43,245 nucleotides of DNA from Synechococcales cyanobacterium S06. GTDB taxonomy: Bacteria > Cyanobacteriota > Cyanobacteriia > Cyanobacteriales > JAABRE01. Of the stretch, positions 1 through 43,245 are shown one piece after another. The notes under the pieces were generated by a model, which saw only the letters and a program-made list of their open reading frames with translations, had not been told where the DNA came from and did no database searches. Location of the stretch: assembly GCA_011391125.1 (NCBI GenBank), contig JAABRE010000044.1, positions 1 through 43,245 of the forward strand, written 5' to 3'. Made by a program: the position numbers and the translations under genes. The first letter of the stretch is position 1, and the number at the start of each line of letters is the position of its first letter.

Positions 1-973
1 TTCTTTAATCATGAAGCAGCAATTATCTATTTTATCCTTCATTATAATGAGGAATTACTATCGACTTAATTTTAGTTTCACTACATAAAATACACTACCA
101 GAAATTACAGACAGAGTTAATAATATTCTGAAAAATCAAGGTCTTGAACAATGGCGAGATGAAAAAACTAAAAAAGTTTTTGAAAAATTATTACTGTGGT
201 TTCACGCAGAAGAAAAACTTGCACAAGAATTATTTGGTGATCTCTATGAAAAACGTCATAAATTAAGAACTGATGAAGAAATTATTGCTGATATTAAATT
301 TAAACAAGATGTCTTAAATAATTCTAATGGTTATACAGAAGAAGAAATTTTAAATTTAGTTAATACTCCTAAAGATCAATTATTTACTTTACCCGAAAAT
401 TTATCATTAGAAGAATTACGGCAAATTTTTCAACAATATCAACAACAAAAAGAAGATAATAACAGTGAATTATTAACTGAAACTGAATCTATAGAAGAAA
501 CTGAAAAAACAGAACTTGATATAGATAACTTGTTAATTAGTTTAGGTATTAGTTCATTAGATGAATTAGAAAGAGCTAAATCTTTTTATCATAATACTTG
601 GATTGGTAATTGTTTAGGTTGTATTCCTAGTAATTATGATTATTATTCTGCTTTTCAATATGTTCAAGAAATTATCCAGAGAGCAAAAGAAAATATTTAC
701 TTATATTTAAGTAATCATCCTGACTATAATTGTGATAATTGGAATGAAGAATCTATTACGGTTATTAATGGAATTTACAAAAAAGATAGACCAATAAAAA
801 TTGTAGTTAGACCTTCAGATGGAGGACAAGTTATCATTTATTATCCAGAAGAATATCAAGCTTTAGAAAGTCCAGATACAGAATTATGGATTGATAATGA
901 TCAAATACAAAGAATTTTAACTCTTGGTCAAATTCTTAAATATACAGGAGTAAATCATATAAAAATCAAATAA
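1..973 (+). pseudogene. 3' end of sacsin/HSP90-ATPase-like large protein, 5' side broken
   Basis: An open frame runs from 89 to the stop at 973 with no good start codon. It contains the C-terminal block of large cyanobacterial proteins that carry a sacsin-type N-terminal ATP-binding domain. Recognisable parts are a helical, Glu/Lys/Gln-rich stretch and a terminal module with VVRPSDGGQVIIYYPEE and a segment close to ELWIDN. The same frame has a TAA at 86-88. Bases 1-66 read plausibly in a different frame, ending at a TAA at 67-69, so the gene is probably frameshifted or degraded near the window start. A product starting at TTG 530 is possible but would be only the terminal module. The family assignment rests on memory of the C-terminal motif; no ATPase domain lies within the window. 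Confidence 0.55.
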
Positions 974-1047
974 AAGAAAATTAGAGGTATATTACATTAT
1001 CCGCGCTTAATTTCTGCTTTTATTACATAAAAAAGGGATAAAAATAT

Positions 1048-1308
1048 ATGTCTGAAATTAAATTATTTGATGTGATTGCTTTATTAAAACCTATTCCTAA
1101 TCAGCGTTTAAGTTTAGTTGAACCAGAATATAATGACCTTGAATATTTACCAAAAGGTCAGATAGGAACAGTGGTAGAAATTAATCAGTTAAATGACCAA
1201 CTTTATTATTTGGTGGATTTTTCAGATAATCAAGGTTGTGAATATGCAATGGCCCGATTAATTGCCGATGAAATGCTTGTTTTACATGAAGAATTACAGC
1301 TTGTTTAA
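1048..1308 (+). CDS. DUF4926 domain protein
   Basis: Small 86-residue protein that fits the DUF4926 family in length and pattern: an N-terminal FDVIALLKPIPN segment, a central GQIGTVVEI strand and a VDFSDNQG turn. The predicted fold is a small beta-barrel, and the molecular function is unknown. It starts at ATG 1048 after an A-rich leader with a weak purine-rich ribosome site. The HicA gene follows 21 bases downstream on the same strand, so the three small genes here are probably cotranscribed. DUF4926 genes often sit beside toxin-antitoxin genes in cyanobacteria, so a role in that context is possible but only inferred. Confidence 0.75.
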   Translation: MSEIKLFDVIALLKPIPNQRLSLVEPEYNDLEYLPKGQIGTVVEINQLNDQLYYLVDFSDNQGCEYAMARLIADEMLVLHEELQLV

Positions 1309-1329
1309 AATTAAGGAACTTTATATTTT

Positions 1330-1584
1330 ATGAATAAAAAGAAACTTTTAGCTAAAATAGTAGGAGGAACTAAAAATGTTAAATTTAATGAATTTGATAC
1401 CTTAATTAAAGCTTTTGGTTTTGAATCAGTAAGAATCAATGGTAGTCATCATATTTATAATCGAGATGATATTCCAGAAATTATTAATATTCAAAATCGC
1501 AAAGGTGAAGTTTCACCCTATCAAGTTAAACAATTTTTAGCTTTAATTGAACAATATAATTTAAGATTAAATGAGAATGAATAA
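1330..1584 (+). CDS. hicA: HicA-family mRNA interferase toxin
   Basis: 84-residue HicA-like protein. HicA toxins are small double-stranded-RNA-binding-fold ribonucleases that cleave mRNA and are neutralised by HicB. The expected features are visible: a region for pairing a Phe-Gly turn with a basic strand (KAFGFESVRINGSHHIY), in which the conserved Gly-Ser-His carries the catalytic histidine (about residue 40), followed by a short strand and a C-terminal helix that packs with HicB. The ribosome site is an AAGGAA about 12 bases before ATG 1330. The hicB-like gene starts 2 bases after its stop codon, an ordinary toxin-first hicAB arrangement. Confidence 0.85.
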   Translation: MNKKKLLAKIVGGTKNVKFNEFDTLIKAFGFESVRINGSHHIYNRDDIPEIINIQNRKGEVSPYQVKQFLALIEQYNLRLNENE

Positions 1585-1586
1585 TT

Positions 1587-1808
1587 ATGAAAGACTATCA
1601 TATTAATATATTTTATAGTGAAGAAGATCAAGGTTATATTGCTGATATTCCTGATTTGAAATATTGTAGTGCTTTTGGTGAAACTCCACAAGAAGCCTTG
1701 CAAGAAGTATTAATCGCAAAAACTGCATGGTTAGAAGTAGCAAAAGAAAAAGGGAAACCAATTCCTTTACCAACATATACACCGATTATTTATCAAGTTG
1801 CTATTTAA
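1587..1808 (+). CDS. hicB: HicB-family antitoxin
   Basis: 73-residue antitoxin with the degraded RNase-H-like fold of HicB: the strand pair YHINIFYSEEDQGYIADIPD, the ALQEVLIAKTAWLEVAKEKG helix and a proline-rich tail (KPIPLPTY). There is no extra C-terminal DNA-binding domain, so autoregulation would depend on the complex or on the tail. It follows hicA by 2 bases and both frames are intact, so the pair is probably functional. Assignment is by family pattern. Confidence 0.85.
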   Translation: MKDYHINIFYSEEDQGYIADIPDLKYCSAFGETPQEALQEVLIAKTAWLEVAKEKGKPIPLPTYTPIIYQVAI

Positions 1809-1844
1809 TTTTCAATTAATCCTGCGACAATTTATCACTCCAAA

Positions 1845-1907
1845 GGTACGTCACACCGATAAGATAAAATATTTTTAATTATCTTAAAAATGTGACACAC
1901 CCTACAC
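1845..1907. repeat. Imperfect palindromic repeat (GTGACGCACC family)
   Basis: The left arm GGTACGTCACA and right arm TGTGACACACC flank an AT-rich centre. Related elements lie at 14548-14609 and 16981-17047, all intergenic. As RNA it would form a long hairpin after the hicAB genes. It is probably a dispersed non-coding repeat rather than a gene-specific site. Confidence 0.7.
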
Positions 1908-1932
1908 CTTGATTTTAAAGGAGGTTAAATAT

Positions 1933-2115
1933 TTGCCAACAACTGAACAAACATTGCGATGTTTTCAAATTTGTCAGAATCTTACTAAAATGTATTTATC
2001 TATAGATTTAGTAAGTCTTGATCACAGAACTGGAAATATTGTTATTATTGCAGTTCGCGAAACTGTTATTGAAATTTATCCGAATGGAAACTGGAGGTTT
2101 ATTAATGAAAAATGA
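1933..2115 (+). CDS. DUF6888-like small protein
   Basis: About 60 residues from a TTG start at 1933. That start is chosen because a strong AAAGGAGG ribosome site sits at 1917-1924, 8 bases upstream, and because the family normally begins at the sequence PTTEQ. The body has the family pattern of a helix with conserved cysteines (LRCFQICQNLTKMYLSIDLV) followed by strands ending in NGNWRF. An upstream TTG at 1909 would add 8 residues but has no ribosome site. Its last codons overlap the start of the next gene by 11 bases. These two families are usually paired in cyanobacteria; function is unknown and a toxin-antitoxin-like role is only a guess. Confidence 0.65.
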   Translation: MPTTEQTLRCFQICQNLTKMYLSIDLVSLDHRTGNIVIIAVRETVIEIYPNGNWRFINEK

Positions 2116-2296
2116 TTTTCAAACTATGACCATTAAACAGTTAAAAAAATATATTTTAGAACATCGAGAAGATCAAGAAGCCTTTACTATTTTTATGGAT
2201 AAAATTGAGGCTGAATCTTCTAATAAAATATATAATGCTAATGATATTGAGCAATTTTCTGACCTATTAAAACAGCATCAAAAATTAAGATCATAA
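2105..2296 (+). CDS. DUF6887-like small protein
   Basis: 63-residue protein from ATG 2105, which follows a GGAGG-like purine stretch (CTGGAGG at about 2090) inside the previous gene. It contains the family signature FQTMTIKQLKKYILEHREDQ, a helix, and an acidic C-terminal helix. An upstream in-frame start at 2018 would lie inside the preceding gene and lacks a ribosome site. Translational overlap with the DUF6888-like gene suggests a coupled pair. Function is unknown. Confidence 0.65.
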   Translation: MKNDFQTMTIKQLKKYILEHREDQEAFTIFMDKIEAESSNKIYNANDIEQFSDLLKQHQKLRS

Positions 2297-2300
2297 TTTT

Positions 2301-2366
2301 GTAGGGTGGGCAATTAGTTTGCGTTTTCTCTTAATAATTAAATTTTTTCAAATTGCCCACCTTATT
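2301..2366. repeat. Palindromic repeat (GTAGGGTGGGCAA family), possible bidirectional terminator
   Basis: GTAGGGTGGGCAATT at 2301-2315 pairs with AATTGCCCACCTTAT near 2350-2366. It lies between the convergent ends of the DUF6887-like gene and ubiA, so it may act as a two-way terminator. Relatives of the same family are at 15235-15297, 16229-16400 and 29261-29326. Confidence 0.7.
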
Positions 2367-2367
2367 A

Positions 2368-3246
2368 TTAATTATTAAACACTATTCCCGCTAATAAAAT
2401 AAAGCCAATGATCACATTTTCGCTGAAAATTTTGTTATAAATTGGCCTTGGTAAATCGGGTTTTTTAATCCGCACATATTGCCATAACCAACCAATGCTT
2501 GCTAATACCAATGCACCCCAAAATATGGCATTTAAGCTTAGTATAAAGCCCATATAAGCCATTAAAACACTTGTTAGGGCAAAAAAGAACCCCACAGCCT
2601 CTGCTGCGTATTTTCCGAAGAAAATTGCGCTAGATTTAACGCCGATTTTTAAGTCGTCTTCCCTGTCCGATAAGGCGTAAATTGTGTCAAACCCCAATGT
2701 CCAAAATACCGTTGCGCCCCATAACAACCAGGTGGCGATCGCCAAATTGCCTGTAACAGCAGTCCAACTGATCAAAACAGCAAAGCCCCAAGCGAGGGAA
2801 AGGACCAATTGAGGGAGGGGAAAAACCCTTTTAGCGAGAGGATAACAGATTATGAACGGGACAGCAGCCACAGAAAGGGCAAAACTGAGCGGTTTTAGAT
2901 AAATTGCCAAGATTAAAGCGCAAAAAAAGGAGATCGCCCCAATGACTAAACCAACCTTTACCGACAATGCTTTAGAAGCCAAGGGACGAGATTTGGTGCG
3001 TTCGACTTGGGGGTCAATGTCCCTGTCCCATAAATCATTGACGACACAACCGGCCGCCGAAGTAGCCAAAGAGCCTAAAATGATGACACCGACAAGGGGC
3101 AAGGGAGGTTTTCCTTCCGCCGCCAAAAAAACCGCCCATAAAGCAGGTATCATTAAGATTAGTCGGCCTGCGGGTTTATCCCAGCGCAAAAGACGTATAA
3201 TCGTTAACCAGGTGGGTTCGGAATTGAGGGAATTTTGAGTTACCAT
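2368..3246 (-). CDS. ubiA: 4-hydroxybenzoate polyprenyltransferase (plastoquinone pathway)
   Basis: 292-residue integral membrane prenyltransferase. In cyanobacteria this enzyme joins a solanesyl-type chain to 4-hydroxybenzoate, an early step of plastoquinone synthesis. The first aspartate-rich motif NDLWDRDID (N70, D71, D74, D78) and the second motif DREDD (residues 194-198) are complete; they bind Mg-diphosphate. Hydrophobic segments consistent with eight or nine membrane helices fill the rest, and the length matches the family. It diverges from ppx across a 119-base gap and converges on the DUF6887-like gene. Confidence 0.93.
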   Translation of the reverse strand: MVTQNSLNSEPTWLTIIRLLRWDKPAGRLILMIPALWAVFLAAEGKPPLPLVGVIILGSLATSAAGCVVNDLWDRDIDPQVERTKSRPLASKALSVKVGLVIGAISFFCALILAIYLKPLSFALSVAAVPFIICYPLAKRVFPLPQLVLSLAWGFAVLISWTAVTGNLAIATWLLWGATVFWTLGFDTIYALSDREDDLKIGVKSSAIFFGKYAAEAVGFFFALTSVLMAYMGFILSLNAIFWGALVLASIGWLWQYVRIKKPDLPRPIYNKIFSENVIIGFILLAGIVFNN

Positions 3247-3297
3247 TGTTAAATATAATTAAGCGAAAAAAGTGTAATATTTTAATTACTTAAAAGT

Positions 3298-3335
3298 TCG
3301 TTGTTGCCCAAAGCTCGCACTTTGTGCAACAACGA
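3298..3335. repeat. Hairpin in the ubiA-ppx divergent promoter region
   Basis: TCGTTGTTGC (3298-3307) pairs exactly with GCAACAACGA (3326-3335) around an 18-base loop. It lies in the 119-base gap from which ubiA and ppx diverge. It resembles the GTTGTTGC...GCAAC repeats at 11531-11595 and in the MITE copies, so it is probably a decayed dispersed element rather than a specific operator. Confidence 0.6.
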
Positions 3336-3365
3336 GCGCAACCATAATTAATCATAGAAAAAAAG

Positions 3366-4964
3366 ATGACAAATAACAATCATAAACCAATTTTAGCGGC
3401 CATTGATATTGGTACAAATTCCATCCACATGGTAGTAGTTAAAATTGAGCCTTCTTTACCGTCATTTAGTATTATTGCGACTGAAAAGGATACCGTTAGA
3501 CTAGGAGAAAGAGACGAAAAAACAGGTAATTTAACCGAAATCGCTATGGGAAAGTCAATTGAGGCTCTTAAGAGATGTCAAGACTTAGCTATCAGTTTAA
3601 AAGCGGATCATATTATCACAGTGGCGACCAGTGCAACAAGAGAAGCGCCTAATGGTCAAATATTTTTACATCGAATCCATGAAGAATTAGGACTAACCGT
3701 CGATTTAATATCAGGACAAGAAGAAGCAAGGAGAATTTATTTAGGGGTTTTATCGGGAATAAATTTTAATCAAATTCCCCATATAATTATAGATATTGGT
3801 GGAGGATCAACGGAATTAATCCTTGCGGATAATCAAGAACCTCGATTTTTAAGTAGTACGAAAATTGGAGCAGTTAGGTTAACTAAGGAATTTATTTCTA
3901 GTGACCCAATTAATCGCCTAGAATATGAATATTTAAAAGCCTATATTCGGGGTATGTTGGAACGTTCAGTGGAACAATTACAAGCAGTACTTTTAGCTGG
4001 AGAAAATCCTGTAATGGTTGGTACATCAGGAACAATTGAAACTTTAGCTACTATTATTGCTTTCCAGAAACAGGGAACAATTCCTAACCCTTTACACCAA
4101 TATAAATTTAGTTATCAGGAGGTAAAAGACACAGTAAAAAAACTTTCTTCCCTTAATTATCCCCAACGTTGTTTGATACCAGGAATGTCAGAAAAACGCG
4201 CTGAAATTATCTTAGCAGGAGCAATGGTTTTACGGGAAACTATGTCAATGTTAAATTTAAATTCTATTACTATCTGTGAAAGGTCATTAAGAGAAGGAAT
4301 GATCGTCGATTGGATGTTAACCCATGGTTTTATTGAAGATAGATTACGTTATCAAGCTCAAGTAAGGGAACGCAATATAATAACAATTGCTCAAAAATAT
4401 CAGGTAGATTTTGAATATAGCACGAGAATTGCCCAATTTGCCCTCAGTATTTTTGACCAAACTAAAGGTTATTTACATTTTTGGGGAAGTCAAGAACGAG
4501 AATTATTGTGGGCAGCATCAATATTACATAATTGTGGTTTATATGTTTCCCATTCGGCCCATCATAAACACTCTTATTACTTAATTCGTAACGGAGAATT
4601 ATTAGGTTTTACGGAAACAGAAATTGAAATAATGGCGAATATTGCGCGTTATCATCGTAAAAGTCGACCGAAGAAAAAACATAAAAATTATGCGATTTTA
4701 ACGGAGCAAATTCATCAAAAACAAGTTAACCAATTAAGTGCAATTTTGCGTTTAGCAGTTGCTTTAGATCGACGACAAATCGGTGCAATTAGTCAGGTTA
4801 TTTGTGATTTTAATGCCACAAATAGGGAGTTAATTATGTCTTTAATTCCTACTAATCAAGATGATGATTGCAATTTAGAATTATGGAGTTTAAATTACAA
4901 AAAAGACATTTTTGAAGAAGAATTTAACCTGAAAATTATCGCCAAATTAACCACTAAAAACTAA
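3366..4964 (+). CDS. ppx: Ppx/GppA exopolyphosphatase with C-terminal HD domain
   Basis: 532 residues, the usual length for bacterial Ppx. The enzyme removes terminal phosphates from polyphosphate (and, in GppA, from pppGpp). The ASKHA-fold phosphate loops are visible: DIGTNSIHM (residues 14-22) and DIGGGSTEL (143-151), with the catalytic glutamate in GQEEAR (about E120). The second half carries an HD-like helical domain with the His-rich stretch HNCGLYVSHSAHHKHSYY and the ARYHRKS helix. The start is ATG 3366 after a weak ribosome site. The SRPBCC gene starts 7 bases downstream, probably in one operon. Confidence 0.92.
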   Translation: MTNNNHKPILAAIDIGTNSIHMVVVKIEPSLPSFSIIATEKDTVRLGERDEKTGNLTEIAMGKSIEALKRCQDLAISLKADHIITVATSATREAPNGQIFLHRIHEELGLTVDLISGQEEARRIYLGVLSGINFNQIPHIIIDIGGGSTELILADNQEPRFLSSTKIGAVRLTKEFISSDPINRLEYEYLKAYIRGMLERSVEQLQAVLLAGENPVMVGTSGTIETLATIIAFQKQGTIPNPLHQYKFSYQEVKDTVKKLSSLNYPQRCLIPGMSEKRAEIILAGAMVLRETMSMLNLNSITICERSLREGMIVDWMLTHGFIEDRLRYQAQVRERNIITIAQKYQVDFEYSTRIAQFALSIFDQTKGYLHFWGSQERELLWAASILHNCGLYVSHSAHHKHSYYLIRNGELLGFTETEIEIMANIARYHRKSRPKKKHKNYAILTEQIHQKQVNQLSAILRLAVALDRRQIGAISQVICDFNATNRELIMSLIPTNQDDDCNLELWSLNYKKDIFEEEFNLKIIAKLTTKN

Positions 4965-4971
4965 GAAAATT

Positions 4972-5418
4972 ATGCTTAACTTTGACTATTCAAGTATTAT
5001 TAATGCGACCGTGGAAACTGTTTGGAAATTCCACGAAAGAAAGGATATTTTAGATATTTTAACTCCTCCTTGGCAACCAGTTAAGGTAATTAAAAGAGAA
5101 GGAGGTTTAGGAATCGGTGCAATTACTGAATTTAGACTATTTTTAGGTCCTATTCCGGTGAAATGGATAGCATTTCATATCGAATGTGAAGAATATAAAT
5201 TTTTCACTGATAAACAAACAGAAGGACCTTTAAAATCCTGGTTACACCGTCATGAATTTACCTCCGAAAGTGATAGTAAAATGCGGTTAACTGACAGGAT
5301 AAAATACGAATTACCAGGAGGATTTTTGGCGGAATTTCTATTAGGTTGGTGGGTAAATTCTCGGTTACAGGAAATGTTTAAATATCGTCATCAAATCACG
5401 AAAGAAAATTGTGAGTAA
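4972..5418 (+). CDS. SRPBCC (START-like) family protein
   Basis: 148 residues with the opening pattern of the polyketide-cyclase/coenzyme-Q-binding START superfamily: SSIINATVETVWKFHERKDILDILTPPW, then alternating beta-strands and a long C-terminal helix (AEFLLGWWVNSRLQEMFKYR). These proteins form a helix-grip cavity that binds hydrophobic ligands. The ligand is unknown. The gene sits 7 bases after ppx in the same direction and converges on the restriction-modification gene. A related cyanobacterial family is often annotated as a cyclase/dehydrase. Confidence 0.8.
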   Translation: MLNFDYSSIINATVETVWKFHERKDILDILTPPWQPVKVIKREGGLGIGAITEFRLFLGPIPVKWIAFHIECEEYKFFTDKQTEGPLKSWLHRHEFTSESDSKMRLTDRIKYELPGGFLAEFLLGWWVNSRLQEMFKYRHQITKENCE

Positions 5419-5439
5419 TACGAAAAAATTAAAGATAAA

Positions 5440-8400
5440 TCAAGTATTTTCGATCAGGTTAATTTCTTCTTCTGTTAACCCGTATAATTCATAAACCAAT
5501 AAGTCTATTTTCCTCTCTAATTCACTGGTATTTCTATTAGGATTAAAAGTTATTCTTTGAGTAACTTTTTGACAAATTATCGAGGCTAAATTTTGATTAA
5601 TAACTTTAGGTAAAGGAAAATTATTAATGTCATAAACAAGTATTTTCGGAAAACTTCCTTTAGTTGCTTTTGGTGAAGAATTAAAGTGATAAAATGTAGC
5701 AAATTTTGAGTTTAATATTCCTAATAAACATTCAAGGGATAAAATTTGTTGCTCAGGTTTAATAATATTAATGATTGCGGGATCATTATATAATTCTTCT
5801 GTGGTTAAAGCAGCAAAAATGCTAGGATTAGTAATTTCTCTAACCAATATTCTTTTACCAATAAAATATTTAGGTTGTCTAGGATTCGCTATTTGATCAC
5901 AATAATTCAGATACTCTTTACCATTCCATTTTACCTGATATTTTGTCACATCTTCCCCGTATAACCAAGGTTTATAATTATCATTTAACTTTTTATTAGA
6001 GTGGAAAATGCGATTTTTAATAATTTCTTCACTTTGATTTTTGTATTTGTCATAAGCAATCAATCCTTGACTTATTTCTGAGAATAAGTTACTTAAAGGT
6101 TGGGAATTAATTTTAATTTTAGTAATCAAATTAAGGACATCTTTTTTGAGTTTAAATAATAAGCTCCAATTTTGATTATTTTCAATGACTAAATCTTTTT
6201 CAATGTATAATAAATATCGAGAAATTAACTCTTGAAAATTTGTTATTTTATCTGTATTTTTGTAATATAAACCTTGACCATTTTTGCTTTTTATCAGATT
6301 AATAATAACATTTCTAATAGTAGCTTCTGAGAAAATATTTATATCTGTACAATCCAAAATTTCCTCAAAATTCCAGTTCTTAAATAATTCTAGTCGATAA
6401 TTTTGAGCAAAAACATTAAACAAAATCGAATTAGGAATTATATAGGAAAGTCGGCCAAATTTTCCCAGTAAGGAATGAGCTTTATTAATAAACCAATAAT
6501 AAATTTCAAAATCGGGGACTTTTCCTTCATTAATTATTAAAAAATCACGCTCTTTTTTTGTTAATGAAACTCCATAAGGTGGATTACCAATTATCACATC
6601 AAAACCGACAAAATTACCTTCATCATCTAACACTTCAGGAAACTCGAACCTCCATTCAAAAGCTTTTTGATAAATTGTTCCTGTCTCGATTTCTTCTAAT
6701 TCATTTTTTAGTTTATCAATCTCATTATTGAGTTTATTAATCTGTTTTTCCCTTTGTTTTTTCTCAGTTTTTGTCTCCTCAAATAAACTAATTTGATTCT
6801 CTAAATTATACAATTCACCTGCTAATTTTCTTAGTTTAGTTTTTTTAGGGTTACTTTCAGCTAAAGTATCTTTAAATGTCCATTTAAGATTATTAATTAA
6901 CCTAAGTAATTCCCTTTTTTCCTGTTTATTAGTAGTGTTTTTGTATGTTTTAACCGCATTTTTATAGCTTGCAAGATTTGATTGACTCTCTTTTAAAACC
7001 TTTTTTAAGTCAGAATCTAACTTGAATTTGCTGATTAATGAGTTACCACACTTAATATTAATGTCAATATTTGGTAAAGTTTGTAACATGATTCCCTCAC
7101 CCTGTGGGAGAGTGGCTGGGGGTGAGGGCAACATTCTCCCCTCACCCTGTGGGAGAGTGGCTGGGGGTGAGGGCAACATTCTCCCCTCACCCTGTGGGAG
7201 AGGGGCTGGGGGTGAGGGCAACATTCTCCCCTCACCCTGTGGGAGAGGGATATAATAAGCATTTTTTAGCAGTTCAATCCACAATCTTAATCGGCAAATT
7301 TTGACCGAATTCGGGTTAATATCCACCCCAAATAAACAGTTTTCAATAATATGTTGTTTCTCATGAAATAAGGTTTCTTGTATTCTTTGACTTTCCTTAC
7401 TTTGCGGATTATATTGAAACAAATCTCCATCATCATCGGTAATAATTAATTCATCGTTTACTACCTCAATGTCATAATCCCTTAAAGTTTTACCCTCCTT
7501 ATCTAACAGGATTTTTAACTCGCTTTTTATGGCAATTATTTCGTTTAAAGCAGAAACTAAAAAGTGACCTGAACCCACAGCTGGATCACAAATTTTGATA
7601 CTATTAATAATAGAATTAGCTTCTTTTTTGTCAGTAATTTGGTCATATAATTGGCTTAAATTTTCGCAATTCCAACCCTTAATTTCATTAAATTTGTGCA
7701 AAATTGCACGGTGAATTGTCTCTCGACACATATACATTGTAATGAAACTTGGGGTAAAAAACGAGCCATCTTGATAACCATTAATCTTCTCAAAAATTAA
7801 CCCCAAAACTGACGCATTAATTAAGGTTTTATTGTCTTCTTTTATAACCCCCCCTAACCCCCCCTTGACAAGGGGGGGAATGTCACCAAAATCATAACGA
7901 TTCAAAAACTCAAATAAATAGGACAATGAATTAATATTCCCGGTGCGTTTTTTGCCGTTTCTATCCTTTAAAACTGTGGCCGAAAATAGGGATATTTTCT
8001 CTTCAGATAAGTTACTAATGACAATAGTTTTATTCTCAATGTCAGATACTTCAAATAAACTACTGTTTAAATAGGGAATATAAGCAAAATTTCCCCTAAT
8101 ATCTTCATCTCTGTCACTATTTTTAACTGCTAAAATGCGGAAAAATAAGCTATTTAACTCTTGATAATTCCTAATTTTTTCAAGATTTAAAAATGAGTAT
8201 GTAAAGATGTTATTGTCTCTACAATTATAGTTAATTAATTGGGATTCTAATAATTTTAAAAACAAGATTCTATTAACCCAAGTTATCACTAATTCTAAAC
8301 CAAGATTAAATAATTGTTCCTCCTCAGTTTCTCCATATTCTTGGGCATTTTCTATGTTATGAAGTTTACTTAAACTCTTAAGTTGGGTAATGACATTTTC

Positions 8401-9360
8401 TAATAATGACCCTTTATTCCTGTTCGTTATTTTTTCTCGTTGAATTAATTTTTTACTACCTTGTTTAACTTCAGTTAAACCGATAATATATAACAATTCA
8501 TTGTAAAAATTTTTGTCTAAACTATTACTATCATTAACAAAAGATAACTTTAATAAATGTTCAGGAGAAAAGATTTTATAGAGGGTAATTAAGTCGCCCT
8601 CACCCCCAACCCCTCTCCCAGAGGGGGAGGGGAGTCTGGAGTCGCCCTCACCCCCAACCCCTCTCCCAGAGGGGGAGGGGAGTCTGGTTTCAATATCAAT
8701 TTCCTCCTCTCCCTTTGGTTGGTGGTGGGTAGGGGGGTGAGGGTGTAAATCAAAGTAAGTGAAAGTTAATTCATTTTCAACAAGGGCGATCGCCTTTTGA
8801 GCGATTTCTTGATAAAATAAATCAGTAGTTTTAATTGCTAAAATACGATTTTCAAAGTCGATAAATTGCTGAACTAACTGTTTATTTTGCGCAAAAAGTT
8901 TGTCAAAAATTTGTGCATCAAAGATAAACCATTGATAAATATTAGTAACAATTAAATGTTTAATTTCTAAATTATTCGCGGTGATTCTTTCCCTTAAATA
9001 ATATAATAATAATTCCTGTAATGCTTTTTGATTATGTAGGGGTGAACGGCCGTTCACCCCTACGAATTTATGAGCAGGTTTTTTAAGTTCTAAAATAACT
9101 CCTACAGGGGTGTTACCATCTTTACCATTATGAATGACAAGGTCATTTCTACCTTTTGTATTAATAAAATAATTCGGTGAATAATAGGTATTTTTGAGGA
9201 ATTCTGTTACCAAATTTTTATGAAATTCCTCGGATTCATTTCCATTAATATTAGTCAGTAGTTGCTTTAAATTTTTGCTAAAATTTTCGAGGTCATTTCT
9301 GTTAATTTTAAGCTTAAGAAATGCTTTATTTAATGATTTTTTTGGAGCAAGTTGATTCAT
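5440..9360 (-). CDS. Eco57I-like type IIG restriction-modification enzyme with repeat insertions
   Basis: 1306-residue single-chain restriction-modification protein. The N-terminus has a PD-(D/E)XK-like nuclease signature: D73 in RNDLV and E91-L-K93 in VILELKKP. The central methyltransferase has SAM motif I DPAVGSGHF (from residue 592) and catalytic NPPY (926-929), characteristic of N6-adenine methylation. Residues about 770-890 are a Lys/Glu-rich coiled coil, and the C-terminal ~300 residues are probably the target-recognition domain. Four repeat blocks sit inside the frame (residues about 100-108, 205-256, 495-504 and 704-756) without stopping it, adding low-complexity Pro/Gly/Arg segments. 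The frame is open throughout, so it may be active, but insertion close to the nuclease motif could impair cutting. No partner subunits are adjacent. Confidence 0.88.
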   Translation of the reverse strand: MNQLAPKKSLNKAFLKLKINRNDLENFSKNLKQLLTNINGNESEEFHKNLVTEFLKNTYYSPNYFINTKGRNDLVIHNGKDGNTPVGVILELKKPAHKFVGVNGRSPLHNQKALQELLLYYLRERITANNLEIKHLIVTNIYQWFIFDAQIFDKLFAQNKQLVQQFIDFENRILAIKTTDLFYQEIAQKAIALVENELTFTYFDLHPHPPTHHQPKGEEEIDIETRLPSPSGRGVGGEGDSRLPSPSGRGVGGEGDLITLYKIFSPEHLLKLSFVNDSNSLDKNFYNELLYIIGLTEVKQGSKKLIQREKITNRNKGSLLENVITQLKSLSKLHNIENAQEYGETEEEQLFNLGLELVITWVNRILFLKLLESQLINYNCRDNNIFTYSFLNLEKIRNYQELNSLFFRILAVKNSDRDEDIRGNFAYIPYLNSSLFEVSDIENKTIVISNLSEEKISLFSATVLKDRNGKKRTGNINSLSYLFEFLNRYDFGDIPPLVKGGLGGVIKEDNKTLINASVLGLIFEKINGYQDGSFFTPSFITMYMCRETIHRAILHKFNEIKGWNCENLSQLYDQITDKKEANSIINSIKICDPAVGSGHFLVSALNEIIAIKSELKILLDKEGKTLRDYDIEVVNDELIITDDDGDLFQYNPQSKESQRIQETLFHEKQHIIENCLFGVDINPNSVKICRLRLWIELLKNAYYIPLPQGEGRMLPSPPAPLPQGEGRMLPSPPATLPQGEGRMLPSPPATLPQGEGIMLQTLPNIDINIKCGNSLISKFKLDSDLKKVLKESQSNLASYKNAVKTYKNTTNKQEKRELLRLINNLKWTFKDTLAESNPKKTKLRKLAGELYNLENQISLFEETKTEKKQREKQINKLNNEIDKLKNELEEIETGTIYQKAFEWRFEFPEVLDDEGNFVGFDVIIGNPPYGVSLTKKERDFLIINEGKVPDFEIYYWFINKAHSLLGKFGRLSYIIPNSILFNVFAQNYRLELFKNWNFEEILDCTDINIFSEATIRNVIINLIKSKNGQGLYYKNTDKITNFQELISRYLLYIEKDLVIENNQNWSLLFKLKKDVLNLITKIKINSQPLSNLFSEISQGLIAYDKYKNQSEEIIKNRIFHSNKKLNDNYKPWLYGEDVTKYQVKWNGKEYLNYCDQIANPRQPKYFIGKRILVREITNPSIFAALTTEELYNDPAIINIIKPEQQILSLECLLGILNSKFATFYHFNSSPKATKGSFPKILVYDINNFPLPKVINQNLASIICQKVTQRITFNPNRNTSELERKIDLLVYELYGLTEEEINLIENT
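7094..7250. repeat. 45-bp tandem repeat (about 3.5 copies) inside the restriction-modification gene
   Basis: Copies begin at 7094, 7139, 7184 and 7229 (the last one partial), each starting CCCTCACCCTGTGGGAGAG and containing GGGGGTGAGGG, with only a few base differences. The 45-base period equals 15 codons, so the host frame is preserved and reads as LPSPPAPLPQGEG-type repeats. Non-coding relatives sit at 15003-15050 and 17682-17720. Confidence 0.95.
7848..7878. repeat. C-rich/G-rich palindrome inside the restriction-modification gene
   Basis: A run of C with CCTAACCCCCC, then CTTGACAAG, then a run of G. It is translated in the host gene as a segment near PPLVKGGLGG. The intergenic relative at 25470-25503 has the same plan (CCTACCCCCC...CTTGGTAAGGGGGG), which shows that this is a mobile or dispersed element. 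Confidence 0.85.
8593..8746. repeat. 48-bp tandem repeat (2 copies) plus a decayed third copy inside the restriction-modification gene
   Basis: 8593-8640 and 8641-8688 are nearly identical 48-base units (16 codons), reading RLPSPSGRGVGGEGD twice. A decayed relative at about 8705-8746 still has CTCTCCCTTTGG and GGGGGGTGAGGG. This is the same repeat family as at 7094-7250, in the opposite orientation, within one gene. Confidence 0.92.
9036..9063. repeat. 28-bp perfect palindrome inside the restriction-modification gene
   Basis: GTAGGGGTGAACGG is followed at once by its exact reverse complement. It matches a palindrome that is widespread in cyanobacterial genomes. Here it lies in frame near residues 100-108, about 8 residues after the nuclease E-x-K motif. 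Confidence 0.93.
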
Positions 9361-9395
9361 ATTTTCATTTTCTCTTATTTAATGTTTAAGGGTAC

Positions 9396-9427
9396 AAAAA
9401 GCCGATTTCCTGAAAAAATCGGCTTTT
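9396..9427. terminator. Rho-independent terminator
   Basis: AAAAAGCCGATT pairs with AATCGGCTTTT around a short loop, with T-runs on the reverse strand. It lies just downstream of the minus-strand toxin-antitoxin pair and upstream of the restriction-modification gene, so it probably ends minus-strand transcription coming from the toxin module. Confidence 0.8.
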
Positions 9428-9430
9428 ACA

Positions 9431-9569
9431 ATTATGGGGTTAAAATGATTAGATTTTGCTGGATTAATTGGCGAACTTTATCTAAATTAAAGGTCATTTT
9501 TTCGAGTATCTTACTAACAGTATTAACCCCATTACAAGCTTGCATAAATTCAATTTGTTCTGGGGTTAA
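9431..9569 (-). pseudogene. Duplicated 3' end of the adjacent methyltransferase gene
   Basis: These 139 bases align without gaps, at an offset of exactly 900, to 10331-10469, the last ~45 codons of the methyltransferase gene. I count about 8 differences. The copy still ends in an equivalent TAA but has no upstream coding region. The two copies are direct repeats bracketing the PIN toxin/antitoxin pair. The boundary at 9566-9569 supplies the antitoxin's stop codon. Confidence 0.92.
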
Positions 9570-9805
9570 GCTTCTGGTAATTGATCATAAGATTCGGGTT
9601 TAATATTTGGTACTTTAGCAAGAATAGCTTGATATTTTGCTTGATTGCCTTTTTGGGCACGTTCCTGAAGATAAGATTCATTTAAAGCAATTTTTTCACT
9701 AATGGCCGAAGTAACAAATTCTTCAAGAGAAATATTATCTTCTTCTGCTATTTTCTGGAGATTTTTTAATAAAGAATCCGGTAATTTTATTTGTAAATAA
9801 GTCAT
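9566..9805 (-). CDS. Antitoxin paired with PIN toxin (RHH-like)
   Basis: 79 residues beginning MTYLQIKLPDSLLKNLQKIA, the strand-helix start expected of a ribbon-helix-helix DNA-binding antitoxin, followed by SLEEFVTSAISEKIAL (second helix) and a charged C-terminal arm that would bind the toxin. Its start overlaps the toxin stop by ATGA (9802-9805), so it is translated second. Its stop codon lies in the duplicated methyltransferase tail, so the natural C-terminus may have been altered when the module arrived. Confidence 0.8.
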   Translation of the reverse strand: MTYLQIKLPDSLLKNLQKIAEEDNISLEEFVTSAISEKIALNESYLQERAQKGNQAKYQAILAKVPNIKPESYDQLPEA

Positions 9806-10224
9806 TTTATTATTCCTATTAATTGCAAAAATTCTGGTGGACTAATTGCTTTTATATTAAATTTTTCAATTCCCCTAAAGTCACGGAGATTATAAGTAAC
9901 AATATAATCACATTTAGCTTTTACTGCTAATTCTAACAACATATCATCTTTTTCGTCTCGCAAATAAGGTCGCCATAAAAAATAAATGGAATGATGTTTG
10001 CCTATTAAACAATAGTAGTCTATTAATTCTGTTACTTCTGTTTGGTTAAGGGGTAAATTTTTTAATTCTCTTAACAAAACTTCCTCATATTCTAATACTA
10101 ATGGTACTGATAAATGAATAGTAAAATAATCACTATCAATTAAACTTAATAAACGAAAAGAACTTCCTTGATTTGAGCGGAATCCTGTTATTATTACATT
10201 CGTATCAATTACTATATTAAACAC
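9802..10224 (-). CDS. PIN-domain toxin, VapC-like ribonuclease
   Basis: 140 residues with the PIN fold: the first acidic residue in IVIDTNVIITGF (D7), the central acidic pair DEKDDMLLELA, and the last strand YIVTYNLRDFRG carrying the final aspartate. This matches the 'putative toxin component, PIN family' group that cuts RNA using Mg2+. It is encoded before its antitoxin, the reverse of the usual vapBC order. It lies between direct copies of the methyltransferase 3' end. Confidence 0.87.
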   Translation of the reverse strand: MFNIVIDTNVIITGFRSNQGSSFRLLSLIDSDYFTIHLSVPLVLEYEEVLLRELKNLPLNQTEVTELIDYYCLIGKHHSIYFLWRPYLRDEKDDMLLELAVKAKCDYIVTYNLRDFRGIEKFNIKAISPPEFLQLIGIIK

Positions 10225-10331
10225 TGTTACTCTAAATATATATTGATTGATTTTAATTATACTATTAAAAGGTCATAGGCAGAGAACCTGCCCACTTTTT
10301 AATAGTATGAGAAGTCCAACAGTTACGTTGA

Positions 10332-11510
10332 TTAAGGAGTTAAAATGATTAGATTTTCCCGAATTAATTGGCGAACTTCATCTAAATTAAAGGTCATTTT
10401 TTCGAGAATATTACTAACAGTATTAACCCCATTACAAGCTTGCATAAATTCAATTTGTTCTGGGGTTAATCTGACAATTTGATATTCTTGATCGAAGATA
10501 GTAGCTTCAGGAAATCCATTTAAACAAGGATTAATTTCTGGTTTAGCATTACTTAACTGGTTATCATCTGACCAATTATATTTAACCAATGGTGGTTTCG
10601 CCAAGAAAAATTCATAGTGAGAAAGGGTGGGATCAAGTAATTCGATTAACCGATAAATTTCCCTTTCACTTAAGTTTTTTGTCCGCTCAATTAAGTCCGG
10701 ACATTTGCCAATTAATCTGTTAATATCCCAATATTTTGGGTTAGAAAATCCCACAAATTCTAACCCAGAAGCTTCAATCAATTCAAACAAGGTTTTAATA
10801 TTATAGTCAGTTTCCACCGGATGCACATACATATCGGCAAAACATTCATCGCGGTGATTTTCCAAAGACCATCTCGTTTTTTCATACTTAACTAAGGGAT
10901 TATCTTGGGGTAAATTAGCAAAGATTTGCCGGCCGACTTGAACACCATCTCGATAATCGCCCTTTTGTTCACCTTGCAGAGTGGCGATCGCCTCTTGCAT
11001 CAGTTGAATGCCCCAACGTCCCAGTTCCGCATACACGAAAATGTGCATTACACCGCCATTCGCTAACTTATCAGCTAAGGCCTTAATACCTTTGTGGGGG
11101 TCAGGTAAATGATGCAACACACCAACCGAATTAATTAAATCAAATTCTCCCGACAAATGGGCGGCATTTTCCAACTGCATTTGTTGAAAAGTAATCGGTG
11201 CTTGATGTTTAGCTGCGACTCCCGAAGTTTCCGCGCGTTTTTGGGCGATGGCCAAAGCATTTTCGCTTAGGTCAATGGCGACAATTTCCGCATTTTGGTT
11301 AAGATGGATCAGGTATTCTGTACTTACACCCGTACCACAACCAGCGTCAAGAATGCGAATTTTGTCAGTGGCCGGTTTTCTCCCCGTGCAGAAATTATAA
11401 GCTGTAATCCAGTTCCAGCGCCAATTGTAGCCCGGTGGTGGTTCATTGAGGATAGGATCAGGTGGAAAAGGATAGGTATTGTAAAGCTTTTGGACAGGAT
11501 TTTCAGTCAT
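10332..11510 (-). CDS. Class I SAM-dependent methyltransferase
   Basis: 392 residues. SAM motif I is ILDAGCGTG (about residues 53-61), followed by VAIDLSENALAIA (motif II acidic residue) and FDLINSVGVLHHLPDP (motifs IV/V), a classic small-molecule methyltransferase. The N-terminus YNTYPFPPDPILNEPPPG is typical of a cyanobacterial family of unknown substrate. The last ~90 residues form an extra helical domain (LTPEQIEFMQACNGV...LDEVRQLI). Its 3' end is duplicated 900 bases downstream. The substrate is unknown. Confidence 0.85.
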   Translation of the reverse strand: MTENPVQKLYNTYPFPPDPILNEPPPGYNWRWNWITAYNFCTGRKPATDKIRILDAGCGTGVSTEYLIHLNQNAEIVAIDLSENALAIAQKRAETSGVAAKHQAPITFQQMQLENAAHLSGEFDLINSVGVLHHLPDPHKGIKALADKLANGGVMHIFVYAELGRWGIQLMQEAIATLQGEQKGDYRDGVQVGRQIFANLPQDNPLVKYEKTRWSLENHRDECFADMYVHPVETDYNIKTLFELIEASGLEFVGFSNPKYWDINRLIGKCPDLIERTKNLSEREIYRLIELLDPTLSHYEFFLAKPPLVKYNWSDDNQLSNAKPEINPCLNGFPEATIFDQEYQIVRLTPEQIEFMQACNGVNTVSNILEKMTFNLDEVRQLIRENLIILTP

Positions 11511-11530
11511 AGTTGGTTATTAACAATAAG

Positions 11531-11595
11531 GCTTGTTGTTGCGCTTTAGCGCTCCATTAGGTTAGATGTTAGCGCTAAAGCGCAACTACAAACCT
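11531..11595. repeat. Palindromic repeat GTTGTTGCGCTTTAGCGC / GCGCTAAAGCGCAAC
   Basis: Two inverted arms built on GCGCTTTAGCGC, itself a palindrome, lie upstream of the methyltransferase. The GCGCTAAAGCGCAACTAC core also occurs inside both MITE copies (15053-15180 and 43119-43245), so this may be a solo relative. Confidence 0.75.
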
Positions 11596-14526
<2,931 letters not shown>

Positions 14527-14547
14527 AATTCCCTAACTCTAGTTAAT

Positions 14548-14609
14548 GTAGGGTGTGTCACCTAGACAAATTATTGGTCAAACAATTAATCTTTGATAGT
14601 GACGCACCT
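14548..14609. repeat. Palindromic repeat (GTGTCAC...GTGACGCACC family)
   Basis: GTAGGGTGTGTCAC and GTGACGCACC arms surround an AT-rich centre just after the apcE stop codon. It is the same family as 1845-1907 and 16981-17047. Confidence 0.7.
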
Positions 14610-14634
14610 TCGCTAATACTAGCGGTTAATAGCT

Positions 14635-14662
14635 AAAAAAGTGGGTTTCGGCCTGCTTTTTT
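14635..14662 (+). terminator. Rho-independent terminator after apcE
   Basis: AAAAAAGTGGG and CCTGCTTTTTTTT form a stem (with G-U pairs) around TTTCGG, followed by a run of eight T. It is placed to end apcE transcription before the accessory island. Confidence 0.75.
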
Positions 14663-14709
14663 TTGTGTTACACTTGTTTAAATAACTTATATAAATATCG
14701 TAAAAGTCA

Positions 14710-14955
14710 ATGACTATTGTAATTTCTAATGACCTGATACAAGCAACGGGAAAAAACGAAAAATTATTGCAATTAGAATTAGCAATTATTATGTTTCGAG
14801 ATTATCAAATTAGCAGTGCAAAAGCAGCTAGTTTTGCTAATTTATCTTTATTGAAATTTCGTCAAGAACTTGCTAAGAGAAATATTTGTGTTAATTATGA
14901 TATTTCCGATTTGCAACAAGAAATAGAAACCTTAAAAAGATTAGGTGATTTGTGA
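14710..14955 (+). CDS. UPF0175 family protein (antitoxin-like)
   Basis: 81-residue UPF0175 member: the helix LLQLELAIIMFRDYQISSAKAASFANLSLLKFRQELAKRNI, with the conserved SxxKAAxxA pattern, and the C-terminal segment VNYDISDLQQEIETLKRL. This family is usually encoded just before a DUF3368 (PIN-like) toxin. Here the next gene's first codons may overlap its stop, but the rest of that gene is missing (see 14952). It has no clear ribosome site. The role as an antitoxin is inferred from the usual partnership. Confidence 0.8.
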   Translation: MTIVISNDLIQATGKNEKLLQLELAIIMFRDYQISSAKAASFANLSLLKFRQELAKRNICVNYDISDLQQEIETLKRLGDL

Positions 14956-14990
14956 TTATTGTTAGCAATTTTATAGCATTTTTAGTTGAT
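14952..14990 (+). pseudogene. Possible remnant start of a DUF3368-type toxin
   Basis: A GTG at 14952 overlaps the UPF0175 stop and opens a frame reading VIIVSNF, close to the MIIVSN/MIVVSD start of DUF3368 proteins. After a few codons the similarity is lost, and the frame runs into the repeat at 15003. The likely explanation is that the toxin body was deleted while the antitoxin survived. The match is short, so this is tentative. Confidence 0.35.
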
Positions 14991-15002
14991 ATTTCGCCTC
15001 TT

Positions 15003-15050
15003 TTTTTCCCCCTCTCCCTTTGGGAAGAGGGGGGAAGGGGGGTGAGGGTA
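15003..15050. repeat. CCCTCTCCCTTTGGG...GGGGTGAGGG repeat
   Basis: A C-rich arm, then CCCTTTGGG, then a G-rich arm ending GGTGAGGG. It belongs to the family inserted in the restriction-modification gene and directly abuts the MITE at 15053. Confidence 0.8.
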
Positions 15051-15052
15051 GA

Positions 15053-15180
15053 TATAGTAATTCCAAATAAAAATTAAACAAAAGTTTTTAGTTTGTTGTT
15101 GGACTTTAGTCCTAAGAAGCGCTAAAGCGCAACTACGAACCTATTTTTTAACTGTTCTAATCTTAATTGAAATTACTATA
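15053..15180 (+). mobile_element. 128-bp MITE with TATAGTRATTCCAA terminal inverted repeats (copy 1)
   Basis: It starts TATAGTAATTCCAAAT and ends ATTGAAATTACTATA, imperfect inverted ends with TA at both extremities. The interior contains TTGTTGGACTTTAGTCC and GCGCTAAAGCGCAAC. A second copy in reverse orientation occupies 43119-43245 with only a handful of mismatches. There is no coding capacity. The TA-bounded ends suggest mobilisation by an IS630/Tc1-type transposase, which is absent from this window. Confidence 0.85.
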
Positions 15181-15234
15181 ACACTTAATCAGAAAATGCT
15201 ATATAAAATACTATTATTATTGAAAATAATTGCT

Positions 15235-15297
15235 ATAGTGGGCAAAATCTTGTTATATGTATGATTGCCGACAAAATTTATTTTTTGCCCACCCTAC
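15235..15297. repeat. GGGTGGGCAA-family palindrome inside the duplicated segment
   Basis: GTGGGCAAAAT and TTTTTTGCCCACCCTACC are inverted arms. The right arm and everything up to 15383 are also present at 16341-16483. Confidence 0.6.
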
Positions 15298-15329
15298 CAA
15301 ACTCAAATTACAGAAGATAATTATAAAAT

Positions 15330-15413
15330 ATGGCAGAAACTATAACTTTTGATTCCATTGTGAAGGCAATTCTCCAACTTAAATCAGGTCAGAGTATTGT
15401 TGTAATATCTTGA
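15330..15413 (+). pseudogene. Truncated copy of the antitoxin gene at 16430
   Basis: ATG 15330 begins MAETITFDSIVKAILQLK, matching the start of the gene at 16430, and then diverges to a stop at 15411-15413 after 27 codons. The surrounding bases 15241-15383 align without gaps to 16341-16483 (offset 1100), including the shared leader. It is a partial duplication, not an independent gene. Confidence 0.88.
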
Positions 15414-15434
15414 TTTATCACCAGGAGCAAAACA

Positions 15435-16106
15435 ATGTGGCCTAGTTGTCTGAACGGACTATCACCAAAGAAATATCAAGTAAAAGAAGAAGTAACAGAT
15501 TTTCTCAACAAAGTATTCAAAAAAGCATCTGAGGCTCAAGGCAAATTGAATAATGATAAAATATTGATTCCTGTTCGTCTGGTTTCCTTATTAGGTGAAT
15601 GTACGATGGTGGAATACCCTGACTGTCCTAACACACCTGAACAACATGGAGAAGATCTAGATGGTTATGATGATGACTTCGTGACAGATCACCTTGAAAT
15701 GTTAATATGCGAGTGGGTTGACTTTGATATTATTAGTTTAGATAATCAATTTTTACCCTTACGGATGGTCTTTAATTGGGGAGATGGTGACTGTAATGAT
15801 GGGTTTTGGGGAGCTGTTTGGGAACGTAACACAGAGGAACTGGTAGCTAATATTTTGAGTACAGGAGATTGTGAAACAACTATAGAAGCAGTCTCAAGTC
15901 CGTATATTGACAAGTATGAGTCTCAGGATATTTTAGTTCCCGCAAATGATTTTTATGATCAAGAATTAAGGTTAGATGATAGCGGTTCAAACAAACATAA
16001 TGTTGTTGATCCTTTTTTTCTTTTTATAAGGTACGCTAATAATTTCAAGATAGAGGCCTTAATAGGTTTAGCAATTCATCTATCCCTTATAGCGATGCAC
16101 AATTGA
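15435..16106 (+). CDS. Acidic hypothetical protein of unknown family
   Basis: 223 residues, not recognised. ATG 15435 follows an AGGAG ribosome site at 15423-15427. The protein is strongly acidic (EDLDGYDDDFVTDHLE and similar) with many Trp/Phe/Asp in the middle (FNWGDGDCNDGFWGAVW) and a hydrophobic C-terminal helix (KIEALIGLAIHLSLIAM) that could be a membrane anchor or part of a core. It lies between direct copies of the 16430 antitoxin's 5' region, so it looks inserted or captured. It is an orphan accessory gene with no partner overlapping its frame. Confidence 0.7.
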   Translation: MWPSCLNGLSPKKYQVKEEVTDFLNKVFKKASEAQGKLNNDKILIPVRLVSLLGECTMVEYPDCPNTPEQHGEDLDGYDDDFVTDHLEMLICEWVDFDIISLDNQFLPLRMVFNWGDGDCNDGFWGAVWERNTEELVANILSTGDCETTIEAVSSPYIDKYESQDILVPANDFYDQELRLDDSGSNKHNVVDPFFLFIRYANNFKIEALIGLAIHLSLIAMHN

Positions 16107-16145
16107 GCAGAAAAAAGATTATTTTAGCTGCCGGGTTTCTAATAA

Positions 16146-16229
16146 TTAAGGTAAATAATTTTCATCTAAAACTTGTTCTAAATTAAAGCAAGATTCAATG
16201 GGAAAAGTATCAATTGATAAACCAGTTGG
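16146..16229 (-). pseudogene. C-terminal remnant of a DUF29 family gene
   Basis: Reading the minus strand gives 27 codons ending in a stop: PTGLSIDTFPIESCFNLEQV and then LDENYLP. This matches the conserved end of DUF29 proteins (TFP...C.FTLEQVLD..FLP). The upstream part is cut off where the GGGTGGGCAA repeat begins at about 16229. DUF29 genes are common accessory genes in cyanobacteria. Confidence 0.72.
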
Positions 16230-16400
16230 TAGGGTGGGCAAACAAGTTGCCTTTGAAAAAATTTATCAACTTAACAAGTTTGCCCACTCAATCTTTGTTT
16301 ACTCAAAGATCACTTGCATTGAGAATAATTCCTGTCGTGGGGCCAAATATTGTTATATCTATGATTGGAGACAAAATTTATTTTTTGCCCACCCTACCAA
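16229..16400. repeat. Compound GGGTGGGCAA palindromes
   Basis: TAGGGTGGGCAAAC (16231) pairs with GTTTGCCCACTC (near 16290), and a second arm TTTTTTGCCCACCCTACC lies at 16381-16398. The larger pairing GGTAGGGTGGGCAAA / TTTGCCCACCCTACC encloses the inner hairpin. Together with the DUF29 remnant it fills the 323-base gap after the acidic orphan gene. Confidence 0.7.
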
Positions 16401-16429
16401 ACTCAAACTACAGAGGATAATTATAAAAC

Positions 16430-16666
16430 ATGGCAGAAATTATAACTTTTGATTCTATTGTGAAGGCAATTCCCCAACTTAAACGGGAACAAAAAATAGA
16501 ATTACAGAAAATTTTGCATCAAGAAATTAGCAATTTAACAGAAGAAATCGAGGACAATATTACCATTAAAGAATTAGACGCAAGTGAAAAAGCTTGGCAA
16601 GATTATCAAAGCAGGAAAGATCAAGGTAGATATTCCGAAGAGTTAAAGAAAAAATTATTTGGTTAA
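16430..16666 (+). CDS. Antitoxin-like protein of a RelE/ParE pair
   Basis: 78 residues beginning MAEIITFDSIVKAIPQLKRE, a helical, acidic small protein ending in DQGRYSEELKKKLFG. It resembles antitoxins encoded just before RelE/ParE toxins in cyanobacteria. A disabled toxin frame overlaps its stop at 16659. The ATG lies after an AGGATAATT stretch. The intact antitoxin beside a dead toxin, and the copied 5' end at 15330, suggest local rearrangement. Confidence 0.7.
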   Translation: MAEIITFDSIVKAIPQLKREQKIELQKILHQEISNLTEEIEDNITIKELDASEKAWQDYQSRKDQGRYSEELKKKLFG

Positions 16667-16922
16667 AATTAGGCTTGATTATCTTTTACTTAAACAAGCG
16701 GAAAAATATCTTTTAAAATTATCAAAAGAAGACCAAATAAGGGTTATTAATACTTTGGATAATTTAATAAAAAATGTGTCTAATCTTGACGTAAAAAAAT
16801 TAAAAGGTCGTTCATAATTGCTTTTAAGAGTAGGAAAATATCGCATTTTGTTAAGAGAAGATCACGAAAATCAATTATATCTTATTACTAATATTGGTTC
16901 TTGTGGTGATATTTATAAGTAG
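16659..16922 (+). pseudogene. RelE/ParE-type toxin with an in-frame stop
   Basis: An 87-codon frame starting TTG 16659 reads MVKIRLDYLLLKQAEKYLLK, then KLKGRS, a TAA at 16815-16817, then LLLRVGKYRILLRED and a normal end ITNIGSCGDIYK. The pattern (KQAEKYLLKLSKED..., KLKG, LRVGKYRILL, ...DIYK) is that of the RelE/ParE ribosome- or gyrase-targeting toxin fold. The stop falls where active members have a residue or two between GRS and LRVG. The toxin should therefore be inactive unless the stop is bypassed. Confidence 0.85.
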
Positions 16923-16980
16923 TTTAATTCCTAATTGATTAAACAAAATTAAATAACTAAAAATATTAATTAAAAAGATT

Positions 16981-17047
16981 GTAAGGTGCGTCACGTTTGA
17001 AAATCTTTAATTGATAATTATAAATTATCGGTGTGACGCACCCTACC
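16981..17047. repeat. Palindromic repeat (GGTGCGTCAC...GTGACGCACC family)
   Basis: GTAAGGTGCGTCAC pairs with GTGTGACGCACCCTAC. It lies between the dead toxin and the hicA gene, with convergent transcription, so it may terminate both. Confidence 0.75.
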
Positions 17048-17091
17048 AACTATTTTGTCAAGTTTTCCGAGGGTTGAGGAGGCGATCGCCT

Positions 17092-17304
17092 TTACCAATT
17101 CTTAAACTCCTCCCAATCAAGACCAAGTTGACGGATAATTTGTCTAACAGTACCTAATTTTAAATCTTTAGTTCCCCAATCAGGAATTGGTACAATTGCA
17201 TTGTGGTCAGGATTGTAGCATTTTCGATGAGAGCCTCCACCTTTTCGGGGAATTTCTTGACATCCCATTTGTTTTAATTTTTTCACAATTTCTTTATATT
17301 TCAT
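17092..17304 (-). CDS. hicA: HicA-family toxin
   Basis: 70-residue HicA/YcfA protein: KYKEIVKKLKQMGCQEIPRK, then GGSHRKCYNP with the catalytic-type Gly-Ser-His, then VPIPDWGTKDLKLGTVRQII, a good match to HicA core strands and helix. Its ATG overlaps the last base of the hicB gene at 17304. Antitoxin-first order, intact frames. Confidence 0.87.
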   Translation of the reverse strand: MKYKEIVKKLKQMGCQEIPRKGGGSHRKCYNPDHNAIVPIPDWGTKDLKLGTVRQIIRQLGLDWEEFKNW

Positions 17305-17558
17305 TATGCACTAATGGGAATTAAACTTTCTGTCCACAAAATGGTTTGATCAGCAATAGGTTGTAAGACAAAAGGTAAAGGTTGATTTAAGTCTTGATAA
17401 GCTTCAATTAAAGCTGATACAGCATCACTTACATTTGGTATAACATCTTCTAAAGTATCAGCTTCGGTGATTAAATTTGGCAAAAGAGGACAAGTGATGG
17501 TGTAACCTCCTTCGGGTTGCAGTTCTAATATTAATGGTAATTTATAAATGTTTGTCAT
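17304..17558 (-). CDS. hicB: HicB-family antitoxin
   Basis: 84-residue HicB-like antitoxin: strand pair LELQPEGGYTITCPLLPNLI, then TEADTLEDVIPNVSDAVSALIEAYQDLNQPLP, with the proline-rich tail. It is encoded before hicA and overlaps it. The usual HicB start of a type II toxin-antitoxin pair is conserved. Confidence 0.87.
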   Translation of the reverse strand: MTNIYKLPLILELQPEGGYTITCPLLPNLITEADTLEDVIPNVSDAVSALIEAYQDLNQPLPFVLQPIADQTILWTESLIPISA

Positions 17559-17681
17559 TTTTAGCGATAACGTCAGGTAAATTATACGATGAATTATAAC
17601 TGTTTAGTCTAATAAATTAGCTAACTGTTAAAATTGTAATTTTGTCAAGTATTTGTTACAAAACTTTATATTTGGGCAAAT

Positions 17682-17720
17682 TTCCCCTCTCCCTTTGGGA
17701 TGAGGGGTTAGGGGTTAGGG
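17682..17720. repeat. CCCCTCTCCCTTTGGGATGAGGGG repeat
   Basis: C-rich and G-rich arms with CCCTTTGGGA in the centre and GGGGTTAGGGGTTAGGG at the right. It abuts the stop codon of the methyltransferase-nuclease gene and belongs to the same family as 15003-15050 and 7094-7250. Confidence 0.8.
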
Positions 17721-17721
17721 T

Positions 17722-19371
17722 TTAAAGTTCTAATTTCATTTGATCAGCTTTTATTTGCTGTTGTTTTTCGGCGGATTTTAAGACTTCAAAACTAAATTTT
17801 ATGTCGAGTCTTTTTTGCTGTTCTAAGATTTCCTCAATGGTAACAATTTGGATTTTATCAAGGGGTTGACCATACAGTTTATGCTGATAAATACCAGCAC
17901 TTTTAGCGGTGGTTATCATATCTTTGGTGGGATTTTGTAGAGTAATAAATATGCCGATTGCCGCATTTTCTAAAGTTAAAACACCTTGCAAATCGCGAAT
18001 ATCATGAGCGCCAACTTTACCAGATTTTACCTGTAATATTATTTTTTCCTGAGTTTTTTCTCCTTGAAAATATGCTACTCCATCTATACCTTGATCCTTA
18101 CCTTTTTTATCATTAATAATCGCACGGTTATTAGAATAGGTTAAAACCGCCCAAGTTTCAAATTCTTTGCGCGTTCTGTCGTCTTTTTTCAGTGCCAAAA
18201 GTTTAGCTGATTCCACATCTTTCGGAATACCACTTAACTGAATTTTATCTAAGATTTCTTCACCAAAACTATCTTGTAAACGTTTTAAAGTTATGCCAAT
18301 ACTCCGGTAAGTAATATCAATTCCTATCCATTGTCTTTTCAATCTTTGTGCAATAGAAAGAGTAGTTCCACCGCCCAAAAAAGCATCCAAAATTACATCA
18401 TTTTCGTTAGAACTAGCTTTAATAATACGTTCTAAAATTGCTTCTGGTTTTTGGGTAGGATAACCTAAACGTTCTTTTGATGTGGGAGACATCGGTTTTA
18501 TATCATCCCAAAATGACATAACAGCAACACCTGGTCTTTCATCTAAATAATATTTAATATAAGGTTGTCCACTACTACTAAAATATAACTTATTTTCTTG
18601 ATAAAATTTTTCCATATTATTTTTAGAATAGGCCCAAAATCTTCCTTGAGGTGGTTTGACTCCATGAAAGTCATAAGATGTATCACCACCACCTTTAGCC
18701 GCCGTAGGTGTTACCAGTCGATATTTTCTACCATTTTCATCAATTTTATTATATTGCTGTTTTATTTGCTCTTCTTTAAAAGGTTCATAAACTGTATTAA
18801 AAGTATATTTATTACTTTTAGAATACAAAAATATAGTATCAAAATTAATTTCAAATTTTTTTGTTCCTTGTTTTGCATTTCCATGAGCCGTTGTTCTTCG
18901 CCACACAATTTCACTTAGATAAAGTCCTTTATTAGCACAAAAAATAGCATCTAAAACTAATTTTAAATAATGTGACGCTGTGGAATCACAATGTAAATAA
19001 AAACTCCCCGTCGATTTTAAAACGCGATGAATTTCCGCAATTCTTAAAGTCATAGCAACTAAATAGGCGAGTAATTCACCCTTTTTTAACACAGGAATTA
19101 AACCGTTAATTAAATCAATAGATTGAGAAGTAAAATGACCTAAATAATTTTCTTGTATTTCTAATAACCCTTGATTAGCGCGATCATCCCAAGTCCAAGT
19201 ATCAATAAAAGCCTGCGCTTGGGCCTTATCTTCTTGACCAATGTTATTATAAATTTGGTTATAATTACGCTTAGAATTAAAAGGGGGATCAATATAACAT
19301 AAATCCACCGATTCATCCTTAATATAACGACGCAAAACCTCCAAATTATCACCATAAAATAACTTATTCAT
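17722..19371 (-). CDS. DNA methyltransferase fused to a C-terminal nuclease-like domain
   Basis: 549 residues from ATG 19371, chosen because GAGGTG lies just upstream; the TTG 12 bases earlier is weaker. The N-terminus has the catalytic DPPF (residues 28-31), and SAM motif I DAFLGGGTT comes later, the permuted order of beta-class N4-cytosine/N6-adenine methyltransferases. The C-terminal ~150 residues have a PD-(D/E)XK pattern: KGKDQGIDGVAYF and then ILQVKSGKV (QxK), plus ITLQNPTKDM. This looks like a Mrr/restriction-type nuclease joined to the methylase. The gene is intact and isolated, without a separate restriction gene beside it. The target sequence is unknown. Confidence 0.85.
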   Translation of the reverse strand: MNKLFYGDNLEVLRRYIKDESVDLCYIDPPFNSKRNYNQIYNNIGQEDKAQAQAFIDTWTWDDRANQGLLEIQENYLGHFTSQSIDLINGLIPVLKKGELLAYLVAMTLRIAEIHRVLKSTGSFYLHCDSTASHYLKLVLDAIFCANKGLYLSEIVWRRTTAHGNAKQGTKKFEINFDTIFLYSKSNKYTFNTVYEPFKEEQIKQQYNKIDENGRKYRLVTPTAAKGGGDTSYDFHGVKPPQGRFWAYSKNNMEKFYQENKLYFSSSGQPYIKYYLDERPGVAVMSFWDDIKPMSPTSKERLGYPTQKPEAILERIIKASSNENDVILDAFLGGGTTLSIAQRLKRQWIGIDITYRSIGITLKRLQDSFGEEILDKIQLSGIPKDVESAKLLALKKDDRTRKEFETWAVLTYSNNRAIINDKKGKDQGIDGVAYFQGEKTQEKIILQVKSGKVGAHDIRDLQGVLTLENAAIGIFITLQNPTKDMITTAKSAGIYQHKLYGQPLDKIQIVTIEEILEQQKRLDIKFSFEVLKSAEKQQQIKADQMKLEL

Positions 19372-19468
19372 AAAACACCTCAAAATTCAACTTGAATTGG
19401 TGATATTTTATCATTAAAAAAGCATTCTATAATCTATTACGCCTAACCAGAAACTCCTTTGCGAACTC

Positions 19469-19616
19469 AAAAACCCAAGACTAGGATACCAACCGATATC
19501 CCCTTAGCGCCTTGGCGACTTTGCGTGAGACAAAAAACCCAAGACTAGGATGCCAACCGACAGCCTCATTAGCGCCTTGGCGACTTTGCGTGAGACAAAA
19601 AAACCTAGGATACCGA
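19469..19616. repeat. 64-bp tandem direct repeat (2 copies plus a partial)
   Basis: Units starting AAACCCAAGACTAGGAT and ending CTTTGCGTGAGAC occur at about 19469-19531 and 19532-19596; a third partial unit (AAACCTAGGATACCGAG) follows. The units differ at a few positions. No reading frame is shared. It sits between the methyltransferase-nuclease gene and the apcA leader. Confidence 0.88.
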
Positions 19617-20069
19617 GCAAAGTAGTAAAATAAACCAACAGTTAAACTGGTCATTGGCTTAAAAAGCTTAAGTTTTGCTTAACAAATGGCACTCCGGAGA
19701 CTAAACTAACTCAAAGGCTTATGATAACTGGATTATGTGACTGACTTGATGGTAAAAACTAGAGTTAAAGCCAAAAATTGTTAAGCAAAATGTTAAAAAG
19801 TGTTAAGAATTTGGATCGAATGTGTACTTGATAGCGCAAAATAATTGCGTTAGGTTACTGAGATAGCAATTTGTAATGAATTAATACTCAGTCAATGGGG
19901 TTAGTTTCTACTCGCCCACAAACAGGTCTAGTAACGATAATTTTGCTAAATGTAAAGTTTCACAAAGTTAGATGGACAGTTTGCTACAAAACAATTTAAA
20001 ATGCCAGTTTAAATAAATCTGGTTGTATTACCAAATTATTCTCATTTTTTCGCAGGGAGGAATCCATAG
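19617..20069 (+). promoter_or_regulatory. Long leader and promoter region of apcABC
   Basis: 453 bases without a gene, directly upstream of apcA. It ends with a strong GGGAGGAAT ribosome site (about 20055-20062) before ATG 20070. Long leaders are typical of apc operons, and promoters probably lie within the stretch. The AT-rich tracts do not allow a confident start-site call by eye. I see no open frame. Confidence 0.5.
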
Positions 20070-20555
20070 ATGAGTATTGTCACGAAGTCTATCGTGAATG
20101 CAGATGCTGAGGCTCGTTATCTGAGCCCCGGTGAGTTAGATAGAATCAAATCTTTTGTTACCAGTGGTTCACGTCGCTTAACCATCGCTCAAACTTTGAG
20201 TGAATCTCGTGAGCGTATCGTTAAACAAGCTGGCGACAGATTATTCCAAAAACGCCCAGATGTAGTTTCTCCTGGTGGAAACGCTTATGGCGAAGAAATG
20301 ACTGCTACCTGCTTACGCGATATGGACTACTACCTCCGTTTAGTAACCTACGGAGTAGTTGCTGGTGACGTAACACCCATCGAAGAAATCGGTTTAGTTG
20401 GCGTTCGCGAAATGTACAAATCTTTGGGTACTCCCATTGATGCGATTGCTCAAAGCGTTCGTGAAATGAAAGAAGTTGCTAGCGGAATGATGTCTCCTGA
20501 CGATGCTGCTGAAGCAGGCTCTTACTTCGATTATGTAATCGGTGCAATGTCATAG
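20070..20555 (+). CDS. apcA: Allophycocyanin alpha subunit
   Basis: 161 residues, standard length. Allophycocyanin alpha pairs with ApcB to form the trimeric discs of the phycobilisome core, absorbing near 650 nm. The phycocyanobilin attachment cysteine is C81 in [19 protein letters not shown]. The globin-like helices and the C-terminal [13 protein letters not shown] are canonical. Strong ribosome site; apcB follows 73 bases downstream in one operon. Confidence 0.98.
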
Positions 20556-20628
20556 GGTTAGAATCTATTACCCGACTTTTTGGCAACATTTAATAATTAC
20601 TAACTAGGTGAGATAAGGAAACAAAATT

Positions 20629-21114
20629 ATGCAAGACGCAATTACTTCTGTAATCAATTCTGCTGACGTTCAAGGTAAATACCTCGATGGTTCAGCTATG
20701 GACAAACTCAAAGCTTACTTCGCTACTGGTGAACTCCGTGTTCGCGCTGCTGGCGTAATCAGTGCCAATGCTGCTGGTATCGTTAAAGAAGCTGTCGCTA
20801 AATCTTTGTTGTACTCTGATGTTACCCGCCCCGGTGGTAATATGTACACCACTCGTCGCTATGCGGCTTGTATCCGTGACTTAGATTATTATCTCCGTTA
20901 CGCTACCTACGCTATGTTAGCTGGCGATCCTTCCATCCTTGATGAACGCGTTCTCAATGGATTGAAAGAAACCTACAATTCTTTAGGTGTACCTATCTCT
21001 TCTACTGTTCAAGCTATTCAAGCTATGAAAGAAGTAACTGCAAGCTTGGTTGGTCCTGATGCAGGTAAAGAAATGGGTGTTTATTTCGACTATATCTCTT
21101 CTGGTTTAAGCTAG
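20629..21114 (+). CDS. apcB: Allophycocyanin beta subunit
   Basis: 161 residues. It carries the chromophore cysteine C81 in [19 protein letters not shown] and N71 in GGNMYTT, the asparagine that is usually N-methylated in beta subunits. It ends [12 protein letters not shown], typical of ApcB. It is preceded by an AAGGAA ribosome site and follows apcA by 73 bases. It assembles with ApcA into core trimers. Confidence 0.98.
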
Positions 21115-21156
21115 TTTTTAGCTACGCCATTTGGATCTAAATGAGAAGTAGAGGTT

Positions 21157-21236
21157 CGGGAAGTCGGGAGTTTGTGCTAGATCTAATGGGCTTTGCTAAG
21201 TTGTTCAGCTCTAGTATTGACTACTGATTCCCGGCC
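21157..21236 (+). promoter_or_regulatory. Hairpin between apcB and apcC, possible attenuator
   Basis: CGGGAA (21157-21162) can pair with TTCCCG (21228-21233), and TGCTAG (21175-21180) with CTAGTA (21211-21216), in the 174-base gap between apcB and apcC. Similar hairpins in other apc operons lower the linker level relative to the phycobiliproteins. There is no strong T-run, so partial termination or RNA processing is inferred. Confidence 0.5.
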
Positions 21237-21288
21237 TTTACTGTATTTATTAATAAGATTTTTTTAAGGGATCAGGAGAAATATAACC

Positions 21289-21492
21289 ATGCGGATGTTT
21301 CAAGTTACTGCTTGTGTTCCTAGCCAATCTCGGATTAGAACTCAACGGGAATTACAAAATACCTATTTTACTAAGTTAGTTCCTTACGAAAATTGGTTTC
21401 GTGAACAGCAAAGAATCCAAAAAATGGGTGGTACTATCGTTAAGGTTAAGTTAGTTACTGGAAGACCTGGTACTAATACTGGACTCGTTTAG
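21289..21492 (+). CDS. apcC: Phycobilisome small core linker LC7.8
   Basis: 67-residue core linker, canonical: MRMFQVTACVPSQSRIRTQR and then ELQNTYFTKLVPYENWFREQ, ending in VKLVTGRPGTNTG. It caps allophycocyanin trimers in the core cylinders. It has an AGGAGA ribosome site before ATG 21289. It is the last gene of apcABC; the ftsW leader follows. Confidence 0.97.
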   Translation: MRMFQVTACVPSQSRIRTQRELQNTYFTKLVPYENWFREQQRIQKMGGTIVKVKLVTGRPGTNTGLV

Positions 21493-21501
21493 CCGTTAGC
21501 A

Positions 21502-21557
21502 GTTGACAGTTGACAGTTAACAGTTATGATAAAAACTATTAACTATCAACTATCAAC
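21502..21557. repeat. Inverted heptad array, hairpin upstream of ftsW
   Basis: A left arm of 24 bases made of GTTGACA-type units (21502-21525) is followed, after an 8-base loop, by a right arm of AACTATC/CAACTAT units (21534-21557). The arms are reverse complements except at one position in each heptad (C opposite A). It ends 11 bases before the ftsW start. The same heptads form arrays at 35558-35640 and 43092-43118. Confidence 0.85.
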
Positions 21558-21568
21558 GATTAACGATT

Positions 21569-22762
21569 GTGCGCTCTTTTTTACGTTATTTAATTCCTAT
21601 TTATGATCCACAAGTGGAAAATTGGGCTATCGAGGCCAGAATTTTGCGGTGGCTAACTTTGTTGTGGTTATTCATCGGTTTAATTACTCTGTTTTCCGCT
21701 TCTTTTCCGGTGGCCAATTTTGATGATGGTGATGGTTTTTTATATGTAAAAAAACAGTTAGTTTGGGCTTTTATTGGTTTAAATATATTTAATTTTTTAG
21801 TCCGTTTTCCGGTGCGTAATTTATTGAAAATTAGTCCGACGGTTTTTTTATTTTTATTATTTTTAATTTTTCTCACTTTGATTCCAGGGGTTGGTGTTTT
21901 AGCAAATGGTTCTAATCGTTGGTTAAAAGTAGGTCCTTTGGTGCTTCAACCTTCTGATTTGATTAAACCTTTTTTGGTGTTACAAGGGGCTTTGATTTTT
22001 GGGAAATGGCAAAGATTAGACTCAAAAGTTAAGCTCAAATGGTTGGCAATTTTTGCTATTTTATTAGCTTTTATTTTAAAACAACCTAATTTGAGTACCA
22101 CTGCTTTATCTGGTATTAGTTTGTGGTTAATTGCTTTGGCTGCGGGCCTGCCTTTAGTTCAACTTGGTGGGGTTGCTTTGGCCGGTTTTTGCGTCGGTTT
22201 GTTGAGTATTAAAATTAATCCTTATCAATTTGAAAGGATTAATTCTTTTCTTGATCCTTTTGCCGATCCCAGTAATACCGGTTTTCAGTTAGTCCAAAGT
22301 TTATATGCGATCGGCTCCGGTGGTGAATGGGGTGTCGGTTTTGGTCAATCTCAACAAAAGTTATTTTATTTACCTTTTCAATATACTGATTTTATTTTTG
22401 CTATTTTTGCCGAAGAATTTGGTTTTGTTGGTAGTCTGGTTTTATTTCTTTTATTAATTTCCTATGGTACTTTGGGCCTTTTTATTGCTCTTAAATGTAA
22501 GGATCGGGTTAAACGTTTAGTGGCCATTGGTGTGGTTATTTTAATGATTGGCCAATCCCTTCTTAATATTGGTGTTAATACCGGTTCTTTACCGACTACT
22601 GGTGTTACTTTACCTTTATTTAGTTACGGTGGTAGTTCTCTTTTAGCTAGTTTAGTTTTAGCAGCTTTATTAATTAGAATTGCGCGGGAAAATCATGAAG
22701 AAAAATTGGTTTCCATTAAAAAAAAGAAGTCTAATCAAAGGTCTTTAAAAATTGTAAAATAA
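21569..22762 (+). CDS. ftsW: FtsW/RodA/SpoVE glycosyltransferase, FtsW-like
   Basis: 397-residue SEDS polymerase that makes septal peptidoglycan from lipid II. Ten or so hydrophobic segments are visible. Conserved loops include NGSNRWLKVGPLVLQPSDLIK and PFLDPFADPSNTGFQ-type residues, then GSGGEWGVGFGQSQQK, FAIFAEEFGFVG and the terminal TGVTLPLFSYGGSS. The first usable start is GTG 21569, immediately after the heptad hairpin and without a clear Shine-Dalgarno site. The last 28 bases overlap the convergent sensor kinase gene. FtsW rather than RodA is favoured by the TGVTLPLFSYGG end, but not proven. Confidence 0.9.
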   Translation: MRSFLRYLIPIYDPQVENWAIEARILRWLTLLWLFIGLITLFSASFPVANFDDGDGFLYVKKQLVWAFIGLNIFNFLVRFPVRNLLKISPTVFLFLLFLIFLTLIPGVGVLANGSNRWLKVGPLVLQPSDLIKPFLVLQGALIFGKWQRLDSKVKLKWLAIFAILLAFILKQPNLSTTALSGISLWLIALAAGLPLVQLGGVALAGFCVGLLSIKINPYQFERINSFLDPFADPSNTGFQLVQSLYAIGSGGEWGVGFGQSQQKLFYLPFQYTDFIFAIFAEEFGFVGSLVLFLLLISYGTLGLFIALKCKDRVKRLVAIGVVILMIGQSLLNIGVNTGSLPTTGVTLPLFSYGGSSLLASLVLAALLIRIARENHEEKLVSIKKKKSNQRSLKIVK

Positions 22763-23817
22763 AAGCTTGAACCCTTACCAGGTTCAGATTCTACCCAAAT
22801 TTTTCCCCCATGACTTTTGATAATGCGATCGCAAATAGCTAAACCCATACCACTACCTGAATATTCACTTTGGGGGTGTAATCTTTGGAAGATTTGAAAA
22901 ATCTTTTGATAATATTCCGACTCAATACCGATACCATTATCGGTAACACAAAAAACCCATTCTTGATCTTCTTTTAACTGAGCAGAAATGTGTATTTTGG
23001 GTGGTTCTTCTCGATGAAATTTAATCCCATTTTCAATTAAATTTTGCAATAATTGTCTCCAGAGTAGATAATCTACGGTAATTGTGGGTAGAGAATTATA
23101 GGTAATAATAGCCTTATTTTCCGTAATTATGTTTTCTAAATTTAAGAGTATTTGTTTAATTAATTCTTGGCAATTAGTGGGTTGAAATTGTTTTTTCTTA
23201 GTTCCTATTCGTGAATAATTTAATAAATCATCAATTAAATGATCCATTTGTCTAGTACCGTTTAAAATTGAGGTGACATATTTTTGTCCTTTTTCGTCTA
23301 ATTGCTTCAAATTTCTCATGTACAACATTTGAGTCCAACAAGAAATAGTAGAAAGTGGCTGTTTTAAGTCATGGGAGACAATATAGGCAAATTCTTCTAA
23401 TTCATGACGGGCTTTTATTAAGGCCAAATCAGTTTTTTTACGTTCAATTACATAAAATAAACAACGTTTCAATAATGGGGAATTAAGTTCTATTTTTAGT
23501 AAATAATCGGCCGATTTTTGGCTAATTTCTGTGATAAATGTCTCATTATTACTATTAGTTAAAACTACAATGGGTAAAGTAGGATAAGATTCATTTAAAG
23601 TTTGCAAAGATTCTAAAATTTCCTGATCTGATAAGTTTAAATCTAACAGAATGACATCGAAATTTTCGGTGGTTAATTTTTTTAACCCCTTGTTTAAACT
23701 TTTGCAAAAAGTTATCTTAAAAACTGTATCTTGAATTTCTTTGAAAATTTTATCTAGTCTTTTTTTTTCTGCTAAATCATCTTCAATTAACAAAATTTGC
23801 AGGGATTTTTTACTCAT
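22735..23817 (-). CDS. Response regulator-histidine kinase with REC domain first
   Basis: 360 residues. An N-terminal receiver domain (1-125) has acidic D13/D14 and phosphoacceptor D59 in VILLDLNLSD. A HisKA domain follows with H149 in YIVSHDLKQPLSTIS, then the HATPase with the N box (NLIENGIKFHR), VTDNGIGIES and GSGMGLAICDRIIKSHGGKIWVESEPG. There is no membrane segment, so it is cytosolic. REC-HK order (receiver upstream of the kinase) is common in cyanobacterial phytochrome and stress pathways. It probably receives phosphate from, or is gated by, another kinase. The partner is unknown; it converges with ftsW by a 28-base overlap. Confidence 0.92.
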   Translation of the reverse strand: MSKKSLQILLIEDDLAEKKRLDKIFKEIQDTVFKITFCKSLNKGLKKLTTENFDVILLDLNLSDQEILESLQTLNESYPTLPIVVLTNSNNETFITEISQKSADYLLKIELNSPLLKRCLFYVIERKKTDLALIKARHELEEFAYIVSHDLKQPLSTISCWTQMLYMRNLKQLDEKGQKYVTSILNGTRQMDHLIDDLLNYSRIGTKKKQFQPTNCQELIKQILLNLENIITENKAIITYNSLPTITVDYLLWRQLLQNLIENGIKFHREEPPKIHISAQLKEDQEWVFCVTDNGIGIESEYYQKIFQIFQRLHPQSEYSGSGMGLAICDRIIKSHGGKIWVESEPGKGSSFYFTIFKDL

Positions 23818-23952
23818 TGATTTACCTCCCTTTTTAGGTTTTCTTAAGGGTAATATTTTCTTGCTGTTTCCATTGTACGATAGATGTTAATTTATTTATA
23901 CTGAGAAGGCTTGACTAATTATGCTTTATCAATACGGATCCCATTATTAATT

Positions 23953-24429
23953 TTAACCACCTTTAAACGGTCCAATAATCTCACTGGTAATCCATCCACC
24001 ATAAAAGTCTCCGGGTTGGGGAGTAACCTGTTCCTCATTGACATAACAAGCATCCATTTTACTGGGATAAAAAGCGAGATAATTTTTAATAGTTAAAAAT
24101 GTGGGTGTCGGGTTTGGATAATACCAACTACAATCTTGACAAAGGCGATCGCCCACCTGTAAATTATAATAACTTGCGACACCTTTCCATTCACAAAAAG
24201 ACTGGCGATTACTATTTAGTAAATATTCCATTTTTATGTCTTCGGGTGGAATATAATAAACAGGAGGATGACTGGTTTCTAAGACTCTTTGGGTGTTTTT
24301 ACTATCAGCAATAATAACATTATTAAAGACGATCTTAATATGTTTTGTGCAAGGTTCTAAACGGGGAGGACGGGGATAATCCCAGACGGATTCTTGGCCA
24401 GGTTTTAGAGGAATTTTGTTAAAAAACAT
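23953..24429 (-). CDS. DUF427 domain protein
   Basis: About 158 residues from ATG 24429; an upstream TTG at 24435 is less likely. It contains the DUF427 pattern: VWDYPRPPRLEP, an IVFNNVIIADSKNTQRVLE strand pair, SHPPVYYIPPEDI, SFCEWKGVASYYNL, and a final AFYPSKMDACYVNEEQVTPQPGDFYGGW. The family is a small beta-rich fold of unknown catalytic role. It lies between the sensor kinase and the globin gene, all minus strand. Confidence 0.88.
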   Translation of the reverse strand: MFFNKIPLKPGQESVWDYPRPPRLEPCTKHIKIVFNNVIIADSKNTQRVLETSHPPVYYIPPEDIKMEYLLNSNRQSFCEWKGVASYYNLQVGDRLCQDCSWYYPNPTPTFLTIKNYLAFYPSKMDACYVNEEQVTPQPGDFYGGWITSEIIGPFKGG

Positions 24430-24554
24430 GAGCAAATAGTTACTAACTTTGTGTTTTATTATAACCTTAATTTATAATTTTTGCTACTAAAAATATTGTT
24501 TAGTTATTGTCAATTAATAAATTAAGTATCAATTATTTAATTTCAAAGTGATCT

Positions 24555-25301
24555 TTATTTGCTTAAAGATTCGTTAGGTTGAGAAGAAGGAGATTGATCT
24601 TTCTGTAACTGAGGTAAAATAACTGCCATTAATCCTACCATTAATACTGCGACAATACCAATTAAAATTCCAAAATTAATTGGATTATTACTTTGGGATT
24701 CTTCTGAATCTTCTTCTTCAATTTCGCTGGAATTTTTCTCTAAATTCTCATCATCAATTTCTCTTTCTTGTTCAGCAACTAAGGGAATTTCTGGATTTAA
24801 ATTAGTTTCTTTATCTGGAGAAACCAAGGGAATTTCTGCTGTTAAATTAGCTTCTTTTTGAACAGAAGAAACAGAATCTAATTCAACCTGTTCTTGTGAA
24901 TAATCAGCACCTTCAAGCATTAATTTCGTAATTATTCCATAAGCTTCTACCCAAGCTTGTTTTAATTCTGGAGTCCATTCTTCAGCTAAATATTGAGCGA
25001 AAGTTTCTAATAAAGCGTTACCAACTGCGGGATAATGTTCCGGTAAAGCACCGTATTGAACATGGCGTGTTCCTAATCCCTTGAGGAGTTGACTTAATGA
25101 TTCACCATAACGAATATTTAGGATTATAGCTTTTAAAGAATCAATTAATTTCTGCTTCTGAGCTTCCATTTTTGTATTAGCAAATAACGGTTTTGCTTCG
25201 GGATACATGGTAAACAAATTATCATAAAAACTGGTGGCAAAATCGTTAATTTTTGGCTCGATTTTCTTAAAAGAAGATTCTAAAATCTCAATTTCTAACA
25301 T
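24555..25301 (-). CDS. Single-domain globin with C-terminal membrane anchor
   Basis: 248 residues. Residues 1-135 form a flavohaemoglobin-type globin: B10-type Tyr26 in SFYDNLF, E7-region Gln near 48-50, and proximal His80 in GTRHVQYGALPEHYPAVG. The flavin and NAD reductase domains are absent. A linker of about 70 residues is acidic and contains a degenerate duplication (ETNLNPEIPLV after ANLTAEIPLV). A membrane helix follows at about 209-230 (FGILIGIVAVLMVGLMAVIL) with a short polar tail. The globin is therefore probably tethered at a membrane with the haem domain on the N-terminal side. Possible roles are oxygen/NO binding or sensing, but this is inferred. The topology is not resolved. Confidence 0.88.
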   Translation of the reverse strand: MLEIEILESSFKKIEPKINDFATSFYDNLFTMYPEAKPLFANTKMEAQKQKLIDSLKAIILNIRYGESLSQLLKGLGTRHVQYGALPEHYPAVGNALLETFAQYLAEEWTPELKQAWVEAYGIITKLMLEGADYSQEQVELDSVSSVQKEANLTAEIPLVSPDKETNLNPEIPLVAEQEREIDDENLEKNSSEIEEEDSEESQSNNPINFGILIGIVAVLMVGLMAVILPQLQKDQSPSSQPNESLSK

Positions 25302-25469
25302 TTGTTTCTATTTTTCTATTATTATCCCATACCAGTATAATTTTAAAATGTGAAGGTTAATTTTTTTTTAACATTTCTTAATCAAGACCAAAATCTAATT
25401 AAGAATTTAGGTTAAAACGGCGATTAACACGGCTCGTAAATCTAGTATTTTCTGGTAATAAAAGGATGT

Positions 25470-25503
25470 ACCCCCCCCTACCCCCCCTTGGTAAGGGGGG
25501 AAG
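25470..25503. repeat. C-rich/G-rich palindrome
   Basis: CCCCCCCCTACCCCCC, CTTGGTAAG and GGGGGG arms in the gap before ilvD. It is the same element type as 7848-7878 inside the restriction-modification gene. Confidence 0.85.
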
Positions 25504-25519
25504 TTCTGGAAAATAAGAG

Positions 25520-25738
25520 CCGTTTTGTGTCTAAGTCTTTCGAGGGCTACGTTAGTTAAGTCATCATACCCGAGGATGAACGCCAGTCCTAGGCCCTATG
25601 TTCAATTATTAAATAAGTCCGACTAGACGGCTGTGTACTTGAAATGACAAGCTTTTCTAACCTTGACGAGGCAAACTTTACCCGTGAAAACGGAGATCAA
25701 AAATAATAGTACCGAGGCTTTGCTTTGGTACTATTATT
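25520..25738 (+). ncRNA. Candidate rod-shaped structured RNA, 6S RNA-like
   Basis: Nested complementary segments occur in order: CCGTTTT (25520-25526) with AAAACGG (25687-25693); GTTAG (25551) with CTAAC (25657); GTCAT (25560) with ATGAC (25644); GCC-AGTC (25582-25588) with GACT...GGC (25621-25631). Together they make a long imperfect rod ending in an apical loop, followed by a terminator at 25702-25738. Such a rod with internal bulges resembles 6S RNA (ssrS/ssaA), and a GCCAGTCC tract is shared with E. coli 6S. Identity is not proven; I recognise no conserved riboswitch motif. The region has no reading frame and lies upstream of ilvD. Confidence 0.5.
25702..25738. terminator. Rho-independent terminator before ilvD
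   Basis: AATAATAGTACC (25702-25713) pairs exactly with GGTACTATTATT (25727-25738), with T-runs on both strands. It ends the candidate RNA and isolates ilvD from upstream transcription. The remaining 160 bases up to ilvD are AT-rich leader. Confidence 0.85.
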
Positions 25739-25900
25739 TTTATAACAACTACCAATAGATAAGGTCCGACTGGATATTGGTAATTAGCCGTCCTTTAATC
25801 TTTGCGTTGAATGACCCTTTTTACCAGAAATTACCAGTAAAAGCGGTATCTAATTATAGCAGTAGAAAATATTAGCATAACGGTATAGAGAGGAAAATTA

Positions 25901-27586
25901 ATGTCAGATAATTTGAGAAGTAAAGTCGTTACCCAAGGTAGTCAACGCACCCCAAACCGTGCTATGTTAAGGGCTGTGGGTTTTGGTGATGATGATTTCA
26001 GTAAGCCTATTGTGGGGTTGGCTAATGGTTACAGCACCATCACTCCCTGTAATATGGGCATTAATGATTTAGCACTCAAGGCCGAAGCTGCTTTTAAAAA
26101 AGCTGGCTCAATGCCCCAAATGTTCGGCACAATCACCATCAGTGACGGGATTTCCATGGGCACGGAAGGGATGAAATATTCCCTCGTCTCTCGGGAAGTG
26201 ATTGCTGATTCCATCGAGACTGCCTGCAATGGTCAAAGTATGGATGCAGTTTTGTCCATTGGCGGCTGCGACAAAAATATGCCCGGAGCGATGATTGCGA
26301 TCGCCCGCATGAATATTCCGTCTATCTTCGTTTATGGTGGTACAATCAAGCCAGGCCACTACAATGGTCAAGATTTAACGGTGGTAAGCGCTTTTGAGGC
26401 AGTTGGTCAATACAGCGCTGGCAAAATTGACGAGCAGGAATTGATTGCTATTGAGCGCAATGCTTGCCCCGGAGCCGGCTCTTGTGGTGGGATGTTTACG
26501 GCAAATACGATGTCCTCAGCAATTGAAGCCATGGGTTTAAGCTTACCATATTCTTCAACCATGGCAGCGGAAGATGCCGAAAAAGCAGAAAGTACCGAAA
26601 AGTCAGCTTATGTGTTAGTCGAAGCAATCCGCAAACAGATTTTACCGAAACAAATTTTAACCCGTAAAGCGTTTGAAAATGCCATTTCTGTAATTATGGC
26701 GATCGGTGGTTCAACCAATGCGGTGCTGCACTTGTTGGCGATCGCCCACACCATGGGTGTAGAATTAAGCATTGATGATTTTGAGACCATTCGCAAAAAA
26801 GTCCCTGTCATTTGCGACTTAAAACCGTCTGGAAAGTACGTGACCACTAACTTACACCAAGCTGGCGGAATTCCCCAAGTAATGAAGATGTTATTGGTAA
26901 ACGGATTATTACACGGTGACGCTTTAACCATTAGCGGTCAAACTGTGGCGGAAGTTTTACAAGATATTCCCGAAAACCCTGCCGAAAACCAAGACGTAAT
27001 TCGTCAATGGGGCAACCCCATGTATAAAGAAGGTCATTTAGCCATCTTAAAAGGAAACTTGGCTCAAGAAGGCTCAGTGGCAAAAATTAGCGGTGTGAAA
27101 AAACCCGTAATCACAGGTCCAGCGCGGGTTTTTGAGTCCGAAGAAGAATGCTTAGACGCAATCTTGGCGGGCAAAATCAAGGCTGGTGACGTAATCATTG
27201 TGCGTTATGAAGGTCCTAAAGGAGGTCCAGGAATGCGGGAAATGTTAGCTCCGACTTCCGCAATTATTGGCGCAGGTTTAGGGGATTCCGTTGGTTTAAT
27301 CACCGATGGTCGTTTTTCTGGTGGAACTTACGGTCTAGTTGTTGGTCACGTCGCTCCCGAAGCGGCCGTTGGAGGCAACATTGCTTTAGTCGAAGAAGGC
27401 GACAGCATTACCATTGACGCAACCCAACGTTTATTGCAGTTAAACGTCTCTGAGGATGAATTGGCGCAACGTCGGGCAAAATGGCAAGCTCCCCAACCCC
27501 GTTACACCACGGGAATTTTAGGTAAATACGCCAAGTTGGTGTCTTCCAGCAGTATTGGTGCTGTCACCGACAAGGATTTGTTCTAA
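25901..27586 (+). CDS. ilvD: Dihydroxy-acid dehydratase
   Basis: 561 residues. IlvD dehydrates 2,3-dihydroxy acids in valine, isoleucine and leucine synthesis and needs an Fe-S cluster. The three candidate cluster cysteines are present: C50 (TPCNMG), C123 (GGCDKNMPG) and C195 ([15 protein letters not shown]), which fits the [2Fe-2S] plant/cyanobacterial type. The C-terminal [19 protein letters not shown] motif is also intact. A GAGAGGAAAA purine tract precedes ATG 25901. It is a single-gene unit followed by a minisatellite. Confidence 0.97.
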
Positions 27587-27592
27587 AATTAA

Positions 27593-27853
27593 GTAGGGTG
27601 TGTTAGTGAAACGTAACGCACCAATTCGCCAAGTAAGTAGGGTGTGTTAGTGAAACGTAACGCACCCAAGGGTAACGCACCAATTCGCCAAGTAAGTAGG
27701 GTGTGTTAGTGATAACGCACCAATTCGCCAAGTAAGTAGGGTGTGTTAGTGAAACGTAACGCACCAATTCGCCAAGTAAGTAGGGTGTGTTAGTGAAGCG
27801 TAACACACCAAATCTCAAATGGTGCGTTACATTCTCATTAACGCACCCTACTA
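27593..27853. repeat. 40-59 bp minisatellite (5 copies) of GTAGGGTGTGTTAGTG units
   Basis: Copies of GTAGGGTGTGTTAGTG followed by (AA)ACGTAACGCACC and CAATTCGCCAAGTAA begin at 27593, 27637, 27696, 27736 and 27780. The last unit is followed by an inverted arm (GGTGCGTTAC...AACGCACCCTAC), so the whole array can fold as a long palindrome. It belongs to the GTAGGGTGNGT palindrome family and amplifies between ilvD and the VapB-like genes. Confidence 0.93.
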
Positions 27854-27879
27854 TTTAAGCATTTTAGGAGTATTTATTT

Positions 27880-28158
27880 ATGCAAACAATTCAGTTAACA
27901 ACTCAGGTGGGAAAAGATGGTATTTTACAAGTTAAAATGCCGGAAAATATGAGCGGACAAAACTTAAATGTTACCATCGTTTTTGAGTCTATTTCTGAGT
28001 TAAATTATCCAGAAAATGCTCAAATAAATGCTTGGGGAAAGTTGGTTACTCTTGAGTCTATTCAAGAAACAATTCAAAAAATGAATCAACTTAAACAAGA
28101 AATAAATATTCCTCAGCAAGAGCTAAGAGAAATGATGGAGGAAGGTAGAAGGTTTTGA
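27880..28158 (+). CDS. VapB-like antitoxin, copy 1
   Basis: 92 residues. The N-terminal ~47 residues (MQTIQLTTQVGKDGILQVKM ...) are identical but for one residue to those of the antitoxin at 28613. The C-terminal part (AQINAWGKLVTLESIQETIQ...) is different and helical/acidic, and would bind its own toxin. The N-terminal part resembles the strand-forming DNA-binding region of cyanobacterial VapB-like antitoxins. The GGAG at 27866-27870 acts as ribosome site. Its stop overlaps the TTG start of the PIN gene (28155). Confidence 0.75.
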   Translation: MQTIQLTTQVGKDGILQVKMPENMSGQNLNVTIVFESISELNYPENAQINAWGKLVTLESIQETIQKMNQLKQEINIPQQELREMMEEGRRF

Positions 28159-28580
28159 TTGAATTTGTTTTAGATTGTTCAGTAGCTATTAGTTGGTGTT
28201 TAGTGGATGAAAATGATAATTACGCGAATGAAGTTCTCAAATTAATGTCAAATGCAAAAGCTTTTGTACCCGGAATTTGGTCATTAGAAATTGCTAATAC
28301 CGTTTTGGTAGCTGAAAGACGCAATCGCCTGACCAAAAATCAGAGTGATTTAGCAATTATTTTGTTACAATCTTTGAATATTTCTGTTGATAATTTGACA
28401 GCAAAACAAGCCTTAAATACAACATTAAAATTAGGTAGAAAATACGGTTTAGCCTCCTATGATGCTGCTTATTTAGAGTTAGCAATTAGGTTAGGATTAC
28501 CTTTAGCTACATTAGATATTAAATTATCACAAGCGGCTCAAAGTTGTGGAGTAATACTTTTAAATCTCCATGATTATTGA
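28155..28580 (+). CDS. VapC-like PIN-domain toxin
   Basis: 141 residues from TTG 28155. PIN-fold acidic motifs are present: FVLDCSVAISWCL (first Asp), IWSLEIANTVLVAERR (Glu), and YGLASYDAAYLELAIRLGLPLATLD (second and third Asp). These proteins are RNases that typically cut tRNA or rRNA. The frame is intact and overlaps its cognate antitoxin. It is a different PIN subfamily from the neighbouring broken toxin at 28834. Confidence 0.87.
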   Translation: MIEFVLDCSVAISWCLVDENDNYANEVLKLMSNAKAFVPGIWSLEIANTVLVAERRNRLTKNQSDLAIILLQSLNISVDNLTAKQALNTTLKLGRKYGLASYDAAYLELAIRLGLPLATLDIKLSQAAQSCGVILLNLHDY

Positions 28581-28612
28581 TAATTATTTAACGAATTTAG
28601 GAGTATTTATTT

Positions 28613-28837
28613 ATGCAAACAATTCAGTTAACAACTCAGGTGGGAAAAGATGGTATTTTACAAGTTAAAATGCCGGAAAATATGAGCGGACAAAACTTAA
28701 ATGTTACCCTCGTTTTTGAGTCTATTTCTGAGTTAAATTATCCAGAAAATGCGGCTCCTTTGAAAGGTACAGTGATTAGTTATGATGAACCTTTTGAATC
28801 GGCTATTCCTTTAGAAGATTGGGATGTCTTATCATGA
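28613..28837 (+). CDS. VapB-like antitoxin, copy 2
   Basis: 74 residues. From about 28594 to 28751 the DNA is nearly identical to 27861-28018 (one coding difference, ATC to CTC), including the ribosome site TTTAGGAG. After residue ~47 it changes to AAPLKGTVISYDEPFESAIP..., the form expected beside a COG3744-type PIN toxin. Its stop overlaps the toxin ATG by ATGA. The toxin is frameshifted. Confidence 0.78.
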   Translation: MQTIQLTTQVGKDGILQVKMPENMSGQNLNVTLVFESISELNYPENAAPLKGTVISYDEPFESAIPLEDWDVLS

Positions 28838-29230
28838 TTATACTTGATACTCATATTTGGATTTGGTGGGTTGCAAATCAGAGTAAATTGAGTGAAAAAC
28901 AGTTAAATTATCTCAAAGAATATGAATCTGAAGGATTAGGAATTAGTATAATTTCCTGTTGGGAAATTGCCAAATTAGCACCAGAAAAATAGAATAAATT
29001 TGTCTCTTCCTGTTGAGCAATGGATAAAAATAGCGTTGGCCTATCCTAAAATTCAGCTCCTAGATTTAACTGTTCCTATTATTATACAATCAACACAATT
29101 GACGGGGTTTCATAATGATCCTGTTGACCAACTTATTGTGGCTACTGCGATGATTTATAATTATCCTTTATTAACAGCAGATCAGAAAATTTTGAACTAT
29201 CTTGAACTTCAAAAATTGTTACTAAAATAA
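28834..29230 (+). pseudogene. VapC-like PIN toxin with a frameshift
   Basis: ATG 28834 opens MIILDTHIWIWWVANQSKLS and runs to CWEIAKLAPEK, then hits a TAG. The following frame (from about 28982) reads QKNRINLSLPVEQWIKIALA and ends DQLIVATAMIYNYPLLTADQKILN, exactly the C-terminal half expected. A one-base gain near 28979-28982 is the simplest cause. Catalytic acids are preserved in both halves, so the decay is recent. The antitoxin upstream is intact. Confidence 0.88.
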
Positions 29231-29260
29231 GGTGTTTTTTATTGCTAAAATAGCAAACTA

Positions 29261-29326
29261 GAGGGTGGGCAAAAATATTAATTTATTTTTACTCAAAGTG
29301 AAAACGATTTTTTGCTCACCTTACCC
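29261..29326. repeat. GGGTGGGCAAAA palindrome
   Basis: GAGGGTGGGCAAAAA at 29261 pairs with TTTTTTGCTCACCTTAC near 29309-29325. It sits 20 bases before the binding-protein start and is of the family seen at 2301-2366. It makes an upstream start of the binding-protein gene implausible. Confidence 0.75.
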
Positions 29327-29345
29327 CATAAATATTATAAATATC

Positions 29346-30344
29346 ATGTTTCTTCGTTATTTTAAGTTAATTTTTTGCTTTATTTTGGCTCTATTTTTAA
29401 CAGTTAGTTGTCAGGTTAATTCGCCAGAAAATACTACTAATAATGTTAAAAGTAACTTTAAAGTTGCTATTTTATTACCAGAATTTATGACAGAGGGAAG
29501 TTGGAGTCCATCGGGTTATCAAGGATTAAAATTAATCGAAAAAAAGTTAAATGCAACGGTTGCTTATACTGAGGATATTAATCATAAAAGTATAGAGGAA
29601 ATTACTAATATTTTTCGTGATTATGCTAACCAAAATTATGACCTAATTATTGGTCATGGTAGCGAAGATTTAACCCTACCAGCTGCGGAAATTATCGCTC
29701 AAGAATTTCCCCGCATTAACTTTGCAATTACGGCTAATTGTTCAGGAAATAATGCTAATTTGGGGTGTATAGATTTTCGTCGTGATGAAATTAGTTATCT
29801 GGTGGGGGCAGTTGCCGCATTAAAAAGTCAAACTGGCAAAATTGCCTTTCTTGGTGGTTTTCCTTACCCAACCTTGACTGAAGAAGCCAATGCCCTACCT
29901 AAAGGTGCAAAATCCATTCAACCGAATATTGAGATTAAGATAGAATGGTTAAACAGTTGGACAGATAGCAAAAAAGCGCTGGAAATCGCTCAAAAACAGC
30001 TTGATTTGGGGGTAGATGTGGTGATTTTGCATGGGGACCCAGCCACGATTCCGGTGCATGAATTGGCACAAAAAAACGGGGTTTGGACCATTGCTTGGAA
30101 TTTAGATCAAAACGAACTTGCTCCCCAAACTGTGATTACAAGTGTTATCTTAAAAATACCTGAATTATTATTAAAAGCGGCGATTTTAGTGCAGGAAGGC
30201 AATTGGCAAGGACAGCAATATAAATTTGGTTTTCTGGAAAATGTACAGGAATTAGCACCTTTTAGAAATAACTTAACTCCCGAAGCAGAAAGTAAGATTG
30301 AAAAAATTAAACAAGATATTTTAACAGGTCGTATTAATGTCTAA
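29346..30344 (+). CDS. BMP-family (PnrA/Med-like) substrate-binding lipoprotein
   Basis: 332 residues from ATG 29346. The in-frame upstream start at 29265 lies in a repeat and would destroy the signal peptide. The signal is MFLRYFKLIFCFILALFLTV, followed by SC (lipobox-like, C22). The mature protein has the basic membrane protein family pattern: FKVAILLPEFMTEGSWSPSGYQG, GHGSEDLTLPAAEIIAQEFP, DEISYLVGAVAALKSQTGKIAFLGG and VVILHGDPATIPVHELAQ. This family binds nucleosides or related ligands. No ABC permease or ATPase follows; instead the ATG of a hybrid histidine kinase overlaps its last codons (30337-30344). A sensory role is therefore more likely than transport. Confidence 0.87.
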   Translation: MFLRYFKLIFCFILALFLTVSCQVNSPENTTNNVKSNFKVAILLPEFMTEGSWSPSGYQGLKLIEKKLNATVAYTEDINHKSIEEITNIFRDYANQNYDLIIGHGSEDLTLPAAEIIAQEFPRINFAITANCSGNNANLGCIDFRRDEISYLVGAVAALKSQTGKIAFLGGFPYPTLTEEANALPKGAKSIQPNIEIKIEWLNSWTDSKKALEIAQKQLDLGVDVVILHGDPATIPVHELAQKNGVWTIAWNLDQNELAPQTVITSVILKIPELLLKAAILVQEGNWQGQQYKFGFLENVQELAPFRNNLTPEAESKIEKIKQDILTGRINV

Positions 30345-32691
30345 TAATAATGTCTTTATACCTCCATATAAAAAGCGCAAACCTTGGCAATTTAGCCTGA
30401 CAGATCAGTTACGTTATGGCTTAATTTTTTGGGTTATTTTGGCCTCTTTAATAACGGGAGGAGTGTTAATTAGATTAAGTTTTTTGACCCAAATAAAACA
30501 AGCGATAAAACTACAGGAAACCCAAAGTCAACTAGCAGCTAAAAAAATTGAAAATTATTTAGAAAATTTACAAGAAAAACTTAATTATTTAGCGCGAGTT
30601 AAGGGATTAACGGATTTACACAATTCAGTACAACAGGATTTATTAATTGCGTTAACTCGTAATAATAAAGCTTATGAATTAGTGGCTATTATTAATAATA
30701 AAGGAGAGGTTAGTTCTCAAATTTCACCCTACCAAAAAATTACTTTATCTAATCAAAAAACAGCTCCTTTTTTTATAAAAACTTTTCAGGAACAAGAAAA
30801 TTATATTGGTTTAGTAGAAATCGATCCTAAATTACAAATACAAATGGTAACAATGGCTGTTCCCATTCGTAATATTAATGATCAAGTAAATGGAGTTTTA
30901 TTAGCTAAAATTAACCTAAAATTTCTTGATTTTATAGTTTCACAAACCGAAGTGGGAAAAACTGGTTATACCTATGTGATTGATAATCGTTTATTTTTAA
31001 TTGCATCTTCCTTAAAAGAGGGTCAAAATGACGAAATTAAATACCTTGGTGATTTAGATTTTATTAAACATTTTACTAAGGAATTATTGTCCCCAGAACC
31101 TCAATTTTTAGATCATTATTTTGGCTTAAAAAATACAGAAGTTTTAGGAGTAATTGCACCTATTCCTACCGTAAATTGGAAAGTAATAGTGGAATTACCA
31201 ACAAAAGAAGTTTATAGTTCATTAAAAGAAATGTTAATTTTAATGACAATTAGCTTAATAATAATTACCATAATTATTGGGATAATTAGCTTTATTTATG
31301 CGAAAAAAATCGTTTCACCTTTACAGATACTAACTAAAAAAGTCTCAAAAATTAGAGAGGGTAATTTTGACATTTCAATTAATCTCAATTCCGAGAATGA
31401 ATTAGGAATCTTAGCGCAGGCTTTTCAGGAAATGGCGCAACAATTAAAAGAGACCTTTACCGAATTAGAAAACACAAATAAAGAGTTAGAACTCATGGTA
31501 GAAAAACGCACCGAAGCGTTAAAAAATGCCCTGTTAACGGCGGAAAATGCTAATCAAGCAAAAAGTACATTTCTTACGAATATGAGTCACGAATTAAGAA
31601 CACCTTTAAATGGTATTTTAGGTATGGCTCAAGTCTTGCAAAATTCACCTCAATTAGGGCCAAAGGAATTAGAAGAAGTTAAGATTATTTATCAGTCAGG
31701 TAATCATTTATTAACCTTAATTAATGATATTTTAGATATTTCAAAAATTGAAGCTGGAAAGTTAGAAATTTACCGAAAAGAATGTAATTTACCTAACTTA
31801 ATTCACGAATTAATTGCCCTATTTTCTCAATCGGCTCAACGGAAAGAAATTCAATTTAATTCCTTGATAGATAACCAATTACCTGTAATAATTAAAGCCG
31901 ATGAAACTAGACTTCGCCAAGTATTAATTAACCTCATTGGTAACGCCATTAAATTCACCGAAATGGGTCAAGTTAGTTTCATAGTTACTAAGGTTAATTC
32001 TCAGAAAAATATCAGTACAATTAACTTTAAAATAGAAGATACAGGAATGGGAATTTCTCAGGAACAACTTAATAAAATTTTCCTACCTTTTGAGCAAGTT
32101 AGTCAGACCAAACAGAAAGCAGAAGGGACAGGATTGGGGTTAGCAATTAGTCAAAAATTAGTCGAAATGATGGGGGGAGAAATTACTGTTTTAAGTACCA
32201 AAAATGTGGGCAGTATCTTTAGTTTTGAACTAAAATTTAGGGAACTAAAATCAGCCCTGGTTCAAGAATCTTCTCTTCCTTCTAATCTACTTTTATCTAC
32301 TCGTATTCCTCTGCACATTTTAATTGCTGAAGATAACAGAATTAACCAAATAATTGCCCAAAAATTATTAGAAAAATTGGGTTATCAAGTCGATATTGTT
32401 GGTAATGGTCAAGAAGCTATTTTGGCTTTAGAAAAAACTCATTATGATCTAATTTTTATGGATATTCAAATGCCAGAAATGGACGGATTAGAAGCAACTC
32501 AATATATTTGTCAACATTATCCCCCGGAAAATCGCCCCAAAATTATCGCAATGACGGCCAATGCCATGGAAGGCGATCGCCAAATTTGTTTAAATGCGGG
32601 CATGAATGATTATCTATCCAAGCCAGTAAAAATAGACAAGATAAGGGAATCAATTAAGAAAAACTTTGAGAAAATAGGTAATTTTAATTAA
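30337..32691 (+). CDS. Hybrid histidine kinase-response regulator with dCache-type sensor
   Basis: 784 residues. Membrane helix at about 26-47, a periplasmic Cache-type sensor region to about 300, second helix about 303-325, HAMP about 325-378, coiled coil, HisKA with H418 in [16 protein letters not shown], HATPase with [11 protein letters not shown] and [13 protein letters not shown], then a receiver domain with phosphoacceptor D709 in [17 protein letters not shown]. The ATG overlaps the stop region of the binding lipoprotein by 8 bases, indicating translational coupling, and both sit at the envelope. The arrangement resembles LuxP/LuxQ-type binding-protein/hybrid-kinase pairs; the ligand is unknown. 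A separate phosphotransfer protein is not in the window. Confidence 0.92.
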
Positions 32692-35533
32692 CTTTAAATT
32701 TCGCCACAATTTCTTGTAATTGTTGGCTAACGGTGAGGATTTCGGTAAAAGCTTCTAATACTTGAAACACCGAAAGAGACGTTGTTTGGCTAATTACAGC
32801 GACTTGAGTCATATTTTCATTAATGATTTCCGAGTCTTGACTTTGTTCTTGAATACTCGAATAAATTGACTCAATTAAGTGATTAATATTAGTCGTGACA
32901 TCCTGAATTTGAGTTAAATTTGCCCTCGCTTCTTCCACTAATTTTGTACCCAATTCCACTTTTTCGGTACCAGTTTCCATGACAGTTACTAAAATTTGGG
33001 TTTCGCTTTGAATTTCTCCAACTATCACCTCAATTTGTTCCGTGGCTTCTGCTGATTGTGCCGCCAAGCTACGCACTTCATCAGCAATCACCGCAAAACC
33101 TTGACCTTGTTCTCCTGCTCTAGCCGCTTCAATTGATGCTTTTAACGCCAATAAGTGCGTTTGAGCCGCAAATTTGCTAATTAAATTGACCACTTTAGAA
33201 ATCTTTTTCGAGGATTCTTCCAATTTCCGCACTTGTTCGCTGGATTGTTCTACGTTAGCTCGAATGCTTAAAATCCCTTCCACAGTACGATTCATCGCTT
33301 GATCGCCAGATTTTACGGTGGCCATGGTTTTTTGTGTTGCAACTTCAGCACTTGCCGCATTAATAGCGACGAGATAAATTGACTCATTCATCTTATTAAC
33401 TTTGGCCAACATAGTCGAAATAGTCTCTGTTTGTTGTTGAGTATCAGAGACCAAGGTTTTGACTAATTCATCTTGGCTCATCGTAGTCTGGGTGACTTGT
33501 TCAGCCGCATTTTTTACTTGGCTAACGAGACGACGTAAACTTTCGATGGTGGAGTTATAGGAGTCGGCGATAGTACCAATTTCATCGGGAGTAACTTGAG
33601 CACGGACGGTTAAATCACCGGTACTAACAGGGTCAACTTCTTTAAGTAAAATTAAAGCTCTTTGTTGTAATTGTTCCTTTTCTTGTTTCTGTATTTGTTC
33701 GGCTAATTTTTGTTCTTGAATAAACTTAAATCGCTCAATAACTATATTTAATTGTTGAGTTAATTGCTTGAGAAAATTAACTTTTTCATCAGACCATTGA
33801 TAATTTTGCTGACAAGATTGAGCCATTAATAAGCCATAATTTTCGCCTTTAGTAACAATGGGAATCACCACATTGCTAGTTACTTCTAATCTGTTCATTA
33901 AGTTTAAATGTTCGGCATAAAAACCAGATTTCAGGAAATTGCGCTGGTTTTTCACTAATAACAGACCTTTTAAATAAGCAATCATTAATTGTCGGGGTAA
34001 AGATAAGTTGTCATTTTTGGTATTTTTGAGATTATCTAACCCGATATTAACTCCTTCTGCGATTAATTTTAAAGATTGAAGACCAGAGATTTGAAAAATA
34101 ACTAATCGATCCAGATTGAGGAATTTTCTAATCTCTGGTAGGACATCTTGTAAAGCATTTTCTAAATCAGTTTCATTTAAGATTTGATAATTATTAACCT
34201 TGGAAATTAAGCGAGTTTCTTCTTCTTCTCTTAACCTAGTTAATTCATTAATTTCAATACTATTGGCCATCTCATTAAAAGCAACGGCTAAAACTCCAAC
34301 TTCATCCTTAGTAAATACTTTCGTCCTAATTCCTAAATTTCCTTCGGAAAATTTTTCCGTAGTTTTCCGTAAACTTTCCACCGGATTGGCGATCGCCTTT
34401 CCGAGAATCAAGGCAATAATAATATTAATAATAACAACAAGTCCAGCAATTAATAATTGTAACAATAAACTATCTTTTAAGAGTGTATTGATCTCGTTTT
34501 CAGAAATGCCCCTTACTAAAATTGCGACGGGTTGACCGTCATAATTTTTCATAAGTTTGGCCGCTAAAGTATAATCATTTCCCTCAATTTCAATCCTTTT
34601 AGAAACAATTCCATCCGGATTTTGAACCGCATTTTCTAAAATTTCGACCTGATCCAAAGCAATATTTTTAGTAATTTCTTGACTATTATTCGCTTTATAA
34701 TTACTAACTGCTAACTTAATTTCTTTATTTTCATTCACTTGATAAATGGCACTATAACCACTACCAAAAGCTTCCACCGTTTTTTTAACAATGGGATATT
34801 TATTATTAATAATATCACCAGAAACTAACACTCCTAAGACTTCGGAGGTTTGTCTATCTTTAACGGGAGTAACCGTATAACGAATTAAGGCATCAGATTG
34901 GGAAAAATCAGCTGGTAAAGGGGGTTTTTCTGTTTGTAAATCACTCCATTTAACAATTTCGCTAGTTTTAATTTGTTGGGGATTAATAATCACTTTACTA
35001 ACTAAATTATTCGGATCAAATACTTCTCCTGTACGATTATTATTAGCATTAATAATAACTTTTAAATCCTTACCAACCAAAGTTGCATATTCAATTTCCC
35101 TCGCTTTAATTTCATTTTGTAAAATATTATTAACTTGGGTTTCTAAATTAGCCGGTAATTTTCCTGTTTGATTATAACTTTTAGCGGCATTAATAATTGC
35201 TAAGTTATCAGATTGTCCCCGAAAACCAAACCCCATTTGGTCAATTTTGATATTATAATTAATTTCAGTTACCACTAATTCCGACTCTGTTTGCTTAACT
35301 AATTGAGTTCTACCATTAGTTAAAATCAAAAATGATCCCACTCCCATTAAACCAACTACAGCGATCAATTCCGAAGCAAATAAAGCAGTTAACTGTTTTT
35401 TTCTAATACTAAGGTTATCAAACCATTGGCCAAGTGCCGTATTTTTCTGAGCTTTAATTGGGTTAGATTGGCTAACTTTTACGGTCATTATTCCGGCTCT
35501 ATTTTGCTTATTTTTAGGAGCTATACTTGTCAT
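32684..35533 (-). CDS. Methyl-accepting chemotaxis protein with GAF domain (PixJ/PilJ-like, second)
   Basis: 949 residues. First helix at about 48-71, periplasmic Cache-like region to about 352, second helix about 355-377, HAMP, a GAF domain at about 445-610, a second HAMP-like piece and the MCP signalling coiled coil ([34 protein letters not shown] near 820-850). The GAF lacks the cysteine that binds bilin in cyanobacteriochromes (NLMNRLEV where CH would be), so it is probably not a photoreceptor. Last gene of the minus-strand taxis operon; its 3' end overlaps the hybrid kinase by 8 bases. A 12-copy heptad array separates it from the upstream MCP gene. Confidence 0.9.
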
Positions 35534-35557
35534 ATTTTTTCTGAATAATTATCAATT

Positions 35558-35640
35558 ATCAACTATCAACTATCAACTATCAACTATCAACTATCAACTA
35601 TCAACTATCAACTATCAACTATCAACTATCAACTATCAAC
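35558..35640. repeat. ATCAACT heptad array, about 12 perfect copies
   Basis: 83 bases of (ATCAACT)n between the two chemoreceptor genes. On the minus strand it reads AGTTGAT, and its first unit contains AGT-TGA, the last serine codon and the stop codon of the upstream receptor gene. It resembles the short tandemly repeated heptanucleotide (STRR) sequences known from filamentous cyanobacteria. Confidence 0.95.
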
Positions 35641-38600
35641 TAACTTTAAACTTCGCCACCATTGTTTGTAATTCTTGACTTACCGCTAATAATTCCTTAA
35701 AAGAATCTAACACTTGGGTCGCTGAAATCGAGTTTTCTTCAGCAATTTGAGCCACTTGACTCATGGTTTTACTAACTACTTTTGAATCTCTCGATTGTTC
35801 TACTGTTGTGGAAGCGATCGCCTCTACCAATTGATTAATTCGCAAAGAAGCCTCCGTAATTTGAGTTAAATTTTGTCTAGCTTCATCAACCAACCTGCTG
35901 CCTGTAACAACTTGTTCCGTACCAGCTTCCATGGCTGCTACCACCTCATTAGTTTCGGCTTGAATATCTTTAACTAACTTAGCAATTTCCGCCGTCGCTT
36001 CCGTTGATTGTCTCGATAGATTTCTGACTTCCTCCGCAACCACCGCAAAACCTCGGCCTTCCTCGCCAGCATGTGCCGCTTCAATGGAAGCATTCAAAGC
36101 CAACAAATTAGTCTGCTCAGAAAAACCGTTAATAAGATTCACCACCTTAGAAATTTTCTGGGAAGACTCCCCTAACCGTTTCACTTTTTTCGCCGTTTCC
36201 GCCACGGTTTCGCGAATGGTGATAATTCCTTGCACCGTTCTGTTCATTGCTTCATCACCCAAGGCCACAATTTCCGCCGCTTCTTGCACCGCTTGTTCAG
36301 CTTCCTTGGCGTTATTGGAAATCAGGGCAATGGATTCGGTCAAAAACTCAATCCCATTTAAAGCGGCGTTAATTTGCTTAGTTTGTCGAATAGCCCGTTT
36401 CGACAAAGATTGAATATAAGCATCATTAGTATTCGTAGTTTGAGCCATTTCCGAAGCAGATTTTTGCACCAGATTAACGATTTTACGGAGACTTTCGATG
36501 GTTGAGTTATAGGAATCAGCCACCGTGCCAATTTCATCCTCAGTAACTTGGGCGCGAATAGTCAAATCTCCTCGACTGACAGGATCAACTTGAATTAATA
36601 ATTCTAAGGCCCGTCGTTGTAGGGTTTCCTTCTCCTGTCTTTGTTGCTCTTCCGATCGCATTTGCCTGTCTAATAAATCATTGCGATCGAGGGCAAAACC
36701 AACCTGAGTGGCAATCTGGGAAAATAGGTCAATTTCCCCCTGTTGCCAGTTGCGAAAATCCGAACATTGGTGCGCGATAAATAAACCCATTAACTCATTA
36801 TTAACAATAATCGGGGCCACCAAATTGGCCTTGACTCCAAAAGGTTCTAATTGTTGTAAATGACACTTAGTCAAACCAGCTTGAAAAATATTTTCCGTTG
36901 CTTTGACTCGACCTTCCTTATATTTTTCCACATATTTATCGGCCATACAAGGATCATAAATTTTGGCATTTAAAGAAACAGGCCAACCAGAACCCACCGA
37001 CTCAGAAATAATCATACCCTGCCAATTTTCGTCAAAAGTATAAACAATTACTCTGTCTGTTGCCAAAGCCCTCCTAGTTTGATCAACCGCTAAACCAATA
37101 ATTTCGTGATAATTTTCACACCGACTAATCGCAATACTAATATCCTTTAAAATACCTGCGCGACGAGCTTCCTGACGCAATAATTCCTCATTATTTTCTT
37201 GGGTAATGACCATTTGGTTTAACTCTTGAGTGAGAACACCAATTTCGTCCGTGCGTTCACTTGCTTTCATACGCAACCCAGCTTCGCCTGCGCCAATTTT
37301 GCGGGCGAAAACCGCCAAATCTTGCACTGGTTTCGCAAAATTACTAGCAATACGAGTGGAAAAAACAATGGCGAGGAAAGCAATCACCACCCCAATACCA
37401 TAACCAGTGAACAATAAAATTCCTCTAGCTTGGTCTAGGGAAGTGGTTGGTTCACCAACATAAGCAATACCAATCGGTTTAGCATTTTCATCGAGTTGTT
37501 TTTGATGGTCATAAATGGGAGCATAACCAGTAAAATAATTAGTACCGACAATATTGGCCTCACCAAGAAAATGCTCTCCTTGATTCAAAACCCTGTCCGC
37601 GACTTCGCGAGAAACCCTGGTTCCGATCGCCCTAGTTTCCTGATCAGAATATGGTACATTAGTAGAAATGCGCCAATCTTGGGCAAAAATTGTCGCCGTG
37701 GAAATCTTATTTTTGGTTTTAAGATTGTCAACTATTTCATAATTACGATTAATTAAAGTACCGAGAATTACGGTACCAACGACCTGATTATTCACCTTAA
37801 GGGGATGAACCGACATGGCGACTAAACCTACTTTTCCGCCCTCAATATCGTAGGTATTTTCGGGGTAAGGTTGTTGTGGTTCAGGTAATCCTTGATTTTT
37901 TTGTGTTCTAATACCAATATTTGCTTGTTGCGCTAAACCTAAAGGTTCTAAATCTTGGGATTTAATTAACTCATATCCTGACAACTTTTCTTGTGTATCA
38001 AGAGCATTTTTGACAATGGGAATATTCCCTAAATTAATGCCAATGGGAAGGGAAAGTATCCGCAATTGCTGTTCTTGTTCATCATCATCTTCTTCTTCAC
38101 CGTGTAAATGTCCTTCCTCGTTTTGATGTTCTTCTGGTAAAGGAGGATATTGACTAAAATCTTCGTCAATAGTTTGGATAAATTGAGCGACAGTTTGGCC
38201 TTGAGAATCGGTAATCAGATAAAAACTTTCATCGGGCTGATCTTCAAATTGATCACCTAAAAACTGTTCCAATTTGCTTTTTTGAGAGGAATCATTTGGA
38301 TCAAGTTCACGACTTTCAATAAAACTAGCAATAAGTTCGGTTTCCAAACTTAGTTCATTAATAGTTTCATCTAAAGCCGTTTCTAAAGCTACTAAATCTC
38401 GGTCTAAGAGGTCAAGTAAATAGTTTTGTGCTTGGATTTTTTCTACTTGCAAAATCCCTTGGGTTACGGCAATTACTGGTAAGGTAACACCGGCCATAAT
38501 TAATAAAGTTAACTTATTACCAAAGTTTAAATTTTGCCATTTTTCCGTAATTTTTTGCTGAAAAATGGCGAACACATTGGGTTTATTTTCGCTTAAATCT

Positions 38601-38695
38601 TCTGAAGATTCTGTCAGAAATCTAACGGAATCTTGCGACTCTAAAATCTCATTTTCAGTAGTATCTAAGTCCGGTTTCTGAGATATATTTGTCAT
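35636..38695 (-). CDS. Methyl-accepting chemotaxis protein with cyanobacteriochrome-like GAF (PixJ-like)
   Basis: 1019 residues. Helix about 61-83, periplasmic Cache-like region with a His/acidic-rich insertion at 188-210, second helix about 426-449, HAMP about 450-505, GAF about 515-670, a second HAMP-like piece, then the MCP domain ([20 protein letters not shown] near 890). The GAF has DPCM at 581-584, close to the DXCF motif, and C611-H612 in [20 protein letters not shown] at the canonical bilin-binding position. It may therefore be a photoreceptor for phototaxis, but Met replaces the usual Phe and no lyase is needed to test this by sequence alone. The taxis operon context (PatA-type regulators, CheY, CheW) supports a pilus-based motility role. 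Confidence 0.9.
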
Positions 38696-38744
38696 AATTT
38701 AGGAGTTAATAAAAATAAATTAAATAGAAATAATTAATAAATAA

Positions 38745-39302
38745 TTATGAATTATTTAAGCCTTGCAGGATGGCATAACTACCAAGAGACATTAACATAG
38801 TGCCATCATTTTTCACCCAATAGCCCTGCAAAAAAGGCACTAATTCCGGAGTTACCGCTGAAACCGGGGGAGATTCTAAAAAATCGGGATTTAACCATTC
38901 AATATCTTCGACTCGTTTAACCAATAATCCCACGGTTTTAATTCCGGCTGTTTTTGCCCTTCCCTTTCCTTTTCCTTCATGCAGGACAATAGCCGACAAA
39001 TTCGCCATACTACCCTGTTGTTCATACCAAGGGGTGAGGCCGATGAGATGTCCTAAATCAACCATCCAAAGAATTTCCCCACGCCAATTATAGACTCCCA
39101 TCACATAAGGTTTGCTATGGGGTATGGGGACAATTTGATGCTGGGGAATGGTGATAACTTCAGTAACTTGATTAATGGGAAGAATGGCCGTGGTATCTGG
39201 TACAAGATGAAAACGCAAAAATTGAACTGTATTCTCTTCTCTACCAGAGGTGTCTTGATTAGCAGATAAGGTTCCCGAGGAGAGAAAAAAGCCGGATTGC
39301 AT
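38745..39302 (-). CDS. CheW-like scaffold protein (PixI/PilI-like)
   Basis: 185 residues with a CheW domain: FLRFHLVPDTTAILPINQVTEVITIP, then MGVYNWRGEILWMVDLGHLIGL and a C-terminal receptor/kinase coupling strand pair. CheW bridges chemoreceptors and CheA. It lies 15 bases after cheY on the minus strand and 50 bases before the receptor gene. CheA is not in the window. Confidence 0.9.
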   Translation of the reverse strand: MQSGFFLSSGTLSANQDTSGREENTVQFLRFHLVPDTTAILPINQVTEVITIPQHQIVPIPHSKPYVMGVYNWRGEILWMVDLGHLIGLTPWYEQQGSMANLSAIVLHEGKGKGRAKTAGIKTVGLLVKRVEDIEWLNPDFLESPPVSAVTPELVPFLQGYWVKNDGTMLMSLGSYAILQGLNNS

Positions 39303-39316
39303 TGTTTAAGCTCCTG

Positions 39317-39676
39317 TTATAGCAGTTTGTTAACGGTTTTGACCAATTCTTCTTGATCGATCGGTTTCGTGATGTAAGCGTCTGCCCCTTGTTTTAGACC
39401 CCAAAATTTATCCATTTCTGTGCCTTTTGTGGAACATATAATCACTGGTATTTTGCTGGTAATATCTTCACCTTTCAATTCTCGACAAATTTCAAAACCA
39501 CTACGACCGGGTAAAACCACATCTAAAACGATGAGATCTGGTTTTTGAGCCTTAATTTTGTCGAGGGCTTCTTCACCACTTTGAGCTATAACAATGGTTA
39601 AACCACTTCCTTTGAGACAACCGGAAATTATTTCCCTTTCCGTGGCTGAATCATCAACTACTAAAACTGTGGGCAT
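39317..39676 (-). CDS. CheY-like single-domain response regulator (PixH/PilH-like)
   Basis: 119-residue receiver domain: D8/D9, phosphoacceptor D52 in LIVLDVVLPGRSGFEI, the switch Ser/Thr in VIICSTKG and K103 in YITKPIDQEEL. No output domain. In Pix/Pil systems the second CheY accelerates or sinks phosphate. It is followed by the CheW gene 15 bases downstream in the operon. ATG at 39676 after a GGAGG-like site in the 5' gap. Confidence 0.92.
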   Translation of the reverse strand: MPTVLVVDDSATEREIISGCLKGSGLTIVIAQSGEEALDKIKAQKPDLIVLDVVLPGRSGFEICRELKGEDITSKIPVIICSTKGTEMDKFWGLKQGADAYITKPIDQEELVKTVNKLL

Positions 39677-39738
39677 AAATATTGACCTCCTTTAATGAAC
39701 AACAGTAAGTTAAATTAACCGATCAGATTGTCTTAATT

Positions 39739-40932
39739 TTAAGTGGATTCTGTTACTTGAAGATATTTATTAATTATTTCTAGCACAATTTCGGCTTTTA
39801 CGGGTTTGCTGATAAAATCAGACGATCCCACCACTTTGGCGCGAACGCGATCGACTATACCATCATTACCGGTGAGAATCACGATGGGTGTTTCCCGAAA
39901 GGCCGACAATTTTCTTAATTGACTACAAATTTCATAGCCATTAGCTTCGGGCATAATTAAATCTAAAAAGATTAATTTTGGTTTTTTGGAAATTAGGGTA
40001 GAAATTGCCCTTAAAGGGTTATTAATGCCAATAAATTGATAACCTGCTTGGGTTAAAATAGACTCCATGGTTTGACAAATCACGGGACTATCATCAACAC
40101 AGGCAATTAACGGACCGATTTTACTTTCTGGTTCAAAGGGTGTTTTGCGTTTATTGGCGATAAAAGGAGGAGCTAAGTCACCAATCTCGCTTAAGTCGAT
40201 TAAACCAGTTTGTACATAAGGCATAAAAGAGCGGGTTAATTGGACAACATCTTTTTTCGTTTGAATCGCTAAATCTCGCAGAGTATGTTGTCCGTCAAGT
40301 AACTTGATTAATGCTTGAAATGTTTTGGGGGAGGTTTTATTTCTTAATTCCTCGATATTTTTAATAACCGGACAAATATTGGGTGAACGATCAGCTAATT
40401 TGGCACCTTGCCAAGCTTGCCAATCTTGCCAAGCTTGGACAATCACTTTTTGGGGATCTAGTAATAGTAATTGCTTCGGAAAAGCATTGCTATTAACAAA
40501 TTCGTAAGTTACTTCCATCGCTTGATTGAGATCAAAAAATACTTCTTCAATGATGGCTTTAATAATCTTAACAACTTCTTCACGACTAATTTCTTCTTGC
40601 TCCACCCACACTTGTAAAAGTTCGTATTCCCAACAAGCATTTAACTGCTCTTTATTGGCTAAGGTTAAAGCTTTTTGCAATTTTTCTGAGAAACTCACCG
40701 CTAATTTGGGTACTTGAGCTACCAAATTACGTCGCCAACGTCTAACAGGGTGGTTTCCCCCAGTAACATAAATTAATCTTCCCAGATAAAGGTAAAAAAC
40801 CCAAGATTTGCCATCTGGTTCTTGTAACCACAATTCTCCGGTGAATTGTGGTTCTTTTAAGGTTTGAAACAAATGTGCTTGTCTTGAACCAATAAATTCT
40901 CTTATGGGGATGGGGAGGTTATCTGTACTCAT
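39739..40932 (-). CDS. PatA-type response regulator (PixG/PilG-like), proximal copy
   Basis: 397 residues. The N-terminal ~260 residues are the PatA/DUF4388-type region (IPIREFIGSRQAHLFQTLKE, then SWVFYLYLGRLIYVTGGNHPVRRWRRN), and the C-terminal receiver domain carries D324 in LIFLDLIMPEANGYEI. PatA-type regulators act in phototaxis and pilus polarity and in heterocyst patterning. It is the gene immediately upstream of the CheY-like gene, and its order matches pixG-pixH-pixI-pixJ. Confidence 0.9.
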   Translation of the reverse strand: MSTDNLPIPIREFIGSRQAHLFQTLKEPQFTGELWLQEPDGKSWVFYLYLGRLIYVTGGNHPVRRWRRNLVAQVPKLAVSFSEKLQKALTLANKEQLNACWEYELLQVWVEQEEISREEVVKIIKAIIEEVFFDLNQAMEVTYEFVNSNAFPKQLLLLDPQKVIVQAWQDWQAWQGAKLADRSPNICPVIKNIEELRNKTSPKTFQALIKLLDGQHTLRDLAIQTKKDVVQLTRSFMPYVQTGLIDLSEIGDLAPPFIANKRKTPFEPESKIGPLIACVDDSPVICQTMESILTQAGYQFIGINNPLRAISTLISKKPKLIFLDLIMPEANGYEICSQLRKLSAFRETPIVILTGNDGIVDRVRAKVVGSSDFISKPVKAEIVLEIINKYLQVTEST

Positions 40933-41042
40933 TAGGGCTAATTGTTTAACTAAAGTTTAAATCTATTCTGGTTAATTTTACATTTTATGAATTTCATCTT
41001 CACCATTTACTGTCACATTTTTGACATTTTCTTGTTTTAACT

Positions 41043-42257
41043 TCAAATTGGAGGAGCTAAATATTTTTTTAGCATGATTAACATTTGCTCATCATCCACT
41101 GGTTTAAACAGAAAATCCGTAGCTCCGACCATTTTTGCCCTCATGCGATCGATTAAATTACCATTATCACTTAACATAATCAGGGGAATATTACGAAAGT
41201 AAGACAATTTTCTCAGTTGAGCACAAATTTCATAACTATTTCCTTGGGGTAATCCTAAATCTAAAAAGATAAAATTCGGTTTAGCTTCAATAATCTCGGA
41301 AATGGCTAAAATAGGATCAGTAAGTCCCCTAAATTGATAACCAGCTTGAGTGATAATACTTTCTAAAGTTTGTAAAACTAAAGGACTATCATCAAGACAA
41401 ATGATTAAAGGACTTTCACTGTTTAATTTTCCTAAAGTTTGATACCCACTGGGCAATGCAACAGGAATGGGTAAATCCTCAATCTCGTTTAATTCAATTA
41501 ATCCCAGTTGTATATAGGGCATTAATAAACGGGTTAATTGAACTAAATCTGGTTTAGTTTGGGTGGCTAAATCTCGTAATGTTTGTGTTTTGCTTAATAA
41601 TCTTATTAATATTTGAAAAGTTTGGCTCGATGTTTTCCCTTTTAATTGTTCTGGATATCTGATTATCGCCGCACAATTTGGTGAACGATCCGCCAATTTT
41701 GCCCCTTGCCAAGCTTGCCAATGTTTCCACGCTTCAACAATGACAGTATCAGCATCAATTAACACTAACGGAGACGGTAAGTTTTTATACTCCCGAAACT
41801 CGTAGGTTATTTGACCAACCTGAGTTAGATCAAAAAACATTTCCGCTAACATACCCTTGATAACTCTGGTAAATTGTTCTCGGCCAAGAGTACCTTCTCC
41901 CACCCAATAACACAATAAATCATAATCCCAAGAGATATTCAGATTTTTGCTTTTAGGTTGATAGGGCTTGTTTTTAAGATCGTCTAGCCGAGTGCTAGTC
42001 AAAGGAGCATAAATAATCAGGTTTCTAATCCATCTTCTCACCGGATGTTGCCCTCCAGTGCCATAGATTAATCTTCCCATATATACGAAAAAGCTCGATT
42101 TGACTCCTTTGGTGTCGGTTAAAATTAATTCCCCACTAAATTGGGGTTGTTTTAGGGTTTGAAACAAGGATATTTGTTTGGAAGCAATAAATTCCCTTAT
42201 GGGAATCAGGGGAGAATTACTGTCGTTGGTCATGGCTGATTGGTCTCTCTTTTTCAA
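41043..42257 (-). CDS. PatA-type response regulator, distal copy
   Basis: 404 residues; a paralogue of the 39739 gene over its full length (IPIREFIASKQISLFQTLKQ, VYMGRLIYGTGGQHPVRRWIRN, same middle part). The receiver phosphoacceptor is D333 in FIFLDLGLPQGNSYEI. It starts 110 bases upstream of the second copy, so they may form one operon or be separately promoted. The GGAGGAG near 41050 is in the gene end, not a ribosome site. ATG 42257 could also be 42233 (MTNDSNSPLIPIREF), the form matching the paralogue. Confidence 0.88.
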   Translation of the reverse strand: MKKRDQSAMTNDSNSPLIPIREFIASKQISLFQTLKQPQFSGELILTDTKGVKSSFFVYMGRLIYGTGGQHPVRRWIRNLIIYAPLTSTRLDDLKNKPYQPKSKNLNISWDYDLLCYWVGEGTLGREQFTRVIKGMLAEMFFDLTQVGQITYEFREYKNLPSPLVLIDADTVIVEAWKHWQAWQGAKLADRSPNCAAIIRYPEQLKGKTSSQTFQILIRLLSKTQTLRDLATQTKPDLVQLTRLLMPYIQLGLIELNEIEDLPIPVALPSGYQTLGKLNSESPLIICLDDSPLVLQTLESIITQAGYQFRGLTDPILAISEIIEAKPNFIFLDLGLPQGNSYEICAQLRKLSYFRNIPLIMLSDNGNLIDRMRAKMVGATDFLFKPVDDEQMLIMLKKYLAPPI

Positions 42258-42434
42258 CTGAGTGTTGCTTATTTTAATTTATCTTACTGGTTTGCCACAC
42301 TATAATCATTGTAAGTTCATTTAAACATTTTCTCTAGTTTTAAGTTTAATTTTTGAAAAATTGCTAAAGTTTAAACTGAGGCACAATTCGGTTTATATTT
42401 TTTGGTAAATCTGGTTACTTTTTGTCTTAAATAA

Positions 42435-43097
42435 ATGAATAATTTACCTGTTAATAACCATAGTCAAAGACTCCAAGAGTTAATCAAAAAGGTTGGTATT
42501 TCTAGTTTAAAAGAATTGAGTGAGGTTTCGGGTCTTTCTGAATGGCAAATTCGACGAGTGGAATCTGGTTTATTACCTAAAATGTCGGTGGAAACTCTGA
42601 TAAAATTGTCTCATTCTTTGCAAGTTTCGGTCGATAATTTATTAAACATTTTTGTCCCTCTTTCTCCATTTTCTCAAGATTTAATTATTCCTAAATCTGA
42701 CTCTACAGAAGTTCATTCTTTTCAAGTGGAATACCAGCGTTTACAAGAAAAATTGGCCAGTTTAGAGTCTAATTTACAGGAACAATGGCAAAATTCCAGT
42801 TTGGATATTTTGGAATCTTGGTTAATTTATTGGCCAACAGCCATCGCTGCTGTGGAAAACAACCCAGCTTTACCTGCTCAAAATATTATCCCTCTGGTAA
42901 AACCTGTACAACAATTAACGGAATCTTGGGGTTTACAGGCGATCGCCTCTGTTGGCCAAGAAATCCCTTATAATCCCCAAGTTCACCAATTAATTGAGGG
43001 ATTAGCCCAAGAAGGCGACTTAGTTAAAGTGCGCAATGTGGGTTACAGGAAAGGAGAGAAGTTACATTTGAAGGTCAAAGTTAGCTTAATCAGTTGA
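42435..43097 (+). CDS. XRE-type HTH protein with coiled coil and GrpE-like C-terminus
   Basis: 220 residues. An XRE-like helix-turn-helix at about 12-68 (ELSEVSGLSEWQIRRVESGLLPKMSVETL) is followed by a coiled coil (about 95-130) and a C-terminal ~90 residues ending QEIPYNPQVHQLIEG and VRNVGYRKGEKLHLKVKV, which resemble the GrpE beta-domain in spacing. It may be a transcription regulator with a chaperone-like domain. It diverges from the PatA-type genes across 177 bases. The terminal codons ATC-AGT-TGA come from the heptad array that follows. Confidence 0.75.
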   Translation: MNNLPVNNHSQRLQELIKKVGISSLKELSEVSGLSEWQIRRVESGLLPKMSVETLIKLSHSLQVSVDNLLNIFVPLSPFSQDLIIPKSDSTEVHSFQVEYQRLQEKLASLESNLQEQWQNSSLDILESWLIYWPTAIAAVENNPALPAQNIIPLVKPVQQLTESWGLQAIASVGQEIPYNPQVHQLIEGLAQEGDLVKVRNVGYRKGEKLHLKVKVSLIS

Positions 43098-43118
43098 TAG
43101 TTGATAGTTGATAGTTGA
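43092..43118. repeat. AGTTGAT heptad array, about 4 copies
   Basis: AGTTGATAGTTGATAGTTGAT follows from the stop codon of the HTH gene and abuts the MITE at 43119. It is the same heptad as 35558-35640 on the opposite strand and the units in 21502-21557. Confidence 0.9.
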
Positions 43119-43245
43119 TATAGTGATTCCAATTAAGATTAAAACAGTTGAAAAATAGGTTCGTAGTTGCGCTTTAGCGCTTCTTAGGACTAAAGTCCAA
43201 CAACAAACTAAAAACTTTTGTTTAATTTTTATTTGGAATTACTAT
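43119..43245 (-). mobile_element. 128-bp MITE with TATAGTRATTCCAA terminal inverted repeats (copy 2)
   Basis: Reverse complement of 15053-15180, with only a few differences over its length; the last base of the 128-base element lies just outside the window. The start TATAGTGATTCCAATT and the end TTGGAATTACTAT are inverted. It is inserted directly next to the heptad array. Confidence 0.9.

Follow-up and report, generated by a model that had tools for sequence, protein, structure and literature searches.

How can a single enzyme gene carry four separate tracts of repeat DNA and still be read from end to end? The window analyzed here, a stretch of 43,245 nucleotides from the Synechococcales cyanobacterium S06 (contig JAABRE010000044.1), raises this question at positions 5440-9360, where a reading of the sequence alone had described a 45-bp tandem, a 48-bp tandem, a C/G inverted repeat and a 28-bp palindrome, all interrupting one restriction-modification (R-M) gene with the frame kept. 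All four do lie within one open frame, on the minus strand. The explanation that we consider probable is that small dispersed repeats of three families have been retained in tolerant loops of R-M enzymes.

The host gene and its repeats

To judge from its domain content, the product of the gene is a Type IIG enzyme combining a nuclease, an N6-adenine methyltransferase and a specificity domain in a single chain. It matched REase_MTase_IIG in PADLOC (E 1.8e-226), and the fold matches of the protein are to BrxX/PglX, CamA and M.TaqI. The E91-L-K93 residues, which we take to be the ExK of a PD-(D/E)xK nuclease, suggest that the nuclease may be held in DUF7149, while DPAVGSG and NPPY presumably correspond to methyltransferase motifs I and IV. 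The dN/dS values between the window gene and its paralogue L061 (0.09-0.26 in the core) indicate that the enzyme core is under purifying selection. The four weak matches obtained in a PDB sequence search, all of them growth hormone (E 0.3-0.4), were taken as chance, and homologues with less than 60% identity turned up in 118 plasmid records. A phycobilisome linker gene is also present in the window. The features are as follows:

5440..9360, minus strand: Type IIG restriction endonuclease-methyltransferase, 1306 aa, with DUF7149, DUF7814, Eco57I methyltransferase and TaqI_C specificity domain (Pfam)
9082..9090, minus strand: E91-L-K93, E91 and K93 invariant in 28 sequences
9036..9063: site 1, F4, perfect 28-bp palindrome GTAG..CTAC, codons 100-109 (VGVNGRSPLH), in the loop past the presumed nuclease motif
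8703..8748: perhaps one more unit of the F1 type, degenerate, HPHPPTHHQPKGE (75% match, low confidence), also in the paralogue
8592..8687, plus strand: site 2, F1, 48-bp tandem, 2.0 copies with 100% matches (array copy numbers, here and at site 4, may be wrong in this draft assembly of 168 contigs), codons 225-257, RLPSPSGRGVGGEGDS x2, near the DUF7149/DUF7814 border
7848..7882, plus strand: site 3, F3, inverted repeat rich in C and G, codons 493-505, IPPLVKGGLGGV, lying after DUF7814 and before the methyltransferase
7567..7587, minus strand: DPAVGSG, aa 592-598, invariant or nearly so in 28 sequences
7094..7247, minus strand: site 4, F1, 45-bp tandem, 3.4 copies with 99% matches, codons 705-756, LPSPPAPLPQGEGRM.., inside the methyltransferase, between KNAYY and QTLPNI
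6574..6585, minus strand: NPPY, aa 926-929, nearly invariant in 28 sequences
25471..25500: intergenic copy of F3

The repeats had been called unrelated. The two tandems are reverse complements of each other (87-90% over 39-42 nt) and therefore form one family, F1, in opposite orientations, so that the host gene contains three families (F1, F3, and F4) and not four. With up to three mismatches allowed, the genome yielded 77 matches to the F1 pattern, 36 to F3 and 90 per strand, i.e., 90 places, to F4, and the reversed-pattern controls gave 0 in each case. The hairpins formed by F1 were not significantly stronger than those of shuffled sequences (z about -1.1).

Reading frame and placement in the protein

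F1 has no stop in five of its six frames, the sixth containing a TGA, and most orientations and phases can thus be read through. The copies in R-M ORFs use four frames (24, 12, 10, and 7 copies), the fifth is used only in a non-R-M ORF, and the TGA-containing frame is absent. The periods had been said to be divisible by three: this is true of the present genome, where all 18 neighboring F1 pairs located at most 100 bp apart in the same ORF are spaced by multiples of three (36, 42, 45, 48, and 72 bp, paralogous genes being included in the count), with one exception noted in its relatives, two units that lie 40 bp apart within one ORF (L297, L298). Outside the counted ORFs, three of the five pairs are spaced by multiples of three, two of these being at contig ends adjoining R-M genes, and the other two have a spacing of 65.

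The homologues compared were those remaining after 7 of the 71 ORFs, shorter than 900 aa, had been dropped; L168 was left out of alignment A1, L148 and L168 out of A2, and L175 and L176 out of both. Sites 1-4 comprise 27, 63, 31, and 56 residues in the window protein, the commonest lengths in the 65 aligned rows being 25, 29, 24, and 6-9. Most homologues have no inserts, and the aligned sequences from Bacteroidota, Spirochaetia, and Bdellovibrionales do not contain the window's peptides, so that the interpretation of these peptides as inserts withstood the comparison with distant genera. In paralogue L061, each of the four inserts recurs at its corresponding place. The F1 family is present at site 4 in the same frame in other cyanobacterial genera (TSPLTPLLQGEG), and in the Prochloron homologue L174 peptides resembling F1 and F3 were noticed, by eye, at sites 2 and 3; the insert places have thus been used beyond this genome.

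The insertions were not clean. Some palindrome-free homologues are also 26-27 residues long at site 1, where most have 25, so the palindrome overwrote native sequence; F3 resulted in a net gain of about 7 residues at site 3 (31 vs. 24). No target duplication, which together with terminal inverted repeats is a mark of MITEs, was seen at the inserts, the insert-free homologues being too diverged at the site to show one.

Site 4 is, on the evidence of the alignment, a recurrent landing spot for inserts: its loop is enlarged in 30 of the 65 aligned rows, in cyanobacteria as well as Bacteroidota, and many of these loops contain different types of repeats. The own-genome copy-number tests covered L161, L151, L156, and L148, with mixed outcomes. 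For the L161 repeat there are 14 matches, two of which, 45 bp apart in opposite orientation, probably represent both arms of a single copy; the L151 repeat has seven matches and the L156 repeat only one, and the TSPLTPLLQGE pattern is confined in the L148 genome to three tandem units of the site-4 gene. In L165, L167, and L174, the site-4 loops are longer and no repeat was recognized in them. The homologue tree, which omits L147 because it duplicates L120, was built quickly: 25 of its 61 inner branches have support below 80%, and its long branches are flagged. It has 20 state changes, a figure in which two long loops of unclassified type are treated as states.

Regions of the window-protein model with a pLDDT below 50 include residues 100-109, 210-252, 494-511, and 707-755, which correspond to the four insert places; low values are partly expected there because the homologues have gaps. 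In the model of the insert-free homologue L157, sites 1 and 2 are a coil (92-108) and a helix-helix turn (211-213) in confident parts, and sites 3 and 4 a coil (452-465) and a strand-turn-strand (655-665) in low-confidence stretches. The insert places are thus predicted to be loops or turns, two of them confidently and two in low-confidence stretches, in models of modest quality (mean pLDDT 67.8 and 72.7; pTM 0.42 and 0.36). The earlier proposal that inserted peptides may be tolerated in linkers is supported by these predicted positions.

Distribution of the families in the genome

Of the 77 F1 sites in the 4.8-Mb genome, 54 are located within 25 ORFs: 53 copies in 24 R-M or DNA-methyltransferase ORFs, several of which are fragments at contig ends (the ISP_coupler match of one, C89, is slightly under Pfam's cut-off), and one copy in another ORF. 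The remaining 23 lie outside ORFs of 150 aa or more. Manual grouping of the in-ORF copies according to gene family, place and frame gave 16 separate places, 15 of which are in R-M genes. The binomial tail is about 1e-21, based on an R-M share of the genome estimated at about 3.4% (51 Eco57I matches of about 3.2 kb); leaving out the two places in the window raises it to 1e-18, and an R-M share of 10% would give 1e-12. The R-M genes carrying F1 are of the IIG, ISP-like, MmeI-like, and N6_N4 kinds, with different frames and places. Some repeat-bearing R-M genes are broken, so not all of them have been kept working.

The other families are distributed differently. F4 lies mainly between genes, only 4 of 15 loci being in ORFs, and F3 also occurs in six metabolic or signaling genes, always with 2-3 mismatches. 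The statement that the same families occur between genes is borne out by these F4 loci, the F1 copies outside ORFs and the F3 copy at about 25471. The wider proposal that accessory proteins serve as repeat reservoirs is supported for a single class, the R-M enzymes, and not for accessory proteins in general. In three relatives (G185, G119, and G109), 12 of the 30 F1 loci read (out of 74 matches) are in ORFs, and four of the nine distinct host ORFs encode R-M enzymes (L300 and L315 being counted as one gene); the bias is weaker there. The context row for L343, whose match is not at base 1500, is invalid. Site 4 of the window gene family accounts for 15 of the 30 F1 matches in six Nostocales-type genomes, and others are in genes for a PatG-like protein, an AAA ATPase and urease alpha. 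F1 and F3 were absent from the fetched flanks of the seven Y1-transposase matches in the genome; F4-like palindromes occur near two of them, with 2 and 4 mismatches. GTAG-REPs, for comparison, have a cognate REP-associated tyrosine transposase that the repeat flanks.

The repeats common to R-M paralogues are nearly frozen at silent positions, which suggests that the repeat DNA is copied, homogenized or young. In comparisons among 12 Type ISP-like paralogues, the differing fraction of Pro/Gly codons is 0.092 within repeats vs. 0.366 in all other columns (0.415 without columns 1050-1139 and 1225-1299, and thus without the low bin at 1230); one non-repeat bin, columns 1230-1249, is as low as the repeats (0.055). 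Silent change is lower in the repeats in 66 of 66 pairs, which are not independent; the alignment includes 21 of the 40 matching ORFs, and the pair statistics 10 to 13 of them. In one paralogue grouping, near-identical paralogues were merged into one group. Between the window gene and its paralogue, the 48-bp array is identical at 96 of 96 nt, and the synonymous difference is 0.11 at sites 1 and 4, compared with 0.20-0.38 in the core segments.

Origin of the inserts

By description only, the families are like the small dispersed repeats of cyanobacteria reported by Elhai and colleagues, which are said to be short, multi-copy and mobile-looking. We suggest that the Type IIG gene received copies of three families of small dispersed repeats, in variable loops and near domain borders, where added residues would probably do no harm, and that tandem growth by multiples of three would have preserved the frame. 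The copies may have spread through a copying process at the level of the element, such as transposition or ectopic conversion. R-M genes might keep them because these genes are large, fast-evolving, dispensable, and multi-domain and have permissive linkers, whereas most other genes would have been purged of insertions.

Among the closest likenesses are the Rickettsia palindromic elements (RPE) and other protein-coding palindromes, in which small repeats dispersed in the genome have joined protein genes in frame, including that of Gmk, an enzyme which stays active with its insert when tested (parts of PMC2229807 and PMC10969869). According to the same parts of these papers, RPE are 105-146 bp long and are found in varied, often conserved host genes; they have terminal inverted repeats. 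The present units belong to a cyanobacterial genome, measure 28-48 bp and form several families, F1 being mostly in R-M genes and one place being filled by different families; they were not assigned to RPE. GTAG/CGTC REPs likewise occur within ORFs, many of them DNA repair genes, with different REPs at about the same recB site in two Xanthomonas species; R-M genes are not named in the sections covered from PMC3733652. A GTAG-REP has an unpaired GTAG tag at one end of its stem-loop (abstract of the same paper), while F4 folds from end to end with GTAG paired with CTAC, and its membership was rejected.

It has also been described, in parts of PMC3077401, that repeats flanking target recognition domains allow these to be exchanged between loci (domain movement, DOMO), and this precedent bears on the idea that some 30-50 R-M paralogues have, in their linkers, identical short tracts which serve as recombination handles, so that modules, chiefly the specificity region, are exchanged and new specificities arise. 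Here the repeats are dispersed genome-wide and lie in single-chain R-M enzymes. In seven Type ISP-like loci, two F1 copies in the same orientation, 825-876 bp apart, stand on either side of the variable portion of the specificity region (approximately columns 776-1070 of the alignment), and C123, C131, and C98 share 94-97% identity in the methyltransferase blocks and 58-62% in the specificity region. C113b is 98% identical to C123 in the methyltransferase part present, its specificity region is 87% like C136 and 56% like C123, and it reverts to C123/C98-like sequence at about the downstream repeat. However, the downstream F1 is within the Pfam Type_ISP_C match (between profile positions about 223 and 228 in C20) rather than at its end, the upstream switch in C113b occurs, by eye, about 45 residues beyond the repeat, and the domain edges coincide with the repeat places, so the association between repeats and exchange is confounded. 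The dip at silent sites is mostly narrow, where long conversion tracts would leave a broad trough. DOMO does not account for the window gene, since its inserts end at aa 756 and none flank TaqI_C (1131-1250), and residues 931-1306 are only 34% identical to those of the paralogue, with no repeat there. We consider the exchange of modules unlikely as the explanation.

That a few ancestral insertions were simply copied by R-M gene duplication, the bias reflecting one large gene family, would fit the presence of all four inserts in both the window gene and its paralogue, and the fact that the place of the downstream repeat is common to many Type ISP-like genes. This is improbable and already disfavored: F1 occurs in different frames and places across IIG, ISP-like, MmeI-like, and N6_N4 genes, C98 and C131 have different 28-bp palindromes at one place between near-identical flanks, and divergence at silent sites in the flanks far exceeds that of the repeats. 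Original spacer domains, Pro/Gly-rich and of low complexity by chance, would be consistent with the Pro/Gly-rich linkers encoded and with F1 at site 4, in the same frame, in several cyanobacterial genera; since the peptides are missing from most homologues this idea was dropped, and it is scarcely credible for DNA that is dispersed in the genome, between genes too, and read in several frames on both strands.

In-frame small repeats were already known from Rickettsia and scattered REP cases, and the surprising part is the strong bias of in-gene F1 copies to R-M genes. With the in-gene copies of one family almost confined to R-M genes, at recurring loop positions, and with repeat DNA that has changed far less than its enzyme context, this genome is a natural system for asking what decides the survival of selfish repeats in proteins and whether repeats help R-M enzymes to change specificity. 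Annotators should be aware that Pro/Gly-rich stretches like LPSPSGRGVGGEG in cyanobacterial proteins may be repeat DNA and not domains. If the repeats did serve as recombination handles, the repeat load of the genome would be coupled to the evolution of its defense repertoire, and site 4, filled by unrelated repeats in two phyla, would point to standard landing places in R-M enzymes.

The Type IIG gene and its four inserts

The window gene (5440-9360, minus strand) encodes a protein of 1306 residues, the top PADLOC family of which is Type IIG restriction enzyme-methyltransferase (E 1.8e-226); a phycobilisome linker gene elsewhere in the window and named relatives such as Prochloron and Dolichospermum identify the source as a cyanobacterium. 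Across 28 homologues there is conservation of E91, K93, and the methyltransferase motifs. Fold matches of the predicted structure in the PDB are BrxX/PglX, CamA, and M.TaqI; whole-chain TM-scores are low.

Pfam domains and inserts of the window protein
Residues 5-277: DUF7149
Residues 278-493: DUF7814
Residues 674-1010: Eco57I methyltransferase
Residues 1131-1250: TaqI_C
Site 1, 9036-9063, codons 100-109: perfect 28-bp palindrome (family F4)
Site 2, 8592-8687, codons 225-257: 48-bp tandem, two copies (family F1)
Site 3, 7848-7882, codons 493-505: C/G inverted repeat (family F3)
Site 4, 7094-7247, codons 705-756: 45-bp tandem, 3.4 copies (family F1)

The in-frame repeats which the sequence-only reading attributed to four unrelated families are real and more general than it claimed, but there is one family fewer: since the tandems at sites 2 and 4 are reverse complements of each other at 87-90%, they form a single family, F1, in opposite orientations. 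In the strain's own genome (4,814,433 bases, 168 contigs), F1 gave 77 matches, F3 36, and F4 90 on each strand, at up to three mismatches, and the reversed patterns used as controls gave none. Single-stranded DNA folds are much more stable than those of shuffled sequences for F4 (z -6.5), moderately so for F3 (z -2.7), and not for F1 (z about -1.1). Many of the F4 copies listed carry paired changes in both arms (GTGAAC, GTTAAC, GTCAAC, and GCGAAC with their matching partners); since the arms vary together, the palindrome is maintained as such.

The insert places in homologues and predicted structures

Homologues were matched at E 0.001 or better in 122 of the 386 genomes of the phylum, many of the matches being weak. 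Alignments with the closer relatives are interrupted around query residues 208-254 and 704-758, and a third paralogue (C146) aligns in the pieces 4-209, 255-703, and 759-1163. In L061, a paralogue from the same genome (G000:C102:37355-41332), the four places of the window gene are likewise filled, with inserts from all three families. The homologue alignment, from which seven short ORFs were excluded, comprises 65 rows including the window protein, with Bacteroidota, Spirochaetia, Bdellovibrionales, and others represented. Site 1 measures 24-27 residues in every complete row, so that F4 is visible there in the sequence and not in the length. Site 2 reaches at most 29 residues, apart from the window protein and paralogue (63), L111 (43), L174 (42), L115 (33), and L142-L145 (31), and site 3 measures 22-24, apart from the window protein (31), paralogue (37), and L174 (47). 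At sites 2 and 3 of L174, the Prochloron homologue, F1-like SPQPPLPTGEG and F3-like PPLKRG and PPFLRGARG were recognised by eye.

The site-4 loop (KNAYY to LETLPNI) has 6-9 residues in 35 of the 65 rows and at least 12 in the other 30, which include the window protein and paralogue; two of the 65 rows, L120 and L147, are identical in sequence. F1 is read in three ways in the long loops: as in the window protein (in other cyanobacteria too), as LTPNPSPTGRGE in L112, and as FPSPDGRGVRGEG in L113, the last two being verified as F1 at the DNA level. Classed by eye, the loop holds F3-like elements in L136, L154, and L173, a 21-bp tandem in L158, and other repeats or palindromes in L161, L151, L156, and L172. 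Outside the loop, the homologues L114 and L136 hardly differ (end-branch lengths 0.0075 and 0.027), yet one holds F1 and the other F3 at the same point. A quick tree built from 421 core columns requires at least 20 changes of the site-4 state, losses counted. The copy-number support for these inserts as dispersed repeats is uneven. F1 has 12, 52, and 10 matches in the relatives G185, G119, and G109; the repeats of L161, L151, and L156 have 14, 7, and 1 own-genome matches; and half (15/30) of the matches to the TSPLTPLLQGE pattern in six genomes are at site 4 of the same gene family, the genome of L148 having three only, tandem units at site 4.

The window protein was modelled over residues 1-1130 (28 sequences, mean pLDDT 67.8, pTM 0.42), and stretches with pLDDT below 50 include 100-109, 210-252, 494-511, and 707-755; strands 702-705 and 757-760 flank site 4. 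In the model of L157, a homologue without inserts (mean pLDDT 72.7, pTM 0.36), the places of sites 1 and 2 are a coil (92-108) and a turn between two helices (211-213), both in confident parts, whereas site 3 corresponds to a coil (452-465) and site 4 to a strand pair (655-658 and 662-665) joined by a turn at 659-661, both in stretches with pLDDT below 50 (454-465 and 629-696). It is therefore well supported by the models that sites 1 and 2 are predicted loops, and only suggested in the case of sites 3 and 4.

Between the window gene and L061, dN/dS is 0.09-0.26 in five core segments and 0.86 at site 4, and synonymous difference is 0.20-0.38 in the core and 0.11 at sites 1 and 4; the 48-bp array is the same at 96 of 96 nucleotides, and residues 931-1306 show just 34% identity.

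Possible copying and exchange among Type ISP-like paralogues

Repeat peptides occur at several common places in 21 aligned Type ISP-like ORFs of the same genome, and these paralogues are mosaic in their modules. At one codon position, with near-identical flanks, C98 (L240) and C131 (L248) carry different 28-bp palindromes, both GTAG..CTAC, which indicates that the element changed and its surroundings did not. Fourfold-degenerate differences amount to 0.04, 0.07, and 0.09 in the F1-repeat 20-codon bins (1070, 1090, and 770) and to 0.25-0.6 in most other bins; low values among the rest are 0.19 (830 and 1050), 0.16 (1250 and 510), and 0.055 (1230, a non-repeat bin located immediately before the palindrome place). 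When the comparison is restricted to codons for Pro and Gly, 0.092 differ in the repeats versus 0.366 in all other columns, and the repeats are the lower in 66 of 66 pairs from 12 genes, the pairs not being independent. This pattern is consistent with the repeats having been copied as elements, been homogenised, or arrived recently. Less surely, and with counter-evidence, it is compatible with repeat-assisted exchange of the specificity region. PMC3077401 proposes that the movement of specificity domains is mediated by repeats surrounding them.

Near the N terminus, the Type ISP-like genes C85 (L247) and C154 (L256) read WEGIKWMY and then the F3-type peptide PPTPPLKGGKF, where relatives have WEAKD. 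The reading frame continues past this peptide, which may disturb a putative nuclease site.

Reading frames and host genes

F1 is read in R-M ORFs in both orientations and in four phases (24, 12, 10, and 7 copies); a fifth occurs once, in a non-R-M ORF, and the sixth, which contains TGA, was not seen among the in-ORF copies of the own genome. Neighbouring F1 pairs in ORFs of this genome are spaced by multiples of three in 18 of 18 cases. In relatives, however, a single ORF contains two F1 units with a spacing of 40 bp, and the two seem to be read in different frames; it encodes a radical-SAM/DUF2344 protein (L297 in G119 and, presumably, L298 in G109). The window arrays lying (almost) wholly outside ORFs have periods of 65, 44/40, 7, and 7, and those inside 21, 45, 48, and 9. 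Directly after an ORF, at 27590-27811, stands an irregular 40-44-bp tandem array (TAAGTAGGGTGTGTTAGTGAAACGTAACGCACC..) with periods not divisible by three. The heptamer arrays, TATCAAC x13 (35550-35642) and AGTTGAT x4 (43092-43120), lie almost wholly outside ORFs and belong to the kind known in cyanobacteria as short tandemly repeated repetitive sequences.

Among the first loci examined, 26/30 (F1), 25/30 (F3), and 4/15 (F4) were in-ORF, here meaning within a stop-to-stop frame of at least 150 codons and no closer than 25 codons to its start or end. Their hosts form 29 groups, 23 of which, including the window gene and paralogue, are R-M enzymes or DNA methyltransferases; the other six (glutamate synthase, CobN, hybrid histidine kinase, CbiG, YjeF, and a trypsin-like protein) all carry F3, at 2-3 mismatches. 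The 77 F1 sites are distributed as 53 in 24 R-M ORFs, 23 outside ORFs, and one in another ORF (C135, with a weak LpxB match). R-M genes are numerous in this 4.8-Mb genome (e.g., L236-L275), with 51 matches to Eco57I and 36 to Type_ISP_C, many of them close to contig ends. In the three relatives, 30 loci were read out of 74 matches; 12 of them lie in ORFs, and four of the nine distinct hosts are R-M genes. The non-R-M hosts are a radical-SAM protein (two genomes), a glycosyltransferase, a glutamate synthase, and one protein without a Pfam match. Glutamate synthase thus bears a repeat in frame in both genera concerned (F3 in L087 of the own genome, F1 in L311 of G185) and is possibly a second landing gene outside R-M.

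Small in-frame repeats are already known (PMC2229807, PMC10969869, PMC3733652). The words 'intragenic' and 'restriction' are absent from the main text of RepRanger (PMC12306157), and among the papers that searches of an open library listed, none was recognised from its title and abstract opening as describing dispersed repeats concentrated in R-M genes. The present repeats are best seen as a form of protein-coding repeat strongly biased towards R-M genes, and it is quite probable that they are small dispersed repeats kept in tolerant loops of R-M enzymes.
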